A DNA stretch of 64,000 nt from Polyangiaceae bacterium (GTDB lineage: Bacteria; Myxococcota_A; Polyangia; Polyangiales; Polyangiaceae). Each line of letters begins with the position of its first letter. Positions within the stretch are counted from its first letter, which is position 1. The notes below the pieces were generated by a model. The model saw only the letters and a list, made by a program, of their open reading frames with translations. It had not been told where the DNA came from and ran no database searches. Positions 1-64,000 of the stretch are shown piece after piece. The position numbers were made by a program, and so were the translations under genes. The DNA lies in NCBI GenBank assembly GCA_023150915.1, contig JAKLKA010000005.1:1-64000 (forward strand), given 5' to 3'.

Positions 1-189
1 GGCGCCGCTGCCGCCGCCGCCCGTGGCGCTGCCCCCCGAGCCGCCGGCGCCGCCGCCGCCGGTGGCGCCGCTGCCGCCCACCGAGCCATCGACTGCACCG
101 ACGCCGCCCCCACCGACACTTTCGGCCTGGGCGCAGCTCGAAAGCGAGAACAGGGACCAAGACCCCAAGAAGACGACAAGCAAGCGCAT
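1..189 (-). CDS. Glycine-rich lipoprotein, N-terminal part, cut by window edge
   Basis: Reading the minus strand from the ATG at 189 gives 63 codons with no stop before the window edge. Residues 1-19 form a lipoprotein signal peptide ending in LSSC (Cys at residue 19), so the mature protein should be lipid-anchored. It is followed at once by a Gly/Ser/Ala-rich linker with GGSGG- and GGGG-type repeats. This matches the lipobox-plus-glycine-linker layout of two other lipoproteins in this window (near 38.2 and 48.2 kb). No functional domain is inside the visible part, so its role is unknown. Confidence 0.7.
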   Translation of the reverse strand, partial: MRLLVVFLGSWSLFSLSSCAQAESVGGGGVGAVDGSVGGSGATGGGGAGGSGGSATGGGGSGA

Positions 190-254
190 GAGTGCCTCCG
201 ATGCGGCGCACAAAACCTTATCGTCAGTGCGCCGACAGTTCAAATCGCTGGGCC

Positions 255-1055
255 TCAGTCGTCCGCCGACTGGTGATAAATCGGGGAACGGTGCTCGCAG
301 AACTCCACGATCGCGTTCAGGTCTTCGGGCTCGATGTCCTCGAAGGCCACTCCCATTCCGGGCGCCATGTCGCCGCGGGCCGCGACCGTCCAGCGCACGA
401 CGCCGCTGGCCTTCACGGCACGGCCGTCGGGCAGGACGAAGTGCACGGCCATCCGGGTCCCCGGGGGCTGGGGCATGTAGGTCGCGACGAACACGCCGCC
501 CCGGGACAGATCGCGCGACAGCCCGGTGTAGAAATGGGACTGACTCGCGAAGCCGATGTCGACCTCGACGAACACGCGATTGCCGCCCTCGCGCTTGTTC
601 GCCCCGGCGAAGTCGTCGCGCTCGGGCGGGACCCCCGTCGGCTCGGGTGCCGGGGCCGCAAGGCCGCGGATCGAGTCCGGCTCGGCGAAGATGTCCAAGA
701 TCACGCGTCGGCGCCGCCGCTGGTGCGTCCGCGCAACCGGATAGAGCAGCGCCAGCGTGCGGGCCAGCCCTTCCAGCGCGGCATCGGTGCCGGGTCGGGT
801 GGGGACCTCTTGCAGCAGGCCCACCGCGTCGCTGATGTGGGCGATGGCCGTGCGAATGTTGCGGTAGTCCTGCGAGGCCGGCGCGTCGATCTCCAGCTCG
901 TAGAGCGTGCTGCTGGCCTGGGCGACGCGCTCGACGGCCGGCTCGAGATCCGCGCCCTCGCACAGCTGCAATGCGGCCGAAGCTTCCGACAGAATGGCGC
1001 GCGCTTCTCGGGCGGACCGGAGCTCGGCAGAACGCGGGTGGCCGGGCTCGGCCAT
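255..1055 (-). CDS. PilZ-domain protein (TIGR02266-like)
   Basis: 266 residues. The N-terminal half is helical and of no known family. The C-terminal ~110 residues resemble the myxobacterial PilZ-type family TIGR02266: a conserved SRDLSRGGVFVAT block, then VHFVLPDG and a VVRWTV strand, ending in a GVAFEDI segment. PilZ proteins bind cyclic di-GMP or act as adaptors in motility and surface signalling. The start at 1055 lies two bases past the stop of the upstream acetyltransferase gene, so the two are very likely co-transcribed. The longer in-frame extension upstream is a shadow of that gene. c-di-GMP binding itself is inferred. Confidence 0.8.
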   Translation of the reverse strand: MAEPGHPRSAELRSAREARAILSEASAALQLCEGADLEPAVERVAQASSTLYELEIDAPASQDYRNIRTAIAHISDAVGLLQEVPTRPGTDAALEGLARTLALLYPVARTHQRRRRRVILDIFAEPDSIRGLAAPAPEPTGVPPERDDFAGANKREGGNRVFVEVDIGFASQSHFYTGLSRDLSRGGVFVATYMPQPPGTRMAVHFVLPDGRAVKASGVVRWTVAARGDMAPGMGVAFEDIEPEDLNAIVEFCEHRSPIYHQSADD

Positions 1056-1057
1056 CC

Positions 1058-1495
1058 TCACAGCACCTTGTTGAACACCACGCGTGGCCGGGCCGGGCCC
1101 GCGTAATCGTCGACCGGTGTGATGGTCCAACCCATGGCCCGGTGGAACGCGATGGAGCCGTCGTTGCCCACCGTCGTGATCGCCTTCAGCCGGGCCGCGC
1201 CCTGCGCCAGGCACTCTTCCTCGAAGCTCTGGTAGAGCACTTTGCCGACCCCGCGCCGACGGTAGTCGGGGTGGATGCCCACCAGGTGGACGTACCCCGT
1301 CTTGGGTGGACCTGGAGCGACGAATCCGAACAAAAACCCGACCAAGATCCCGTCGTGCTCCACCACCCGCGCCAGCTGCCCCAGCTCGTAGAAGAAGATC
1401 GGGTGCGCCAGCGAGCTGGTCGGGCCGCCCCACCAGCGGTCGATGACCTGGACGATGTGGTCGTAGTCCTGCTTGCTCAGGGAGCGCGTGATCAT
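1058..1495 (-). CDS. GNAT-family N-acetyltransferase
   Basis: 145 residues, the usual length of a single GNAT domain. The acetyl-CoA pyrophosphate loop is visible as YRRRGVGKVLY, preceded by a VHLVGIHPDY strand (motif A) and followed by the motif-B segment NDGSIAFHRAMGW. Such enzymes move an acetyl group from acetyl-CoA to an amine of a small molecule or protein; the substrate cannot be told from sequence. The chosen ATG (1495) begins MITRSLSKQDYD, a normal GNAT start. It is the first gene of a two-gene unit with the PilZ gene and diverges from rpe. Confidence 0.85.
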   Translation of the reverse strand: MITRSLSKQDYDHIVQVIDRWWGGPTSSLAHPIFFYELGQLARVVEHDGILVGFLFGFVAPGPPKTGYVHLVGIHPDYRRRGVGKVLYQSFEEECLAQGAARLKAITTVGNDGSIAFHRAMGWTITPVDDYAGPARPRVVFNKVL

Positions 1496-1603
1496 CGCTG
1501 GGCCCTCGAAGGTCGGGCGGAGGGTATCACGCCGAACACGGCGGGCGACCACATTCCGCGACCCCGCTGGTCGCGACGTGCGAGGTCGTGTATCCCGGGT
1601 CTC

Positions 1604-2266
1604 ATGCCGCGGAAAGTGCGCATCGCTCCCTCGATTCTGAGCGCCGATCTCGGGCGCTTGTCCGACGAGATCCGCAGCGTGGAGGCTGGCGGCGCCGACT
1701 GGATTCACGTCGACGTCATGGACGGGCGGTTCGTCCCGAACATCACCCTCGGCCCGATCGTGGTGAAGGCGGCGCGGGCGGCCACTCGCCTTCCGCTGGA
1801 CGTCCATCTGATGATCGTCGAGCCCGAACGCTACATCGAGGCGTTCGCCGAGGCGGGCGCCGACGTGATCAGCGTGCACGTCGAGGCCAGCGTGCACCTT
1901 CAGCGCACGCTGGGCGAGATCCGGCGCCTGGGCAAGCGGGCCGGCGTGGTGCTCAACCCGCACACCCCCGAGAGCGCGGTGGAATACGTGCTCGACGACG
2001 TGGACCTGATCCTGATCATGAGCGTGAATCCGGGCTTTGGCGGGCAACACTTCTTGCCGGCGGTGCTCCCCAAGATCGCCAAGGTTCGCGAGATGATCGA
2101 GCGCCGCGGGTTGTCGGTGGATCTCGAGGTGGACGGCGGCGTCGCGCCCGACACGACCGAGGCCGTGGTCCGGGCCGGCGCGGACGTGCTGGTTGCGGGT
2201 TCGGCGGTGTTCGGCAAACCCGACCGCACGGCGGCGATCCGGGCGATCGTCGAGCGAGCCGGCTGA
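1604..2266 (+). CDS. rpe: Ribulose-phosphate 3-epimerase
   Basis: 220 residues, typical for the family. Catalyses D-ribulose 5-phosphate to D-xylulose 5-phosphate interconversion in the pentose phosphate pathway, in the cytoplasm. The TIM-barrel signatures are all present: IAPSILSADL at the N-terminus, HVDVMDGRFVPN, LDVHLMI, a MSVNPGFGGQ phosphate-binding loop, and VDGGV with the catalytic Asp near the C-terminus, followed by AGSAVFG. The ATG at 1604 gives the canonical N-terminus. Its stop overlaps the next start codon (TGATG), so the following lipoprotein gene is translationally coupled. Confidence 0.97.
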   Translation: MPRKVRIAPSILSADLGRLSDEIRSVEAGGADWIHVDVMDGRFVPNITLGPIVVKAARAATRLPLDVHLMIVEPERYIEAFAEAGADVISVHVEASVHLQRTLGEIRRLGKRAGVVLNPHTPESAVEYVLDDVDLILIMSVNPGFGGQHFLPAVLPKIAKVREMIERRGLSVDLEVDGGVAPDTTEAVVRAGADVLVAGSAVFGKPDRTAAIRAIVERAG

Positions 2267-3645
2267 TGCGCCGGCAGTGGGTGTGGGCGCTGGCCCTGCT
2301 GGGTTGCTCGCCGCGGCCCGAGCCCGTGGCTCCGGCCGCGCCGGCCTCGGCCGCGCCGCCTGCCGCCACGGCGTCGGCGCCGGCCGTGGACGCGGGCGCC
2401 CCGGCCGCCGCGGACCAGGTCGTGGCCCAGGCCATGGCTCTGGTCGAGCGCCGGCGCGAGCTCCCGTCGAAAGGCCCGGTGCAGGGTCGCACCATCGAGC
2501 GCGCCGAGATGGTGGCCTTCGTGAAAAAGCAGATCCGCGAAGAGATCCCACCGCCCGTGATCCGCGCGCAGAACGAGATGCTGTTCGCGCTCGGCGTGGT
2601 CGACGAGGGCTTCGACTACGAGAAGAGCTTGCTCGAGCTGATGGGCTCGCAGCTCGCCGGCTTCTACGACCCCAAGCAGAAGGCGATGTTTCTTGCGCGC
2701 GATCTGCCGCCGGTCGAGCGCGACGCGACGCTGGCTCACGAGCTGGTGCACGCCCTGCAAGACCAGCACTACGATCTCGAAAAACGCATCAAATTCCGCG
2801 AAGATGCCACCGACGAACAGAGCGCGATTCACGCCCTGGCGGAGGGCGACGCCACCAGCGCGATGCTCGACCACGTGCTGGCGGTGCGCGGGTTGCGCGC
2901 GGTCGACGTGTCGGACGACCTGGTGGCGCTCGAGGTCCGCGGCAGCATCGAGATGTCGGCCGACGCCGCCAACGTGCCGACCATTCTCAAGCGCTCGGTG
3001 GTGTCGCCTTACGTGGACGGGATGATCTTCGTCAACGGGATCCGGCGGAAGCGGGGTTGGGCCGGCGTGGACGCAGTTTGGCGCGACCCGCCGGTGACCA
3101 CCGAGCAGCTGCTTCACCCTGAGAAGTTCGAGCGGCGCGAGCGCGCCGAGAGCGTGCCGTTGCCGGCGGCTCGAGCCGGTGGTCCGAGCGCGGTGATGTA
3201 CCGCGACGTGCTCGGCGAGCAGTCGCTGCGACTTTTGTTCGAAGAGTGGATGCCGCGGCGCATCGCCGCCGAGAGCGCCAGCGCCTGGGCCGGCGACCGT
3301 GTGGTCGTGTTTCAGTCCGGCGAGCGGTTCGCCCTCGTCTGGCACGTGCGCTGGGACGACCAGGCCGCGGCGATTCGCGGCCTCTCGGCCTTCGCCCGCG
3401 GCGTGGCGCGGCCCGAGAAGGCCGCCCCCGGAGAGTTCGCCGACCCCGAGCGCGCCCAGGCCGCTGTGAAGAAGGACCAGGCGTGCGTCGAGCGGGCACG
3501 ATCGGGGCCGCTGGCGGTGAGCCGATCGGGGCGCGACGTGGCGCTGGTGGCCGGGCCGTTCGAGCGCCGGCCCGGCGGCGCGAAGAGCGCGGGCCGCTGC
3601 GCCGAGGCCCTGGCCTGGGCGGGCAGCGTCGCCCGGCAGCGCTGA
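2266..3645 (+). CDS. Putative zinc-metalloprotease lipoprotein
   Basis: 459 residues. A short signal peptide ends in the lipobox LLGC (Cys 14), followed by an Ala/Pro-rich linker. The catalytic core has HELVH at residues 158-162, followed by ALQDQHYDL, and a downstream EGD with Glu193 as possible third zinc ligand, the layout of gluzincin-type peptidases. The rest has no clear family. HExxH lipoproteins of this HELVHALQDQ type recur in myxobacteria, but their substrates are unknown to me. It overlaps the rpe stop by one base, an unexpected pairing of a cytosolic enzyme with a surface protein. Confidence 0.75.
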   Translation: MRRQWVWALALLGCSPRPEPVAPAAPASAAPPAATASAPAVDAGAPAAADQVVAQAMALVERRRELPSKGPVQGRTIERAEMVAFVKKQIREEIPPPVIRAQNEMLFALGVVDEGFDYEKSLLELMGSQLAGFYDPKQKAMFLARDLPPVERDATLAHELVHALQDQHYDLEKRIKFREDATDEQSAIHALAEGDATSAMLDHVLAVRGLRAVDVSDDLVALEVRGSIEMSADAANVPTILKRSVVSPYVDGMIFVNGIRRKRGWAGVDAVWRDPPVTTEQLLHPEKFERRERAESVPLPAARAGGPSAVMYRDVLGEQSLRLLFEEWMPRRIAAESASAWAGDRVVVFQSGERFALVWHVRWDDQAAAIRGLSAFARGVARPEKAAPGEFADPERAQAAVKKDQACVERARSGPLAVSRSGRDVALVAGPFERRPGGAKSAGRCAEALAWAGSVARQR

Positions 3646-3751
3646 CGCCCGAGTCGCGGTGACCTGGCCAGCGCCGTCATCCTGACACCGGCCGCCAGAG
3701 CGCCGGCACTCTGCAGCGCATGATTTTGGCGGAAAACGGCCTGCGGACTGG

Positions 3752-3768
3752 TTGGCACGCAAAGTGCT
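3752..3768 (+). promoter_or_regulatory. Sigma-54 (-24/-12) promoter
   Basis: TTGGCACGCAAAGTGCT carries GG at 3754-3755 and GC at 3766-3767 with exactly ten bases between, as required for RpoN promoters, and near-consensus TGGCACG and TGCT blocks. The expected start of transcription is about 3779, two bases before the GTG of the next gene. An enhancer-binding activator site was not identified. Confidence 0.7.
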
Positions 3769-3780
3769 TATGGAATCGTC

Positions 3781-4203
3781 GTGCATCCCCTCTCCGGCTC
3801 CGTCAGCTGGCTCGCGCTGGTCGCAGCGACCACGCTGGGCGCCGAGCTGGATCAGGTCCGGGCGCACGTCTCGGGCGGGGTGAGCGGAGAGAACCTTCGC
3901 CTGGTCGTCCAGACCTACGCGTCGCAGGCCTTCGACGCGAGCGGTCGCGTCTTGCCGCGCGCGCGGCCCCTCGGGTCGATGCAGCGCGCGGTCACCGCCG
4001 ACGAGCTGTCGCGCGGCGTGTCCGTCAGCATCGTGCAGGTTCGAGCCGACTCGGATACCGCCGTCGTCATGGCCTGGGTCGAGCCAGGCGATCCGAACCT
4101 GGAGCTCGACGCGCTCACGGCTCGCCCGCTGGCTTCGGCGCATGTCGGGGTCTCGCGCACCGAGAGTGGCGAGGCGGCGCGCGTGGTCGTGCGGCCGACC
4201 TGA
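3781..4203 (+). CDS. Small secreted protein of unknown function
   Basis: 140 residues from a GTG. The N-terminus looks like a Sec signal peptide (hydrophobic WLALVAATTLG followed by AELDQ). The remainder is a soluble domain of unknown family with the segments LRLVVQTYASQAF and SDTAVVMAWVEPG. There is no in-frame ATG, GTG or TTG in the first 50 codons that would serve as a better start. The sigma-54 promoter just upstream predicts a nearly leaderless mRNA. It converges with the tgpA operon, three bases apart. Confidence 0.6.
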   Translation: MHPLSGSVSWLALVAATTLGAELDQVRAHVSGGVSGENLRLVVQTYASQAFDASGRVLPRARPLGSMQRAVTADELSRGVSVSIVQVRADSDTAVVMAWVEPGDPNLELDALTARPLASAHVGVSRTESGEAARVVVRPT

Positions 4204-4206
4204 CCG

Positions 4207-6360
4207 TCAGGCCGCTTCCTGGTCGGCGGTGCGCAGCTGTTTGAGCGCGCGGACTCGATCGGCGAACGCCTTGCGCTCCGCCTCGTCCAGTTGCCGGGAT
4301 CCGAAGCGCGCTTCGATGTAGATCTCGGTCAGCTCGCGTACCTCGACGGCGGCCGGGTGGCCCAGGGCCTCGAGCCCGCGAGCGTGCGCCAGCGGCGGGA
4401 CACTGGGCGGGCGCGGGATCCCCAGCGCGACCAAGCTGGACTCGAGCGAGCGGTACAGGGCGACCACCCGCTGCGCGCTGAGCTCGTCCGGCTTTTTCGG
4501 CTCTTTCTTGGCCGGGGCAGGCCGCCGGGTGCGGCGGAACCAGTACCCGCCGGCGGCGATCAAGGCGATGCCCAGCGCGAACAGCCACGCGCGCCTCGGC
4601 GTGCCGAGCGTCGCGGCCACCTTGGAGCTCTCTCTGAGCGAGGCGTAGCGATCGCGCACCGACCGAAACAGCGAGACCTGCTGCTTCAGATCGTAGCCCA
4701 CCACGTTTCGGTTCCAGCGCTGAGCCGCCGCTTCGACGAAGTCGCGCATGAAGGCCAGCACGCCGGTGATCTCGCTCTGCGGTGCGGCATCTGCCGGCGG
4801 CGTGGGATCGAAGCGATGCCACCCCTGCCCGTCCAGGTACACCTCGACCCAGGAATGGGCGTCACCCTGCCGAACCGCGTAGTAGCGGCCGAAGCGGTTG
4901 AACGTGCCGCCCACGAAACCCGTCACGTTGCGTGTAGGAACGCCCTGAGTGCGCAGCAGCACGGCCATGGCCGTGCTGTAGAACTCGCAGTGGCCGCGCT
5001 TCGATTCGAACAAGAAGTGGTCCAGGGGGTTGGGCTCGGCCCCGGACGGAGACTCGAGATCGTATCGGTACTCGGTGCGCAGGCGGGCCTCGACCGCCGC
5101 CGCCTTCGCGTAGGGCGTGGCCGCGGCGCCGGTCCACTTGCTGGCGAGCTCGGCCACCCGCGGGGGCAGCTCGGCGGGCAGGCTCAGGTAGCGGGTACGC
5201 TCGGCGACGTTCAGGGGTCGCGGCGGCGTCTCGCTCTTCCCGGCCAAGAAGACCTCGTAGCGGATGCCTCGGTCTTCGGCGCTCACGTACTTGAATTCGC
5301 CTTCCGGGCCGGCCAAGACGGTCGTGGGCTGGCCGATCACCGCGACGCCGCGCCCCAAGAGGCGCAGCGCCACGGCGTCATTCGGCAAGAAAACCACCGG
5401 GGGATCGATCGGCTCGAGATCGATGGTGAGCTTCCGGTCGGCGCTGGGGTCGGGGGGGCGCCGGATCCGCACCGTGCTGCCGTTCATGTCCGCCGGCGCG
5501 CGCTGGGCGCTGCTGCGCGACCAAGTTCGGCCGTCGTACTGATCGAACGCCGTGCCGCGCAGGTAAAGCGCCACGCGGAGCGGCGGATCTTGCGCGAGCT
5601 CAGAGGGCTCGACCCGCATGGCGATCGTGGGGTCGCTGCGCAGCTTGCCCACGCCCCCGAGGTCGACCTTGTCCGAGAAGCCGATCATCCGCTCGGGGCG
5701 ACCGTGGTTCAGCAGCAAGAGCGAGAGGCCGACCCGGGGGAACATCACGAACAAGACCGCCGTGAAGAGGAAGATCGGAACCGAGAGCAGGCAGGTGAAC
5801 AGCAAGAACTGCTTGCCGATCACCCGGCGGCTTCGCAGGATGCGCGGCACGTCGACCGGCAGCCCGGTGCGATCGCGAGCCCCCTGCCGGTAGTTGCCTT
5901 CCACCTCGCGCCGCAGATGGCTGAGCACCAGGGCGCCGGGGGCCACGATCAAGAACCCGAGGAAGCAGAGCCCATAGGTGATGCCGCCCCCGAGCACCGT
6001 GCCGGCGATCAGGTGAAGCAGCGCGAGCACCACGACCTGTTGGTCGTGCGCCGCCCCGCGCCGGGTGGCGAGGCGCACCACCTGCAACCCGGCGGCGAAT
6101 TCCACGGCCAGCGGCAGCACCGGGGCCCCCAGGCCCAGCCGCGCGATCTGCAGGGTCAAGAGCCCGACTGGCGCGACCACGCCCACGTGGCGCATCAGCC
6201 GAAGATCTTGCCAGCGCTCGGGGATCGCGAGCGCGGTCACCAGGCCGAGCACGATGGCGGCGGTGATCCAGCGATGCAGCTCGCCGCTCGTGACCAGTGC
6301 AAACAGACCGAGCACCGCCAGCGCGTCGGTCATGATGCGATGCACGAGCCCGAACCTCAT
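4207..6360 (-). CDS. tgpA: TgpA-type membrane transglutaminase-like protein
   Basis: 717 residues. An N-terminal block of several membrane helices (residues about 10-215, DUF3488 type) is followed by a periplasmic transglutaminase-like core and one more helix near residue 605, then a cytoplasmic DUF4129-like tail. The catalytic triad is visible: Cys458 in GHCEFYS, His502 in DAHSW and Asp518 in RFDPTP. TgpA proteins are envelope transglutaminase/protease-fold enzymes nearly always encoded with MoxR and DUF58 partners, as here. Its ATG overlaps the DUF58 stop by four bases (ATGA). Confidence 0.92.
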   Translation of the reverse strand: MRFGLVHRIMTDALAVLGLFALVTSGELHRWITAAIVLGLVTALAIPERWQDLRLMRHVGVVAPVGLLTLQIARLGLGAPVLPLAVEFAAGLQVVRLATRRGAAHDQQVVVLALLHLIAGTVLGGGITYGLCFLGFLIVAPGALVLSHLRREVEGNYRQGARDRTGLPVDVPRILRSRRVIGKQFLLFTCLLSVPIFLFTAVLFVMFPRVGLSLLLLNHGRPERMIGFSDKVDLGGVGKLRSDPTIAMRVEPSELAQDPPLRVALYLRGTAFDQYDGRTWSRSSAQRAPADMNGSTVRIRRPPDPSADRKLTIDLEPIDPPVVFLPNDAVALRLLGRGVAVIGQPTTVLAGPEGEFKYVSAEDRGIRYEVFLAGKSETPPRPLNVAERTRYLSLPAELPPRVAELASKWTGAAATPYAKAAAVEARLRTEYRYDLESPSGAEPNPLDHFLFESKRGHCEFYSTAMAVLLRTQGVPTRNVTGFVGGTFNRFGRYYAVRQGDAHSWVEVYLDGQGWHRFDPTPPADAAPQSEITGVLAFMRDFVEAAAQRWNRNVVGYDLKQQVSLFRSVRDRYASLRESSKVAATLGTPRRAWLFALGIALIAAGGYWFRRTRRPAPAKKEPKKPDELSAQRVVALYRSLESSLVALGIPRPPSVPPLAHARGLEALGHPAAVEVRELTEIYIEARFGSRQLDEAERKAFADRVRALKQLRTADQEAA

Positions 6361-7439
6361 GCGGCCTCTTGCGGCTTGGCGTCCGCGCCGGGCGGGGGCT
6401 TCGAGCTGGCGGGCCCAGGCGCCGGCTCGAGCAGCGCCAAGAATCGCAGCAGGGGGTCGGCGCCCACGGTCGAGTCGGCGCGCACGCGGTCGCCGGTGGT
6501 GCAGCGCACGGTGACCCCGTCCCCGCGCTTGATGTGCGCGACGGCCCGCGAGGCCACGTCGCGCACGCGGCGCTCGAAGCGCGTCGACCAGTCCTCGGTC
6601 GGGGCGGCTCCGGGGTGGGTCGGGTCCAGAGAAAGCTCCACGTCGCGGCGCGATTCGCGGGCCCGCTCGCGCAGCACCATCTGCGTGGCCATGGTGCTCT
6701 TTCGCCAGTAGATGTCGCGTGGATCGTCACCGTCGCGCATCGGACGCACGCCCACGATCTCGTCGCCCGCGCCGCGCCCCAGCGCGCCCTCGCCGCCCAG
6801 CCGTCGACCCGCTTGATCGGGCGGCAAGCGCACCGGGTCCACCGCCGGGTAGATGATCAAGTCACCCTCTGCGCCGAGCTCGCGCGACTTCTCGAACAGC
6901 CCGAAGGGGAACCGAGTGGCGACGCGAAACCCGACATGGCGGTCCCGACCGCGCCGGGCTGGCGTCCGGCGATAGGCGGCGACCTGCGCCGACCGCGGGC
7001 TTATTTTCAGGAAGAAGCAGCGCTTGTCGGCGGGTTGGCCCGCGCGCAGATCTTCGATCTCGATGGCGTACGACGGCACCCGTTGCTTGTGGTTGTAGAC
7101 CTCGATTTCCACCAGGTGCGCGCGGCCCACCTGAGCGCGCGGCGGCAAGCGCCGAACCACGGTCAGGTGGCGGAGCGACAGCTCACTCATCACGCCCGAC
7201 ACCACGATCAGCGAGAGCAACATGCCCAGCAGCAGATAGAGCAGGTTGTTGCCGGTGTTGATGGCGGCGAAGCCGACGCCGAAGGTGATGCCGATGAAGT
7301 ACTTTCCTTCTCGCGTGAGGCGTAGCTTCCGCGGCGGCCGAAACCAGCGCCGAACCCGCCCCCACCACCCCTTGGGTGGGGTGGCGTCTTCCAGCGCGCG
7401 CTGACTTTTCGGGTGGGTCGCGAGGCGGGCGCCGGCCAC
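6357..7439 (-). CDS. DUF58 protein, MoxR partner
   Basis: 360 residues. Residues about 45-85 hold two membrane helices (YFIGITFGVGFAAINTGNN and LLYLLLGMLLSLIVVSGV). The DUF58 core includes VRPMRDGDDPRDIYWRKS, the family hallmark, and continues into a VWA-like fold. DUF58 proteins work with MoxR AAA+ ATPases, probably as adaptors for assembly or maturation of envelope complexes. It lies between moxR (seven bases upstream) and tgpA (four-base overlap), so the three genes form one operon. Confidence 0.9.
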   Translation of the reverse strand: MAGARLATHPKSQRALEDATPPKGWWGRVRRWFRPPRKLRLTREGKYFIGITFGVGFAAINTGNNLLYLLLGMLLSLIVVSGVMSELSLRHLTVVRRLPPRAQVGRAHLVEIEVYNHKQRVPSYAIEIEDLRAGQPADKRCFFLKISPRSAQVAAYRRTPARRGRDRHVGFRVATRFPFGLFEKSRELGAEGDLIIYPAVDPVRLPPDQAGRRLGGEGALGRGAGDEIVGVRPMRDGDDPRDIYWRKSTMATQMVLRERARESRRDVELSLDPTHPGAAPTEDWSTRFERRVRDVASRAVAHIKRGDGVTVRCTTGDRVRADSTVGADPLLRFLALLEPAPGPASSKPPPGADAKPQEAA

Positions 7440-7446
7440 GATCGCC

Positions 7447-8412
7447 TCAGAGCGGCACGGGGACGCGCGCTACGACGTCTCGCACCGCGGCCTCGGCCTC
7501 TTCTCGCGTCGGAACGTAACCCTCGGCGTGGGCTGCCAGCCGCACGCGATGAGCCAAGAGCGGCACTGCCAGGTCGTGGATGTCGTCCGCGATGCAGTAG
7601 CGGCGGCCGTTGAGCAGCGCCCGTGACTTCGCCGCCCGTGACAGGTTCATCCCGGCGCGGGTCGAGGCGCCCAGGGCCAGGGTCGGGGTCGAGCGCGTCG
7701 CGGTGATCAACGCCTGCAGATACGTGCCCAGCGCGCCGTCCACCGCCACCCGGTCGACCTCGCGCTGCAAGGCGACCAGCGATTGCGGGTCCAGTACCGA
7801 CGGCACGCCTTCCACCCGGTCGCCGTCGGGCTCGAGCATCAGCCGCGTCTCCACATTGGGCGGCGGGTAGCCGATGCGCAGGCGGACCATGAACCGGTCG
7901 AGCTGCGATTCCGGCAGAGGGAAGGTCCCGGTGAAGTCTTGCGGGTTCTGGGTCGCCACCACCAAGAACGGCTCGGGCAGCGGGATCGTCTTCCCGTCGA
8001 TCGACACCTGCCCGTCGTTCATCGCTTCGAGCAACGCCGACTGGGTGCGCGGGCTGGCGCGGTTGATCTCGTCGGCCAAGAGCACGTTGGCAAAGATCGG
8101 CCCCTGGCGCAGGAAGAAGTCGCCCGCGCGCTGGTCGAAGACCGACACCCCCAGCACATCGCTGGGAAGCAGGTCGCTGGTGAACTGGACGCGGCGCATC
8201 TCACCGCCCAGCGAGCGGGCGATGGCGCGGGCCAGGGTCGTCTTGCCCACGCCCGGGACGTCCTCGATCAGCAGGTGCCCTCGGGCCAAGAGGGCAATGA
8301 TGGCCAGCTCGACCACGGCCGTCTTGCCCTCGAGCGCGCACTCGATGGCCCGCCGAAGCTCGGCGAGCCGCTCGATGCGCTCGTTGTCCAGGGCTACGGC
8401 AGAGGACGTCAT
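7447..8412 (-). CDS. MoxR-family AAA+ ATPase
   Basis: 321 residues from the ATG at 8412. Walker A is [12 protein letters not shown], Walker B is [10 protein letters not shown], followed by the [12 protein letters not shown] sensor-1-side helix and VVATQNPQ (sensor 1), all diagnostic for MoxR. The C-terminal lid contains [15 protein letters not shown] and the arginine-rich sensor 2. Function is chaperone-like remodelling of partner proteins. It is the first gene of the moxR-DUF58-tgpA operon. The 20-residue in-frame extension to 8472 does not resemble the family N-terminus and was left out. Confidence 0.94.
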
Positions 8413-8489
8413 CGGGCGGATGGTAGCATGGGGGTCAGTGGGGACCTGGTCGCCAGACTGAATGAGTAGCACGACTTCGAGGTGGTTCG

Positions 8490-9182
8490 ATGCCCGCGGG
8501 CGGGCGTCCTTGGGGCGGGCTGTGGTATTCGTGGCCGAGCGTGGCTGAAGTCGAGCGAATCGAGGTCCGGGCGGTCACGCGGCTGTTCGGGGCGACGCTG
8601 GCGCTGCGGGGGGTCTCGGTGGACTTCACCCGGGGGGAGCTGGTGTTCCTCGAAGGCCCCAACGGCGCGGGCAAGAGCACCCTCCTGGCGGTGGTGGGGA
8701 CGGTACTTTCGCCCAGTAGCGGGACCGTCCACTACCACCCGATGGGCGACGATCGCGAGCGGGCCCGCGAGCAAATCGGCTGGGTTGCCCACGACTCGCA
8801 CTGCTACCGCGAGCTCACGGGTCGCCAGAACGTCGAGCTCGCGGCGCGGCTTCGCGGCATCGAGCCGCGCGCGGCCTGGGACTGGGCCTGCGCTCGGGTG
8901 GGCGCCAGCAGCTTCGGTGAGCGCCGCGTGGCGACCCTCAGCCGCGGCCAGAAGCAACGCATCGCGCTGGGTCGCGCGCTGGTGCACCGGCCATCGATCG
9001 TGCTGCTCGACGAGCCGTTCTCGGGCCTCGATCCGGCCAGCTCGGAGCGCCTCGAGGGTGTCCTGCTCGAAGAGCGCGAGCGGGGTGCGATCGTGATCGT
9101 CGTCAACCACACGCCCGGCCTGGCAGACCGGCTGGGCGCGCGGACGGTTCGTATCGAGGGCGGCCGCGTGGTCAGCGCCTGA
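8490..9182 (+). CDS. ABC transporter ATP-binding protein (CcmA-like, orphan)
   Basis: 230 residues. Walker [12 protein letters not shown], signature LSRGQKQR, Walker [14 protein letters not shown] and the switch His in VVNHTPG are all present, so this is an active ABC ATPase. The short, CcmA-like architecture is typical of exporter subunits, but no permease gene is adjacent. Start: the ATG at 8490 has a good Shine-Dalgarno GAGGTGG four bases upstream; a GTG at 8541 begins closer to the domain and remains possible. The 3' end overlaps the convergent bioD by 11 bases. Confidence 0.85.
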
Positions 9183-9852
9183 AGGCCGAGAGCACCGCTC
9201 GCGCCAGCGGCTCGGCGTCGTCGTCCCCGCTGGCGAGCACCAGGGTGGGATCGGCGATGCCCAGCAGGCGAAGCTCGTCCGCGTTGGTCCCCGTGGACTC
9301 GTCGCTCCAGGCCGCCGAGAGCGCGACCAGGTCTGGCGCCCGGCCCAGGGCCCGGAGCGCGACCAAGGTCGCTGTCATGGCGTGCAGCACCCCCAGACCA
9401 TCCGGGCCGACCAGCACCATCAGGGCTGGGTCCAGCGCGATGCAGAGGTCCAGGTTGCGCGCCTCGGGCGTGAGCGGGGAGAGCGCTCCGCCGGCAGTCT
9501 CGATCACGGAGCAAACATATGGTGACGTAGCGTCACATAGGGCAAGTGAGTCCTCGGCCGCTTCGACCCACTCGACCAGAGTTTTCACGTGGAACTGCTG
9601 CCCCTCGCGCCGCGCAGCTAGATGCGGCGAGAGCGCTGCTGTGAGCGCGATCCGCGGGTGCGGCGACACCGCGACCGGGTTGTCCGCGTCGAAGGCGCGG
9701 GCGTCCCCACCTGCGCCCGACTCGACCGGCTTGAGCGCAAGGGTCGGGGCTCGACGCCTGAGCGCCCGGGCGAGCGCCCGCGTGACCCGGGTCTTGCCGA
9801 CCCCGGTTCCCGTTCCGACCACCACTACTCGGCGCAGGCGCGGATCAGACAT
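9172..9852 (-). CDS. bioD: Dethiobiotin synthase
   Basis: 226 residues. BioD makes dethiobiotin from 7,8-diaminopelargonate, CO2 and ATP, the penultimate step of biotin synthesis. The P-loop GTGTGVGKT is near residue 13, followed by LKPVESG, and IETAGGALSPL holds the carboxylate-binding Glu region. The start at 9852 (MSDPRLRRVVVVGTG) lies 28 bases inside the end of bioF, a long overlap that argues for translational coupling. The much longer in-frame extension upstream is the bioF antisense-frame shadow. bioA and bioB are not in the window. Confidence 0.92.
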   Translation of the reverse strand: MSDPRLRRVVVVGTGTGVGKTRVTRALARALRRRAPTLALKPVESGAGGDARAFDADNPVAVSPHPRIALTAALSPHLAARREGQQFHVKTLVEWVEAAEDSLALCDATSPYVCSVIETAGGALSPLTPEARNLDLCIALDPALMVLVGPDGLGVLHAMTATLVALRALGRAPDLVALSAAWSDESTGTNADELRLLGIADPTLVLASGDDDAEPLARAVLSAFRR

Positions 9853-10937
9853 GCTCCCAGGCGGGCGAGCGTAGCGTCGTCCAGGCCGGCTGACACCGTG
9901 ATTCGCACGCGGGCGGAGCCTTCGGGGACCGTGGGTGGACGGATGGCCTGTGCGCGGAAGCCTGCGACTCGCAGGGCTTCGGCTGCGCGCAGGGCACGGG
10001 CGTTGTCGCCGAGCAGGACCGGGATGATCGGCCCTGCCGATTCCTGAGTCAGGATCACGCCTCCGGCGGTGAGCTGGTCGCGGAGCGCAGAAGCCGCTGC
10101 GGCCAGTCGCGACCGCGCGGCGTCGTCGCGCCGGGCCCGACGCACGTGACCGAGCGTCAGCCGAGCCAGCAGAGGGGAGCTTCCGGTGGAAAAGACCAGG
10201 CTCCGGGCCCGGTTCCAGAGCCAGCGGGTCAGGGTGGACGAGCCGGCGACGAAAGCCCCCTGCACGCCCACGGCCTTTCCGAGGGTTCCCACCAGGGCAT
10301 CCGGCGTGATCCCGGCCTCCCGGCACAGGCCCCCGCCCTCGGGGCCGAAGACCCCCAGAGCGTGCGCCTCGTCGACGAACAGCGCCGCCGAGTGTCGATC
10401 GCAGATCTCGCGGAGCGCAGCCAAATCCGCCCGATCCCCATCCATGCTGAAGTACGACTCGGTCAGAACGAAAGCGCGGCGGAATCCCCCGGCTCCCAGA
10501 ACCCGGTTCACTTCGGCTGGGTCCCGGTGACGAACGACCTCGACCCGGGCTCGTGAAAGGCGCGAGCCATCGATGATCGAAGCGTGGTTCAGCGCGTCGG
10601 AAACCACCACATCTCCCGGGCCACAAACCGCCTGAATCAAGCCGAGATTGGCGGCGTAGCCGCTCGAGAAGAGCAGGCTGGACTCGAGCGAAACCCACTC
10701 GGCGAGCTCGGATTCGAGCGCGAGATGCGCCTCCGTGGTCCCGAAGATCAAGCGCGACGCGCCGGCCCCCGGCTCAGCCTCACATTCGAGCAGTGTTGCA
10801 CGTGAAACAGGCTCGCGGGCGTAGCCCAAGTAGTCGTTCGAGGCGACGTCGACGAGGTCGGGGCGGGCGCCGGCAACCTCGCGAAGCAGCCCCAAATGGC
10901 TCAGCTCGAGCAGCTCATCCTCTAGAAAACGCAACAT
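9825..10937 (-). CDS. bioF: 8-amino-7-oxononanoate synthase
   Basis: 370 residues. A PLP-dependent condensing enzyme joining pimeloyl thioester and L-alanine in biotin synthesis. Visible signatures are ASNDYLGYA near the N-terminus, SDALNHASIIDG, FVDEAHALGVFG with the PLP-contacting Asp, and GTLGKAVG with the Schiff-base Lys221. Length and order match BioF well. It heads a bioF-bioD operon. A cluster of CATG-containing boxes lies 120 bases upstream and may regulate it together with the divergent TetR gene. Confidence 0.93.
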   Translation of the reverse strand: MLRFLEDELLELSHLGLLREVAGARPDLVDVASNDYLGYAREPVSRATLLECEAEPGAGASRLIFGTTEAHLALESELAEWVSLESSLLFSSGYAANLGLIQAVCGPGDVVVSDALNHASIIDGSRLSRARVEVVRHRDPAEVNRVLGAGGFRRAFVLTESYFSMDGDRADLAALREICDRHSAALFVDEAHALGVFGPEGGGLCREAGITPDALVGTLGKAVGVQGAFVAGSSTLTRWLWNRARSLVFSTGSSPLLARLTLGHVRRARRDDAARSRLAAAASALRDQLTAGGVILTQESAGPIIPVLLGDNARALRAAEALRVAGFRAQAIRPPTVPEGSARVRITVSAGLDDATLARLGACLIRACAE

Positions 10938-11027
10938 TCGGAAGAACTGATAGCAGCTTCCATCCCCAGCCGGGAGGGCGCGCCGTGAAACGCCGTCGCA
11001 GCACCCGAGCGCAGCCTAAAAGACGCA

Positions 11028-11072
11028 CATGTTTTTATAAACTTTGCCATGTAATTTCATGTAGATACATGA
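11028..11072. promoter_or_regulatory. Operator candidate: helically phased CATG boxes
   Basis: In an A+T-rich stretch between bioF and the divergent TetR gene, CATG occurs at 11028, 11048, 11058 and 11068. The last three lie exactly 10 bases apart as near-repeats CATGTAATTT, CATGTAGATA, CATGAGATTT. The last two boxes form a perfect inverted repeat TCATGTA-GA-TACATGA (11057-11072). This is the kind of site a TetR dimer could bind. The target regulator is inferred from position only. Confidence 0.5.
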
Positions 11073-11153
11073 GATTTTGCCAGATCGACCTCGCGACGGT
11101 CGTGATCTGAGGGCGATTTTTGAGGAATCAATAAAACAGAGTAGTCTTTCTGG

Positions 11154-11729
11154 ATGGCCCCCCGAGGCCTCTACCAGCGCGGTCTGAGTCAGGCAGAGCG
11201 GTGGGCCCTTCACCGCAGCGAGCTGATCCGCGCGACGGCAGAGATGCTGAACGAGCGGCAGACGCCCAGCGTCCAGAGCATCGTTCGGCGGGCGGGCAAG
11301 GGCCGAAACACCTTCTACGCGCACTTCGCCGGTCTCGAGCAGGCCACCCGTGCCGTCGAAAGCAGCGCCGCGCTGCTGGTGGCCGGGCGCGTCGACGGTG
11401 CGCTTCGCACCGTGGTGGCGCCGCGCGAGCGCCTTCGGGGTGTGATTGCTGCGTGGCTCTCGGCCGCCAGTGATTCCCCCGAGTTGGTGGGGGCGTTTCT
11501 GTCGTCGGCTTCGAGCTCGCGCTCGGCGCTGCTCGCCCGCCAGCACCTGCGCGGGGCGCTGGAAGAGGCGCGGAGCGCCGGCATCATCGCAGGCGCCGTC
11601 GACGAAGCCCGCCTGCTTGCGGCGGTGGGCTGCTTTCACGCACTGGTACGCGTGCGCGTCGAGGGGCGCGCCGCTGCAGACGCCATCGAGCGGGTCGCGG
11701 TGGAAATGCTGCTGCGGCTGTTCCGCTGA
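11154..11729 (+). CDS. TetR-family transcriptional regulator
   Basis: 191 residues. The N-terminal helix-turn-helix follows the TetR pattern: RSELIRATAEMLNE, then PSVQSIVRRAGKGRNTFY and AHFAGLEQ. The C-terminal ligand domain is all-helical and not assignable to a subfamily. Divergent from bioF with the phased CATG boxes between them; autoregulation and control of bioFD are plausible but unproven. No strong ribosome-binding site precedes the ATG. It is followed 45 bases on by zapA. Confidence 0.85.
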   Translation: MAPRGLYQRGLSQAERWALHRSELIRATAEMLNERQTPSVQSIVRRAGKGRNTFYAHFAGLEQATRAVESSAALLVAGRVDGALRTVVAPRERLRGVIAAWLSAASDSPELVGAFLSSASSSRSALLARQHLRGALEEARSAGIIAGAVDEARLLAAVGCFHALVRVRVEGRAAADAIERVAVEMLLRLFR

Positions 11730-11774
11730 CCGCAGGCCATTTCCATCCGACTTGACCGGTGCTACGGTCCGCCA

Positions 11775-12119
11775 ATGAGCCGCGCTCCGGTCGAGCTTCG
11801 CGTCGGGGGCCAGACCTACCGCGTCGTGGCTTCTGCCGGCGAAGACGAGCTGAAGCGGCTGGCAGGGCTGGTGGACGGTCGCCTGCGCGAGCACGCGGGG
11901 GCCGGTCGCTCGATCGCCCCGCAATCGCTGCTGCTGGCCGCGATCTCACTGGCCCACGACCTGGAGGAAGAGCGCAGCCGTCGCCTGGCTGCCGAGGCCC
12001 GGTCGCGCGAGATGTTGCGCTCGGTCCTGTCTCGCATCGATGCGGCTCTGGACACCCTACCCGAAGCCGAGACCGAGGCCGACGCCGTCGGCGCGCCGCA
12101 ACCCTCTCCCGAGATCTGA
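11775..12119 (+). CDS. zapA: Cell-division protein ZapA
   Basis: 114 residues, the normal length. ZapA binds FtsZ and bundles its filaments at the division site. The diagnostic N-terminal block VELRVGGQTYRVVASAGED is followed by ELKRLAGLVDGRL and a long C-terminal coiled coil (about residues 45-90) used for dimerisation. The last 20 residues are acidic and probably disordered. It stands downstream of the TetR gene and converges with a minus-strand envelope gene 11 bases away. Confidence 0.88.
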   Translation: MSRAPVELRVGGQTYRVVASAGEDELKRLAGLVDGRLREHAGAGRSIAPQSLLLAAISLAHDLEEERSRRLAAEARSREMLRSVLSRIDAALDTLPEAETEADAVGAPQPSPEI

Positions 12120-12130
12120 CTGGACGCCGC

Positions 12131-12697
12131 TCAGTCGCCCTCTTCGTTGCGCCCCGCGAGCCACTCGTAGCCGAGAACGAAAGGCAGGGCCAGCACCAGT
12201 CCGTCGATCTGGGCTGCGATCACCACCGCGCTCTGATTGGGATCGCGAAGGTCTCGCTCGACCCCCAAGAGCAGACCGCCCGCCATCACGTAGCTGGAGT
12301 GGAAGTTGAACGAGCGGCTGCCGAAGAACAACCACCCGGACACGCCCGGGCTGAAGCTGCCCTCGGCGCTGCGCGCGTGGGCGCCCGCCGACACACCGAG
12401 GGGCAGATACTGCGTGATGGGCACGAGCAGCGTTGCGCCGCCGCCGACCCGCAGGTCGTCGAAGCCTGCCGTGGTGACGCTGACGAACGGGCCCGCGCTG
12501 AGGTCCGAATAGCGCTCTCGCCCGAAGAGCACGTCGGCGCGCGCCCCGTTGTACCAGCAGGTGTCGGACCAGTACGAGCTGCCGGTGCCCCGCCCGCACA
12601 CGCCCGTGAGCGCGCTGGCGTTCCACTGAGGCTCGGCCCGCGCCGGAGCGTGAATCGAGAGCGTCGCCGCCAGGGCGAGGAGGGCGACGCGCCTCAT
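12131..12697 (-). CDS. Secreted, probably outer-membrane beta-rich protein
   Basis: 188 residues with a clear Sec signal peptide (hydrophobic core ALLALAATLSIH, predicted cleavage at ARA-EP). The mature part alternates aromatic/hydrophobic and small residues (GPFVSVTTAGF, GGGATLLVPI, GVSGWLFFGS), as in small outer-membrane barrels, but does not end in Phe. It has two cysteines near the mature N-terminus (TGVCGRG, DTCWYNG). No family recognised. It is the second gene of a pair with the lipoprotein gene seven bases upstream. Confidence 0.65.
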   Translation of the reverse strand: MRRVALLALAATLSIHAPARAEPQWNASALTGVCGRGTGSSYWSDTCWYNGARADVLFGRERYSDLSAGPFVSVTTAGFDDLRVGGGATLLVPITQYLPLGVSAGAHARSAEGSFSPGVSGWLFFGSRSFNFHSSYVMAGGLLLGVERDLRDPNQSAVVIAAQIDGLVLALPFVLGYEWLAGRNEEGD

Positions 12698-12704
12698 CGG
12701 GTCG

Positions 12705-13427
12705 TCAGCCGCCCGGCGTCTGGCAAGCGGGATCGGTGGCCGCGCACGCGCGACAGTCGATGTAGTCGTCCTGACCCACGTAGCACGGGGATTCGTCCTC
12801 GAGCTTCTCGGTCGAGGTGCAGACGTAGGCCGGAAGCTGCGCCGGATCCGCCGCCTCGAGCGGGTAGCTGATCAGGCACTTGTCGCAGGTGTAGATCGGG
12901 TAGCGCAGCGGAGCCGAGGTGACCTCCGTTCCGCCCAGCGTCTCGCCGAAGGCGCGCACCTCGACCAGGTACAGCGAGCCGGGGCTCACACCCACGCCGC
13001 TCGGGATGAGCGTGGTCGCGATCACGCCGTAGGCCGGGTCTTCACCGCTCGAGACATCGACGAAGCCGACGCCGGGGACGGTGAATTCCGCGATCGTCTC
13101 TTCCTGGTCGGTGAGCAGCGTGACCTCGGCCCCCTTGAGCACCACGCGATTGGACTCGGTCCGGAGCTGGTTCTTGCTTCCGCGCTGGACCAGCTGATTT
13201 CCAACCAGCAGCGCCGCGTTGTAGGTGTTGGTGAAGTGCACGTCCATCACCCCACCCAGCAGCATGGTCGAGTTGGGGTCACCCTCGGCGATGCACTCGC
13301 CGCGCTGCAGCTTGAGCACCGCGCGAACGAACAGGATGGTTTCGTTGTCGGCACAGCCCTGGGTCGCCAGCGCGACAGGAGCCAAGAGTCCACCAATCAC
13401 GATTGCCTTGGTCAAGAACCGGCGCAT
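12705..13427 (-). CDS. Cys-rich lipoprotein of unknown function
   Basis: 240 residues. The signal peptide ends in a lipobox ATQGC (Cys 25), so it should be lipid-anchored. The C-terminal 60 residues hold paired cysteines (TCDKC, YVC, SPCYV, DCRACAATDPAC), a pattern of disulfide-rich surface proteins in myxobacteria. The middle part is beta-rich with no assignable domain. It is the first gene of a two-gene unit with the barrel-like protein downstream. Confidence 0.65.
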   Translation of the reverse strand: MRRFLTKAIVIGGLLAPVALATQGCADNETILFVRAVLKLQRGECIAEGDPNSTMLLGGVMDVHFTNTYNAALLVGNQLVQRGSKNQLRTESNRVVLKGAEVTLLTDQEETIAEFTVPGVGFVDVSSGEDPAYGVIATTLIPSGVGVSPGSLYLVEVRAFGETLGGTEVTSAPLRYPIYTCDKCLISYPLEAADPAQLPAYVCTSTEKLEDESPCYVGQDDYIDCRACAATDPACQTPGG

Positions 13428-13525
13428 GGGAACCTCTAGGTCGTGCGCGCGCTATCTCGCGCACGCTCACCAGAAGTGTATCGAGAGCCGAGGGAGCGCG
13501 CCAAGAATCGCGGGGGTCGTGCTCG

Positions 13526-15121
13526 TCACTTCACTAAGTCTGTGCGCCTGCTCAGGGAAGCGAGAGCGAGCCGGCGCAATTGCTCGATGGGCAGAAGCTG
13601 CGTCTCTGGGCGACCCGCGGCCGAAACCACCACGAAGTGGATGTAGGTGCCTTGGCGCTTCTTGTCGTGCGCCAAGTGGTCGACCGCCTCTCGGATGGGC
13701 GATCGAGCGAGATCGGTGGGCAGGCCGAGGCGTGCGAGCAGGTCGGTGACCTGCTGGCAGAGGGGCGCCGCGGTGACCCCGAGTCGCTGCCCGATCTGCA
13801 GCGCAGCCACCAGGCCCAGCGCGACGGCTTCGCCGTGGGTGTATTGCCGAAACCCGGTGCACGCCTCGAGTGCGTGGCCCAGGGTGTGCCCGAGGTTGAG
13901 CACGCGCCGCAGGCCGTGCTCGCGCTCGTCGCGTGAAACGATGCGCGCTTTGACCGCGACGCAGCGATGAACGACCTCACGCAGCGCAGCGGGCGCGCGC
14001 GAGCGCACCGCTTCCGCCTGAGACTCGAGGACCGCCAGCAGCTCGGCGTCACCCACCAAGGCGGTCTTCACCACCTCGGAGAGGGCGCTCACGAAACCGC
14101 GCTCGGGCTCGGTAGCGAGCAAGGCCGTGTCGCACAGCACCGCTCTGGGCTGCCAGAACGCCCCGACCGCGTTCTTGGCCGTGTCGAGATCGACGGCGGT
14201 CTTGCCGCCGACCGAAGCGTCGACCATCGACAGCAGGGTGGTCGGCACCGCCAGCCAGCGCGCGCCACGCATCCAGGTTGCCGCAGCGAAGCCGGTGATG
14301 TCCGACACCACTCCGCCGCCGAAGGCCACGAAGGTCCCCCCCCGATCCAGGTCGGCTGCCAGCGCCGCCCGCCACACCGCCTCGAGCGCCCGCGGCGTCT
14401 TGTGCTCTTCGCCCGCGTCCAGAACGAACAGCCGAGCGCCCGCGCCCAGGCGGCCGAGGGCTTCGGCCTGCGCGCGCTGGACGTTGGCGTCGGTGACCAG
14501 CAGCGTGCCCGTGGTTCTGCCCAGAAGGGCCGGCCAGCGCTGGTGAAGGATGCCGTGCCCCACCTCGACCGCGTAGCTCTGCTCGCCCGCCGCGACGGCG
14601 ATCGGGTCGCGCTGCCAGGCTTCCCGCACCGCGCACGCGGCCTGGTCGACGTCCCCGTGGGTCGTGTCCACTCGGGCATGGGACTCGGCGTAGGCGGCGC
14701 GCCGCGCGTCGAGCAGCGCGGCAGCCCGCGACGCCGGATCGGGGCCTGCCAGCAACGGGCGAGGCGCCCCGGCCACGCGCGTCAGGATCACCTCGAGCGG
14801 CGCTTCGAGCGTGACGACGCACGCCCGCTCCAAGGCGGTCAGCCGGAGCTCGCGCGACAACAGCGCCCCGCCGCCGACTGCGACCACCCGCCGCGCATCG
14901 GACGCGAGCACGCGCTCGAGCTCTGCCTGCTCGAGCTTGCGGAACCCTGCTTCACCCACCGATTCGAAGATCTCCGAGACGCTGGCGCCGGCGCGGCGCT
15001 CGATGCAGTCGTCCAGGTCCTCGAAGGGGACCCCTTCGAGCTCGGCCACCCGGCGTCCGACCGTGGACTTTCCCGTGGCCATGAAGCCATTGAGCAAGAG
15101 TGGCCGCGCCATCGAGCGCAC
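13526..15121 (-). CDS. aroKB: Bifunctional shikimate kinase / 3-dehydroquinate synthase
   Basis: 531 residues made of two complete enzymes. Residues 1 to about 170 are AroK: P-loop GFMATGKSTVG, then FEDLDDCIERR with the shikimate-binding Asp, and VAVGGGALL. Residues about 175-531 are AroB: LDAGEEHKT, GGGVVSDITGFAAATWMRG, VPTTLLSMVDASVGGKTAVD, and the metal ligands in NLGHTLGHALE and YTHGEAVALG. They catalyse the second and fifth steps of the shikimate pathway. AroKB fusions are known elsewhere (for example Thermotoga). A start nine bases in (MARPLLL, 15112) is equally good. Confidence 0.93.
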   Translation of the reverse strand: MRSMARPLLLNGFMATGKSTVGRRVAELEGVPFEDLDDCIERRAGASVSEIFESVGEAGFRKLEQAELERVLASDARRVVAVGGGALLSRELRLTALERACVVTLEAPLEVILTRVAGAPRPLLAGPDPASRAAALLDARRAAYAESHARVDTTHGDVDQAACAVREAWQRDPIAVAAGEQSYAVEVGHGILHQRWPALLGRTTGTLLVTDANVQRAQAEALGRLGAGARLFVLDAGEEHKTPRALEAVWRAALAADLDRGGTFVAFGGGVVSDITGFAAATWMRGARWLAVPTTLLSMVDASVGGKTAVDLDTAKNAVGAFWQPRAVLCDTALLATEPERGFVSALSEVVKTALVGDAELLAVLESQAEAVRSRAPAALREVVHRCVAVKARIVSRDEREHGLRRVLNLGHTLGHALEACTGFRQYTHGEAVALGLVAALQIGQRLGVTAAPLCQQVTDLLARLGLPTDLARSPIREAVDHLAHDKKRQGTYIHFVVVSAAGRPETQLLPIEQLRRLALASLSRRTDLVK

Positions 15122-15177
15122 GTTGCCAGAGCTCGATGCGCGCGGCCACTGTCGCGCCTGCCCACGTGGGCTAGTCT

Positions 15178-15492
15178 GTGGACCCCGCCTTGGACGATCT
15201 GGTCATTGTTCCCACCGATGCCGGTGTCGCGCTCCGGGTTCGGGTCAAGCCCCGGGCCTCGAAGAGCCGGGTGGTGGGCGTGCGCGACGGCGAGCTCGAA
15301 GTCGCCATTTCAGCGCCGCCGGTGGATGGCGAGGCCAACGCCGAGCTCACGCGGTTCATGGCCAAGATCCTGGGCGTGTCTCGCGGGGCCGTGGCCGTGC
15401 TGCGTGGCGAAGCCTCGCGGCACAAGACGGTGTCCGTGCGCGGAGTCGACAGCGATGCCGTCCGGCGTATGCTGACGAAGGCCGTCCCATGA
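15178..15492 (+). CDS. DUF167/YggU-family protein
   Basis: 104 residues from a GTG. The family signature is complete: LRVRVKPRASKSRVVGV, then ELEVAISAPPVDGEANAEL, and VLRGEASRHKTVSV. YggU-type proteins are small, conserved and of unknown biochemical role, often encoded near cell-wall or division genes. The last four bases overlap the dapF start (ATGA), so the two are translationally coupled. It diverges from aroKB across 56 bases. Confidence 0.88.
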   Translation: MDPALDDLVIVPTDAGVALRVRVKPRASKSRVVGVRDGELEVAISAPPVDGEANAELTRFMAKILGVSRGAVAVLRGEASRHKTVSVRGVDSDAVRRMLTKAVP

Positions 15493-16289
15493 CCTTGCAG
15501 TTTCACAAGTACGAGGGGCTCGGGAACGACTTCGTCGTGATCGACGCACCCCACGATCACGCCCTAAAGAGCGAGCGGGTCCGCGCGCTGTGCGATCGCC
15601 ACTTCGGTGTCGGCGCCGATGGCGTGCTCTTGGTGGTGCCGCCGAGCAGCGCCGGTGCGCGCGCGCGCATGGTGGTGCAGAACGCCGACGGCACGCGCCC
15701 CGAGATGTGCGGCAACGGCATTCGATGTGTCGCCCTTCACCTGGCGCGGCTCGATGGCGCGGGCGCCATCAGCTACGCCATCGACACCGATGCGGGTCCG
15801 CTGGCCTGCGAGGTCGAGCGCGAGGGCGATGCCGGCTGGGTTCGCGTGGGCATGGGTCAGGGGCAGCTCTTGGGCGAGCACCGCGTCGACTTCGACCAGC
15901 GGGTGGTCGCCTTCACCCGCGTCTCGATGGGGAACCCCCACGCCATCTCGTTCGACGAGCCCCTCGATCCGGCTCATGCTGACCGCCTCGGCCCGGCCGT
16001 CTCGGCCGCGTTCGCCGAGGGCAGCAACGTGGAGCTGGCTCACCAGACTGGCGACGCCGCCTTCGACCTGGTCGTCTGGGAGCGGGGCGTGGGGCGGACG
16101 CTGGCCTGCGGGACCGGGGCCGCGGCGACGGCGGTGGCTGCGGCGGTGAGCGGGCGGGCGAAGTACGGCATTCCGATGGCCATCACCTTGCCGGGCGGTC
16201 CGCTGGAGATCACCGTGTCCGAGGGGGCACTGGAAGTTTCGATGCGCGGTCCGGCTCGCCGGGTGTTCAGCGGACAGACGAGTGCATGA
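15489..16289 (+). CDS. dapF: Diaminopimelate epimerase
   Basis: 266 residues. Converts LL- to meso-diaminopimelate for lysine and peptidoglycan synthesis. The two catalytic cysteines are in MCGNGIR (Cys74) and LACGTGAAA (Cys207); KYEGLGNDFVVID at the N-terminus and MGNPHAI in the middle are also family hallmarks. The ATG overlaps the DUF167 stop. The next gene starts 41 bases on from a GTG and may belong to the same unit. Confidence 0.96.
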   Translation: MTLQFHKYEGLGNDFVVIDAPHDHALKSERVRALCDRHFGVGADGVLLVVPPSSAGARARMVVQNADGTRPEMCGNGIRCVALHLARLDGAGAISYAIDTDAGPLACEVEREGDAGWVRVGMGQGQLLGEHRVDFDQRVVAFTRVSMGNPHAISFDEPLDPAHADRLGPAVSAAFAEGSNVELAHQTGDAAFDLVVWERGVGRTLACGTGAAATAVAAAVSGRAKYGIPMAITLPGGPLEITVSEGALEVSMRGPARRVFSGQTSA

Positions 16290-16330
16290 CACCCCTCGAC
16301 GCCGAATCGGAGCACGCCTAGACCGGCGGT

Positions 16331-17401
16331 GTGCCCGACAAGAAGAAGATCGCGATCATCGGAGGGGACGGCATTGGTCCGGAAGTGACCCGTGAGGCGA
16401 CACGGCTCTTGGAGCAGTACGAGAGCCGCGGGCTCCCCATCCAGCTGTGGCAGCTGGACCTGGGCGCGGAGCGATTCCTTCGCGACGGCACGACCATGCC
16501 GAAGGAGATCTTCATCGCCATCCAGCGCGAGTGCTCGGCCGTGCTGCTCGGGGCGCTGGGTGATCCGCGAGTGCCCAGCATGGAGCACGCGCGCGACATC
16601 TTGTTCGGGTTGCGCTTCGGCCTCGACCTGTACGCCAACATCCGCCCGGTGAAGGCCCTGGGTGATCGCGTGGTGCCGCTCAAAGGTCGCGGAAAGAAGG
16701 ACGTCGACTTCGTGGTGTTCCGCGAGAACACCGAGGGCGTGTACGTCGGCGTCGGCGGACAGGTGAAGCGCGGCACACCGGACGAGATCGCGATCAACGA
16801 GGACGTGAACACCCGCAAGGGCGTGGAGCGCATCATCCGGGCCGCCTTCGAGTTCGCGAAAGCCAGCGGGCGCAAGCGCGTGCACATGGCCGACAAGTCC
16901 AACGCCATGCGCCACGCCCACGAGCTCTGGCTTCGCGTCTTCGACGAGGTTCGCCGCGAATACGCTGACCTTCAGGCCAGCCACGTCTACATCGACGCGC
17001 TTTGCCTCTACATGGTGCAGGACCCGAGCCAGTTCGACGTGGTGGTCACCAACAACCTGTTCGGGGACATCGTCACCGACCTGGGCGCGGCCTTTCAGGG
17101 TGGCCTGGGCATGGCCGCCAGCGCCAACGTGCACCCCGCCGTTCCCGGGCGCGTGGGGCTGTTCGAGCCGGTCCACGGCTCGGCCCCCCCTCTGGCCGGG
17201 AAGAACGTCGCGAACCCGTTCGCGGCCCTGCTCACGGTGGGCATGCTGCTCGCGCACCTGGGCTGGCCCGAAGAAGAGACCCGCATCGAGACCGCCGTGG
17301 CCGACGCCCTCGAGGCCGGCAAGTGCACGGCAGACGTCGGGGGAACGCTCAGCACCGAGGCGGCCGGCGCGGCGGTGCGGGAGCGGCTTTCGCTGGCCTG
17401 A
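16331..17401 (+). CDS. Isocitrate/isopropylmalate dehydrogenase family (LeuB-like)
   Basis: 356 residues from a GTG. This is a decarboxylating NAD(P)-dependent beta-hydroxyacid dehydrogenase: GGDGIGPEVTREA at the N-terminus, NIRPV, FRENTEGVYVGVGG, the Lys in MADKSNAMR, and NLFGDIVTDLGAA with metal-binding Asp residues. The NAD-binding block EPVHGSAPPLAGKNVANP follows. The substrate-specificity helix (EHARDILFGLRFGLDLYAN) differs from classical LeuB, so isopropylmalate, homoisocitrate or tartrate are all possible. No leuA, leuC or leuD is nearby, which leaves the pathway open. Confidence 0.85.
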   Translation: MPDKKKIAIIGGDGIGPEVTREATRLLEQYESRGLPIQLWQLDLGAERFLRDGTTMPKEIFIAIQRECSAVLLGALGDPRVPSMEHARDILFGLRFGLDLYANIRPVKALGDRVVPLKGRGKKDVDFVVFRENTEGVYVGVGGQVKRGTPDEIAINEDVNTRKGVERIIRAAFEFAKASGRKRVHMADKSNAMRHAHELWLRVFDEVRREYADLQASHVYIDALCLYMVQDPSQFDVVVTNNLFGDIVTDLGAAFQGGLGMAASANVHPAVPGRVGLFEPVHGSAPPLAGKNVANPFAALLTVGMLLAHLGWPEEETRIETAVADALEAGKCTADVGGTLSTEAAGAAVRERLSLA

Positions 17402-17468
17402 GCCGCCACTGGCGGCACGAGGATCCGAAAAATAGGGCTCTTCGCCGGCCTGTGATAGGCCCCAGGCG

Positions 17469-20400
17469 ATGATCGAGGTCGAGGAGGCTGAACGTCAGTC
17501 TGCCCATCCCCGGATGTCCCAAGCGCGGGCCGAATTCGTGGGAACGTTGGGCCGCCGCCTTGCGGCGCTGCGGAACACGCTTCATCAGCTCGAAGACGAC
17601 CCGGCCAGTCGCGAGCGCCGGGACATGCTCCTTCGGCGGGTCCACGCCCTGGGCTCCGCCGCCCGAGTTCTGGGCTTCGAGGGGGTCGCCGAGGCGCTGG
17701 AGGGCGCCGAGGGGGCGCTGGGGCGCAGCGCCGCCGGCGGTCCCGTCGCGTCGACGGATCTCGCCGAGGTCTCCCGCGCCATCGACGTCTTGCCGTCCAT
17801 CGCCTGGGGCGCGAAGCCCCCGCCGACCAGCGAGCTGGCCGAAGACGCCGACGTGCTCGGCAGCGGTTGGCCCCTCTGCATCTTGGTCTACGGGCCCGCC
17901 GCCCTCCAGAGCTCGCTGTCCGCGGCCGAAGACGAGATGGTCGAGGTGGAGCTGGCGGCGGACCCCGAGGGCTTCCGCGACCTGGCCGAACGGGTCGGCC
18001 CCGACGTCGCCGTGATCGACGGCGACCTGCGTGAAGCCCGCGAGATCATCGACAACCTGGCGCACGACCCGAACGTACCGTCGTTCCCGGTGGTGGTGGT
18101 CGGCTCGTTCGACCACCCCGAGGCGGCCACCGCCTTCGTCTCGCTCGGGGCGTCGCGGGTGCTTCCCAAACCGGTCGGCCCCGACTCGCTGTGGCGCGCC
18201 GTGCTCGAGGTCAGCCGGCACTCGACGGGGCTGCGCGCGCCGCGCGAGCCGATTGGCGACGTCACCGTCGACGAGCTGGCCCAGCGCATCACGGCCGAGA
18301 TCCGGCGCGGCCTGGTGGAAGGCGTGGACCCGGCCAGCGCACGGGTCAGCGTGCCGCTGGGTGAGGGAACCGACGTGCTGGCGGCGGTGTGGGGTGCCGT
18401 GGCGCGGGTGCGCGAGCTTCTGACCATGCGCTCGCGGGGCGGAGTCCGTTTCACCTCCGGCGGGCCCGAGGGCGCCGTGCCGTTGGCCCCCTGGACGGGC
18501 CCCGAGCGACGCGCCGGCGAGCGCGGCACCGGGCTTCGACGGAGCGACGGCGTGCGGCTCGAGGGTCGCCGTGCGGTGGTGGTGGACGACGACCCCGCGG
18601 TGGTCTGGTTTCTGAGCGGGCTCTTGCGCACGTCGGGGGTCGAGGTGGCCGAGGCGCACGACGGAATCACCGCGCGGCAGCTGGTGCTCGACACCATGCC
18701 CGATCTGGTGGTCAGCGACGTGCTGATGCCGGGCATCGACGGTTTCACGCTGTGTCGCGACATCAAGCGCGACGTGGCGGTGCGAGACGTTCCAGTGATC
18801 CTTCTTTCGTGGAAAGAGGATCTGCTTCAACGGGTGCGTGAGCTGGGCGCCGGCGCCGACGGCTACCTGCGAAAAGAGGCCGCGGCGTCCACCGTGCTCT
18901 CGCGCATCCGCGAGGTGATGCGGCCGAGGGCTCGCGTCGAGTCGCGCCTGGCTGCGGGTGGTGAAGTGCGCGGGCGGCTCGACGGACTGACCACGCGGAC
19001 GCTGCTCGAGATCGCTCGACGTCACCAGCCGAGCTCCCGCATCACCGTGCGCGACTCGGTCTATCTGTACGAAGTCGAGATGCGGAGCGGCGAGCTTCAG
19101 TGCATCACCCGCACCTCGAGCGACGGATCGTTCGAGCGCGGTGCGCGGGTGCTGGACGCGTTGATCGGTGTCAGTGCCGGCCGGTTCGTCGTCGCGCCGA
19201 GCACGGCGCACGCGCGCCAGGACTTCAGCGGATCGCTCGAAGAGCTGCTCAAGCCACGCATTCGACGGGCGCGGGCCCTTGCGCGTCTGTTCCAGGGCAG
19301 CGAGATCGACCACCTGGATTCGGTGCTGATCGACGTCGACACCGTCGGCGCCTATCTGGACGCCACACCCGAGCCGGCTCGGGGGCTGTTCGCACGCTTG
19401 CTCGAGGGAAACGGCCCCCGGGCACTCCTCGAAGCGGCCCCGGCCCAGCGCTATTTCCTGGAGCAGGTGCTCGCAGACATCGCGCGGCGGGGTGCGGTGG
19501 TCGAGGTGACGCGCGACGGAGAGGTCGTCGACCTCGACGCGCCGTCGCCCGCGTCGAGCGCGCCGCCGGAGCAGCCCGCGCTGGACGCTTCACCGGCGCC
19601 GTTGTTCACGCTGGACCTGTCCCCCGCGCCGCCCGACGTGGCCGATGCCGTGCAGCGGTGGGAGCAGCCGGATGTCGTGGTTCGCGAGGCGTCGCTTCCT
19701 CTGCCGCTCAGTCGCTCCGTGACGCCTGTTCCCGTGATGATGCCCGCGTCGGCCGACGGCGGGTTCGGAGAAGAGCCGCGCACGGCGCCCGGAATGGGTC
19801 CCGTGTCTCTGCCGCTGCAGCGCGAGGCCGAGCCGCCGCCTCTGGAGCCCGTGAGCGGCGCACCGGAGAGCGACGCGGAGCCACCGGAGTCGGAGCCACC
19901 CGAAGACAGCGCACCCGAATCGCCCGCACCTGGAGACCCCACGATGAACGCCGAACCCGCCCTCGAGACCGCCCGCTCCGAAGAGCTTGCCCGAGCCGAG
20001 GCCCCCGATGACGACCACGACGAGGACGAGGAAGCCATCTCGCTGGTCAGCCAGCGCGAAACGCAAACCCCCGAGACCTTGCGCGTCGACTCGTCGCCGA
20101 AAGCGGCGCGCGCCGCCGCCGATGCAAAAACCGAGGTCGCCGCGACGCTGCCGTCGGCGCGGCCCATCGAGTTTCCTCGCAAGAAGTCTGGCCCCGCCGC
20201 GGCCCCGTCGACCAAGCCGGCGGCCCGCCCCGCCTCGGTCCCGCAAGGCGCCGAGCCGAGGATGGGCTTCGGCAAGATCTTGCTGCTGGTCGCGGGCGCC
20301 GGCGCGGCGGCATTCGCCAGCGCCACCTTCGTCCGTACCCATTTGTTCCGGCCCGCCTCCGAGCCCGCAGTCGCCACGGCGCCGGTCGAGAGCGCCGCGC

Positions 20401-20693
20401 CCGCGCTGGCCAAGCCCAAGCCCCCGCCCGGGCTCGAGCTCGTGGTGACCGAGCAAGGCATCGAGGTCGGCACCAACGTCTCGAACGACAAGGGCGTGAT
20501 CGACGTCAACCCGGGGGAAAACCACCCGGTGTACGTGGACGGGGCGTTCGTCGGCCGCGGACGCCGCAAGGTACCGGCCGCGCCCGGAGCTCACCAGGTC
20601 GTGGTCAAGGCGCCGGCGGGCGATGCCAGCCTTCAGGTGGACGTGAAGGTCGGTCGCCGCTTCGTCGTAGCGCCCGCAGCACCCGCGCCCTGA
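17469..20693 (+). CDS. Membrane-anchored HPt-REC-REC-DUF4388-PEGA-like signalling protein
   Basis: 1074 residues. In order: an HPt-like helical domain with His59 (RVHALGSAARVLG); a divergent receiver around 135-250 (Asp184 in VIDGD); a canonical receiver around 365-485 with VVVDDDP and phospho-acceptor Asp417 in VVSDVLMPG; a DUF4388 domain around 495-580; a long acidic and Pro-rich linker around 690-930; one membrane helix near 938-955; and a short C-terminal PEGA-like beta domain (VYVDGAFVGRG) around 1005-1055. The topology implies a cytoplasmic phosphorelay module tied through the inner membrane to a periplasmic domain. No kinase domain is present, so it must receive phosphate from elsewhere. 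Confidence 0.82.
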   Translation: MIEVEEAERQSAHPRMSQARAEFVGTLGRRLAALRNTLHQLEDDPASRERRDMLLRRVHALGSAARVLGFEGVAEALEGAEGALGRSAAGGPVASTDLAEVSRAIDVLPSIAWGAKPPPTSELAEDADVLGSGWPLCILVYGPAALQSSLSAAEDEMVEVELAADPEGFRDLAERVGPDVAVIDGDLREAREIIDNLAHDPNVPSFPVVVVGSFDHPEAATAFVSLGASRVLPKPVGPDSLWRAVLEVSRHSTGLRAPREPIGDVTVDELAQRITAEIRRGLVEGVDPASARVSVPLGEGTDVLAAVWGAVARVRELLTMRSRGGVRFTSGGPEGAVPLAPWTGPERRAGERGTGLRRSDGVRLEGRRAVVVDDDPAVVWFLSGLLRTSGVEVAEAHDGITARQLVLDTMPDLVVSDVLMPGIDGFTLCRDIKRDVAVRDVPVILLSWKEDLLQRVRELGAGADGYLRKEAAASTVLSRIREVMRPRARVESRLAAGGEVRGRLDGLTTRTLLEIARRHQPSSRITVRDSVYLYEVEMRSGELQCITRTSSDGSFERGARVLDALIGVSAGRFVVAPSTAHARQDFSGSLEELLKPRIRRARALARLFQGSEIDHLDSVLIDVDTVGAYLDATPEPARGLFARLLEGNGPRALLEAAPAQRYFLEQVLADIARRGAVVEVTRDGEVVDLDAPSPASSAPPEQPALDASPAPLFTLDLSPAPPDVADAVQRWEQPDVVVREASLPLPLSRSVTPVPVMMPASADGGFGEEPRTAPGMGPVSLPLQREAEPPPLEPVSGAPESDAEPPESEPPEDSAPESPAPGDPTMNAEPALETARSEELARAEAPDDDHDEDEEAISLVSQRETQTPETLRVDSSPKAARAAADAKTEVAATLPSARPIEFPRKKSGPAAAPSTKPAARPASVPQGAEPRMGFGKILLLVAGAGAAAFASATFVRTHLFRPASEPAVATAPVESAAPALAKPKPPPGLELVVTEQGIEVGTNVSNDKGVIDVNPGENHPVYVDGAFVGRGRRKVPAAPGAHQVVVKAPAGDASLQVDVKVGRRFVVAPAAPAP

Positions 20694-20719
20694 TCGTGCC
20701 CGGCGCGCGCTTTCGGGGT

Positions 20720-23002
20720 ATGCGGGCGACGGTGCTCTGGCGACCTCTAGCTCCGTTCGCGCTCGCGCTGCTCGCTTCGGCTTGCGACCCGAAGGTCGAG
20801 CGCGCTCCGGACGGAGGCCCACCCGAGCCCTCGGCCAGCACCGCCCAGGGCACGGCGCCAGCGCCGGCGCGCGAGAAGGTCGATCTCCTCGAGCGACTGC
20901 CCGGCTGCGAGGTTCGCCATCGGGGGTTCTTGCTGGATCTGGGCGCGGCAGCGGCCCAGGCGCGGCGCGGTTTTCGCGCCGAGCCGACCGACGACGTGGT
21001 GGACGCGGAGCGCGAGGGATCGACGGTCGCGCGGGTCATGGTGCCGCGCATCAGCTACGAGATCCCCCTCGACGAAGCGCAGGAAGAGACCGAGCTGAGC
21101 CTCAGGCTTCGACCCGGCGCCGCGCGCTCGGTCACGGCAAGCCTGGGAGATCGGCGGCTTGGAACGCTGAGGCTCGCCGCTGGCGAGACGCGCACGGTGG
21201 CGTTTCCCGTGCTGAAGGCCGCGCTGGCGGCCGGGCGCTACACCCTCGGCTTGAGCTTCTCCGGGCGCCCGCGCGGGTCCACGGAACCGCTGGCCGAGAT
21301 CGACTGGGTTCGGCTCGGCCCCCCGGACGAGAGCCTTGCCAGCTACTCCGCGCCGACGCTGCGTGACGTGATCACCGATGCCGTGCTCGACGGCGCTCCG
21401 CGCAGGGCGCTGACGCTGCGCGCACCGGCCTCGGTCCGCTGCCGCGTGGTGGTCTCACCCGGGACCAAGCTCGAGTCCGACGTCGGGTTCTGGGGCGACG
21501 GGCGCGGCGCGCTCGACGTGCGCGTGCTGAGCGACGGGGACGCTCCCACGGTGCTTGCCGAGCGCAAGGTGACGGGCGGCCCCGGCGCCACGTGGACCTC
21601 TCTGAGCATCGATCTGCGCGACCACGCCCTGCAAACGGTCTCGATCGAGCTGCGCGCGGTCGAGACCACCAAGGGCGGCCGGGTGCTGTTCGGCGACCCC
21701 GTCCTGACCCGCACCGCCGAGGTCAGCGCGGTCCCCGAGGCGTCGACCGTGGTGCTGTTCGTGTCCGCGGGTACCGATCGCAAGAGCGTGCCGCCCTGGG
21801 GGCCCAGCGCGGGGATGAGCACGCTGAGCGAGTTGGCGCGGGTCGGCGCCGCGTTCTCGAACTACCGCGTGCCCACCACGGTGCCCGCGGCGGTGGTCGC
21901 GTCGCTCATCACCGGCGAGCCGCCGCACGTTCACGCCCTCGAAGACCCCGCCGCCCGTCTGCCCAAGGCTGCCCGGACGCTGGGCGAGTTGCTCAAAGAG
22001 GCCAGCGGTCGGACCGGGATGTTCACCGCGGTTCCCGCCACCTTCTCGGCCTTTGGCTTCGACGCGGGCTGGGACCGCTTCGTGCAAGTCTCGCCGGTGC
22101 AAGACATCGACGCGACCCAGCCGATCCTGGCGGCCGCGCGCTGGCTCGACGACGAGCTGCGCGACGGGGACACCGGCCGCCGGCTGCTGGTCATCCACGC
22201 GCGCGGAGCGCATCCGCCCTGGGACGTGAGCCGTGAAGAGGCCGCGCTGCTTCCGCCCGAAGAATACAGCGGGCCCCTCGAGCCTCGCCGCGGCGGCGTT
22301 GCCCTGGCGCGCCTGCGCACCCAGCGTCGCGGTCAGAAGAAGCTGGGCGACGACGACTGGGCCCGGCTGCGGGCGCTCACGCACGCCTCGCTGGTGAAGC
22401 AAGACGTCGCGCTCGGCCAGCTGGTCGCGGTGCTCAAGAAGAAGGGCACCTGGGACTCGACGCTCTTCGTGTTCGTGGGCGACGTGGCGCCCGGCGAGCC
22501 GCCGGGCACCCCGTTCGACCCTGCCGGCGAGCTGGACGAAGAGCGCCTACAGGTTCCCCTGCTGGTGAAGTTCCCCGGTGGGAAGTTCGCGGGGAAAGAG
22601 CTGCAGACCCCGGCCACCGCGGTGGACGTCGGCGCGACCATCTTGCGGGCGCTGAAGCTGCAAGGGGGCGCGGCCGGCAATGACCTGTTCGCCGCCGCCG
22701 ACGGCGTCGAACCGCTGGCGGGGCGCGGGCTGGTGGCCGCGCTGGGCGACCGCTACGCCACACGCCTTGGCCCGTGGCTCTTGCGCGGCACGCTCACCAA
22801 GGTGCCCACTCTGTGTCAGCTCGACGTCGACCCGGCGTGCGTCAACGACGTGTTCGCGCAGAAGCCCATCGCCGGCTGGGCCGCGTGGCAGTGGACGTTC
22901 GACGCCTTCATGGCCAACGCCGTCCGCCGCGTGGCGCCGCGCGAGCCGGCCAGCATCGACCCCGACACCGGAGCCGCGCTCACGGTCTGGGGCGACATAT
23001 GA
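20720..23002 (+). CDS. Degenerate sulfatase/phosphatase-superfamily lipoprotein
   Basis: 760 residues from the ATG at 20720, which gives a signal peptide with lipobox LASAC (Cys22). An N-terminal beta domain (about 50-340) precedes a C-terminal alkaline-phosphatase-superfamily fold. In the active-site loop the sulfatase Cys/Ser-x-Pro-x-Arg is replaced by TTVPAA, the first metal-binding Asp pair is VSAGTD, and the usual DH pair is GDVAPG. The fold is recognisable (ASLITGEPPHVHAL) but the site is largely lost. It converges with the ceramidase-like gene, one base apart. A role as binding protein rather than enzyme is inferred. Confidence 0.65.
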   Translation: MRATVLWRPLAPFALALLASACDPKVERAPDGGPPEPSASTAQGTAPAPAREKVDLLERLPGCEVRHRGFLLDLGAAAAQARRGFRAEPTDDVVDAEREGSTVARVMVPRISYEIPLDEAQEETELSLRLRPGAARSVTASLGDRRLGTLRLAAGETRTVAFPVLKAALAAGRYTLGLSFSGRPRGSTEPLAEIDWVRLGPPDESLASYSAPTLRDVITDAVLDGAPRRALTLRAPASVRCRVVVSPGTKLESDVGFWGDGRGALDVRVLSDGDAPTVLAERKVTGGPGATWTSLSIDLRDHALQTVSIELRAVETTKGGRVLFGDPVLTRTAEVSAVPEASTVVLFVSAGTDRKSVPPWGPSAGMSTLSELARVGAAFSNYRVPTTVPAAVVASLITGEPPHVHALEDPAARLPKAARTLGELLKEASGRTGMFTAVPATFSAFGFDAGWDRFVQVSPVQDIDATQPILAAARWLDDELRDGDTGRRLLVIHARGAHPPWDVSREEAALLPPEEYSGPLEPRRGGVALARLRTQRRGQKKLGDDDWARLRALTHASLVKQDVALGQLVAVLKKKGTWDSTLFVFVGDVAPGEPPGTPFDPAGELDEERLQVPLLVKFPGGKFAGKELQTPATAVDVGATILRALKLQGGAAGNDLFAAADGVEPLAGRGLVAALGDRYATRLGPWLLRGTLTKVPTLCQLDVDPACVNDVFAQKPIAGWAAWQWTFDAFMANAVRRVAPREPASIDPDTGAALTVWGDI

Positions 23003-23003
23003 A

Positions 23004-24884
23004 TCAGCGACTCACGACCGGTGGGCTCTTCAAGAGCTGAAGCAGCGGATCGACCACGTGGGCCTGCACGTTGTCGCCCACCGAGTTGGTCTCTTCGTAG
23101 TGGTCCCCAGGGGAATACTCGTCCAGGTAAGGGTTCGTGGGGTGCAGCTTGAAGTCGTAGTCCGGCACCAAGTACCCGATCTGGTCCTGCATCAGCCCCA
23201 CGGCCCAGCGGTACTTGACCTGGGGGTCGCGCGCCCGATCGATGATCTTGTCGCGGTCCATCTGCTCGATGGCCGGCGGCCCGTCGTCGCACTGCGAGTA
23301 CCCGTCCTTGCCACAGCTCGGGTGGGTCTTCGGGTCGTTCAACACGAAGTATGGCATGGGCGTGAACGGATACGGCGCATCGAGCGCGCTCTTGCCTTCC
23401 GGCGTGGCCAGCAAGAGCTCGGCGTGCAGCTCGCCGGGAAACCCGATCAGCTCGGCGGGTCCGATGTCGATCGCGGCAATCTGGCTGCGCACCGACGGCA
23501 GGTTGCCTTCGCCGATCTCCAAGCTCGGATCGTAGAAGTACCCGTCCCTGGGGAAGAGCTGCTGGGCGAGCGCGATGTGATAGCCGCGGTTGCGGATCTC
23601 GACGTAGATCTCGCGCGCGCGGAAGCCGAGGGCCGCGGTCTCCAGCGTCTCCGCACCCTGGGTCAGCGCCTCGTGCGCGTACACCGCGAGCAGCCGACCG
23701 TTGTTGTAGGCGCGCTCGAGCCCCGGCGGCACCGGGTTGCCCTCGAAGTCGGTGTGGTTGACCTTGCCCGGGCCCACCTGACCCCCCAGCGGCCCGTTGA
23801 AGAAGATCGCCACTCCGCCCACGCCGGCGCGCTTCATCAGCGATTTTCCCGCGGTGCTCTTCACGTCGAGCTCCTTCTCGACGCCCTCGCGCAGGGTGTG
23901 GACGTAGTCGGCGCTGGTCAGCAGGTTGTCGTCGCCGCCGAACTCCGGGTGGCTGGTGAAGTTGATCAGCGTGGCCACCGTCGCGTGATCGTCCGTAGCC
24001 ACGAAGCGGATCACCCGGAGCTCGTTGTCGATCACCACCGGGTCACGGGTATCGCTGACGAATGCCGCGGTCCCGTGCCCCTTGGGGTCGGTGCCCGCGA
24101 TGTGGCCATCGACCTTCGACGCGCCGAACTGGAGTTGCACCGGCTCGAGCGCGGCGTTGGCCTTCGAGAGCGCGGCAGCCGTCTTCTCGCGAATCAGCGC
24201 GTTGTACTCGGCCTTCACCCCGCTCTTCGAGTCGTTGGGACCCCAGATCCCCATGGTGTCCTGGGTCTCGTGCACGTGGGACGACGCAACGGCCACGAAG
24301 TCCAGATCCAGCTCGGGGTACTTCTCGGCGACGAGCTTCCGAGTCGCTTCGACCTCGCTGTAGAACCAGCCCACAGCGTCCACCGAGCAGAGGCCGATCT
24401 TGGTGTTGCCGCGCTTCATCACCGCGCAGCGCACGCTGGTGGCGTCGGCGTTGCCGGTCGCCGGCCGACCCGTGCCAAAGCCAGCGATCCACGTGCATTT
24501 CATCGGGTCGACCGCGGTGCAGGTGGTGACGTCGGACAGATCGCACGAGCCCTTCTTCACGCACTTGTCGCCGCCCATCGGGTCGAAGTAGTTGTGTCCC
24601 TGGTTCTGGGGCGCGAAGGCGACCACGTGGTCCACCTGTGGCGTGATGTCCTCGACCGCCGCGCCGGCGTAGAACGTGGCGTCGTCGCTGGGCCTGCACG
24701 TCGGGTCGCCCGGGCAGCGCAGGTCGCAACCCACCTCGACGTTGTGCTCGCTGCCGGCGGGCTCTTTCTCGCAGTGGCCGCTTCCGCCCGACGACGCCAC
24801 CTCGGCGTCGTCGCCGCAGGCCTGAGTCAGCAACAACGTCCCAGAGCCCAGCGAGAGCACACCCAGCGCCGCTACCCACCGCAT
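23004..24884 (-). CDS. Neutral/alkaline ceramidase-like lipoprotein
   Basis: 626 residues. The signal peptide ends in lipobox LLTQAC (Cys23). The core resembles the N-terminal domain of neutral/alkaline ceramidases: YAGAAVEDITP at the start, GFGTGRPATGNADATSVRC, GLCSVDAVGWF, and a His-rich zinc motif ASSHVHETQDTMG. The C-terminal GELHAELL stretch also fits. Ceramidases split ceramide into sphingosine and fatty acid; related enzymes act on other amides or lactones. The upstream 49-nt relic of the cehA 3' end ends 14 bases before its ATG, which suggests it was once directly coupled to cehA. Confidence 0.65.
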   Translation of the reverse strand: MRWVAALGVLSLGSGTLLLTQACGDDAEVASSGGSGHCEKEPAGSEHNVEVGCDLRCPGDPTCRPSDDATFYAGAAVEDITPQVDHVVAFAPQNQGHNYFDPMGGDKCVKKGSCDLSDVTTCTAVDPMKCTWIAGFGTGRPATGNADATSVRCAVMKRGNTKIGLCSVDAVGWFYSEVEATRKLVAEKYPELDLDFVAVASSHVHETQDTMGIWGPNDSKSGVKAEYNALIREKTAAALSKANAALEPVQLQFGASKVDGHIAGTDPKGHGTAAFVSDTRDPVVIDNELRVIRFVATDDHATVATLINFTSHPEFGGDDNLLTSADYVHTLREGVEKELDVKSTAGKSLMKRAGVGGVAIFFNGPLGGQVGPGKVNHTDFEGNPVPPGLERAYNNGRLLAVYAHEALTQGAETLETAALGFRAREIYVEIRNRGYHIALAQQLFPRDGYFYDPSLEIGEGNLPSVRSQIAAIDIGPAELIGFPGELHAELLLATPEGKSALDAPYPFTPMPYFVLNDPKTHPSCGKDGYSQCDDGPPAIEQMDRDKIIDRARDPQVKYRWAVGLMQDQIGYLVPDYDFKLHPTNPYLDEYSPGDHYEETNSVGDNVQAHVVDPLLQLLKSPPVVSR

Positions 24885-24897
24885 GCGCGCCAGGTTA

Positions 24898-24946
24898 CGC
24901 GAGGTCAGGGCTCGACCCAAATCGGATTGGTGCAGCCGAGGGGTGT
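24898..24946 (-). repeat. Relic copy of the cehA 3' end (direct repeat, copy A)
   Basis: Forty-nine bases matching 25649-25697 with two mismatches; the first 35 are identical. Read on the minus strand it encodes TPLGCTNPIWVEP followed by a stop, against TPFGFTNPIWVEP and a stop at the true cehA end. It has no start codon and abuts the vapC stop. Both differences change Phe codons, as expected for a tail free of selection. Confidence 0.85.
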
Positions 24947-25341
24947 CACGCCTTCTCGAACCCGGACTCTGCCCAGAGCTTCTTCTCGAACGTGGCCAGC
25001 GCGGAGCACCCTGCTCGGAGGGCCCGTTCTCTGATGACATAATCGGCGAAGTCCCCCTTGCCGGCCTGGAATGCGGTGACCGCACGATGAACGATGTCGG
25101 CGTCGCCCAGCTCGACTTGCTTGGCGCGGGCCAGATCGAGCAGAAGCGCCGCGATCTCGCCGCGGGGCACGCGATAGGCCCCCGCGAGCACCCAGACGAC
25201 CTCACACAAGACCACGTCGGAGATGAAGAGCCGTTCGCCCTTGGCGAGCGCCCGGCGGAACAGCTGCCCGGCGCGCTTCGACTGCTGTGCGTCGTCCTCG
25301 ACGAGGAACCTCACCAAGACGTTCGTGTCGACCCCAATCAT
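24946..25341 (-). CDS. vapC: VapC-family PIN-domain toxin
   Basis: 131 residues. PIN ribonuclease of a type II toxin-antitoxin pair. Acidic metal ligands are in place: Asp5 (GVDTNVLVR), Glu47 (LCEVVWVL), Asp97 and Asp100 (GDFADYVI), so the toxin looks intact. Its start overlaps the vapB stop by four bases. The stop codon touches the relic cehA tail, and the whole module lies between two copies of that tail, which suggests it arrived as a cassette. Confidence 0.92.
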   Translation of the reverse strand: MIGVDTNVLVRFLVEDDAQQSKRAGQLFRRALAKGERLFISDVVLCEVVWVLAGAYRVPRGEIAALLLDLARAKQVELGDADIVHRAVTAFQAGKGDFADYVIRERALRAGCSALATFEKKLWAESGFEKA

Positions 25342-25595
25342 CGGTTTTCGCCAGCGTGCCGCTTGGTCACCGCGCGCCGCACTGCAGCGTCCATTTCGTC
25401 GAGCGAAACGCCCCGTACCCGCGGACGGATGCGCCCCTCCATCGACATGAAGTCCAGCGTCTCGGGCTCGAGCACGACAGTTCCGTCGGGACGCTCGCGG
25501 AAAGCCACGCGATCCCCCTCCTCGAGCTGCAAGAGCACTCGGATTCGTTTGGGGAGAGTGACCTGGCCCTTGCTCGTCACGGTGGCGCTGGGCAT
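25338..25595 (-). CDS. vapB: AbrB/MazE-type antitoxin of the VapBC pair
   Basis: 85 residues. The N-terminal swapped-hairpin DNA-binding domain is typical of AbrB/SpoVT: ATVTSKGQVTLPKRIR then GDRVAFRERPDG. The C-terminal part (about 50-85) should wrap the toxin. It should repress its own promoter. It is the upstream gene of the pair and lies 53 bases from the 3' end of the interrupted host gene, leaving room for a promoter of its own. Confidence 0.9.
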   Translation of the reverse strand: MPSATVTSKGQVTLPKRIRVLLQLEEGDRVAFRERPDGTVVLEPETLDFMSMEGRIRPRVRGVSLDEMDAAVRRAVTKRHAGENR

Positions 25596-25648
25596 GCCTT
25601 ACAAGATCGCAGAGTCCTTACCCACGCGCAAGGCGCTCGCTCCGCGGC

Positions 25649-25697
25649 CGCGAGGTCAGGGCTCGACCCAAATCGGATTGGTGAAGCCGAAGGGTGT
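25649..25697 (-). repeat. 3' end of cehA, functional copy B of the direct repeat
   Basis: These 49 bases hold the last 13 complete codons and stop codon of the CehA gene plus seven bases beyond. They match 24898-24946 with two mismatches. The distance between copies (751 bases) is the size of the VapBC-bearing insert plus one repeat. This copy keeps the reading frame of the host gene, so the insertion did not truncate it. Confidence 0.85.
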
Positions 25698-27806
25698 GGT
25701 CCCGTCGCGGGCGGCGTTGGGCAAGCCGCGCTCGCCCTGGGCCGTGACCACGAAGAACGTCGGGCCGGTGACCGGCAAGTCGAAGGTCTTCTCGAGCCGG
25801 AGCGGTCGTCGCGACTTGGGTATCTGTTGCCAGACCACGCGCTTGCCCTGGGCACCCTCGAGGATCTCGAGAGCGCGCACGTCGATCCAGGGCGCGGCGC
25901 GGACCACGACTCGCAGCCGGGCGGTCTTGCCGCGCGCTGTCTCGCCGGGGCCCTTGCCGTCGATGCTGGCTTCGATGATCGGGCCGCTGGTCACGATGGC
26001 GCGGCCGGCCTTGAGCGCGGCCAGCACGTCGGCCTGCTTCGCCGAGACGTCGTCGGCGTCGGAGCTGGCGCGGCCGTAGCGGATCAGCGTGCGCGGCAGA
26101 CCGGGATCGAGGAAGGCCAGCGAGTGCGAGTCGCTGCTGCCGGTCGCCGCATAGCGATGGCCACGTCCCAGCAGGTGCATCCAGTCCGCCAGCACCTTCT
26201 TCACGGCCTTCAGGTTCCAGGCGTCGTCGCCGTTGTAGACCTCGAGCGTGTCGAACTTGGGGTCGTAACCCGCCACCTTCATCTCACCCGTGGCGTCGTC
26301 GATCTGGTGATAGGTGAAGTAGCCGAGCTTGGGGTCGAGCCGCGGGTGATTGACCTGCAGCACGCCCCCGGGCGAGGCCCGGCGCGCGTCCGCGAAGAGC
26401 TCGCTCGGTGTCACGTCCACGTAGCGGACGTTGTCGCCGACCTTCAACGGAAACACGTTGAAATGGCCGAAACGCCGACCCAGCGTGCTGACCTCGCTAC
26501 CCACCACGGTCGAGAGCTTGCTGCGCAGGAGCCCGCGCTGCTCGAGCCACCGGACCGTCGGCGCCAGATCCGTCACCACGTAGTGATCAGTCGCGACGGC
26601 GAATTCCACGCCCTCGGCAGCGATGGCCACCACGCGCTCGGGAAGCCCGATGTCGGCGTCGACGCTGGGCGCCTGGTGCAGGTGTAGATCGGCGGCGATC
26701 CAGCCCGGGGTGTCGATCACGCGGGGCAGCCGCGCCTCGATCTTGGCCTCGGCTCCGGCGCGGATGGTCACGCTCTTCTCGACGGCATCGCGCTCGATGC
26801 CGGCGGTGATCAGCAGCCGATAGCGCCCCGGCGGCAGGGCGCGCGACACCTGTCCGTTGCCCGTCCAGAGGAAGCGGTCGGAGCCATCCAGGTCACCATC
26901 CGGCGGAAAAATGGCCCCCTTGTCGCCCTCGCGATCGACCCGCAGCTTGGCCGCGATGGGCTTTCCGTTCTCGTCGCGCACCTCGACGCGGAGTGTGCCA
27001 GGGTTCGCTAGCGGCGCCGGCTCGGCCACCGGAATCTTCTCGAAGGCGAGCTCGCGCGTTACGGTGACGCTCTCGCCGACCGCGATCTTGCCCTTGAAGA
27101 ACAGCGCGGTCAGCGCCCCCTGGAAGCCCGGTTGCTTGGCCGAGGTGTAGTCGAGCCACATGGGCTTGCCCGGCCCGGGGCGCAGCATCAGGTCGCCGCC
27201 GGCCCCGCGCCGCCCCACCCACTTGGCCGCGCCCTCGTACTTCAGCCGCGGCTGTCCCAGGCCCTCGACATAGTAGCGCGTGTTGCCCCACTTCACCTCG
27301 TCGCCCAGCTCGATGGGGCCAGAGGCCGCGCCGCCTTCGACGCTGAACGTGGTCGTGATCGTCAAGCGGGGCTCCCGCGGGTGGAGCCGATGCACGGTGC
27401 GCGTCCGATAGCGAACGCCCTCGAGCACCGCCACGCCCTCGACCTCGACGCCGTCGGCCAGCGACGACACGCGCGAGGCGAGCGCCGGCGCGCTCTTGTC
27501 GCCGAGGCGCACGATAGGGTGAACCTGCCAGATCGCGTCGATGTCGGTCAGCGTGCCGAGCTGGGCGGTGGTGGGCAAAACTGGCCGATTTCGCCAGAAA
27601 TCCACCAGAAACCCGTCGGTCTTGCGCACCACCGCGGTGACCGCCGGGTTCTCCAGCGCCGGATCGCCGGCGCTGCCGAACACCCGCAGGCGGGAGCCGG
27701 CGTCGTGCTTGGTCAGCGCGCGCGGCCGCACCCCCGGTGCATCCGCCGACGTGGCTGCCGCGCTGACCAGCAGAAGACCGACGAGCCCGAGAGCGAGGCG
27801 CTTCAC
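25656..27806 (-). CDS. CehA/McbA-family PHP-domain metallohydrolase, secreted
   Basis: 716 residues with a Sec signal peptide (LALGLVGLLLVSAAATSADA). The N-terminal half is beta-rich with a carboxypeptidase-regulatory-like segment around 275-370. The PHP domain follows: DLHLHQAPSVDAD, FAVATDHYV, VNHPRLD and TGSSDSHS carry the metal-binding His/Asp residues. CehA/McbA proteins hydrolyse phosphoesters or carbamates; the substrate here is unknown. The start overlaps the upstream SUMF1-type gene by four bases. The 3' end is duplicated on the far side of the VapBC cassette. Confidence 0.82.
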   Translation of the reverse strand: MKRLALGLVGLLLVSAAATSADAPGVRPRALTKHDAGSRLRVFGSAGDPALENPAVTAVVRKTDGFLVDFWRNRPVLPTTAQLGTLTDIDAIWQVHPIVRLGDKSAPALASRVSSLADGVEVEGVAVLEGVRYRTRTVHRLHPREPRLTITTTFSVEGGAASGPIELGDEVKWGNTRYYVEGLGQPRLKYEGAAKWVGRRGAGGDLMLRPGPGKPMWLDYTSAKQPGFQGALTALFFKGKIAVGESVTVTRELAFEKIPVAEPAPLANPGTLRVEVRDENGKPIAAKLRVDREGDKGAIFPPDGDLDGSDRFLWTGNGQVSRALPPGRYRLLITAGIERDAVEKSVTIRAGAEAKIEARLPRVIDTPGWIAADLHLHQAPSVDADIGLPERVVAIAAEGVEFAVATDHYVVTDLAPTVRWLEQRGLLRSKLSTVVGSEVSTLGRRFGHFNVFPLKVGDNVRYVDVTPSELFADARRASPGGVLQVNHPRLDPKLGYFTYHQIDDATGEMKVAGYDPKFDTLEVYNGDDAWNLKAVKKVLADWMHLLGRGHRYAATGSSDSHSLAFLDPGLPRTLIRYGRASSDADDVSAKQADVLAALKAGRAIVTSGPIIEASIDGKGPGETARGKTARLRVVVRAAPWIDVRALEILEGAQGKRVVWQQIPKSRRPLRLEKTFDLPVTGPTFFVVTAQGERGLPNAARDGTTPFGFTNPIWVEP

Positions 27807-29416
27807 TTCCGCGCTGCTTTACAACAGCGGAAGCTGGTCTGCGAGCCGGCGTAGATCTCGCTGTGGCTTTCGGTGGCGGCCCGACAGCGGTTGCGCCCCG
27901 TCAGCCACCAGCCGCCGCGCAGGATCGAGCGCCACGGCGGATCGCGGCTCTCGCGGGTGGTCCACTCGTCCACGTTGCCCACCAGGTCGAACACGCCGAA
28001 CGGGCTCTTGCAGCGCGGCAGCGAGTCGGTGGCCACGCGCTGATCGCGCAGCTTGGCGCGCGGATCGAACAGATCCGCCCGGTCGTGGTTGCAGGCGGCG
28101 CCGTCCCGCACGTACCCATAGGGGTAGGGCAGCGCCTCCGGGCCCTCGCAGGCGAATTCCCACTCTTCTTCGCGGCACAGGCGCTTGTCCATCGCGCCGC
28201 AGATGTTCTGCGCCTCGCCCCACGACACGTTTACCAGCGGCAACGGCCAGCCCTTGGGCGTGTATTCGTAGCGGTCGATGCAGTAGCGCATCGCCTGCCG
28301 CCCGCCGGTGCACACGCTGGGCGCCTTGAATTCTGCGCAGGCGCGCTGCGGCTCTTGCCCGGGCACTTCCAGCCAGCGCAAGCACTGCTGCTCGGGCACC
28401 AGGCAGCGCTGGCCGTCGACCAGCTCCATGTCCGTGGGACAGGCCGCGCCTTCGGGCTCGTAGGGCGGCGGCGCGGGCTTGGGCGGCAGCGGCGCCCCCG
28501 GATCGTCGAACGAGCGCAGCCCCGTCGGTGCTGGGCTCTGCGCGCTGCCCGGGCTCTGCACGCTGGCGGCGACCACCGCCGGCGGCTCGTGCTTCAGCGC
28601 GGCGGCGTCGGGCTCCAGGCAGCAGCGGAAGCCGGTGGTGAAGTCGTGGTACTTCTCGCCGTGCCGCTCGGTGACATAGGCGCAACCGTCGCCGTTCTCG
28701 CTGGCGTCCAGGTAATGGCCGCCCATGAGCAGCGGCTTCGGGCCCCGCGTCCACTCGAGCAGGTTGCCCACCAAGTCGTGCACGCCCTCGGGGGTGACGC
28801 AGGCTTCGAACGCCGCCGCCGGCGCCACCGTGGACGCGATCTGGTTGATTCGCGCGTCGTTCATGTTCCACGAGTCGACCGGCCGGCGGCCGCCGTGCAG
28901 CAGCATCAACGGGTGCGCGCCGCCTTGCTGCGTGTTGCACGCGCCTGCCTTCTGGCTGGCACCGTACGGGTATTTCCGCTTGGGCTTCTTGGCTCCCATG
29001 CAGGCGTCGACCCATTGCTGCGTGGTGCAGAGGCGCTTGCCGGCGCGGGTGCAGGCCTGATCCGCCTCTTCCATCGAGATGTAGGCCTGGGGCACGACCC
29101 CAGGTCGGCTCTCGGCGCTGACCTTCTCGTGGGTCACGGCGTGGTAGGGCGAGTGATCCTTGCCGTCCTGGCCGCGCGTGATCGCTTCCCAGCGATCGAT
29201 GCAGAAGCGCTGGTCGATCAGCGCCATCTCGGGCGGGCAGACCGACCGGGGCTCGGACTGCACCGCCGCGGGCACCGTCGCGGGCTCGGCGACCATCGGC
29301 TCGGGCGCGGGCGCCGCCCCGCGCTCGGGCGGGGGCGCAGCTGGCTCGGGCGGCGGCGGCCCAGCAGCGGGCTCGCTGCAGGCCACCAGCAAGAGTCCGA
29401 CCAGCCAGCGGGGCAT
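27803..29416 (-). CDS. Double SUMF1-domain lipoprotein (FGE-like fold)
   Basis: 537 residues. Signal peptide with lipobox LLLVAC (Cys13), then a Pro/Ala-rich linker. Two SUMF1-type domains follow, about 60-265 and 345-535, each with a CIDRWEAIT or CIDRYEYT opening, a KRLC..EW block, GVHDLVGNLLEWT or GVFDLVGNVDEWT, and a GFRCC or FRCC ending. The usual formylglycine-generating Cys pair near RGGS is not evident (RGGWWLTGRNRCR), so true sulfatase activation is doubtful. Probably a surface binding or structural protein. It leads the operon with cehA. Confidence 0.78.
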   Translation of the reverse strand: MPRWLVGLLLVACSEPAAGPPPPEPAAPPPERGAAPAPEPMVAEPATVPAAVQSEPRSVCPPEMALIDQRFCIDRWEAITRGQDGKDHSPYHAVTHEKVSAESRPGVVPQAYISMEEADQACTRAGKRLCTTQQWVDACMGAKKPKRKYPYGASQKAGACNTQQGGAHPLMLLHGGRRPVDSWNMNDARINQIASTVAPAAAFEACVTPEGVHDLVGNLLEWTRGPKPLLMGGHYLDASENGDGCAYVTERHGEKYHDFTTGFRCCLEPDAAALKHEPPAVVAASVQSPGSAQSPAPTGLRSFDDPGAPLPPKPAPPPYEPEGAACPTDMELVDGQRCLVPEQQCLRWLEVPGQEPQRACAEFKAPSVCTGGRQAMRYCIDRYEYTPKGWPLPLVNVSWGEAQNICGAMDKRLCREEEWEFACEGPEALPYPYGYVRDGAACNHDRADLFDPRAKLRDQRVATDSLPRCKSPFGVFDLVGNVDEWTTRESRDPPWRSILRGGWWLTGRNRCRAATESHSEIYAGSQTSFRCCKAARK

Positions 29417-29482
29417 CGTCGTGGAAGGATCCCCCGCGACGACGCGATGCGCCAGTTATCGGCAAATCTGCAACGCGGACGC

Positions 29483-29830
29483 CTACCCCAACGCCGTGAG
29501 CTCGGGCCAGTGCAGCGCGTGGCCCAGCGCGCGCTGCACCTCGACGTGCCGGCGAGCGGCGAGCCTGCCGGCGCGGGCGTCCAGGCAACTCGTGGGAACA
29601 GTGCGCAGCGTGTCGAGATTGGCGACGCACGCTCGCCTCAGCCCCTCGCGCTCGCCGAGCGCGACCTCTTGCGGGACGCCGCGTACGGTCGTCGTCACCT
29701 CGACCACCAGCACGCGAGTCAGGTAGGAATACGCGCTCGTGCGGCTCAGCAGCAGCACGGGACGCCGGCCAGCGGGCTCGGGAAGGCGCGCCCACCAAAC
29801 GTCGAACTGGTGCGGCTCACGAGCGCTCAC
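29483..29830 (-). CDS. mazF: MazF/PemK-family toxin
   Basis: 115 residues. The PemK/MazF fold is seen in FDVWWARLPEPAGRRPVLLLSR at the N-terminus, a VVEVTTTVRG strand with the Thr/Ser of the active site, and CVANLDTLRTVP near the middle. MazF toxins cut mRNA at short sequence motifs. The start overlaps the antitoxin stop by four bases. The gene ends 66 bases before the SUMF1-type lipoprotein start. Confidence 0.85.
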   Translation of the reverse strand: MSAREPHQFDVWWARLPEPAGRRPVLLLSRTSAYSYLTRVLVVEVTTTVRGVPQEVALGEREGLRRACVANLDTLRTVPTSCLDARAGRLAARRHVEVQRALGHALHWPELTALG

Positions 29831-30111
29831 GCCACGCGCTTTCTTCGCTTCGCGCGGCGTGGCCCTCGTGGGGGAGGCCTCGTCTCGGCGAGCTCGTTGG
29901 CCGGGTCCCAGCCCAGGAGATCTCCGGCCTCCAGCGCGCCTGAGAGCGGTTGCTGGCGGTAGGCGCTCTCGGTTTCGCGGTCGAGCTCGAGGTCGATGGC
30001 CCTGCGGATGGCCCGTCGCACGAATTCAGCCCGGACGCGCAGCTTCGCAGGTGCGACGCGCTCCAGGTCCCGCGCCGAACGATCGTCGAGCTCGATCAGG
30101 ATCTGCTTCAT
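29827..30111 (-). CDS. Ribbon-helix-helix antitoxin of the MazF pair
   Basis: 94 residues. The N-terminus KQILIELDDRSARDLERVAP plus RAEFVRRAIRRAID is a ribbon-helix-helix DNA-binding domain. The basic C-terminal tail (PRRAKRRKR) is unusual for the toxin-wrapping end, which is normally acidic. Start choice: ATG at 30111 overlaps the upstream stop as ATGA; a second ATG at 30123 would add four residues. A perfect inverted repeat covers the start region and is the likely autoregulatory operator. Confidence 0.8.
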   Translation of the reverse strand: MKQILIELDDRSARDLERVAPAKLRVRAEFVRRAIRRAIDLELDRETESAYRQQPLSGALEAGDLLGWDPANELAETRPPPRGPRRAKRRKRVA

Positions 30112-30827
30112 ATGGAAGTCCATATACCACGCCCTGCATCGGGTGACGGAGGGGCAGGGCGGGGCTCCCGCGCCTTCCGGAACGCCGCCTGATCTTCGGG
30201 CGGAAGGTAGCGGACCAGGTCCTCGGCCAGCGGAACCAGCGCCTCGCCCCCCGGAGCGAGCGCCGCCACCACGACCATGAGCGGCGGCGACTCGCCATCC
30301 AGCTTGGCCAGCAGGCTCTTCGGAGGCTGACCGGCGCAGCACAGGTAGTAGAGGGCGGCGGCACGCTCGGTCAGGGGCGCGAACTCGTATGAGGCCACGG
30401 CCAGCGCCTGCGGCGGTTCGATGTCGGTGCCGCGATAGGGGCCGCGCTGGGTCGCCAGCGAGCGAATGCGGCGCAGCCAGCCCTCGAAGTCGAGGCCCCC
30501 ACGGGCCAGCGCGCTGCCCGCACCGAAGGGCCGGCCTGCGAGGCGGGGCAGCTCTGCGAAGGCCGCGAAGCAGGCGTCGGGGCTGAAGTAACAGACCCGC
30601 GCCAGCACCTGCCCGCGTTGGTCCTTCAGGGCCAGGGTGTTGGCGCGCTCGACGTCGACCGACGCGATCCGCGTGAATGGCACGTAGCTGCGGCGACCCG
30701 TCAGCCAGTGGCGGACGCGCAGGCCGCCGCGATCGAACTTGCGCGAGATCCAGGGCTGGCGGCGGGCGATCTCGGAGACTCCCGTGCCGGCAGCGACCGC
30801 CAGCCAGAACCAGAGACTGAAGTCCAT
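30108..30827 (-). CDS. Hypothetical protein with N-terminal membrane helix
   Basis: 239 residues. Residues 3-18 are hydrophobic (FSLWFWLAVAAGTGVSEIA), a likely signal anchor. The region about 40-80 (VRHWLTGRRSYVPFTRIASVDVER) looks like a small PH-like or DUF304-type beta domain. The rest is helical, ending in LAEDLVRYLPPEDQAAF. A GGGGGG run just before the ATG may serve as ribosome-binding site. The gene is fused to the MazEF-like module by a four-base overlap, so the module relies at least partly on its transcription. Function unknown. Confidence 0.6.
   Translation of the reverse strand: MDFSLWFWLAVAAGTGVSEIARRQPWISRKFDRGGLRVRHWLTGRRSYVPFTRIASVDVERANTLALKDQRGQVLARVCYFSPDACFAAFAELPRLAGRPFGAGSALARGGLDFEGWLRRIRSLATQRGPYRGTDIEPPQALAVASYEFAPLTERAAALYYLCCAGQPPKSLLAKLDGESPPLMVVVAALAPGGEALVPLAEDLVRYLPPEDQAAFRKAREPRPAPPSPDAGRGIWTSI
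30110..30125. promoter_or_regulatory. Palindromic operator at the mazEF-like start
   Basis: Perfect inverted repeat ATATGGA-AG-TCCATAT. It covers both candidate start codons of the antitoxin and the last codons of the upstream gene. A ribbon-helix-helix dimer bound here would block translation-coupled expression or an internal promoter. Binding is inferred from position and symmetry. Confidence 0.6.
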
Positions 30828-30892
30828 GCCCCCCTATCGGCGCGGGGTCCGGGCGAGTTGCTGACTTCCTCGCATACGCGTGGGGTGGGGGT

Positions 30893-31345
30893 TCAGGTCC
30901 CCAGCGCTGCCATCGTAGCGGCGAACGCGTGCAGGTCACCGACCTCGTCGTGCAGGGCGTCGGCGACACGCGCGTAGTCGAGACTGCCGTACTGGTGCGC
31001 GATGACGTTCCTCATTCCGCCCCACCCTTCGAGGCGCGAGGCGAGCTCGGGCTCGACCACCCCGGCCTCGGCGAGCACCCGGAAGACCTCGCGGTAGGCC
31101 GCGGGCACGGGGAGCCCGCGCTCTGCGATCACGTGCTGGCCCAGATCGATTGCGTACTTTACCGCGCGGTACAGAGCAAAAAGCACCATGTTCTGCGCGT
31201 CCACCTCGGTCAAGATGCGCTCGCGGCTCACTTCGCGGCGGTACCGCTCGAGGTCGCCCGGCGCGTCGCTGGTGAGCACGCTGCCGAACACGTAGGCCGC
31301 CTGGAGGCAATCGGTGCCGCGGCAGGCCTCCGCCCCTTTCGGCAT
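30893..31345 (-). CDS. HepT-like toxin with vestigial MntA-like N-terminus
   Basis: 150 residues. The C-terminal ~100 residues match HepT (DUF86) RNase toxins, including the catalytic RX4HXY motif RNVIAHQY (Arg112, His117, Tyr119). The first 33 residues contain AAYVFGSVLTSDAPGDLE, resembling the GS-x(8-10)-DxD/E motif of the MntA nucleotidyltransferase antitoxin that normally accompanies HepT. No separate antitoxin gene exists here. The piece may be the remains of an in-frame mntA-hepT fusion after deletion. A GTG at residue 39 (VSRERIL) could be the original HepT start. Confidence 0.6.
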   Translation of the reverse strand: MPKGAEACRGTDCLQAAYVFGSVLTSDAPGDLERYRREVSRERILTEVDAQNMVLFALYRAVKYAIDLGQHVIAERGLPVPAAYREVFRVLAEAGVVEPELASRLEGWGGMRNVIAHQYGSLDYARVADALHDEVGDLHAFAATMAALGT

Positions 31346-31390
31346 GTCGGTGAAGGCTTTCGACGGTCGAGGGCGAGTGCCAGCTCGAGC

Positions 31391-32521
31391 TCACTCGAAC
31401 GGCTCGAGCACGGTCACGCCCAAACCTGGCGCGTCACGCACAATCACCGCGCGACCGGAGACCCAGAGAACGTCCTTCATGCGATCCTGCCGGAGCTCGA
31501 GCTCGTCGCTGGCGTGCCAGACCTCGTGCCCGAGCTCTACCGCGGCAACCCACTCTGCTCCGAAGCTTCGGGCCAGCCGGCCGTCGTCGGTGGCGATGCG
31601 GCCGGAAGCTCCGTCCGCGGCGATGCGGGGCGCCGGCCCTTCGCCCTTCCCGAGATCACTGCCCGCCTCTCGCCGGAGCCTCGGGCTGAGCCGCTCGACG
31701 CGGTCGTTCCACGAAACCCACACGCTCTGAGACGAGACCGAGAGCCTGTCTTGGTCCGGCGCGAGGCTCCGCGCGCTGCGGATGAAGTCCTCGCGCCGTT
31801 CGTACTGCCCGCGTCGGCCGAGGGCCGGAGTCAGGCGCTCGAGCCGCGACGCCTCGAACCAAGTGGAGAGCACCAGCACGTCCCCACCGTCCACAGCCAC
31901 GTCGTGGAGCGGCTCCCAGAGCGGCGGAACGACCGGCTTGGTCCCCCCAGCCGGAAGCGTGCGCTTGGCGATGGGCTCCCCCGTCGAGAGCCGGAAGGTT
32001 CGTAGCTCGGCCTTGGCCGCCAGGTACGTAACGACAGCGAGATCGCCCTCCGCCGCGACGGAGGGATGGGTGACCTCGCCCAAGTCGACGACCTTTCGGA
32101 TCCGGTCGTGGTCGTCGAGGAACACCAGCTCGGTCCGCACGGCCTGGTCGACGCTGCTCCCGACGACCGCGACCATGCCGCCGGCGCCCCGCGCGATCCG
32201 CACGGTATGACTACCCTCGGCGCCTCCGATCTCGATCTCGGTGACGATCTTGTTGTCGAACAGATCCCACTCGACGATGCGCGCCTTGCCGACGGGCTGA
32301 AGCTGGGCGTCGGCGCGGAACGCGCCGAGTCGTACGGTGCCCCAGGGGTGCGCGTCGCTCGGCGCCCGCCCCGGCACGGCGTTGAAGTCGAGCGCGCGGT
32401 GCTCGAACGAGTGATGGTCGTACGCCAAGGCCGCTTTTCCAGTGCCACGCACCACCGCCGCGGCCGGCTGCGCGAAGCCGACCCCGATCAGCGCCGAGAG
32501 CGCGAGATGTGCGAGCCTCAC
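31391..32521 (-). CDS. Secreted beta-propeller-like protein of unknown function
   Basis: 376 residues from a GTG. Sec signal peptide with a hydrophobic core LALSALIGVGF and a probable cut at AAA-VV. The mature protein is made of repeating four-strand units, such as KARIVEWDLFDNKIVTEIEI and GDVLVLSTWFEASRLERL, as in beta-propellers, but no catalytic residues or named family are clear. It lies between two toxin-like genes without obvious co-transcription. The ORF closes upstream of the GTG, so this is the earliest available start. Confidence 0.55.
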   Translation of the reverse strand: MRLAHLALSALIGVGFAQPAAAVVRGTGKAALAYDHHSFEHRALDFNAVPGRAPSDAHPWGTVRLGAFRADAQLQPVGKARIVEWDLFDNKIVTEIEIGGAEGSHTVRIARGAGGMVAVVGSSVDQAVRTELVFLDDHDRIRKVVDLGEVTHPSVAAEGDLAVVTYLAAKAELRTFRLSTGEPIAKRTLPAGGTKPVVPPLWEPLHDVAVDGGDVLVLSTWFEASRLERLTPALGRRGQYERREDFIRSARSLAPDQDRLSVSSQSVWVSWNDRVERLSPRLRREAGSDLGKGEGPAPRIAADGASGRIATDDGRLARSFGAEWVAAVELGHEVWHASDELELRQDRMKDVLWVSGRAVIVRDAPGLGVTVLEPFE

Positions 32522-32711
32522 GACTCGGCCCTCGGGCGGAACGCGCGCGTGCGCTGAACGGCGGGGACGGGCATGGTCCCCTATCGGGCACGTCGTGGCA
32601 CGGGTTGCGTGGAAATCGCGACGCCCGGCGCACCACTACGTAGTTCGGGCGCGCAGCGCGGAACCCAAACTGGGCTCGGCATCTTGCCCGCCTGTTCGAT
32701 GACCAGAAGCC

Positions 32712-33335
32712 TCACGCCGCTCGGAGATCGACGAAGTCCGCGTGGTGCTCGAGGCCATCGATCGCTTCCTCGACCCACACCGGGAGGGCACCGTAGACCT
32801 TTCGGAGCTTCCCGTCCTCGGTGCGCGCGCAGAGGCGAGCCTCCACGCCGTCAATCGAGTTGTCGTAGACGTAGACGCGATCAGCGAGCTGAATCGCCGC
32901 CGAGAGATTCGCCAGCGACTTGCCGTAGCGGCTCACTATTTTCTCGATCGGGACCGTGTGGCCGCCTTGCATGACTCTCGCTGCGACCCGCGCCGCATTG
33001 ATGCGAGGATCCTCCGTTCCAACGAAGAAGACTCGAACGAAGTAGCCGTTCTGCTTCGCGCGACCCACGAAGTCGACCTTCTCGGCGGTCGAGAACACGG
33101 TCTCGATGGCCATGCCCGTCCGAGCGAGAAGCAGCTCCTCACGACGGTCGGTCGTCCAACGCGCGGCCGCGAGCGAGGCCTCTGGCGAATTCCAATCGCC
33201 GAATCGAGCCTGCGCGATGTCGTCGGGGTTCAGGTACTCGACACCATGACTCCAGTGGTCGGAGCGGAGGCGCGTGGTAATCGTGGTCTTGCCCGCGCCG
33301 TTCGGGCCAGCGATCAGCAACAACGCGGGCTTCAA
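32712..33335 (-). CDS. Zeta-toxin-like P-loop kinase
   Basis: 207 residues. Walker A AGPNGAGKTTIT at residues 9-20, then a VEYLNPDDIAQ segment and RRE, followed by the nucleotide-sugar-binding TGMAIETVFST. This is the zeta-toxin/PezT layout: kinases that phosphorylate UDP-N-acetylglucosamine and block wall synthesis. The stop is followed by 190 bases without a gene. The small upstream gene overlaps its start by four bases and should encode the antidote. The family is broad, so a housekeeping kinase role is possible. Confidence 0.75.
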   Translation of the reverse strand: MKPALLLIAGPNGAGKTTITTRLRSDHWSHGVEYLNPDDIAQARFGDWNSPEASLAAARWTTDRREELLLARTGMAIETVFSTAEKVDFVGRAKQNGYFVRVFFVGTEDPRINAARVAARVMQGGHTVPIEKIVSRYGKSLANLSAAIQLADRVYVYDNSIDGVEARLCARTEDGKLRKVYGALPVWVEEAIDGLEHHADFVDLRAA

Positions 33336-33559
33336 GGCGTCTTGCCCGCGCGCCCGGCGTCGACGCCTTTCAAGCGCGCGAGCGCCGCCGCGCGCAACTC
33401 CGCGATGCCCATCCGGAGCCTCTCGAGCGCCGCGTGATGCTGGCGAGCCACGTGCGCGAACGCCTCTCGGGAGAGGGCCTGCAACTGCTCATCGGTCGGT
33501 TCGAAGCTCGAGTCGCCGAAGTTGGCGCGGGACGCGGGTGCTGTCGTCTCGTCGCTCAC
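33332..33559 (-). CDS. Small protein paired with the zeta-like kinase (putative antitoxin)
   Basis: 75 residues from the GTG at 33559; GTGs further upstream (to 33601) would add up to 14 residues. The protein is helical and has no DNA-binding motif that I recognise; the stretch DEQLQALSREAFAHVARQHH is amphipathic. It ends in a four-base overlap with the toxin start, the usual antitoxin-toxin order. The assignment rests on this pairing rather than on homology. Confidence 0.55.
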   Translation of the reverse strand: MSDETTAPASRANFGDSSFEPTDEQLQALSREAFAHVARQHHAALERLRMGIAELRAAALARLKGVDAGRAGKTP

Positions 33560-33780
33560 GCAAGAGAGACTACGCAAAAAGAGGGGCTTGTCCACCCGCA
33601 CTCGCGCTTGCCGGTCGCGCGGCGCCGGGTCGCGGGAAGCCGAAGTCCCGGGTGCTCGATTCAGGCACGAATTGTGCTCTGTCTGTCGGCCCCGTGAGCT
33701 GCTCGATCATTCTCACCCTCCCTGAACTCAGTGCGCCGATGGCATCAGATTGGGTGCGAGCCGTCAAGTGAAGCGCTTGC

Positions 33781-33809
33781 GCCGCTGCGCCAGAATGTGA
33801 CGCAGCGGC
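33781..33809 (-). terminator. Hairpin downstream of the PHA reductase gene
   Basis: Perfect 9-bp inverted repeat GCCGCTGCG / CGCAGCGGC with an 11-base loop, 35 bases after the reductase stop (minus strand). There is no T-run, so it could be a Rho-assisted terminator or mRNA-stabilising hairpin for the phasin-phaC-reductase operon. Confidence 0.5.
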
Positions 33810-33843
33810 ACGCCTTGGAGAAACCGTTGCGCGTGTCTGCCCG

Positions 33844-34590
33844 CTACATCACCAACCCGCCGTCCACGTCGACGCAGCGGCCGTTGAAGTAGTCGCATTC
33901 GATCACGAATTTCACGGCCAGCCAGATGTCGTTCGGCACGCCGATGCGGCCCACCGGCACCGCTGCGACCAGGGCGTCGCGGGCCTTCTGGTGCATGCCC
34001 TGGGTCATCGGCGTCTCGATCATGCCGGGGGCGATGGCGCCCACCCGGATGCCGTAGCCGGCGAACTCGCGCGCCCAGGTCACGGTGTTGGCGGCGATCG
34101 CGGCCTTGGTGGCCACGTAGTTCGACTGCCCGCGGTTGCCGTGCCGCGACACGCTCGAGATGTTCACCACCACGCCGGGGCGGGTGCTGGCTTCGACCAT
34201 GGTCTTCACGAGCTCGCGGGTCATCACCGTGGCGCCGGTCAGGTTCACCGCCAAGACGCGGTTCCAGTCGTCCATGGGCAGCATGGTCAGCTTGCCGCTC
34301 TCGCGATCGCGCTTCACCAAGAGGCCATCGCGGATCACTCCGGCGTTGTTCACCAGCGCGTTCAGCCCGCCCAGCTCGCCGGCAGCCCAGCGGGTGAAGG
34401 CCACGCAGTCCTCTTCGTTCGAGACGTCCAGGCGGCGGCGCGCGATGCCCGGTGGCAGCTCGGCGAGGCCCGCCTCGTCCACGTCGCCGGCGGCGACCTT
34501 GGCGCCGGCGGCCGCCAGCTCCTTTGTGAAATACGCGCCCATGCCTCGGCCGGCGCCGGTGACGATCACCTTCAAGTCTTGCAGTTTCAT
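33844..34590 (-). CDS. SDR-family reductase, probable acetoacetyl-CoA reductase
   Basis: 248 residues. NAD(P)-binding TGAGRGMGAYF, NNAGV, then catalytic Ser in NISSVSRHG and the YVATKAA (Tyr-x3-Lys) pair place it in the short-chain dehydrogenase family, FabG/PhaB type. In this operon, downstream of a phasin and PhaC, it most likely supplies (R)-3-hydroxyacyl-CoA for PHA synthesis. A GAGGAG ribosome-binding site stands before the ATG at 34590, 13 bases from the PhaC stop. A role in fatty-acid synthesis cannot be excluded. Confidence 0.82.
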   Translation of the reverse strand: MKLQDLKVIVTGAGRGMGAYFTKELAAAGAKVAAGDVDEAGLAELPPGIARRRLDVSNEEDCVAFTRWAAGELGGLNALVNNAGVIRDGLLVKRDRESGKLTMLPMDDWNRVLAVNLTGATVMTRELVKTMVEASTRPGVVVNISSVSRHGNRGQSNYVATKAAIAANTVTWAREFAGYGIRVGAIAPGMIETPMTQGMHQKARDALVAAVPVGRIGVPNDIWLAVKFVIECDYFNGRCVDVDGGLVM

Positions 34591-34603
34591 CGCGGAAAGC
34601 TCC

Positions 34604-35587
34604 TCAGTTGGAGAGCGCCCGACCGAACCACTCGGCGAGCTTCGGGTAAAGCTGTTTCGGGGCCGAGCCACCCACCACCGCGCCGACGTGACCGCCGGGG
34701 ATGACGAGCAAGCTCTTGTCCGTGGATCCGGACAGATCGTTCAGCGCTTGGGCGGCGGGCGGCGGGCAGATCACGTCCCGGTCGGTGACGACGGTCAGCA
34801 CCGGGCAGTGGATCTGCCCGAGATCCACCCGGCGTCCCGCGACGTGGTGCGTGCCTTTGGCCAGGGCGTTCGCCTGGTACAGATCGCGGATGTACTTGGC
34901 GTAGGCTGCGCCGGGGAACGGGATGTTGGCGCTGGACCACTCTTCCAGGGCCTGGAACGCCTCCATCCGCTGCTCGTCGCCCAGGCGATCGAAGAAGCTG
35001 AGCCACTTGCCGATCTGCGCCGTCGGCCGCAGCGCGACGAAGCCGCTCTGCATTTGCTCGGCGCTGACGTTGCCGGCGGCGGCGATGGCCGCCGGATCGA
35101 ACCAGCGCGGATCGACCATGTGGGCGAGCATGCCGCCCTCGGCGAAGTCGATGGGGCCCGCCAGGTTGACCAGCGCGGCCACCGATTCCGGCTCGAGCGC
35201 GGCGTGGATCGCGCTCAGCGTGCCGCCGATGCAGTAGCCCAGCAGGCCCACCCGGGGCGCGCCCGACTCGCGCTGCACGCGGCGCACCATGCGGCCCACG
35301 CGAGCGACGACCGCGTCCCACTCCAGGTAGCGGTCCTCGGACTCGGGAACGCCCCAGTCGAGGCAGTAGACGTCGAAGCCGGCATCCACCAGCGCCCGCG
35401 CCAGCGAAGCGCCGGGTCGCAGATCGAGCACGTACCAGCGGTTGATCAGCGACGGCACCAGCAAGAGCGGCGCGCGGCGGGGCCGCGACGCTGCGCCCGC
35501 CGCCGAGCGGAAGCGGTACAGCGCCGCGGTGCCTTCGCGAAACAGCGTGTCACGGGGGGTCGGGGCGAGCTCCACCATCTCACCCAC
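34604..35587 (-). CDS. phaC: Short PHA synthase (PhaC, class III-like)
   Basis: 327 residues. An alpha/beta-hydrolase fold with the PHA-synthase lipase-like box LLGYCIGGT (nucleophile Cys119 counted from the ATG at 35587), plus VPSLINRWYVLDL and the His of PGGHVGAVV. This is the short, two-subunit type that needs a PhaE- or phasin-like partner. It polymerises 3-hydroxyacyl-CoA on granule surfaces. The ATG overlaps the phasin stop by eight bases; MVELAP at 35578 would remove the overlap. A paralogue is encoded near 44.5 kb on the other strand. Confidence 0.88.
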   Translation of the reverse strand: MGEMVELAPTPRDTLFREGTAALYRFRSAAGAASRPRRAPLLLVPSLINRWYVLDLRPGASLARALVDAGFDVYCLDWGVPESEDRYLEWDAVVARVGRMVRRVQRESGAPRVGLLGYCIGGTLSAIHAALEPESVAALVNLAGPIDFAEGGMLAHMVDPRWFDPAAIAAAGNVSAEQMQSGFVALRPTAQIGKWLSFFDRLGDEQRMEAFQALEEWSSANIPFPGAAYAKYIRDLYQANALAKGTHHVAGRRVDLGQIHCPVLTVVTDRDVICPPPAAQALNDLSGSTDKSLLVIPGGHVGAVVGGSAPKQLYPKLAEWFGRALSN

Positions 35588-35849
35588 CCGTGCGCAGGCT
35601 TTCGCTGGTCTTCTTGACCAGCTCGAGGTTCAGCTTGCGCCACTCGTTCGAGAGCGTGAGCGCGTAGCTGAGCGATTCCTTCATCAGCTTGGCGCTCTCG
35701 TCGACGGCCTGCTGGGCGCGCTCGACGCCTTGGCCCTGGGCCTTGCCGAGCTGATCGCTCAGCTGCTCGATGCGCTCGACGTGCTCTTTGGCGGCGCGGG
35801 TCCAGAGGTCGAAGAACGCGTTGGGCTGGGTGAATCCGGGCATGAACAT
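35580..35849 (-). CDS. Phasin-like / PHA-synthase subunit protein
   Basis: 89 residues. Entirely helical and amphipathic (AFFDLWTRAAKEHVERIEQ, VERAQQAVDESAKLMKES, SYALTLSNEWRKLNLELVKK), as in phasins that coat PHA granules. Its position directly before phaC and behind a PhaR-type operator (87 bases upstream of the ATG) supports the call. ATGs at 35849 and 35843 are both possible. The longer in-frame extension upstream runs back into the TA cassette and is not used. Confidence 0.75.
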   Translation of the reverse strand: MFMPGFTQPNAFFDLWTRAAKEHVERIEQLSDQLGKAQGQGVERAQQAVDESAKLMKESLSYALTLSNEWRKLNLELVKKTSESLRTGG

Positions 35850-35880
35850 TGGGGTTACGAGTGCCTTTCTGGCCGCGGGA

Positions 35881-35895
35881 TGTTGCGGCGCACAA
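35881..35895. promoter_or_regulatory. Weak PhaR-type half-palindrome upstream of the phasin
   Basis: TGTTGC-GGC-GCACAA matches the proposed consensus TGTTGC-N3-GCAACA in the left arm and four of six bases of the right arm. It lies 32 bases upstream of the phasin start, near the likely promoter. Listed as a secondary site. Confidence 0.35.
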
Positions 35896-35929
35896 GAACG
35901 AATAGGCACCAGAACCCAACATGTCAAGA

Positions 35930-35980
35930 TCGAAATGTTGCAACGCAACAAGATCAACGCCGGCGCGGCCTCTTTTCCAG
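35930..35980 (-). repeat. Relic copy of the phaR 3' end plus operator (direct repeat, copy A)
   Basis: Fifty-one bases matching 37511-37562 with five substitutions and one indel (about 88%). On the minus strand it encodes LEKRPRRR and a stop, against LEKKPRRR and a stop at the genuine phaR end, followed by the identical operator. It has no start codon and lies 11 bases after the mqsA stop. Confidence 0.85.
35936..35950. promoter_or_regulatory. PhaR operator candidate upstream of phasin-phaC operon
   Basis: Perfect inverted repeat TGTTGC-AAC-GCAACA. The same 15 bases occur at the phaR tail (37517-37531). TGC/GCA-rich dyads are typical of PhaR-type repressors that sense PHA, and phaR itself is 1.6 kb away. 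Direct binding is inferred. Confidence 0.6.
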
Positions 35981-35991
35981 AGCTCCTCCTG

Positions 35992-36459
35992 TCATGCGGC
36001 ATGGTCCCGCAGGTAGTCGAGGCTGCCGGGCAGGTCGCGGATGAGCCGCAGCAGCACGTCGAGCGCTGCGGTTTGCACGTTGCGCCCCGACTCCCATCGA
36101 GAAATCGTGTTCGGCCCCAGACGAAGGAGCCGAGCAAGCTCGACCTGGGTCAGGTTGTTGCGCTCGCGAATCGCGCGGATCTGGTCGCCCGAGAGGAGCC
36201 CATACTTCTTGCGGTAGAGCGCGATGGCGTCCTCCTCGAAGCGACGTGCCTGTGTATACGTGAGAACCTGCTCGCGGCACTTCGGGCATTTGAAATGCGG
36301 AACATCCGGCACCGCGACATCCTCACCGTCGACCGGCGTGTGCAGTGTGGCTCGAGCCTCCCTCATCATCGTGCCGCAGGTCGGGCACGCATCGTCCGGA
36401 AGGATGGCGGCCCTCCGGCTCGGGGTCTTCCGTCGCGCGCTCTTGTCAGCTCTCTTCAT
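35992..36459 (-). CDS. mqsA: MqsA-type antitoxin, zinc-finger and XRE domains
   Basis: 155 residues. The N-terminal zinc domain has two CxxC pairs, CPTCGTMM and FKCPKCREQV, and the C-terminal half is an XRE helix-turn-helix (IRAIRERNNLTQVELARLL, GPNTISRWESGRN). This is the MqsA architecture: toxin binding by the zinc domain, autorepression by the HTH. It follows its toxin gene, the inverted gene order known for mqsRA, with a 14-base overlap. Its stop is followed at once by the relic phaR tail. Confidence 0.9.
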   Translation of the reverse strand: MKRADKSARRKTPSRRAAILPDDACPTCGTMMREARATLHTPVDGEDVAVPDVPHFKCPKCREQVLTYTQARRFEEDAIALYRKKYGLLSGDQIRAIRERNNLTQVELARLLRLGPNTISRWESGRNVQTAALDVLLRLIRDLPGSLDYLRDHAA

Positions 36460-36760
36460 CGGATTCGTCCCTGTGGAACGACACCACCAGGCAGTCGTTC
36501 CGAAGCACGACCTTCACGTAGAGGACCGTCTCCGCGATGGTCGGTTTGAACACGTAGAGCCACTCCGAAGACACCGTCGACCGAACACGCCCGGCCGAGA
36601 CCCGCGGAGTGAGCCTGATGAGAACGTCGACGACATCCGAGACTCCGAGGCCAAGCCCCAATCCGCGGACCTCGGCGAGGGCCTTCACGGTCAGGCGCAC
36701 CTTCCCCGCCTTGGCGTGCTTGTGGATGCGATCGAGAGCTCCCGCGAGCCATGTCGGCAC
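36446..36760 (-). CDS. mqsR: MqsR-type mRNA interferase toxin
   Basis: 104 residues from the GTG at 36760, close to the family length of 98. It matches MqsR in layout: ALDRIHKHAKAGKVRLTVKAL at the start, DVVDVLIRL, and the terminal VYVKVVLRNDCLVVSFHRDE-like stretch (here LYVKVVLRNDCLVVSFHRDE). A Shine-Dalgarno AAGG sits eight bases before the GTG. A MqsA-type palindrome lies just upstream. The longer in-frame extension to 36880 lacks homology. Confidence 0.85.
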   Translation of the reverse strand: MPTWLAGALDRIHKHAKAGKVRLTVKALAEVRGLGLGLGVSDVVDVLIRLTPRVSAGRVRSTVSSEWLYVFKPTIAETVLYVKVVLRNDCLVVSFHRDESDEES

Positions 36761-36765
36761 CGTCG

Positions 36766-36779
36766 TAACCTTATGGTTA
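36766..36779. promoter_or_regulatory. MqsA operator candidate upstream of mqsR
   Basis: Perfect inverted repeat TAACC-TTAT-GGTTA. It resembles the AACCT-N(2-4)-AGGTT palindromes bound by E. coli MqsA and lies immediately upstream of the toxin start, overlapping the ribosome-binding region. Supports an autoregulated mqsRA pair. Confidence 0.65.
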
Positions 36780-36889
36780 ACTGTACACTGGCGCAAGCTG
36801 AGCGCCAAGCCCGGCACGGCGGCACCCGAGGCGCGAAACCGGACGGGCTCGGTGGACCCATGGCGCTTGGGCCCCTGCATCGGCGGATC

Positions 36890-37462
36890 CTACCGGGAGT
36901 CCGGCTTGGGGAGGGCCGGCATTTGTAGCTTGCCCCCGCTCGGCTTGGCGCACGTCGTTCCCATCCAGCAAGAGCCTGTGGCGCACTCGGAGTCGTCACT
37001 GCACAGCTGGCGCTGGCCATCCGCGCACGAGCCTTCGACGCATGCTGCGAGCCTTGCGCCCTTGCAGCAATGCTGCCCCGCAGCGCAATCCGCCGTCTCG
37101 TCGCACTCATATCGGGTTGCAAAGGGAGGACAAGGCTGTTCCGGCGAGACGCACCGTGCTCCGTCGCGACTGTCGCAGCACACCTGGGTTCCGACGAGGC
37201 ACGTCGTGTCCACGCAGCGAACACGGAACTTGCCGGTGGGCACGCTGCGACTCGCAGTGCTCGGCGACAGGGGGCTGCTTGGCACGCTGGGGTCGGGGCT
37301 CCTGGTCGTGCTCGCGCCTGGCGGGTTGAACCTCGCGGGTGGACGCTGATCCTCAGCGTCTCGCGTGGTGGCTTCGCCTCCGTGGTCGCGGGGCGCCAGG
37401 AGAAACCCTGCGAGTGCAGCCGCGATCAGTCCGCCGGCGACGGCAAGAGCTCGGAGCTTCAA
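36890..37462 (-). CDS. Cys-rich membrane-anchored or secreted protein, cassette passenger
   Basis: 190 residues. N-terminal hydrophobic helix (ALAVAGGLIAAALAGFLLAP) without lipobox, then a Ser/Pro-rich linker and a C-terminal domain with 16 cysteines in paired spacing (VRCVDTTCLVGTQVCCDS, CDETADCAAGQHCCKG, CSDDSECATGSCW). Such disulfide-rich modules are common on myxobacterial surface proteins; function unknown. It lies between the two copies of the phaR tail together with mqsRA, so it probably travelled with them. Weak ribosome-binding site. Confidence 0.65.
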   Translation of the reverse strand: MKLRALAVAGGLIAAALAGFLLAPRDHGGEATTRDAEDQRPPARFNPPGASTTRSPDPSVPSSPLSPSTASRSVPTGKFRVRCVDTTCLVGTQVCCDSRDGARCVSPEQPCPPFATRYECDETADCAAGQHCCKGARLAACVEGSCADGQRQLCSDDSECATGSCWMGTTCAKPSGGKLQMPALPKPDSR

Positions 37463-37510
37463 TTCAGCGAGTATCCCAGATTCTCGCCGGCGGTGCCCTG
37501 GGCCCGTGCG

Positions 37511-37562
37511 TCGAAGTGTTGCAACGCAACACGGTTCAACGCCGACGCGGCTTCTTTTCCAG
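37511..37562 (-). repeat. 3' end of phaR plus operator, functional copy B of the direct repeat
   Basis: Fifty-two bases containing the last eight codons and stop of phaR and the downstream TGTTGC-AAC-GCAACA palindrome at 37517-37531. The partner copy is at 35930-35980. The distance of 1581 bases equals the MqsRA-bearing insert plus one repeat. The copy preserves the phaR C-terminus. Confidence 0.85.
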
Positions 37563-38081
37563 CGAGCGCTTCAGTTCGTCCAGCTCGCGGCGCAGGCTGG
37601 CGAAGTCCTCGCTGGGCGCGCTGGGCTCGGGCTCGCGCCGCGCAGGAGGAGGCGGCGGCGGAGGCGGCGCCACGTCCCAGCTGCCCGGCTGCTGGGTGAA
37701 CAGCCGCGCGAGGGCGTTGCCTGCCGAGAAGGGCATCGTTGCAAACGGGAAGTAGGGGGACACCGCTTGCGCGCCCTGCTTGGCCGTCAGGTACAGCTCG
37801 AGCGTGGCGCTGACATATCGGCCGAAGAACTCACCCAGAGCGTCGTCTTGCATCCGGACCAGCTGGGTCAAGAGCGGCACCGGCAAGAGCTTGGCGGCCG
37901 GCCCCTCCAAGATCACCTGGGTCAGCGTGGCCTGGGTCAGGTCGTCGCCGGTCTTGGCGTCCACCACGCGCACGTCCGCGCCAGCTCGGATGCGCTCGGT
38001 CAGCTCGTCCAAGGTGATGTAGCGGCTCTCTTCGGTGTCGTAGAGCCGGCGGTTCGAATACTTCTTGATCACGAGCGGCAT
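37536..38081 (-). CDS. phaR: PHA synthesis repressor PhaR
   Basis: 181 residues. The N-terminal PHA-accumulation-regulator DNA-binding domain is unmistakable: IKKYSNRRLYDTEESRYITL then DELTERIRAGADVRVVDA, followed by a second helical PHB-binding-type region (LPVPLLTQLVRMQDDALGEFF). The C-terminus has a polyproline run and a basic tail. PhaR represses phasin and pha genes until PHA granules titrate it away. It diverges from the seven-gene operon; palindromes near both promoters fit autoregulation and control of that operon. Confidence 0.92.
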   Translation of the reverse strand: MPLVIKKYSNRRLYDTEESRYITLDELTERIRAGADVRVVDAKTGDDLTQATLTQVILEGPAAKLLPVPLLTQLVRMQDDALGEFFGRYVSATLELYLTAKQGAQAVSPYFPFATMPFSAGNALARLFTQQPGSWDVAPPPPPPPPARREPEPSAPSEDFASLRRELDELKRSLEKKPRRR

Positions 38082-38131
38082 GTCGCAGTGCGAAAGGCTA
38101 GCCCTCTAGGGGGCCGTTGGGAAGGGTGAAA

Positions 38132-38147
38132 TTGCGGCACCGCAACA
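38132..38147. promoter_or_regulatory. PhaR-type dyad in the phaR divergent promoter region
   Basis: TTGCGG-CA-CCGCAA is a perfect inverted repeat in the 100-base region between phaR and the divergent operon. It differs in spacing from the TGTTGC-N3-GCAACA sites but shares the TTGC/GCAA ends and a trailing GCAACA. Weak candidate. Confidence 0.4.
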
Positions 38148-38181
38148 TCGCGCTTGACCAGCCATTGTGCCGGAGTTATCC

Positions 38182-39189
38182 ATGCGCAGGCCCAACATGG
38201 TGCGGTGCAACAAAATGCTGCCCTTGCTTATTCCGGTGCTCCTGGCGTTGGGGGCTTTGGGCTGCGAGGCCTCGAGCCCCGCCGACGAGTGCCACACCGG
38301 TTCCGACTGCCCGTCGGGCGCGTGCAACGACGGCCGCTGCGTGGCCGCGAGCGGCGGGGCGGCGGGCGCGGGTGGGGCTGCGGGGGGCGCCGCGGGTGCG
38401 GGAGGGGCAGCGGGCGCGGGCGCGGCCGGCGGCGTGGCAGGCGGTGGCGGGTCGGGCGGCACGGCGAGCGGCGGCTCGGGCGGCGGGTTCTGTTCGCCAA
38501 ACCACGACGGCGTGCTCGACAAGGCCGAGACGCCGCTGGCTGCGGGCCTGGCGGCGAAGTTCCTGGTCTCGGGTCCGGCCCAGATCCCGAGCGCCGGCGT
38601 GGCGCAGGGCGACGGCAGCCGGCTCTGGGACTTCAGCGCGGGCCTCAGCGGCGACCACCTGGTGCTGGTCGAGACGCAGAAGCTCGACGGCAAGTGGTTC
38701 GCCAGCAAGTTCCCCGGCGCCACCTACGCGGCGCGGCTGTCCGAGTCGAGCGATCTGCTCGGCGTGTTCGAGGTCGGGGCGACGGCGCTGGTGTTGCGGG
38801 GCGTGGTCTCGCCCGCGGACGGCGTGACCAAGACCGAGCTCACCTATGCCCCGCCGGTGGTGGTCCTCGATTTCCCGGTGAAAGAGGGCAAAACCTGGTC
38901 GACCGCCAGCACCGTGACCGGCTTCGCCCAGGGCGTGCTGGCCAACTACAGCGAGAGCTACCAGAGCCAGGTCGACGCCCACGGCACGCTGAAGGCGCCC
39001 TTCGGTGAGTTCCCGGTGCTGCGCACGCGCGTGGTGCTCACGCGCAAGATCGGGCTCGTGACCACCGTCGTCCGCAGCTACCTGTTCGGCGCCGAGTGTT
39101 TCGGCACGGTGGCCTCGTTCGTGGCGAAGGACAACGCCACCACCGCCGAGGTGAGCGAGGCCGCCGAGCTGCGGAGGCTGGCCCCGTGA
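38182..39189 (+). CDS. Surface lipoprotein, first gene of the PHA-linked operon
   Basis: 335 residues from the ATG at 38182, which has GGAG six bases upstream. The signal peptide ends in LGALGC. A short Cys-containing segment (ECHTGSDCPSGACNDGRC) and a Gly/Ala-rich linker follow, then a beta-rich domain of about 220 residues. That domain is paralogous to the lipoprotein at 41638: both begin CxPNxDG, share a GDGxxxWDF block and KW..S.FP, and end in AAELRR. Substrate unknown. Followed by a four-base overlap (GTGA) with the hydrolase. Confidence 0.75.
   Translation: MRRPNMVRCNKMLPLLIPVLLALGALGCEASSPADECHTGSDCPSGACNDGRCVAASGGAAGAGGAAGGAAGAGGAAGAGAAGGVAGGGGSGGTASGGSGGGFCSPNHDGVLDKAETPLAAGLAAKFLVSGPAQIPSAGVAQGDGSRLWDFSAGLSGDHLVLVETQKLDGKWFASKFPGATYAARLSESSDLLGVFEVGATALVLRGVVSPADGVTKTELTYAPPVVVLDFPVKEGKTWSTASTVTGFAQGVLANYSESYQSQVDAHGTLKAPFGEFPVLRTRVVLTRKIGLVTTVVRSYLFGAECFGTVASFVAKDNATTAEVSEAAELRRLAP
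38198..38212. promoter_or_regulatory. PhaR operator candidate at the start of the seven-gene operon
   Basis: TGGTGC-GGT-GCAACA matches TGTTGC-N3-GCAACA at all but one arm base. It lies just inside the first gene, 16 bases after the chosen ATG. A repressor bound here would block elongation. Confidence 0.5.
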
Positions 39190-40073
39190 AACGCGCGTCG
39201 CTCGGCTTGGCTGCCCTGGCCCTGGCCTGCGCGCCGGCGTTCCATGCCGGGCCGATGCCCGGGGAGCCGAAGGGCAGCTACGCGAGCGTCGCCGGCGCGC
39301 GGGTGCGCTTCGTCGACGAGGGCAAGGGCCCGGCGGTGGTGTTGCTGCACGGGTTCGCGTCGTCGCTCGAGACCTGGGAGACGGTGCGCCCCGCGCTGGT
39401 GCGCGACCACCGGGTGATCGCCCTGGATTTGAAGGGTTTCGGCTGGAGCGATCGACCCGAGGGCGACTACTCGCCGCGGGCCCAGGCCCAGCTGGTGCTG
39501 GCGCTGATGGACGCACGTGGCGTGAAGAGCGCCGCGGTGGTCGCGCACTCGTGGGGAGCATCGGTGGCGCTGCAGATGGCGCTCTTGGCGCCGGCTCGGG
39601 TCGAGCGGCTCGCGCTCTACGACGCCTGGGTCTACGAAGAGCAGCTCCCGACCACGTTCCACTGGGCGCGGAGCGAGGGCCTGGGCGAGGTGCTGTTCGG
39701 CGCGTTCTACGCCGAGCGCTCGGAGGAGAAGATCTCGCAGGCGTTCTACGACGAGCGCAACCTCAGCGAGCGCCTGATCGAAGACGTCGAACGCGCCCTG
39801 GAGCGACCCGGGACGGTGGCCGCGGCGCTGGCGGCCACGCGCGGCCAACGCTACGCCGAGGTCGAGGCGCGCTATCGCGAGATCGGGCAACCGACGCTGC
39901 TGCTCTGGGGGCGCGAAGACCGCGTCACGCCGCTGCCGATCGGCGAGCGCCTGAGCCGCGAGTTGAAGCGCGCGGAGCTTCGGATCTACCCGCGCACCGG
40001 CCACTTCCCCATGCTCGAGGCCTCCGCCGAGTCGACGCGCGATCTGGCTGAATTCCTGCGGAGCTCGCGATGA
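39186..40073 (+). CDS. Alpha/beta-hydrolase lipoprotein
   Basis: 295 residues from a GTG overlapping the previous stop. Signal peptide with lipobox LALAC. The alpha/beta-hydrolase core shows VVLLHGFASSLETW (oxyanion loop), LDLKGFGWSDRP, nucleophile elbow VVAHSWGAS (Ser in AHSWG), acid WGREDRVTP and catalytic His in TGHFPMLE. It should be an active esterase or lipase anchored on the cell envelope. In this operon, release of acyl groups from lipids or polyesters is a plausible role, inferred from the neighbours. Confidence 0.85.
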   Translation: MKRASLGLAALALACAPAFHAGPMPGEPKGSYASVAGARVRFVDEGKGPAVVLLHGFASSLETWETVRPALVRDHRVIALDLKGFGWSDRPEGDYSPRAQAQLVLALMDARGVKSAAVVAHSWGASVALQMALLAPARVERLALYDAWVYEEQLPTTFHWARSEGLGEVLFGAFYAERSEEKISQAFYDERNLSERLIEDVERALERPGTVAAALAATRGQRYAEVEARYREIGQPTLLLWGREDRVTPLPIGERLSRELKRAELRIYPRTGHFPMLEASAESTRDLAEFLRSSR

Positions 40074-41629
40074 AGCGGGTCGCGGTCGCGCTGCTCTGCT
40101 TGGCGTCGCAGGCCCGCGCCACGGGCTTCGCCGATCACGGTCGCGATCTGGGTGCCAAGCCCGAAGAACAGGTGCGGCTGGACGGTTACTTCCGCGTGCG
40201 CGCCGACGCGCTCTACAACCTGGATCTGGACCGCGGCCCCACGCCCTCGGGGGAGCTGCTCTATCCGGTGCCGCTCGGCAGCTCGAAGGGGCAGACCCTG
40301 ACCGGCGCCGACATGCGCCTGCGCACCGATCTGTCGATCTATGCCCCGGGTGGGATGATGGCGGTGAAGGCGCGGCTGGACGCGCTGGACAACGTGGTCC
40401 TGGGCAGCGCGCCCGAGGGCATTCCCTCCGCCAGCAGCACGCAGCGCACCGACGGGGAGACGGTCAGCGTGAAGCGGGTGTGGGGCGAGGCGCTGACGCC
40501 GTTCGGCGCCCTGGCCATCGGTCGCATGGGCAGCCACTGGGGCCTGGGCGTGCTGGCCAACGCCGGCGATTGCCTGGATTGCGACAGCGGCGACGCGGCC
40601 GATCGGATCGCCTTCGTGACGCCGCTTTTGGGGCATTTCTGGGCCATTGCTTACGATTTCTCGGCCACGGGCCCGTTCGTTCCGGACCGCTCCGGCAGCC
40701 GCTCGATCGACATCGCGCCGAGCGCCGCGGTGCACAGCGTGACCTTCGCGGTGCTCGCCTCCCGCACCGACGCGGCGCGGGCGCGACGCGCTGCTGCGGG
40801 CAAGCACACGCTGGAGTACGGCGCCTACGCGGCGCATCGCTGGCAAGACAAGGACGTGCCCGCCACCTACCTGCCCGTGGCCCAGCCGGTGGCGCTGAAC
40901 GATCAACAGGTCATGGCGCGCGGCTACCGTGCCACCGCGGCCGACCTCTGGACGCGCGTCAGCGGGCGCGGCTATCGCGTCGAGGGCGAGCTGGCGTTCA
41001 TGACGGCGCGGGTCGAGCAGCCGTCGCTGATCCCCGGCGTGCTGTTTCGCGACGCGGCCACCAGCCGGCAGCTGGGCGGCGCGCTCGAGAGCGAGGTCGG
41101 CGACGCTGCCGGCAGCTATCGTCTGGGGATGGACGCGGGCTACGCCAGCGGCGACTCCGCCCCCGGTTTCGGGGCATTTCCCGGGGTGAATCGCCGCGCG
41201 CCGGTGCCCGGCGATCTGGACGGCCCGCAGGCGCGCCCCCCCTACGATCTGACCGTGAACAACTTCCGCTTCCACCCTGACTATCGCGTCGACCGCATCT
41301 TGTTTCGCGAGATCATCGGCACCGTCACCGACGCGGTGTACGTGAAGCCGCACCTGCGCGGCGACCTGTTCCGCTTCGCCAGCGGCCGGCTCGAAGCGTC
41401 GATGTTCGCGGTGATGTCCTGGGCGGTGAACGCCGAGTCGGCCCCGGGGCAGAAGCGTTCGCTGGGCGTCGAGCTCGATCCGAGCCTGAGCTACCAGAGC
41501 CGCGACGGCTTCGTGCTCGCGCTCGAACAGGCCACGTTTCTGCCCGGCGCGGGACTGGACAACCCCGAGCTCGGGCTCCGAGCCAAGACCGCGCAGCTCT
41601 GGCGCGTCAGTGCCGCCTTCACGTTCTGA
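40070..41629 (+). CDS. Outer-membrane beta-barrel protein (TIGR04551-like)
   Basis: 519 residues with a Sec signal peptide (VALLCLASQARA-TG). The mature chain opens RLDGYFRVRADALYNLDLDRG, which resembles a myxobacterial family (TIGR04551), and is rich in amphipathic strands (GYRVEGELAFMTARVE, RLEASMFAVMSWAVN). It ends in a terminal Phe (VSAAFTF), the usual signal for outer-membrane insertion. Start overlaps the hydrolase stop by four bases. It lies between two paralogous lipoproteins, suggesting a complex. Transport of acyl compounds is inferred. Confidence 0.75.
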   Translation: MKRVAVALLCLASQARATGFADHGRDLGAKPEEQVRLDGYFRVRADALYNLDLDRGPTPSGELLYPVPLGSSKGQTLTGADMRLRTDLSIYAPGGMMAVKARLDALDNVVLGSAPEGIPSASSTQRTDGETVSVKRVWGEALTPFGALAIGRMGSHWGLGVLANAGDCLDCDSGDAADRIAFVTPLLGHFWAIAYDFSATGPFVPDRSGSRSIDIAPSAAVHSVTFAVLASRTDAARARRAAAGKHTLEYGAYAAHRWQDKDVPATYLPVAQPVALNDQQVMARGYRATAADLWTRVSGRGYRVEGELAFMTARVEQPSLIPGVLFRDAATSRQLGGALESEVGDAAGSYRLGMDAGYASGDSAPGFGAFPGVNRRAPVPGDLDGPQARPPYDLTVNNFRFHPDYRVDRILFREIIGTVTDAVYVKPHLRGDLFRFASGRLEASMFAVMSWAVNAESAPGQKRSLGVELDPSLSYQSRDGFVLALEQATFLPGAGLDNPELGLRAKTAQLWRVSAAFTF

Positions 41630-41637
41630 GGACCCGC

Positions 41638-42471
41638 ATGCGCCGTTTCACCGTCTTCGCCTTCGCCGTGCTCGCCGCCTGCAGCGACAACAAGACCCAG
41701 CCCCCGGGTCACGCGGGCTATCAGGGCGCGAGCCCCGAGCCCCTGGCCTGCGTGCCGAACCTGGACGGGCGCATCGACGCGAGCGAAGCGCGGCCCGCCA
41801 TCGGCGTTCCGATCTCGTATCTGGTTTCACCCGCCGGCAGCGAAAGACCGGTGGATCTGGCCGGGATCGACCTGGGCGACGGCCGCCTGAGCTGGGATTT
41901 CGGCACCGACTTCGCGGACGATCAAGAAGCCAAGATCGTGCCCGCCAAGGTCGCGGGGAAGTGGTACCAGGCCTCGTTCCCGCCGGACGCGTTCGTCACG
42001 CCGTTCGACGCGGCCGGCACCGTCGAGAACGTGCTGCGCCAGGACGACAGCGCGCTCTGGCTGCTCGGTGTCGCGTCGCGCGACGAGGCGCCGCTCGAGG
42101 GCAAGACGCTGCTGGTCTATGGCAAGCCGGTCGAGCTCTTGCGCTTCCCCATCGAGCCGGGCGTAAGCTTCGTGTCGAGCGGGACGATCCAGAACGGCAC
42201 GCTGCGCGGCCTGCCCTTCGCGGGCAAGGACACCTACGAGGTGAGCGTGGACGGCAAGGGTGAGGCGCTCTTGCCGTCGCTCGCGTTCACGCAGGTGCAC
42301 CGCGTGCGTACGCGCGTCACCGTGGCGCCTGCCGTCGGCGCCAGCACCACGCGCCGCCAGACCTCGCTGTTCTTCGAGTGCTTCGCCGAGGTGGTCCGCG
42401 CGACCAGCAAACCCGACGAGCCCGAGGCGAACTTCACCACCGCCGCCGAGCTTCGGCGCATCGGTTTCTGA
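41638..42471 (+). CDS. Surface lipoprotein, paralogue of the first operon gene
   Basis: 277 residues. Lipobox LAAC (Cys15). After a short linker the sequence [17 protein letters not shown] and the blocks [19 protein letters not shown] and AAELRRIGF align with the lipoprotein at 38182, so the two are paralogues without the Gly/Ala linker here. Both flank the barrel gene. Function unknown; a pair of accessory lipoproteins on the barrel is a reasonable model. Nine bases separate it from the barrel gene. Confidence 0.75.
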
Positions 42472-42489
42472 CACGAGAGAGGACGAGCG

Positions 42490-42771
42490 ATGAACCCCTG
42501 GGATATCTACAAGAAGGCCTTCAATGCCTGGGAAAACGCCACGGCGACCTACATGGAGCAGGTGCTGAAGAGCCCGCTCTTGCTCGAGCCCGCCGGCGCC
42601 TGGCTCAGCACCATGATGAAGGCCAAGGCCAAGGGCGACGAGCTGGCCGCCGGCTGGTGGGGCGGTCTGGGGCTACCGACCAAGCGCGACCAGGAGCGCA
42701 CGCTGCACAAGCTGAACCAGCTCGAGAGCAAGCTGCTCGATCTCGAAGAACGGCTCGCCGCCGACAAGTGA
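42490..42771 (+). CDS. PhaE/phasin-like PHA-synthase subunit
   Basis: 93 residues. Helical; the pattern of a PhaE/PhaM-type protein is visible in [40 protein letters not shown] and the C-terminal [22 protein letters not shown] coiled coil, where GLPT plus a leucine-rich coil is typical of PHA synthase-associated proteins. It probably activates or localises the PhaC encoded two genes on. Shorter than classical PhaE. Good ribosome-binding site GAGAGAGGAC upstream. Confidence 0.72.
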
Positions 42772-42776
42772 GTGCC

Positions 42777-44513
42777 ATGTTCGACATCACGCCCTACCTC
42801 GAGCTGAAGATCGCTCCTCGCGCGGTGTTCGACGCTTTGGACGAGCGCCGCGCCCGCCCGCGCTTCATGCTGCCCACCCCGAGCGGGGACTGGCAGGCGG
42901 TCACCTGGGGCGCCTACGCCGACGCGATCCGCAAGCTCGGGTGTGCGTTGGCGGCGATGGGCCTTTCACCGGGCGATCGGGCCGCGATCTATGCGCCGAA
43001 TCGCGTGGAGTGGATCGAGGCCGCGCTGGCCATCCAGGCCGCCGGGGGCGTGATGGTGCCGGTCTACCCGGCCTGCACCGCCGAGCAGACCGCGTACATC
43101 GTGGGGCACAGCGACGCCAAGGTGCTGTTCGTGGACACGGCGCCGCTGCTCTCGCGGGTGCTCGAGCGTTTCGGTGAGATGACCGCCCTCGAGCGCGTGA
43201 TCGTGCTCGACGACGCCCTCGACGTGAGCCAGGTCCTGGCCGAGCTGCGCGCGCAGGGCAAGGCCGTGCCGAGGGTGGCCGAGGTGGAAGAGCGCTTCCT
43301 GAGCTTCGGACGTGCGCTCAGCCTGGGCGCGGCGCGCGACGCCGAGGCGCCCGAGGCGTTCATGGCGCGCATGGACGACATCGAGCTCACGCAGACCGCG
43401 CTGATGCTCTACACCAGCGGCACCACCGGCAACCCCAAGGGCGTGCCGCTGAGCCACGCCAACGTGGCCGAGAACGGCCTCGACTGGCTGAAGTGCAACG
43501 CGCCGCTGATCGAAGAGGGCTTCGTCGATCTGCTCTGGCTGCCGATGAGCCACATCTTCGGCCTGGGCGAGGCGTGCCTGGGCAACACCCTGGGGTTCAC
43601 CACCTATCTCTCGGACCCAATGAAGGTGCTGGCGCACCTGCCCGAGGTGAAGCCCAACGTGTTCATGAGCGTGCCGGCCTACTGGGAGAAGCTCGCCACC
43701 GCGGCGATGAGCGAGACCGATCCCGACGCGCGGCGCGAGAAGCTGGCCAGCCTCACCGGCGGCCGGCTGAAGTTCTGCCTCTCGGGCGGCGCCGGCTTGA
43801 AGCGCGAGATCAAGCAGCTGTTCTACGAATGCGGCCTCTTGATCATCGAGGGCTACGGCCTGACCGAGTGCTCGCCCACGCTGACCTTGAATCGCCCCGA
43901 GGCGTTCCGCTTCGATTCGGTGGGCAAGCCCCTGCCGTCGGTGGAGCTCAGGCTGGCGGAAGACGGCGAGATCCTCGCCCGGGGGCCCAACGTGTTCGCC
44001 GGCTATCACAAAGATCCGGTGGCGACCCGCGAGGCCTTCACCGACGACGGCTGGTTCAAGACCGGCGACGTCGGCCGCTTCACCGAGGACGGCTTCTTGC
44101 AGATCGTCGATCGCAAGAAAGAGATCCTGGTGACCGCCGGCGGCAAGAACGTGCCGCCCGCGAACATCGAGCTTCGCTTCGCCGACGATCCGATCGTGAG
44201 CCACGCCATCGTGTACGGTGACGGCAAGAAGTACCTGGTCGCCGGGATCTGGCTCAACCCCGAGGCCACGGACGCCAGGCTCGCGGCCCTGGGCGTGGGG
44301 CCCGATGGGCGCGCCGCCGCCATCGACGAGCTGGTGAAGGCGAGCGTGGCGCGGGTGAACGAGCACCTGGCGAGCTTCGAGCAGATCAAACGCCATCGCG
44401 TGATGGATACCCCGCTCACCGTGGCGGGCGGCCTGCTCACCTCGACGTTGAAGCCGCGCCGCAAGCAGATCTACGCGGCGTTTTCCCGGGACTTCGAGGC
44501 GCTCTACGCATGA
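42777..44513 (+). CDS. AMP-forming acyl-CoA ligase
   Basis: 578 residues. Adenylation motifs are complete: [16 protein letters not shown] (A3), GYGLTECSP (A5), TGDVGRF and [17 protein letters not shown] (A7-A8), with a C-terminal catalytic Lys region ([20 protein letters not shown]). It resembles long-chain fatty-acyl-CoA ligases and should convert free acids to acyl-CoA for use by PhaC or beta-oxidation. The start at 42777 follows the PhaE-like stop by five bases; the end overlaps phaC by four bases. Confidence 0.9.
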
Positions 44514-45511
44514 TCCCGCTGGCGTCGCTGTTCGGTCGCCCGCCGCCGGCGGTGGGGCAGACGCCGTCGGACGTGGTGTTCGCCGAGAACAAGTGGCGCC
44601 TGCTCCGCTACCGCGCGTGGCACGAGGGCACGGCCTGGGCCACGCCGGTCTTGCTGGTGCCGTCGCTGATCAACCGCCACTACGTGCTCGACCTGCTGCC
44701 GGGCAAGAGCTTCGTCGAGTGGTTCGTAGCGCGCGGGCACGACGTGTTCTGCATCGACTGGGGCACGCCCGGCGACGAAGACCGATACCTGACCTTCGAC
44801 GACGTGTGCGATCGGTACCTCGGGCGCGCGCTCGAGCGCACCCGGCGCATCGCAGGCGCCCCGAAGGCCCACGTGCTCGGCTACTGCCTGGGCGGCACGC
44901 TGGCGGCGATCCACGCCAGCGTTCATCCTGAGCGCTTCGCCTCGCTCACCGCGCTGGCCGCGCCCATCGGTTTTCACGACGGGGGCCTCTTGAGCGCGTG
45001 GACGCGTTCGAAGGGCTTCGACGTCCAGGCGGTGGTGGCGGCCACCGGCAACGTGCCGTGGCAGCTGATGCAGTCGGCGTTTCACCTGCTCAGGCCGACG
45101 CTCACCCTGTCCAAGGCCGTGCACATGGCCGACAAGCTCTGGGACGACGAATTCATGAACGGCTTCCTGGCGCTCGAGACCTGGGGCAGCGACAACGTGT
45201 CGTTCCCCGGCGCGTGCTACCAGCGCTACGTGGACGAGCTTTACCGGAACAACGCGCTCGTGGCCGGGACGTTCACCCTCTCGGGCAAGCCGGCGCGGCT
45301 CGAGGCCATCACCTGCCCCACCCTGGCGGTCACCTTCCAGCACGACAACATCGTGCCGCCCGAGAGCGCTGCGGTGCTGCTCGAGCGCATCGGGTCGGCG
45401 GACAAGCACCGCATCCACCTCCCCGGCGGTCACGTCGGCGCGGTGGTCTCGAAGAAGGCCGCCCAGGGGCTCTGGCCGGCGATCGCTAAATTCTGGGCGG
45501 ATCGCGACTGA
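44510..45511 (+). CDS. phaC: Short PHA synthase (PhaC, class III-like), second copy
   Basis: 333 residues. Catalytic triad Cys126 in [10 protein letters not shown], Asp279 in HDNIVPP and His308 in GGHVGAVV. It shares [13 protein letters not shown] and [14 protein letters not shown] with the minus-strand PhaC (VPSLINRWYVLDL and ALEEWSSANIPFPG), so the two are paralogues. It is the last gene of the seven-gene operon, whose members overlap or lie a few bases apart. The operon ends in a strong hairpin nine bases after the stop. Confidence 0.9.
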
Positions 45512-45519
45512 CCGTGTGC

Positions 45520-45545
45520 GTAAATGGGAGTCAGTTCCCATTTAC
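45520..45545. terminator. Long inverted repeat after phaC
   Basis: Ten-base arms GTAAATGGGA and TCCCATTTAC, perfectly complementary, with six bases GTCAGT between. It begins nine bases after the phaC stop, so it may end the PHA operon transcript. It may also be part of the regulatory region of the next gene, since a related dyad lies 12 bases further on. Confidence 0.5.
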
Positions 45546-45556
45546 ACGTGAGCAAA

Positions 45557-45573
45557 TTGGAGTACGCTCCCAA
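45557..45573 (+). promoter_or_regulatory. Operator candidate before the DUF4143 ATPase
   Basis: TTGGAGTACGCTCCCAA contains GGAG-TACG-CTCC as inverted repeat and ends two bases before the GTG start. It echoes the GGGA/TCCC core of the larger repeat at 45520-45545. Regulator unknown. Confidence 0.4.
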
Positions 45574-45575
45574 AC

Positions 45576-46715
45576 GTGCCCCAGGCGCGCTACCTGCGAA
45601 CGACCCTCTCGAAGGTCCTCTCGGACCGCAAGATGGCCTTCATCGGGGGCCCGCGGCAGGTGGGCAAGACAACGCTGGCGCTCGGCTTCCTCGGCCCCCG
45701 CGCTAACGCGAAGCACCCCGCGTACTTCAACTGGGACGACCCCCGGGCAGCGGCGCGGCTTCGTCGGGTCGAGCTCCCCGCGAGCGAGCCGGTGCTGGTC
45801 TTCGACGAGATCCACAAGTACGCGCGGTGGCGCGGCCTTGTGAAGGGGATCTACGACGTCGAGAAGTCGGAGCGACAGATCGTGGTCACGGGCTCCGCAC
45901 GTCTGGACTACTACCGCAAAGGCGGTGACTCGCTGGTCGGCCGGTATCGGTACTTCCGGCTGCACCCGTTCTCGCTGCGGGAGCTCGGACCCAGAGCGTC
46001 CGCGGCCGACCTGGCGGCGTTGCTCCGCTTCGGGGGCTTTCCGGAGCCCTTGTTTCGCCAGGACGCGGCCGAGCACCGGATCTGGCAGCGCGACCGACTC
46101 TCCCGGGTCCTGCGAGAGGACCTGCGCGATCTCGAGCACGTCCGCGAGGTGTCGCTGGTGGAGCAGCTGGTGGACCTCTTGCCGCAGCGGGTGGGGTCGC
46201 CGCTGTCGGTGGCGAACCTGGCCGGCGATCTCCAGGTGGATCACAAGACGGTGGAGCGCTGGCTTCAGATCCTGGAGAATCTGTATGTCTGCTTCCGCGC
46301 AGCCCCGCTGGGCTTTTCTCGCGTCCGTGCGGTCAAGAAGGAGCGAAAGCTCTACCTCTGGGACTGGTCGGCGGTCCCCGAGCCGTGCCCGCGCTTCGAG
46401 AACCTGGTCGCGTGCCAGCTCCTCAAGTACTGCCACTTCGTCGAAGACACCCAAGGGCATCGCATGGAGCTTCGGTTTCTGCGTGACACCAATCGCCGCG
46501 AGGTCGACTTCGTGGTGCTTCGCGACGAGCGGCCCCTGTTCGCCGTGGAGTGCAAGGTCAGCGGCAAGCAGTCCGATCCGGCGCTGGCCTACTTCGCCGA
46601 GCGGGTCGGCGTGCCTCGGTTCTATCAGACCCACCTGGGCGACGAGCACCACGAACGCGGGCGCGTCACCGTGATCCCGTTCGCTCGCCTGTGTCAGGAG
46701 TTGGAATTGCCATGA
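45576..46715 (+). CDS. ATP-binding protein with DUF4143 domain
   Basis: 379 residues from a GTG. N-terminal AAA-like ATPase: Walker A GGPRQVGKTTLA, Walker B PVLVFDEIHKY, VVTGSARLD. The C-terminal DUF4143 part ends with a nuclease-like signature: REVDFVVLR then FAVECKVS (PD-(D/E)xK type). Such proteins occur widely as stand-alone, often mobile genes of unknown role, perhaps toxin-like or defence-related. The end overlaps the next lipoprotein start by four bases. Two palindromes lie upstream of the start. Confidence 0.85.
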   Translation: MPQARYLRTTLSKVLSDRKMAFIGGPRQVGKTTLALGFLGPRANAKHPAYFNWDDPRAAARLRRVELPASEPVLVFDEIHKYARWRGLVKGIYDVEKSERQIVVTGSARLDYYRKGGDSLVGRYRYFRLHPFSLRELGPRASAADLAALLRFGGFPEPLFRQDAAEHRIWQRDRLSRVLREDLRDLEHVREVSLVEQLVDLLPQRVGSPLSVANLAGDLQVDHKTVERWLQILENLYVCFRAAPLGFSRVRAVKKERKLYLWDWSAVPEPCPRFENLVACQLLKYCHFVEDTQGHRMELRFLRDTNRREVDFVVLRDERPLFAVECKVSGKQSDPALAYFAERVGVPRFYQTHLGDEHHERGRVTVIPFARLCQELELP

Positions 46716-48181
46716 TCCGCCGTGCCGCCTTGCTCATCGCGCTCTCGACCGTGGCCTGCGCGGGCGACGACGCGGCCGAGCCTCCGGACACCAACGCCCC
46801 CTGCAGTCGCCCCGCGCGGAAGGGCAGCCCCTTGGGTGAGCACTGCGGTCAGCTGATCGACGAGGCCGGGCGCGTGGTGCTGCTGCGCGGCGTGAACGCC
46901 CGGGTAGAGGGCCTGTTCGACGTGACCTTCGACGACGGGCGGAAGGCACTGGAAGAGATCCCGTCGTACAGCGCCGAGGACGCCCAGGCGATGCGCGACT
47001 GGGGCTTCGATTCGCTGCGCCTGCCCATCAACTGGAGCGGCATCGAGCCGACGAAAGACGGGGGCTTCGACCAGAAGTACCTGGATCGCGTCGAGCAGGT
47101 GCTGGACCTGTCGCACGCTGCGGGGCTGCGCGTGCTGCTCGACCTCCATCAAGACGCGTACAGCAAGGAGATCGGCGAAGACGGCGCGCCGCTCTGGGCC
47201 ATTGTCCCGCCCCCGACGAAGCTGCTCGAAGGGCCGCTGACGGATCTGGAAGACCGGCGGCTCAGCAAGCAGGTGCTGGACGCGTTCGACACCTTCTTCG
47301 GGGACAGCGCCGACGGCACGTTCTTGCGCGAGCGGTTCACCCAGATGGCCGTCCACGTGATGCAGCGCTTCGGCGATCATCCGGCGGTGATTGGGCTCGA
47401 GATCTTCAACGAGCCCATCGCCACCATCGAGGGCATCGACCGGCTGAACGCCGCCGCCTACGCGGCGATCCGCGGCGCGGCCCCGAAGAAGCTGTACTTG
47501 TTCGAGCCGTCGTCCACGCGCAACGTGCTCGACACCGCGCCTCTGCCCGAAGCGCCGCTCGGGCCGATGACCGGGTACGCGCCGCACGTGTACACGTTGG
47601 CCTTCGTCAGCACCAACGCGCAGAAGCAGGCCATGACCAAGGCGACGCTGCGCACCTCGAACGAGAACGCGCGACTCGAGGCCGACGCCTGGCAAGCGCC
47701 GCTGGTGATCACCGAGTGGGGCTTCGATCCGAACGCCATCAAGGCCGGCGAGTACTTCACCTGGCAGAGCGAGTTGCAAGACGAGTACGGGGCATCGTCG
47801 TTCTTCTGGGTGTGGAAGGAGCGGTCGCAAGGCAACTGGGGCTGCTTCGATTTCGATCCCGCCACGCAGAAGTTCAGCGAGCGCACGCCGCTGAAGCAAG
47901 CGCTCGGGCGCGTGCGGCCGATGGCGGTGGCGGGCTGGCCGACCCGGAGCGCTTTCGATCGCAAGACCGGGGTGTTCGAGCTCGAGCTCGACGGCAACCC
48001 CAGCGTGCGCGAGCCGCATCGCATCGCGGTGGCGCCCGCCCTCGGCGCGCCCAGCGCCGCGGAGTGCGACGATCAGCCCATCGAGTGGGACAGCGCCGAA
48101 CACGGAGAAATCAGGCTGCGCTGTGGGCAAGGCGACAGCGGGCACCACCGCTTGCGCGTGCGGGTGCCGCCGGCGCCGTGA
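46712..48181 (+). CDS. Endoglycoceramidase-like GH5 lipoprotein
   Basis: 489 residues. Lipobox STVAC (Cys16). A GH5 barrel follows with RGVNARVEG, the LLDLHQDAYSKEIGEDGAPLW-type region seen in endoglycosylceramidases, acid/base Glu234 in IFNEP and nucleophile Glu335 in ITEWGF. The last ~100 residues form a beta-sandwich. Endoglycoceramidases release the glycan from glycosphingolipids, leaving ceramide, which would suit the ceramidase-like lipoprotein at 23.0-24.9 kb. Substrate remains to be proven; other GH5 activities are possible. Confidence 0.8.
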   Translation: MIRRAALLIALSTVACAGDDAAEPPDTNAPCSRPARKGSPLGEHCGQLIDEAGRVVLLRGVNARVEGLFDVTFDDGRKALEEIPSYSAEDAQAMRDWGFDSLRLPINWSGIEPTKDGGFDQKYLDRVEQVLDLSHAAGLRVLLDLHQDAYSKEIGEDGAPLWAIVPPPTKLLEGPLTDLEDRRLSKQVLDAFDTFFGDSADGTFLRERFTQMAVHVMQRFGDHPAVIGLEIFNEPIATIEGIDRLNAAAYAAIRGAAPKKLYLFEPSSTRNVLDTAPLPEAPLGPMTGYAPHVYTLAFVSTNAQKQAMTKATLRTSNENARLEADAWQAPLVITEWGFDPNAIKAGEYFTWQSELQDEYGASSFFWVWKERSQGNWGCFDFDPATQKFSERTPLKQALGRVRPMAVAGWPTRSAFDRKTGVFELELDGNPSVREPHRIAVAPALGAPSAAECDDQPIEWDSAEHGEIRLRCGQGDSGHHRLRVRVPPAP

Positions 48182-48206
48182 TTTCAGCTAAGCTAGGCGG
48201 CTCGGG

Positions 48207-49325
48207 ATGAATCGCCACGGCTACCTCGCACTCGGCGTCGCTGCGTTGTGGCTGCAGTGGACCAGTTGTACGGTGGACGACGTCGACCTCTCGGGCAAAG
48301 AGTGCCCGTGCGCCGACGGCTGGGTCTGCGATCCGGACACGGACCGCTGCGTGAAGCCTTCAGTGGACAGCGGCAGCGGCGGCAGCAGCGGTGGGGGTGG
48401 CAGCGGCGACGCCCAGGCCGACGGGGACGCCCAGGCCCCGGTGGTGCTCGGTCGAGCGTGCATCGGCTCGCAGCGCTCGCAGGGCATGGGCGCGAACCGC
48501 AAGCGGGTCAGCAAGTTCTCGCTCTTCGAACCGGGAACCTACGACGCCGTCATGCTGTACGTCGAGCCTGCGGGCGCCGCCGGGACTCAGGCGCTGCGCG
48601 GGATCATCTACACGGCCGATGGCAACGGGCAGCCCGATGCACTGGTCGCGACGACCGTGGAGGCCTCGGTCCCTGGCACCCTTCCGCAGGGCTGGTTGAC
48701 GCTGGCCTTTGCGCAGCCGCTGAAGCTCACACCCGGTGAGTACTGGGTCGGCATCCACTCCGGGCCGTCAGGGTCGGTGCTCAAGTACGCGTTCGAGCTT
48801 GCGCCAGCCGCCATGCGCTACGCCGACGAGCCGTATGCCGACGGATCGAGCGCGAAGTTCGGACCCACCACCAACGGGGACAACCTGATGAGCGTGTACG
48901 TGCGTCCGAACGGCGCCGTGATCGACGACTCGCAGCCTTGCCCGGTGGGAACCGGTGGCACGGGCGGTGCGGGTGGCACCGGTGCGACCGGGGGCGGCGG
49001 CGGAACGGGCGCAAAGGGTGGTACGGGCGGCACGGTGGGCGGTGGCGGCGCCGGAGGCGCGGGCGGTGGTGGTGGCACCGGAGCGAAGGGTGGTACGGGC
49101 GGCACCGTGGGCGGCGGCGGCACCGTGGGCGGCGGCGGCACCATCGGTGGCGGCGGCACCGTGGGCGGCGGCGGCACCGTCGGCGGCGGTGGAACGGGCG
49201 GGAAGGGCGGCACCGGCGGCACCGTGGGCGGCGGCGGAGCGCCGGGCGGCGGCGGTGGCAGTGGCAGCGGCGGCGTCACCGGTGGCGGTGGCACCGGCGG
49301 AATTCAAGACGCGGGCTTCGGCTGA
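48207..49325 (+). CDS. Glycine-repeat surface lipoprotein
   Basis: 372 residues. Signal peptide with lipobox TSC (Cys21) and a short Cys-rich segment (ECPCADGWVCDPDTDRC). Residues about 75-245 form a beta-rich domain with LFEPGTYDAVMLYV and PGEYWVGIHSG, similar to choice-of-anchor type modules. The last ~125 residues are almost pure glycine with Gly-Gly-Thr-Val/Ile and Gly-Lys/Ala interruptions. Probably a cell-surface or matrix protein. The lipobox, Cys segment and Gly linker recall the gene at 38182. Confidence 0.7.
   Translation: MNRHGYLALGVAALWLQWTSCTVDDVDLSGKECPCADGWVCDPDTDRCVKPSVDSGSGGSSGGGGSGDAQADGDAQAPVVLGRACIGSQRSQGMGANRKRVSKFSLFEPGTYDAVMLYVEPAGAAGTQALRGIIYTADGNGQPDALVATTVEASVPGTLPQGWLTLAFAQPLKLTPGEYWVGIHSGPSGSVLKYAFELAPAAMRYADEPYADGSSAKFGPTTNGDNLMSVYVRPNGAVIDDSQPCPVGTGGTGGAGGTGATGGGGGTGAKGGTGGTVGGGGAGGAGGGGGTGAKGGTGGTVGGGGTVGGGGTIGGGGTVGGGGTVGGGGTGGKGGTGGTVGGGGAPGGGGGSGSGGVTGGGGTGGIQDAGFG
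48949..49310 (+). repeat. Glycine-codon tandem repeat in the lipoprotein gene
   Basis: About 360 bases of short-period repeats, mostly GGTGGC/GGCGGC units, encoding the poly-glycine tail. The clearest stretch repeats a 15-base unit for Gly-Gly-Gly-Thr-Val/Ile. Purity suggests slippage expansion. Confidence 0.85.
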
Positions 49326-49352
49326 GCTCGGCGCCCCGCGATCAGCCTTGCC

Positions 49353-50033
49353 TCAGGCAGCCCAGCGCTCGCGGCGCTCGGCCTGGAAGCGGTTCCACGA
49401 AGCCTCGACCTCGGCGAAGCACATGCCGCGGCGAAGAAAGCTGTCGCTGGTCAAGTCCAGAATGGTCGAGGCCAGCTTGTCGCTCGACGAGTACGGCGCG
49501 CGGCCGTAGTCGAACACGACGTCCGCCGCCGCACGCATGCACTCGGGCACCTCTTCGAGCGAGTAGTTGTTGCCCGTGCCCGCCAGGTTGGCGCTCGACC
49601 CGACGATCAGCTGCCCCTCTGCTCGCGCCAGCTCGGCGGCCCGCGCGATCAGATCTCCCACGCCGTAGAAGGTCGCGATGGTTCCTGCCTTGGTGCACTG
49701 TCCGAACAAGTACGGATCGAAGCTCGAGAGCAGGCGAGACGCGGGGTTGATGCGTGCGACCACGGCCATGGGCCAGGTCGCGGACGCGTGCGCCAACCAA
49801 GCGCGCGTGGCGGGATCGATCTCCATTGCCACGTCGTCCAGCACCGGCATCGAGCCGACGGTCACGCACGGCTTCTCGGCGGGGCGACCCTTCAGCTCGT
49901 AGATCCGACGCACGGCCTCGGGGCGTAGCGCGACCAGACCGTACCCGGTCTGTGTGCGCGCAAGTGCGAGCCCGCCGTGCAGTAGAGTCTCGTACATGCG
50001 GGCCGCGTCCAGATCGATGTCGTAGTTGTTCAT
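49353..50033 (-). CDS. YrdC/Sua5-family protein
   Basis: 226 residues from the ATG at 50033. The YrdC fold is visible: GYGLVALRPEAVRRIYELKGRP near the N-terminus, and the conserved SSAN motif in IVGSSANLAGTG. Sua5/YrdC proteins make threonylcarbamoyl-AMP for tRNA t6A. The usual N-terminal PTET and KRP-type motifs are altered here, so it may be a divergent paralogue with another carbamoylation role. Divergent from a hybrid kinase across 58 bases. Confidence 0.72.
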   Translation of the reverse strand: MNNYDIDLDAARMYETLLHGGLALARTQTGYGLVALRPEAVRRIYELKGRPAEKPCVTVGSMPVLDDVAMEIDPATRAWLAHASATWPMAVVARINPASRLLSSFDPYLFGQCTKAGTIATFYGVGDLIARAAELARAEGQLIVGSSANLAGTGNNYSLEEVPECMRAAADVVFDYGRAPYSSSDKLASTILDLTSDSFLRRGMCFAEVEASWNRFQAERRERWAA

Positions 50034-50091
50034 TGCTCGTTGCTCCCTCGTTCCCCGCCCCGATGTGGGACAGAGGGCTACAACGGTGTTA

Positions 50092-52116
50092 ATGCGCGTC
50101 AAATTCGGCCTGGATGATCCGTTCAGTACCCATTCCCTGAACGCAGGCGATCTGGCGGGAATCAAAGCCCGGGACGACTCACCGCCCGCGCACTACACTT
50201 CGGCGATTCCCACCGACCCGAGCGAGCTGTCGGCTGTGCGGCCACCCGATGCCCCGGGCTGGGGCGCGCTGGGGTCTGCCCTGGCGGAGCACTGCAGCGA
50301 CTTCATCGGGTTGATGAACGCCGACGGCGTAGCGCTCTTCCTGAACCGAAGCGTGCGGGGCGCACCCAAGGAGCAGGTCGAAGGCAGGCTACTGGAAGAG
50401 TTCCTGGCGCCCGAGCGCGCGCGGGCCGTCCGCGCGCTCCTCGACGAAGCCAAGCGGACGGGAAAGCCCGCACTCAACCCCGACGCCCACGTGATCGCCC
50501 TGGACGGCAGCGACCGGTGGTTCACCGAGAAATGCGTCCCGATCGAGGGCGGCGAGACCTTCATGCTGGTGCGCACCGAGACCACGCACCAACGGCAGAC
50601 GCGCGACGCGCTCTTGGCAGCCGAGGAGCGCTATCGGGTGCTGTTCGAGTCGAACCCCGACCCGGTGCTGGTCTACGCACCCGGTTCGCTGGAGCTGTTG
50701 GCGGCGAACGCCGCGGCCGAGCGGCTGTACGGGTGGAGCCGCGACGAGCTGGCGGGGCAGACGATGCTCGATTTCTATCCGCTCGAGGCGCGGGAAGCAG
50801 CCCGACTCGAGCTGGAGGCGATGAGCGGAACGCCGATCCGCGATCGCCGCAGCGTGATCACCCAGCTCCGTTCCGACGGCCAGAGTTTGCGTTGCGAGGT
50901 CGTCGACAATCCCATCGAGTTTCACGGGAAGGCGGCGCGGATCTGCGTGGTGCGCGACGTGACGGAGCGCGAGCAGCTGGAGGACCAGCTCCGGCACTCC
51001 CAGAAGATGGAAGCGATCGGCGTGTTCGCCGGCGGCGTGGCGCACGACTTCAACAACCTGCTCAGCGTGATCATGGCCGTGAGCGGTGCCGCAGTCGAGG
51101 CCGCCCCGAAGGGCAGCGAGCTGGCCGATGATCTGGCCCTGGTGGTGAATGCTGCCCGGCGCGGTGCCGAGCTGACGCAGAAGCTGCTTCTCTTCTCGCG
51201 GAAGCAAATCGTCAGCAAAGAGACCGTCGACCTGGCCGAGGTCGTGGTCGACTTCGCAGGGCTGCTCCGGCGTCTGGTCGAGCCCAACGTGGTGCTCGAG
51301 ATCGTGCAGGCGCACGCACCGCTTCCGCTGTTCGCCGACCGCACCCTGCTCGAGCAGGTCATCCTGAATCTGGTGATGAATGCTCACCAGGCCATGACGG
51401 ACGGCGGGCGCATCACCGTCTCGGTCCGTCGTCGCGAGATCGGGTCAGCAGAAGGCTTGCATTCCCGGGTGGGCCCCGGAAGCTACGCCGAGCTCTGCGT
51501 CACCGACGACGGAGTCGGCATGGACGCCGCCATCACCCGCCGGATCTTCGACCCATTCTTCACCACCAAGCGCGAGGGCACCGGGCTCGGCCTTGCGGTG
51601 GTTCACGGCATCGTGCAGCAACATGGCGGCGTGATCACGGTCGACTCGGCGCCGGGCATCGGCAGCAGCTTCCACGCGCTGTTCCCGCTGAGCGCGAAGC
51701 TGTACGAGGTGGACACCGCGCAGCTTCGCCTGCGCGCGCCGCGGGGCACCGAGCGGCTGCTGGTGGCCGAAGACGAGCCGCAGCTCAGGTACCTGGCCGA
51801 ACGCAGCTTGAGCCGCCTGGGGTATCACGTGGTGGCGGCACGCAACGGGCAGGAAGCGGTGACCGAGTTCGAGCAGACCCCCGACGCGTTCGACCTGGTG
51901 GTGCTCGACGTGGTGATGCCGAGTCTGGGTGGGCGCGAGGCCTGGGATCGGATGCGTGCGCGGCGCCCGAACCTGCGCGCGCTGTTCGTCACAGGCTATG
52001 CGCCAGAGTCGAGCGGAGTGGTCGAGGTCCTGGATCAGCCGGGGGCCGCGCTGCTCAGGAAGCCGTTCACCACCATCGAGCTTGCCGCGCGCGTGCGCCA
52101 GCTGCTCGACGCCTGA
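50092..52116 (+). CDS. Hybrid histidine kinase: PAS-PAS-HisKA-HATPase-REC
   Basis: 674 residues from the ATG at 50092; an upstream TTG is not needed. Two PAS-like domains (about 65-170 and 185-300) precede a dimerisation domain with the phospho-acceptor His318 in [11 protein letters not shown], then an ATPase with NLVMNAHQAM, DDGVGMD and TGLGLAVVHG. A C-terminal receiver has VAEDEP and Asp606 in VVLDVVMPS. No membrane helix or signal peptide, so it is a soluble sensor, perhaps of redox or ligand state. Partner unknown. Confidence 0.9.
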   Translation: MRVKFGLDDPFSTHSLNAGDLAGIKARDDSPPAHYTSAIPTDPSELSAVRPPDAPGWGALGSALAEHCSDFIGLMNADGVALFLNRSVRGAPKEQVEGRLLEEFLAPERARAVRALLDEAKRTGKPALNPDAHVIALDGSDRWFTEKCVPIEGGETFMLVRTETTHQRQTRDALLAAEERYRVLFESNPDPVLVYAPGSLELLAANAAAERLYGWSRDELAGQTMLDFYPLEAREAARLELEAMSGTPIRDRRSVITQLRSDGQSLRCEVVDNPIEFHGKAARICVVRDVTEREQLEDQLRHSQKMEAIGVFAGGVAHDFNNLLSVIMAVSGAAVEAAPKGSELADDLALVVNAARRGAELTQKLLLFSRKQIVSKETVDLAEVVVDFAGLLRRLVEPNVVLEIVQAHAPLPLFADRTLLEQVILNLVMNAHQAMTDGGRITVSVRRREIGSAEGLHSRVGPGSYAELCVTDDGVGMDAAITRRIFDPFFTTKREGTGLGLAVVHGIVQQHGGVITVDSAPGIGSSFHALFPLSAKLYEVDTAQLRLRAPRGTERLLVAEDEPQLRYLAERSLSRLGYHVVAARNGQEAVTEFEQTPDAFDLVVLDVVMPSLGGREAWDRMRARRPNLRALFVTGYAPESSGVVEVLDQPGAALLRKPFTTIELAARVRQLLDA

Positions 52117-52119
52117 GCG

Positions 52120-52812
52120 TCACGTGCCCCGGCGCCCGTCCCAGCGCTCGACATGCAAGCGCGGCGAGACGCCGACGCCGCGCGCCCGGGCGGCGCTCTC
52201 CACGAACGGAGCCCGGAGCGCGAGCTCGCGCCGCGTTCGCGCCTGGGGCATGAACAGCACGCGGGCCTTCGGCCAGGCCAGCTCACCGATCAGCTGCTCG
52301 GCCTCGAGCACGTCGCTCTCGTCGGCGACCACCAGCTTGAGCCACGCTCGGCCCGTGGCCGCCAGCGCCGCCAGCGCCCGCGGGCGAATGCGCAGTCCCG
52401 GGCGGTTGCCGCTGCCCGATAGCTTCGGCGACACGTTCCACTGATCCACGCGGCGCGAGAGCTCGGGCTTCGGCTCGAGCGTGCCGTTGGTCTCGACCTC
52501 GACGAAATGGTCGGTCGAGAGCTGATGAATGAGCTGCGCCAATCCGGCTTGCTGCAGCAGCGGCTCACCGCCCGTCACCACCAAGCGCCGGGCCGTTGCG
52601 GCCTTTATCTGTCGCCAGACGTCGTCGACCAGGCGTGTGGTGACCTCGGCTTCGTAGGCATGGTTGTTGAAGTCCCAGGTGTACTTCGTGTCGCACCACG
52701 AGCAGTGCAGGTTGCAGGTCGCGAGCCGCAAGAACACCGCCGGCTCGCCGGCGCTTGCACCTTCGCCCTGGATGCTCTCGAACACCTCGGACACTTTCAG
52801 CGATCGGGTCAC
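52120..52812 (-). CDS. queE: 7-carboxy-7-deazaguanine synthase
   Basis: 230 residues. Radical SAM enzyme of queuosine/7-deazapurine synthesis, converting 6-carboxytetrahydropterin to carboxydeazaguanine. The cluster motif is CNLHCSWC (Cys33, Cys37, Cys40), preceded by ESIQGEGASAGEPAVFLRL, which is specific for QueE; TGGEPLLQ and VEVETNGT are SAM-binding strands. Ends three bases from the kinase stop and diverges from rph. queC, queD and queF are not in the window. Confidence 0.95.
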   Translation of the reverse strand: MTRSLKVSEVFESIQGEGASAGEPAVFLRLATCNLHCSWCDTKYTWDFNNHAYEAEVTTRLVDDVWRQIKAATARRLVVTGGEPLLQQAGLAQLIHQLSTDHFVEVETNGTLEPKPELSRRVDQWNVSPKLSGSGNRPGLRIRPRALAALAATGRAWLKLVVADESDVLEAEQLIGELAWPKARVLFMPQARTRRELALRAPFVESAARARGVGVSPRLHVERWDGRRGT

Positions 52813-52877
52813 GGCCAGGCGGAAGGATTGAGCAAGGCCGTTTCGGCGTCCACCCGGGCCGTGGTAGGTGCAGTGCC

Positions 52878-53624
52878 ATGGCCGACAAACGCCAAGGCTT
52901 GCCCCTGCGCTCGATCCGCCCGGTCGAGGTGCTCCCCGGTTTTCACCGCTTCGCGGAGGGGTCAGTGCTGTACCGCGCGGGCGGAACGCGGCTGCTCCTC
53001 ACGGCCAGCATCGACGACGGCGTGCCAGACTTCATGAAGGGTCGCGGCAAGGGCTGGATCACCGCCGAGTACCAGATGCACCCGCGCGCCAACCCGAAGC
53101 GGCGCGAGAACCGTGATGGCCGCGACAAGCCGCTGTCGGGCCGCTCGCGCGAGATCCAGCGGCTGATCGGCCGCGCGCTGCGCGCTGCCGTGGATCTCGA
53201 CCGGCTGGGCGAGCGCAGCATCGTGATCGACGCGGACGTGATCGAGGCGGATGGTGGCACGCGAACCGCGGCCATCACCGGGGGCTTCATCGCCCTGGCC
53301 ATGGCCATCGAGAAGCTGCGCCTGGATCGCAAGGTGTTGCGTGATCAGGTGGCGGCCGTGAGCGTGGGCCACGTGGACGGGCAGTACGCCCTGGATCTTT
53401 GCTATGCCGAAGACAGCACCGCGCGAGTCGATCTGAACGTGGTGGCCACGGCCAAGGGCTGCATGGTCGAGCTTCAAGGCACCGCCGAGGGCGAGCCCGT
53501 GCCGCGCTCGGACGTCGACGCCATGGTCGACCTGGCGCTGATCGGCGTCGCCGAGCTGTGCGTGGTCCAACGCAAGGCCCTGGAAACCGTGGGCGTCGAT
53601 CTCACGCGCCTGATGCCGGGGTGA
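52878..53624 (+). CDS. rph: Ribonuclease PH
   Basis: 248 residues. Phosphorolytic 3'-5' exoribonuclease that trims tRNA 3' ends. Conserved blocks include GLPLRSIRPVEV, GTRLLLTAS, GWITAEYQMHPRA, RSREIQRLIGRALRAAVDL and DADVIEADGGTRTAAITGG, with the Asp pair of the active site. The MBL hydrolase gene follows three bases after the stop, so the two are probably co-transcribed. Confidence 0.96.
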   Translation: MADKRQGLPLRSIRPVEVLPGFHRFAEGSVLYRAGGTRLLLTASIDDGVPDFMKGRGKGWITAEYQMHPRANPKRRENRDGRDKPLSGRSREIQRLIGRALRAAVDLDRLGERSIVIDADVIEADGGTRTAAITGGFIALAMAIEKLRLDRKVLRDQVAAVSVGHVDGQYALDLCYAEDSTARVDLNVVATAKGCMVELQGTAEGEPVPRSDVDAMVDLALIGVAELCVVQRKALETVGVDLTRLMPG

Positions 53625-53627
53625 GCC

Positions 53628-54851
53628 ATGGGACGCATCCGAGAGGTGGCTGATGCGCTCTGGTCCGGAAGCCAGAGCACCGACGGCCTGCAACCGGTTT
53701 CGCTCATCCTTGGCCTGGAAGAAATGCAGCCGGGCCTGGCCTTCGTCTCGAGCTTCGGCAACGTGATCGCGTTTCGCTCGTCCGAGGGCATGGCGCTGAT
53801 CGACACCGGCGGCTTTTTCATGGCCGGCCAGAACCACGCCACGCTCCGCGAGTGGTGCGACGCGCCGCTCAGCACCGCCATCTACACCCACGGTCACGTG
53901 GACCACGCCTTCGGCGTGCCGCCCTTCGAGGCGGAAGGGCGCGGGCGGGTCGAGGTGATCGCCCACGAGGCGGTGAAAGACCGCTTCGATCGTTACCAGC
54001 TCACCGCAGGCTACAACCGCGTGATCAACGGCCGGCAGTTCGGCGTGGCGGCCTGGCCCAGCGAGTACCGCTACCCGGATCGCACCTATCGCGATCGGCT
54101 GGATTTGCAGGTGGGCGGCGAGGCGGTCGAGCTTCATCACGCGCGGGGCGAGACCGACGACCACACCTGGGTGTGGTTGCCGCAGCGCAAGGTGCTGTGC
54201 ACTGGCGACCTGTTCATCTGGGCCTCGCCCAACTGTGGCAACCCGCAGAAGGTGCAGCGCTTCCCCCGCGAGTGGGCGGCCGCGCTCAGAACCATGTCGG
54301 CGCTGGGCGCCGAGTTGCTGTTGCCCGGGCACGGCCCGCCCATCGAGGGCAAAGACCGGGTCGAGCAGGCGCTGTCCGAAACCGCCGAGCTCCTGGAATT
54401 CCTGGTCGATGCCACCCTTCAGCGCATGAACGCCGGCAAGCGTCTGAACGCCATCTTGGCCGAGGTGAAGGCGCCGGCGCACCTCTTGGCGCGGCCCTAC
54501 TTGCGACCGGTCTACGACGAGCCCGAGTTCATCGTGCGGAACCTGTGGCGGCTGTACGGTGGGTGGTGGGACGGCAACCCAGCCCAGCTGAAGCCCGCCC
54601 CCGAGGCGGCCGTGGCCGGCGAGATCGCCGCGCTGGCCGGCGGCGCCCACGCATTGGTTTCGCGGGCCGCGGCACTGGCCGATGGCGGAGAGCTGGCCCT
54701 TGCCACGCACCTGATCGAGCTCGCGTTCGCCGCCGCCCCCGACGACCCCGAGGCCCGCCGGGTGCGCGCGCGCATCTATTCGGCTCGCTCCGAGGCCGAG
54801 TCGAGCTTGATGGCCAAGAACATCTTTCGCGCCGCCGCCGACGAGAGCTGA
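53628..54851 (+). CDS. MBL-fold hydrolase, alkyl-sulfatase-like
   Basis: 407 residues. Metallo-beta-lactamase motif YTHGHVDHAFG (His88, His90, Asp92, His93), second-site residues in ARGETDDHTWVW and the His of LLLPGHGPP. The ~130-residue C-terminal part with LWRLYGGWWDGNPAQLKP is the alkyl sulfatase dimerisation domain, as in SdsA/BDS1-type enzymes, but the SCP2-like third domain is missing. Substrate could be an alkyl sulfate or another ester. Placed in an operon with rph. Confidence 0.85.
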   Translation: MGRIREVADALWSGSQSTDGLQPVSLILGLEEMQPGLAFVSSFGNVIAFRSSEGMALIDTGGFFMAGQNHATLREWCDAPLSTAIYTHGHVDHAFGVPPFEAEGRGRVEVIAHEAVKDRFDRYQLTAGYNRVINGRQFGVAAWPSEYRYPDRTYRDRLDLQVGGEAVELHHARGETDDHTWVWLPQRKVLCTGDLFIWASPNCGNPQKVQRFPREWAAALRTMSALGAELLLPGHGPPIEGKDRVEQALSETAELLEFLVDATLQRMNAGKRLNAILAEVKAPAHLLARPYLRPVYDEPEFIVRNLWRLYGGWWDGNPAQLKPAPEAAVAGEIAALAGGAHALVSRAAALADGGELALATHLIELAFAAAPDDPEARRVRARIYSARSEAESSLMAKNIFRAAADES

Positions 54852-54890
54852 GCTGGCGCCGAGCGCCGTGGGCCTTAACTTGGCCAGGCC

Positions 54891-55979
54891 ATGACCTCGA
54901 CCCTCGGACCGAGCCACGTGCGCGGGCGCTGGCAGCACCCGGTCGGCGACGGTCGCATCCAGTGCGACCTGTGCCCGCGATTCTGTCGCTTGCACGACGG
55001 GCAGCGGGCGTTCTGCTTCGTCCGCGAGCGGGTCGGCGACGCCATCTACCTGTCGAGCTACGGTCGGGCCACTGGCTTCTGCATCGACCCCATCGAGAAG
55101 AAGCCGCTCCACCACTTCTACCCCGGCACCAGCGTCCTGAGCTTTGGCACCGCCGGGTGCAACCTGGGCTGCAAGTTCTGCCAGAACTGGGACATCTCGA
55201 AGGCGAAAGAGATCGAGAAGCTCTCGGACCGCGCCAGCCCCGCCCAGGTCGCCGAGACCGCGGAGCGCCAGGGCTGCAAGAGCGTGGCGTTCACCTACAA
55301 CGACCCGGTCATCTTCGCGGAATACGCCATCGATTGCGCCCTCGAGTGCCGCGCGCGCGGCATCGAGACCGTGGCCGTGACGGCCGGGTACATCGCGCCC
55401 GAGGCGCGCCGCGACTTCTTCGCGGTGATGAGCGCGGCCAACGTCGACCTCAAGGCGTTCGAGCCCGACTTCTATCGCAAGCTGTGCAACGCCGAGCTCG
55501 AGCCGGTGCTCGACACGCTGAAGTGGCTGCGGCAAGAGACCAACGTCTGGGTCGAGGTCACGACGTTGCTCATTCCGGGCCACAACGACTCGGCGGAAGA
55601 GGTCGACCGGCTGTGCGCCTGGTTCGTGAAGGAGCTGGGGGCCGACGTCCCCCTGCACTTCAGCGCGTTCCACCCCGACTTCAAGATGCTCGACCTGCCA
55701 CCGACGCCCCCCGCCACCTGCCAGCGCGCCCGCGAGCAAGCCATGGCGCACGGCATTCGCTACGTGTACTCGGGCAACATCCACGACGTCGCCGGGGGGT
55801 CCACGTGCTGCCCGGCGTGTCATGCGCTGTTGATCGAGCGCGACTGGTACGAGCTTGGCGCCTATCGACTGAAGGGCAGTCGCTGCGGCGCCTGCGGCGT
55901 CGAAATCGCCGGGCGATTCTCGGCCGAAGGCGTCCAGAGCGCCTGGGGGCGACGGCGGCAGCGGGTGGTGATCGGCTGA
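54891..55979 (+). CDS. amrS: AmmeMemoRadiSam system radical SAM enzyme
   Basis: 362 residues. Radical SAM cluster CNLGCKFCQNW (Cys90, Cys94, Cys97). An N-terminal CDLCPRFCRL cysteine motif and the C-terminal CCPACHALL and CGACGVE motifs match AmrS. The AMMECR1 and Memo partner genes are not adjacent, so the system, whose function is unknown, is split in this genome or partly lost. It is 39 bases after the MBL gene. Confidence 0.88.
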   Translation: MTSTLGPSHVRGRWQHPVGDGRIQCDLCPRFCRLHDGQRAFCFVRERVGDAIYLSSYGRATGFCIDPIEKKPLHHFYPGTSVLSFGTAGCNLGCKFCQNWDISKAKEIEKLSDRASPAQVAETAERQGCKSVAFTYNDPVIFAEYAIDCALECRARGIETVAVTAGYIAPEARRDFFAVMSAANVDLKAFEPDFYRKLCNAELEPVLDTLKWLRQETNVWVEVTTLLIPGHNDSAEEVDRLCAWFVKELGADVPLHFSAFHPDFKMLDLPPTPPATCQRAREQAMAHGIRYVYSGNIHDVAGGSTCCPACHALLIERDWYELGAYRLKGSRCGACGVEIAGRFSAEGVQSAWGRRRQRVVIG

Positions 55980-56016
55980 GCTTGCATCGGCCCGGGCTCT
56001 CTGGCGTCATGGTTGG

Positions 56017-57207
56017 GTGAGCGGCGGGGGCGGTGCTGAGAGCGGCGAGTCGAGCGGGGGCGATACACTCCCGCGGCTGCAGCTGGCGGCACTGGACGCC
56101 GTGGCCAACGCCATCGTGTTCACCGATAGCCGCGGCGTCATCTTGTGGGTGAACGCGGCCTGGGGGACAATGACCGGATACTCGCGCGCCGAGGTGTTGG
56201 GTCAGAACCCGCGCATCCTGAAGTCCGGAGCGCAGAGCAGGGCATTCTACGGCGAGCTGTGGCGCACCATCCTTTCGGGCCGGGTGTGGCGGGGTGAGCT
56301 GGTCAACAAGCGCAAAGACGGCAGCCTGTACACCGAAGAAGAGACGATCACGCCGCTCTGCGACCCCGATGGGAAGGTCACGCACTTCATCGCCATCAAG
56401 CAAGACATCTCGGACCGCAAGCTGGCCGAGCTGGCTTTGCGTGAGAGTGAGGAACGCGCCCGCAAAGCGGCCAGCGAGCTGGCGATCGCGAAAGAGCGCG
56501 CCGAGTCGGCCGACCGCTTGAAGAGCGCGTTTCTGGCGACCATGTCCCACGAGCTTCGCACTCCGCTCAATTCGATCATCGGCTTCACGGGCATTCTGCT
56601 GCAAGAGCTGCCGGGGCCCATCAACGCCGAGCAGAGGAAGCAGCTCGAGATGGTGCGAGGCAGCTCGCGCCACCTCTTGGCGCTGATCAACGACGTGCTG
56701 GACATCTCGAAGATCGAGGCGGGGCAGCTCGAGGTGCGGCGCGAGCCGTTCGACCTCGAGGCCTGCATCGAGCGTGCCGTGGGCGCGGTGCGGCCGCTGG
56801 CGGAGAAGAAGGGCCTGGCCCTCGCATCGAGCGTGCCCGCGGGGGTTGGCCAGGTGGTCGGCGACCCACGGCGCGTCGAGCAGGTGCTTCTGAACCTGCT
56901 CACCAACGCCGTGAAGTTCACCGACCGCGGGCGCGTGAGCCTCGAGGTTGCCAGCGACGACGACCGCGTCCGGATGACGGTCCGCGACACCGGGGTCGGG
57001 ATCCAGAGCGCAGATCTGGCGGCGCTGTTCCAGCCGTTCCGGCAGGTCGGTTCGGGGCTGGCGCGCAGCCACGAGGGCACCGGGCTCGGGCTGGCGATCT
57101 GTCGTCGCCTCGCCGGGCTGATGGGGGGCGACGTGAGTGTCGAGAGTGAGTGGGGCAGTGGCAGCGCGTTCACGTTCGCGCTGCCCCGACGGTGGGGAAA
57201 TCGATGA
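56017..57207 (+). CDS. PAS-domain histidine kinase
   Basis: 396 residues from a GTG. One PAS domain (about 20-130, with ILWVNAAWGTMTGYS and [17 protein letters not shown] plus the PAC segment), a helical linker, HisKA with His178 in MSHELRTPL, and a HATPase domain (NLLTNAVKFTDRG, DTGVGI, TGLGLAICRR). No membrane helix. First gene of a three-gene phosphorelay operon; its stop overlaps the next start. Its PAS domain is strikingly similar to the last PAS of the third gene. Confidence 0.9.
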   Translation: MSGGGGAESGESSGGDTLPRLQLAALDAVANAIVFTDSRGVILWVNAAWGTMTGYSRAEVLGQNPRILKSGAQSRAFYGELWRTILSGRVWRGELVNKRKDGSLYTEEETITPLCDPDGKVTHFIAIKQDISDRKLAELALRESEERARKAASELAIAKERAESADRLKSAFLATMSHELRTPLNSIIGFTGILLQELPGPINAEQRKQLEMVRGSSRHLLALINDVLDISKIEAGQLEVRREPFDLEACIERAVGAVRPLAEKKGLALASSVPAGVGQVVGDPRRVEQVLLNLLTNAVKFTDRGRVSLEVASDDDRVRMTVRDTGVGIQSADLAALFQPFRQVGSGLARSHEGTGLGLAICRRLAGLMGGDVSVESEWGSGSAFTFALPRRWGNR

Positions 57208-57584
57208 CACGCCACGTGCTCTTGATCGAAGACAACGAGCAGAACCGCTACCTCACCACATTCTTGCTCGAGAAGAGCGGTTACCGAGTGACTTCCGCGG
57301 TCACCGGCCCCGACGGCATCGAGCTGGCCCGAGGTGGTGCGTTCGATCTGATTCTGCTCGACATCCAGCTGCCGGCGATGGACGGCTATGCGGTGGCTGC
57401 ATCGCTCAAGGCCGACCCGCGGACGCGCGGTGTTCCAATCGTAGCCGTCACCTCCCACGCGATGGTCGGCGACCGCGAGAAGGCTCTGGCGTCCGGGTCC
57501 CAGGGCTACATCGAGAAACCCATCGACCCCGAGACCTTCGTCAGCGAGATCGAGCGGTTTCTCCCGTCGCGAGGCGTGCCATGA
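57204..57584 (+). CDS. Single-domain response regulator (DivK-like)
   Basis: 126 residues. Receiver domain only: LIEDNEQNRYL acidic pocket, phospho-acceptor Asp53 in LLDIQLPAMDG, Thr/Ser switch in VAVTSHAM and Lys in YIEKPID. It lies between two kinases with four-base overlaps on both sides, so it probably shuttles phosphate between them or to a distant HPt. Confidence 0.92.
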   Translation: MTRHVLLIEDNEQNRYLTTFLLEKSGYRVTSAVTGPDGIELARGGAFDLILLDIQLPAMDGYAVAASLKADPRTRGVPIVAVTSHAMVGDREKALASGSQGYIEKPIDPETFVSEIERFLPSRGVP

Positions 57585-60500
57585 CCCGCGTGCTGGTGGT
57601 CGACGACCTGGAGCCGAATCGCTACCTGCTGCGCGCGCTTCTCGGCGCGTCGGGCTTCGAGGTCGAGGAGGCAGCGAACGGCCACGAGGCGCTGGCGAAG
57701 GCCCGGGCGAACCCGCCCGAGCTTTGCATCTCGGATCTCTTGATGCCGGTCAAAGACGGCTTCGAGCTCTTGCGAGAGTGGAAGGGCGACCCGGCACTCT
57801 GCAGGGTGCCATTCGTGGTGTACACCGCCACTTACACCGACGAGGCCGATGAACGAGTGGTTCGGGACCTGGGCGCGGATGCATTCATCATCAAGCCCGC
57901 AGAGCCCGAGCAGTTCATCGCGCGACTGAAAGAAGTGCTGGCCGCCGTGCCCTCGGCGCAGCCCGCCCGCGCCGCCACCCTGGGGGATGAGAGCGCGCGC
58001 GAGGCCCACCGGCTGGTCTTGGCTCGCAAGCTGGAGCAGAAGGTGACGGCGCTCGAGTCGGCAAACCTCGAGCTCTCGATCCGGAACGCGCAGCTCGAGA
58101 CGGTGCTGCGCACCGATCCGGAGGCCGTGCTGGTGCTGTCGGGTGAGGGCCGCATCATCCAGATCAACGACGCGGGGCTGCGGCTGCTCGAGGCCTCGGA
58201 CATCCAGACGCTGTCCGGGCGCGAGCTGGCCGCGCTGGTGGTCGAGGACGACCGCGATCGCTTTCGAGAGACGTTGAGCGCGGTGCTGGCGGGCGAGCCC
58301 AGGCGGATCGAGCACCGGGTGACCGGCCTGGGGGGGTCGCTGCGCTGGCTCGAGACCCACGCCAACCTGCTCAGCGACGGGCAGCAGGCATCGGTGCTGT
58401 GCGTGGCGCGAGACATGACCGAGCGCTTGCTGGTCACCGAAGCTCGAGAGCGCGAGCGGGCGCTGTCCACCGCCATTCTCCGGGGGCTACCCGGGATCTT
58501 CTACATGTTCGACGACAGCGGGCGCTTCGTGCGCTGGAACGAGCGCTTCGAGGTCGTCACCGGCTACAGCGGGGACGAGATCTACCGACTGCATCCGGTG
58601 GAGCTCTTCGAGGGCGCCGACCGTGAGTACATCGCCGGGCGGATCGCCGAGGGGTTCACCCGCGGCGAGAGCGACGCCGAGGCGACGCTGGTGTCCAAGA
58701 CCGGTACGCGCACGCCCTTCTACTTCACCGGTGTGCGTACCGAGATCGGCGGCAAGGTCTACTTGGCGGGCACGGGCGTGGATCTCTCGGCGCGCCGCAA
58801 GGCAGAGGGCGAGCTTGCCCGCGTGGTCGCGTGGCAGCGCGCCATCCTGGATGCGACCGACCTGGCTGTCATCTCCACCGACGTCGCGGGCGTGGTGCAG
58901 TCGTTCAATCGGGCGTCGGAGCGGACCTTCGGCTACCGCGCCGAGGAATTCGTCGGCAAGCTGAGCCCTGCGGTCTTGCACCTGCCGGAAGAGATCGCGG
59001 CGCGCGCCGCCGAGCTGAGCCGCGCCACGGGGCAAGTGGTCCAGCCGGGGTTCGAGGTGTTCGTCCACGAGGCGCGGTCGGGCAAGCCTGCGGAGCACGA
59101 GTGGACCTGCGTCCGCAAGGACGGCACCCGCTTTCCCGCGCGGGTTTCGGTCAGCGCCATGGTCGACGCGCAGGGCGCCTGCATCGGGTTTCTGGGCATT
59201 GCCACCGATCTGACCGAGGTGCGCGCCCAAGAAGCCACCCGACGCCTGCAATCGGCTGCCCTCGACGCCGCCGCGAACGCCATGGTGATCACCGATCGCC
59301 ACGGCACCATCCAGTGGGTGAACCCGGCATTTTGCGCGCTCACGGGCTATTCGGCAAGCGAAGCCATCGGCAAGAAGCCGAGCATTCTCAAGTCGGGGCT
59401 GCACCCCGCCGCGTTCTATTCTGCGCTCTGGGAGACCGTTCTCGACGGGCGCGTGTGGCGGGCCGAGCTGGTCAATCGTCGCAAGGACGGCACGCTGTAC
59501 CACGAAGAAGAGACCATCACGCCCCTGCTCGACGCGGACCGAAACGTCACTCACTTCGTCGCCATCAAGCAAGACATCTCGGAGCGCAAGCGGGCCGAGA
59601 TGGAACAGTGGAAGCTGGAAGAGCAGCTACGCGTGTCCGAGAAGCTCAGGGCCGTGGGCAGCCTGGCCGGGGGCATCGCACACGACTTCAACAACCTGCT
59701 CGCGGTCATCTTGACCTATGCCGAGGTCGCGATGGACGCCTTGCCGCAGGGCGAGCCGGCGCGCGACGACATTCTCGAGATCAAGAACGCGGGGGAGCGC
59801 GCGGCCGAGCTGACCCGGCAGCTTCTGGCCTTCAGCCGGCGTCAGGTGATGCGCGTCGAGCCCGTCAACCTGAACGCCATCGCTGGCGGCCTCGCGAAGA
59901 TGCTGCGGCGCCTCTTGGGCGAGCACATCGAGCTCGAGCTCACGCTCTCGCCGTCGCTGGGCCTGACGCGGGCCGACCCCGGCCAGATCGAGCAGGTGAT
60001 CGTGAACCTGGCGGTCAACGCGCGCGACGCGATGCCCGAAGGTGGCAAGCTGACCATCGAGACCGCCGAGATCACCCTCGACTCCGACTACGTCGCGATG
60101 CACCCGGGCGTGGAGCCGGGCCAGTACGTGGTGCTGGCCGTGACCGACTCGGGCATCGGGATGGACGATTCGGTGCGGCAGCGGATCTTCGAGCCGTTCT
60201 TCACCACCAAGCCCCAGGGCAAGGGCACGGGCCTCGGGCTGGCGACGGTCCACGGGATCGTCGAGCAGAGCGGCGGGCGGGTATGGGTCTACAGCGAGCT
60301 GGGCGTGGGGACCACGTTCAAGATCTATCTGCCGCGGCTGCACGAGGGGCAAGAGGCTGCGCGCGACCCGGCTGCTGCGACGGCGCGGGTCGGCGGGACC
60401 GAGACCGTCCTGGTGGTCGAGGACGAGCAGCCGGTGCGCAACATCGTGGAGCGCGTGCTCCGGGCCGTCGGCTACAAGGTGCTGACGGCGCAGAACGGCC

Positions 60501-60781
60501 AGGTGGCGCTCGGGGTGGCCGAGCGCTACGCCGGCCAGATCCACCTGGTGCTGACCGACGTGGCCATGCCCAAGCTGGGCGGTCGCGGGCTGGTCGAACA
60601 GCTGACGCAGGCCCGGCCGGGCATCAAGGCGCTGTTCATGTCCGGCTACGCCGACGACGCCATCGTGAACCACGGCGTGCTCGACGCCGGCCTTCAGTTC
60701 ATCGGCAAGCCCTTCGGCGTCGGCGAGCTGCTCGAGAAGGTGCGCGAGGTGCTGGACGCTCAATCGTCGCCGAAGGCGTAG
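57581..60781 (+). CDS. Large hybrid kinase REC-PAS(x4)-HisKA-HATPase-REC
   Basis: 1066 residues from the ATG at 57581. N-terminal receiver with Asp52 (CISDLLMP), a coiled linker near 150-180, four PAS/PAC units spanning about 180-670, HisKA with His701 in [11 protein letters not shown], HATPase ([28 protein letters not shown]) and C-terminal receiver with Asp993 (VLTDVAMPK). Soluble, no membrane helix. The fourth PAS closely resembles that of the first gene of the operon. The last 22 bases overlap the convergent TetR gene. Signals sensed are unknown. Confidence 0.9.
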
Positions 60782-61455
60782 CGATAGAACATGTCGGCCA
60801 GGGCCGCGCGGATGGCCTGCGCCTCGCGCGGCAAGGGGACCGGGCCGCGTAGCCCCGCGGTGACCAGCGCCACGTCCTGCGCCGCCACCGAGATGACGCG
60901 CGCGGCGGCGTCTGCGTCGGGGATGCGCCCGGCCGGCACGTTCGCGCGGATCAGCGCGGCGATGGCCTGGCGGCCTCGCTCTTCGTACTCGTCGCGCAGA
61001 TGCGCAAGCTCGGCGTCGCGCATGGCCACGGCCAAAAACTCACGCGTGAGCTGCGGGTTTTCGGCGGTGCTCTCGAACAAGATGTCGATGACCTGGTCGA
61101 TGGTGGCGCGGCGCTCGCGGCGCGTGCGGGTCGACGCGAAGGCGTCGGGCGTGAGCCGCGAGACCACGCTCTGATAGGACTGCTCGAGGTGCTGCGCGCT
61201 GAGCTCCAAGAACGCCTGACGCTTGTCGGTGAAGTAGCGATAGAAGGTGCCGACCGCCACACCGGCTCGCTCGGCGATGTCCGGGGTCTGGGTGTCGTCG
61301 TAGCCGCGCTCGGCGAACAGCTTGGCCGCCGCCTCGAGCAGGCGCTGGTGGGTGTCCCGAGCTCGCTGCTGGACGAAGCTGCGGGCCGGTGGCCCTGCTT
61401 CGGGATCCGGCACGTTTCGTCGGAGGGATCGGGGTTCAGCCACTGGCCGAAGCAT
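60760..61455 (-). CDS. TetR-family regulator of the diiron protein
   Basis: 231 residues. Helix-turn-helix RLLEAAAKLFAERGYDDTQTPDIAERAGVAVGTFYRYF is the textbook TetR pattern (residues about 40-75). The C-terminal ligand domain is unassigned. Divergent from a diiron oxygenase-like gene across 96 bases that hold an elaborate set of inverted repeats, so it very likely represses that gene and itself. The 3' end overlaps the kinase gene by 22 bases. Confidence 0.9.
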   Translation of the reverse strand: MLRPVAEPRSLRRNVPDPEAGPPARSFVQQRARDTHQRLLEAAAKLFAERGYDDTQTPDIAERAGVAVGTFYRYFTDKRQAFLELSAQHLEQSYQSVVSRLTPDAFASTRTRRERRATIDQVIDILFESTAENPQLTREFLAVAMRDAELAHLRDEYEERGRQAIAALIRANVPAGRIPDADAAARVISVAAQDVALVTAGLRGPVPLPREAQAIRAALADMFYRYAFGDD

Positions 61456-61470
61456 AGCGAAATCTCATGA

Positions 61471-61536
61471 AAAGTGAAGCCAACTTCAGTTTCGGCTTGA
61501 CGGGCGTCAAGCCAAACATGAAACTGAGTTCACTTT
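61471..61536. promoter_or_regulatory. Nested operator region between TetR and diiron genes
   Basis: Two TGAA-N6-TTCA boxes (TGAAGCCAACTTCA at 61475-61488 and TGAAACTGAGTTCA at 61519-61532) flank a perfect palindrome GGCTTGACG-GG-CGTCAAGCC (61494-61513). Outer arms AAAGTGAA and TTCACTTT, and inner arms TCAGTTTC and GAAACTGA, also pair. Two TetR dimers around a central site is a likely arrangement. Confidence 0.7.
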
Positions 61537-61551
61537 CCGAGGAGGCCTGCC

Positions 61552-62577
61552 ATGACCGCGAACGCCACCCGCCCCATCGACGTCGAGCACATCGAGGCAA
61601 AGCTCGATATCAGCTTCAACTGGGGCTACGAGAAGACCCGCGAAGACCTGCGCGAGCTGTACCGGAAGTCGAAGCTGGCGCAGTGGGACGGCGAGACGCG
61701 CCTGGACTGGTCGATCGACGTCGACATCGAGAAGGCGCAGATCCCCGAGTTCATGCACCCGCTCTACGGGTCCGAGATCTACGCCAAGCTCGACCCGAAG
61801 AAGCACCTGGAGCTCCGGCGCGAGATGCCCGCCTGGACGCAGTCGCAGTTCTTGCACGGCGAGCAGGGCGCGATGCTGGTCGCGGCCCAGCTGGTGAACG
61901 CCGTCCCGGACATGGAGTCGAAGCTGTATGCGTCGACCCAGGTGATGGACGAGGCGCGCCACGTGGAGGTCTTCGATCGCTACCTGCACGAGAAGGTCGG
62001 CAACACGTATCCGATCAGCCCGCACCTCAGGTCGCTGCTCGATCGCATCCTGAAGGACTCGCGCTGGGACATGAAGCTGCTCGGCATGCAGATCATGGTC
62101 GAAGGCCTGGCACTCGCCGCGTTCGGCGTCACTCGCGATTTCGTCGAAGAGCCGCTGCTGCGCGACCTGACCACCTATGTGATTCAGGACGAGGCGCGTC
62201 ACGTGGCCTATGGCGTGCTCTCGCTTCGGGACTTCTACAAGGACCAGAAAGAGTCCGAGGTGCGCGAGCGCGAGGACTTCGTGTACGAGGCCGCCGTGCT
62301 GATGCGCGATCGCTTCTTGTTCCAAGAGGTCTGGGAGAAGACGGGCCTGCCGGTGAAAGAGTGCATGGAGATCACGCTGAACAACGTGGGCCAGCAAGAG
62401 TTCCGGAAGATCCTGTTCTCGAAGATCGTGCCAGCGGTGAAGCGCGCCGGCCTGCTCTCGGAGCGGCAGCGCGAGCGGTTCGCCCAGCTGGGCATCTTGG
62501 AGTACGAGACCTGGCAGGATCCGTTCGAGGCGCTGCAGCAGGCCGAGGCCGAGCAGGCCGCCGAGCGCGCGGCCTGA
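61552..62577 (+). CDS. Diiron ferritin-like (R2-like) oxygenase/oxidase family protein
   Basis: 341 residues. The four-helix diiron site is fully conserved: Glu104 (GEQG), Glu134 and His137 (DEARHVEVF), Glu184 (VEGLALAAF), Glu214 and His217 (DEARHVAYG). This is the E..ExxH..E..ExxH pattern of ribonucleotide-reductase R2-like and desaturase/hydroxylase-type ferritin-like proteins. Exact substrate unknown; an acyl or aromatic oxidation is possible. A GGAGG ribosome-binding site precedes the ATG. Controlled, by position, by the divergent TetR protein. Confidence 0.85.
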   Translation: MTANATRPIDVEHIEAKLDISFNWGYEKTREDLRELYRKSKLAQWDGETRLDWSIDVDIEKAQIPEFMHPLYGSEIYAKLDPKKHLELRREMPAWTQSQFLHGEQGAMLVAAQLVNAVPDMESKLYASTQVMDEARHVEVFDRYLHEKVGNTYPISPHLRSLLDRILKDSRWDMKLLGMQIMVEGLALAAFGVTRDFVEEPLLRDLTTYVIQDEARHVAYGVLSLRDFYKDQKESEVREREDFVYEAAVLMRDRFLFQEVWEKTGLPVKECMEITLNNVGQQEFRKILFSKIVPAVKRAGLLSERQRERFAQLGILEYETWQDPFEALQQAEAEQAAERAA

Positions 62578-62598
62578 AGGTGAAAAAACCGCTCATAC

Positions 62599-62614
62599 GC
62601 ACCGTTCGCGGTGC
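62599..62614 (+). terminator. Stem with TTCG tetraloop after the diiron gene
   Basis: GCACCG-TTCG-CGGTGC is a perfect six-base stem closed by the stable UUCG tetraloop, 22 bases after the stop. No T-run follows, so it may act as Rho-assisted terminator or 3'-end stabiliser. Confidence 0.5.
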
Positions 62615-62667
62615 GAAGCGCGAGCGTGAGCCCAGCGCCCGTCGGGTGTGAGTAAAACCCCACACAA

Positions 62668-62684
62668 TAGTGGTTGAACCACTA
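62668..62684. promoter_or_regulatory. 17-bp palindrome upstream of the last gene
   Basis: TAGTGGTT-G-AACCACTA, a perfect eight-base inverted repeat, 46 bases before the GG of the sigma-54 promoter. It fits an enhancer or repressor site; its TGGT/ACCA core recalls GntR/FadR-type operators. Binding factor unknown. Confidence 0.5.
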
Positions 62685-62713
62685 CACCCGGGGAGGAAAC
62701 GGCGGAAAACCTG

Positions 62714-62730
62714 CCGGCACGCGGCTTGCT
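62714..62730 (+). promoter_or_regulatory. Sigma-54 promoter of the last gene
   Basis: CCGGCACGCGGCTTGCT has GG at 62716-62717 and GC at 62728-62729, ten bases apart, with full GGCACG and TTGCT blocks, a near-perfect RpoN promoter. Predicted transcription start about 62741. Confidence 0.75.
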
Positions 62731-62772
62731 GAAGCCCCGAGCGTGAACCGGGCTGACTCGCAAACTCGCCGC

Positions 62773-64000
62773 ATGCTGGGCAGGGCAGCGCTCGTCGCGC
62801 TGTGCCTGTGCGGCGCGCCGGCGACCGCTCTAGGTCAGGCGTCGGAAATCTCGGGAGTCGCAGCGACCGAAGGGGTCGTGGTGGCTCTGGAGAACGATGA
62901 CATCGTCGTGGACCTCGCCGCCAAGCGCGGCGCGGCCGGCGGCGACCTCGTCGAGATCTGGCGCCCGCTGAGGCTGAAGCACCCCGTGACCGGCAAGGTC
63001 GTGACGGACCGCTTCCGCATCGGCTCACTCAAGCTCACGCAGGTGCAAGGGACGCTGTCGCTCTCTCGCGCCGACGGACGGCTGGCTCGCCCGGCCCAGG
63101 TCGGAGACGTGGTCATCCTGCGCAAGGCGAAGCTGGACCCGGCCCCGAAGAAGCTGGCGCCGGCGCCCAAGCTGCCGGCCGCGGCGCCGGATCGGCCGGT
63201 GGCCGCGCCGCTTCCGCCCAGCGATGCTGTGCCCAGCGCCGAGCCGGTGGACCCAGAAGCCCAGGCCGTCAGCACGCTGTTCGACGGGCTCAAGGGGGCC
63301 AACGTCACCCAGCGCATCATCGCGTACGAGGACTACGTTCGGAAGAACCCCGAAGGTCGCTACGCCGTGGTGCTGTGGGAAGAGGCCGCGCAGCTTCGCC
63401 GGCTCTTGGCCCACGACGCGATGGGGAAGGCCGCCGGCAAGCCGGCCTTGCTGAACTTCACCGCGCCCAAAGAGGCGCTGGGCGGCGTGCCGATCACGCT
63501 GGGCGTGGAGGTGGAAGGGCCGGCCACGGGCGCCGTGCTGCACGCGCGGCGCGCGGGCGAGGTGGCGTATCGCCCGACGCCGATGACCGCGTCGGGGCCC
63601 GGATACTTCAGCGCGACCCTCCCCGCCGAGCGCATGCGAACGCCGGCGGTGCAGTTCTTCGTCGAGGCGACCACCAGCGACGGCAAGACCCATTCGCTGG
63701 TCGGGTCACCGGGCGCCCCGGAGGAGATCGAGGTGACGCCGATCCCCCAGCCCACGCCGCCGCTCCGCAAGGAAGCCACGGCCAGCATCTGGACCGACTA
63801 TGCCGACTACAACCGCATGAAGGGCAACGACCGCGTGTGGCAGACGGAGGGGTTCGTCGGCATGCGCTTCGAGGAAGAGGGCCTGCGGGCGCTGCGCACC
63901 GGTTTCGGTGTGTTCCGCGGCGTGGGCGGCTCGCTGGAAGAGCTGGACGAGCAGCACCTGAGCGGGCGCAAGGTGGGGCTCACCTACGGCTATCTGGAGG
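62773..64000 (+). CDS. Secreted protein, C-terminus beyond the window
   Basis: An open frame of 409 codons runs from the ATG at 62773 to the end of the window. Signal peptide (RAALVALCLCGAPATA-LGQ), an N-terminal region (about 25-110) whose repeated LEIW, GKVVTDRF and GDVVILRKA segments suggest a small beta domain, a Pro/Ala linker, a helical part (VTQRIIAYEDYVRKNPEGRY) and a beta-sandwich region near 220-310. An in-frame GTG at 62743 would start two bases after the predicted sigma-54 start, so the ATG with a ~30-base leader is preferred. No family recognised. Confidence 0.65.
   Translation, partial: MLGRAALVALCLCGAPATALGQASEISGVAATEGVVVALENDDIVVDLAAKRGAAGGDLVEIWRPLRLKHPVTGKVVTDRFRIGSLKLTQVQGTLSLSRADGRLARPAQVGDVVILRKAKLDPAPKKLAPAPKLPAAAPDRPVAAPLPPSDAVPSAEPVDPEAQAVSTLFDGLKGANVTQRIIAYEDYVRKNPEGRYAVVLWEEAAQLRRLLAHDAMGKAAGKPALLNFTAPKEALGGVPITLGVEVEGPATGAVLHARRAGEVAYRPTPMTASGPGYFSATLPAERMRTPAVQFFVEATTSDGKTHSLVGSPGAPEEIEVTPIPQPTPPLRKEATASIWTDYADYNRMKGNDRVWQTEGFVGMRFEEEGLRALRTGFGVFRGVGGSLEELDEQHLSGRKVGLTYGYLE

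Follow-up and report, generated by a model that had tools for sequence, protein, structure and literature searches.

Why would genes for predicted surface lipoproteins and an outer-membrane barrel share an operon with a PHA synthase? The usual view of PHA synthesis is that it takes up the overflow of internal carbon. Our search of the open-licence literature on TIGR04551, on myxobacterial PHA and on PHA operons that include porins, lipoproteins or ligases turned up no such operon. The window, i.e., the entire stretch of 64,000 nucleotides that was analysed, contains one at positions 38182-45511.

Gene organization

A sequence-only reading of the window described seven genes joined by start-stop overlaps or short gaps, and all seven are indeed present on the plus strand, with joints that are 4-bp overlaps or gaps of at most 18 bp. 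The first gene encodes the lipoprotein LP1 (38182..39189), which has a Cys-rich N-terminus, a Gly/Ala linker and an LP domain. A GTGA overlap connects it to the gene of a lipoprotein alpha/beta hydrolase, HYD (39186..40073), and an ATGA overlap connects HYD to BAR (40070..41629), a predicted 18-strand outer-membrane channel. After an 8-bp gap comes a second lipoprotein, LP2 (41638..42471), followed after 18 bp by a 93-aa PhaE-like protein (42490..42771). A 5-bp gap precedes an AMP-forming, FadD-like acyl-CoA ligase (42777..44513), whose gene shares an ATGA overlap with that of PhaC, a class III-like PHA synthase (44510..45511). Other details of the earlier reading also stood: the two lipoproteins are paralogous to each other (32% identity, E 6e-30), the hydrolase has an intact Ser-Asp-His triad (Ser122-Asp245-His273), and the barrel terminates in Phe (...AAFTF).

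The PHA half of the operon resembles class III systems in part. PhaC has 333 aa, its Cys126-Asp279-His308 triad is invariant in 19 orthologues, and it matches PHA synthase structures with E 4e-32. Its PhaC_N score is above the cut-off, and TIGR01836 is the best of the class models, at 262.2 bits versus a cut-off of 365.3. This is the short PhaC expected of class III (~40 kDa, no long N-terminal region, triad present), but the full-length PhaE partner (~40 kDa) is absent. The "PhaE-like subunit" of the earlier reading needs correcting: the 93-aa protein, which belongs to a conserved family, corresponds only to the last ~75 positions of PhaE (233-307 of 311 in PF09712) and scores 19.5 bits, below the curated cut-off of 25.7. 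The ligase (PF00501, 238 bits) scores 281 bits with the FadD11 model, whose cut-off is 950, and is closer to long-chain FadD enzymes than to any 3-hydroxyacid ligase model.

The minus-strand neighbours were absent from the earlier reading. Besides a divergent phaR (37536..38081), they comprise another phaE-like/phaC pair and the gene of a FabG-like reductase. The pair consists of PE2 (35580..35849), a small PhaE/phasin-like protein of 89 aa that is kept before phaC2 in relatives and has no family match above cut-off in a profile search, and a second class III-like PhaC, PC2 (34604..35587; TIGR01836 262 bits, below the cut-off of 365; PhaC_N above cut-off). The last gene of this phaR arm encodes a FabG-like short-chain 3-ketoacyl reductase (33847..34590; PRK08217 261.8 bits, cut-off 298; TIGR01829 143.5 bits), and 21 of about 59 loci have a homologue within the cluster. 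An Rfam scan of the window gave no match.

Conservation in Myxococcota

The seven genes remain linked in many lineages of a single phylum, Myxococcota. Of the 115 genomes of the order, LP1/LP2, HYD and the BAR clade occur in one identical set of 45; the remaining 70 have none of them. The operon-type PhaC is present in 39 of the 45 genomes with the envelope genes versus 4 of the 70 without them (Fisher p 1e-19, a statistic that ignores shared ancestry). Among well-flanked, non-redundant loci drawn from several classes, 54 of 59 carry a PHA-synthase gene no more than 10 kb away, and at least four arrangements occur. The envelope genes are therefore not common without the ligase and phaC; had they been, this would have spoken against the sequence-only reading. 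Only a few loci (L172, L179, L180) have them without an adjacent phaC.

Gene order is identical in the groups f1, f3, f5, f7 and f8 of the order, as well as in several other classes, so the envelope and PHA genes form one conserved unit across classes. In f6, the envelope block has been relocated to the phaR-phaE2-phaC2 arm, and is still inside the cluster. Conservation of the gene set rules out a chance neighbourhood. Two near-closed genomes cleanly lack the envelope block and retain the divergent phaR and phaE-ligase-phaC, which indicates that PHA synthesis is the basic system and the block an addition to it. Together, these patterns point to a strong functional coupling of the envelope and PHA halves and partly support the route of the sequence-only reading.

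About 20 relatives encode an inner-membrane transporter inside the cluster, which is of either the MFS or the SSS type, never both. An organic-acid-like MFS permease is the first operon gene in 7 loci, and an SSS permease occurs in 13. No permease is linked to the operon in the window.

Lipoproteins, channel and candidate substrates

The lipobox Cys is found in all 38 HYD rows and all 62 LP2/LP1 rows. For HYD (PF00561, 107 bits), the triad and the lipid-anchor residue Cys15 are invariant in 38 orthologues, and the LP1 lipobox is present in 35 of 36. A Lys at position +2, the inner-membrane mark of M. xanthus lipoproteins (PMC3222651), is found on no orthologue of HYD, LP1 or LP2. Judged by their sequences, all three are predicted to be lipoproteins of the outer-membrane type.

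The matches of HYD show no specific closeness to PHA depolymerases. In the PDB, the PHB depolymerase 8ynv is among the best matches (E 1e-33), ranked behind meta-cleavage hydrolases, and the nPHAscl model gives 72 bits (cut-off 300). HYD also has a profile match to the alpha/beta hydrolase structure 6i8w, which we take to be the phospholipase PlaF. The AF2 model of LP2 (pLDDT 93) has a YmcC-like fold, with a best Z of 10.0; similarity to LmcA (Z 6.1) and EPDR1 (Z 5.1), both presumably lipid-binding, is weak and below reliable Z. Foldseek gave no match for LP2 below E 0.001, and a PDB sequence search with LP1 and LP2 returned nothing significant. The LP proteins carry a motif, N-x-D-G-x-I-D-x-x-E, that weakly matches an EF-hand (E 0.4).

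The sequence-only reading suggested modelling the barrel to look for a FadL-like channel. FadL, the fatty-acid channel, is a 14-strand barrel with an N-terminal hatch. By contrast, the AF2 model of BAR (pLDDT 91) has 18 counted strands and an N-terminus that is not hatch-like, and does not support a FadL-like channel. The best fold match of the model is AlgE (Z 26.5, 359 aligned residues, rmsd 4.4), and OccK, OccD and OprD also match (Z 22-24, 316-340 aligned, rmsd 3.6-4.4). BAR is thus modelled as an 18-strand channel of the AlgE/MOMP/Occ type. No FadL-family Pfam match was found at E<=1, and FadL is not among the VIA-align matches listed for BAR, an absence that alone excludes nothing. Sequence does not place BAR in the Occ/OprD family either: it has no Pfam match at E<=1, and a PDB sequence/profile search gave no significant match. 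Its assignment is to TIGR04551 (353.8 bits, above the curated cut-off of 300), within a PHA-linked clade. TIGR04551 as a whole is not PHA-linked, as other members, in Myxococcia, adjoin lysA-dapA-dapB and have no LP, HYD or PHA genes nearby.

Conserved Arg residues at BAR positions 42, 44, 83, 85, 152, 179, 257 and 284 face the lumen, as assigned by strand alternation; they are also present in TIGR04551 members not linked to PHA, and the lumen has a similar number of acidic residues (18 vs 20). Occ channels have a preference for carboxylates (PMC3260308).

These observations bear on what the locus might handle and in which direction. One alternative is lipid scavenging, in which HYD would be a lipase or phospholipase acting on lipids of prey or of the cell's own envelope, and LP1/LP2 would bind the released fatty acids, which after import and activation by the ligase would undergo beta-oxidation and go into storage as PHA. 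Many Myxococcota are predators, and the ligase's nearest relatives among fatty-acid ligases, the 6i8w match of HYD and the weak LmcA/EPDR1 similarity of the LP fold all fit this alternative. However, the BAR model resembles channels for hydrophilic substrates rather than FadL, the in-cluster permeases are SSS or organic-acid-like MFS types, and the LmcA/EPDR1 matches fall short of a reliable Z. We consider lipid scavenging rather unlikely.

A second alternative is an outward route, with the channel and lipoproteins exporting PHA-derived oligomers or another polymer, or placing polymer in the envelope, as PHA synthesis proceeds. AlgE is an exporter, and the LP fold resembles YmcC/GfcB, which presumably come from capsule-export operons. 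Yet the operon's CoA ligase activates free acids for intracellular use, the transporters that join the cluster are of symporter type, and the neighbourhoods of the examined loci show no recurring export ATPase, OPX protein or polymer-modifying enzyme. An outward route appears improbable.

Proposed control by PhaR

The product of the divergent gene is a putative PHA-responsive regulator, PhaR (PF07879, 94.1 bits, cut-off 25; TIGR01848, 98.8 bits, below the cut-off of 109.45). A PhaR operator consensus of the TGC-N3-GCA type has been published (PMC3206438). Between phaR and LP1 lies a PhaR-box-like candidate operator, TGCGGCACCGCAA (38133..38145, plus strand), with 1 mismatch to TG[N]TGC[N]3GCAA; it too was absent from the earlier reading. 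Such a site, with at most one mismatch, occurs in 50 of 53 divergent intergenic regions between phaR and the operon, where 5.2 are expected. In the rearranged loci L042, L059, L093, L160, L166, L178 and L186, the box is immediately before LP1. A second motif match, at 54177, is within a coding region and was taken as chance.

PhaR might merely co-regulate the envelope genes and PHA synthesis with no flux between them, e.g., to adjust the envelope as granules fill the cell. In other bacteria, genes for membrane transport and exopolysaccharide belong to PhaR regulons (PMC12542648), and four genomes have the PHA half but not the envelope half. However, overlapping genes, a fixed order up to the ligase and PhaC across classes, and a linkage that survives rearrangement exceed what a shared regulator needs, and the ligase and permeases offer a simple flux. 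We regard shared regulation alone as improbable.

A proposed uptake-and-storage module

Our proposal, about as likely as not, is that the locus serves uptake and storage as one module under the control of PhaR, with substrate and direction of flow inferred. Lipid-anchored HYD would cleave an ester at the outer membrane, which could be a PHA oligomer, another polyester of this sort or an acyl ester. LP1/LP2 would capture the released or ester substrate and pass it to BAR, which would let a small carboxylate into the periplasm. An MFS or SSS permease would import the acid; its gene is part of the cluster in some relatives, and here presumably lies elsewhere in the genome. The ligase would then form a CoA thioester, which PhaC could polymerise directly if the acid is a 3-hydroxy acid; otherwise, beta-oxidation and FabG-type reduction would come first. 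Finally, PHA granules would titrate PhaR, switching both arms.

The PhaR-type operator and the transporters of relatives agree with this inward direction, and the fold that BAR shares with carboxylate-specific Occ channels, along with its row of lumen-facing Arg, also counts in favour of the proposal. Against it weigh the lack of a linked permease in the window, the lumen Arg of TIGR04551 members without PHA linkage and the similar number of acidic residues, the resemblance of the ligase to long-chain FadD enzymes, the absence of a specific closeness of HYD to PHA depolymerases, and the few genomes or loci that carry one half without the other. The route from outside to storage in the sequence-only reading survives as one conserved unit of envelope and PHA genes with a PhaR-type operator and, in some 20 relatives, permeases, but fatty acids and a FadL-like channel are not supported. 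The most likely substrates are 3-hydroxyalkanoates or short hydroxy or carboxylic acids, over long-chain fatty acids. A more specific and only tentative possibility is polyester-to-polyester salvage, in which Myxococcota would hydrolyse external or prey PHA oligomers at the surface, import the 3-hydroxyacids by way of a specialised channel and re-polymerise them directly into their own PHA, bypassing central metabolism.

A phylum-wide locus of hydrolase, lipoproteins, channel and synthase under PhaR suggests direct storage of captured acids in part of Myxococcota. If true, this would be relevant to predation, to the turnover of polyesters in soils and waters, and to bioplastic production from esters. 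Two protein families so far uncharacterised, the LP family and a TIGR04551 clade, would also gain a role that can be tested.

Comparison with known systems

Like the Occ/OprD carboxylate channels and AlgE, BAR is modelled with 18 strands and lumen arginines (Z 22-26 over ~320-360 residues), but it lacks a sequence-family match to them, belongs to TIGR04551 and is found in a PHA-synthesis operon. The PhaR-regulated phasin and PHA genes of Ralstonia, Rhodobacter and Herbaspirillum share with this locus a PhaR family protein and a TGC-N3-GCA operator. There, phasin and depolymerase genes are controlled, whereas here the candidate operator precedes a divergent envelope/PHA operon.

Class III phaE-phaC operons also have a short PhaC with a Cys-Asp-His triad, an upstream PhaE-like gene and phaR nearby. 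In the present operon, however, PhaE is cut to a 93-aa C-terminal segment, the ligase gene separates phaE from phaC, the first four genes are envelope genes, and bit scores are below the curated class III cut-offs. The overall logic is shared with polysaccharide utilisation loci, i.e., lipoproteins, a lipoprotein hydrolase, an outer-membrane channel, a permease (here in relatives) and a dedicated regulator. Those loci use glycosidases and a TonB-dependent SusC, while this one has an esterase-type hydrolase and a porin-type channel, and its product would go to a CoA ligase and a polyester synthase.

Gene content of the operon and its surroundings

The sequence-only reading placed a seven-gene operon at 38182-45511; its coordinates proved exact, and all seven genes lie on the + strand. 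LP1/HYD, HYD/BAR and ligase/PhaC overlap by 4 bp, and the remaining gaps are 8, 18 and 5 bp. The lipoproteins LP1 and LP2 are paralogous, as proposed (32% identity, E = 6e-30). HYD, the lipoprotein hydrolase, belongs to the alpha/beta hydrolases (PF00561, 107 bits) and has the intact triad attributed to it (S122-D245-H273); this triad and the lipobox Cys15 that carries the lipid anchor are invariant in 38 orthologues. No LP or HYD orthologue has a Lys at +2, a residue that marks lipoproteins of the inner membrane in M. xanthus (PMC3222651). The barrel protein, BAR, belongs to NCBIfam TIGR04551 (353.8 bits, cut-off 300) and has no Pfam match and no PDB sequence match. The proposed PhaE-like subunit does resemble the last quarter of PhaE, but it has only 93 aa and scores below the cut-off. 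The ligase is FadD-like, and PhaC is class III-like with a triad (C126-D279-H308) invariant in orthologues.

The LP domain (38182-39189, 41638-42471) has a conserved half EF-hand-like motif, C-x-P-N-x-D-G-x-I-D-x-x-E, directly after a conserved Cys. It is a possible calcium site; its match to EF-hand/lanmodulin profiles is weak (E = 0.4).

Divergent from the operon and 100 bp upstream lies phaR (37536-38081, - strand), behind which follow, also on the - strand, a small PhaE/phasin-like gene (phaE2, 35580-35849), a second phaC (phaC2, 34604-35587) and a FabG-like reductase gene (33847-34590). The seven genes thus make up one of the two arms of a divergent PHA locus centred on phaR. The 1.7 kb between phaR and phaE2 holds an MqsR/MqsA-type toxin-antitoxin pair (35992-36880, - strand; PF15723, PF15731). 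Given that this gap is about 110 bp in two relatives of the same genus (L033, L034), the stretch looks like a recent insertion within the phaR arm. Downstream of the operon are an AAA_14/DUF4143 ATPase gene (45576-46715) and its neighbour (46703-48181, + strand), which encodes a GH5 protein that also has the GH5 C-terminal domain and begins with a lipoprotein-like signal. Homologues of neither recur near the operon in the neighbour clusters of relatives.

Conservation and rearrangement

Within Polyangiales, we sampled 115 genomes using a profile of this barrel clade. Its score reaches 645 bits or more in 45 genomes and does not exceed 259 bits in the others. HYD occurs in exactly the same 45 genomes, as does the LP family, with at least two copies in each; both are absent from the other 70. 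PhaC of the operon type, scoring 495 bits or more, is found in 39/45 genomes with the envelope genes versus 4/70 without them; this comparison makes no correction for common descent. Of the six genomes that have envelope genes and lack this PhaC, most are fragmented assemblies. In one genome (G022, locus L179) the envelope block LP1-HYD-BAR-LP2 lies on a long contig but has no PhaE-ligase-PhaC near it, and another (G058, L180) has PhaE and the ligase with no PhaC detected. In L180 and in L071 (genome G061), PhaE and the ligase occupy their usual place with no detectable PhaC after the ligase, while the close relative L047 has one; loss or replacement of the synthase is possible.

In the phylum Myxococcota, the LP family occurs in 58/282 genomes of several classes. 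In the loci fetched, the whole order LP1-HYD-BAR-LP2-PhaE-ligase-PhaC recurs with phaR divergent. In a scan of 84,980 species, almost all of the best 80 matches listed bear the label Myxococcota, Deltaproteobacteria or simply "bacterium"; beyond these 80, other phyla may have matches too.

We collected 98 non-redundant loci and counted linkage in the 59 with at least 5.5 kb on each side of the barrel. A PHA synthase lies within 10 kb in 54 of these, phaR is present in 53, and one or the other in 57. The linkage survives rearrangement. In one family of the order (f6), LP1-HYD-BAR-LP2 has moved to the other arm, behind phaR-phaE2-phaC2, and PhaE-ligase-PhaC is still divergent. Other arrangements are phaC-phaR-phaC-ligase-LP1-HYD-BAR-LP2 (L112, L114, L116) and three LP domains-HYD-BAR-LP2-PhaE-PhaC-ligase (L159, L164, L165). 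Besides the reductase, no neighbour family occurs in more than 13/59 loci, and this delimits the unit.

Two near-closed genomes of 10-11 Mb (G012, G030; L181:7115-9466, L182:9573-11924) keep divergent phaR and phaE-ligase-phaC, and the envelope block is absent exactly from the phaR/phaE gap. Taken with the linkage counts, the dependence of the envelope block on the PHA genes is therefore far stronger than that of the PHA genes on the block. These genomes are natural deletion strains for comparison. Both loci have a further phaC-like gene behind this set.

A predicted PhaR operator

The PhaR homologue PhbF binds the consensus TG[N]TGC[N]3GCAA (PMC3206438), to which the Rhodobacter motif CTGC[N]3GCAG is related. 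After the inverted repeat TTGCGGCACCGCAA had been noticed in the window, our own motif was tested first; the published consensus was then applied unchanged to 53 non-redundant phaR-divergent intergenic regions. Perfect sites occur in 32/53 (expected: 0.3 in Markov-resampled sequence, 1.3 at random places), and sites with at most one mismatch in 50/53 (expected: 5.2 and 5.9, respectively). Shuffled-motif controls gave a mean of 1.4 and a maximum of 5. The predicted box in the window, TGCGGCACCGCAA (38133-38145), has one mismatch.

This region is common to phaR and the operon, so the box may act on phaR only. In seven loci where LP1 has been relocated from phaR (L042, L059, L093, L160, L166, L178, L186), boxes occur at most 260 bp upstream of LP1. 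The f6 type, with its envelope block behind phaR on one strand, mostly has no box upstream of LP1. The consensus enrichment and the boxes before relocated LP1 genes make the predicted control of the operon by PhaR well supported at the sequence level.

Predicted structures

An AlphaFold2 model of BAR (72 sequences, pLDDT 91.4, pTM 0.88) is predicted to be an 18-strand barrel, with strands counted from the DSSP string and the kinked strand 464-477 joined. Using VIA-align, the model resembles AlgE (Z 26.5, with 359 residues aligned at rmsd 4.4), Campylobacter MOMP (Z 25.6) and Occ/OprD channels (Z 22-24), and Foldseek agrees. Invariant Arg residues 42, 44, 83, 85, 152, 179, 257 and 284 would face the lumen, judging from strand alternation. 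Occ channels, whose 18-strand fold the BAR model shares, owe their carboxylate preference to a basic ladder (PMC3260308). By analogy, a preference of BAR for carboxylates is only suggested, because the lumen Arg residues are family-wide and balanced by acidic residues.

In Myxococcia, a common long TIGR04551 barrel adjoins lysA-dapA-dapB (L122-L150; e.g. L134:9965-11527, L127:10025-11545); the pairing of porin-like channel and lysine/diaminopimelate biosynthesis is conserved.

The LP2 model (pLDDT 92.9) is closest to lipoproteins from Bacteroidales that have a YmcC-like fold (Z 10.0 and 9.6) and to YmcC (7.6), and is weakly like LmcA and EPDR1, all with values near chance-match level.

Permeases and proposed function

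In seven distinct loci (L043, L052, L056, L079, L081, L162 and L100, whose contig ends inside the gene), an MFS transporter is the first operon gene, between phaR and LP1. An SSS symporter occurs in the cluster in thirteen loci, inside the operon in L059, L186, L187 and L091 and directly after PhaC in L163 and L170. The two types never occur together in one locus, and the window's own cluster has neither. Their closest subfamily matches, all below cut-off, are organic-acid carriers (MFS) and the pantothenate/proline type (SSS). That these permeases are interchangeable at one locus argues for a solute route over mere co-regulation of envelope and PHA genes.

We propose a PhaR-governed module leading from uptake to storage. 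Gene content, intact active sites, lipid anchors, co-inheritance, linkage and the operator are read from the sequence itself, and the channel fold from a model. Substrate would move inward, handed over by the lipoproteins, and PHA yield would depend on the module. Judged by the types of channel and permease, a small hydroxy- or carboxylic acid is a better fit than a long-chain fatty acid; since the ligase is FadD-like, fatty acids may also be the substrate.

Each enzyme type is already known on its own. The sequence-only reading knew of no described uptake-to-PHA operon of this form, and a block of envelope hydrolase, lipoproteins and channel together with a PHA synthase is likewise absent from the open-licence literature searched. 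The logic of the whole locus is that of a polysaccharide-utilisation locus to which a storage-polymer operon has been coupled.
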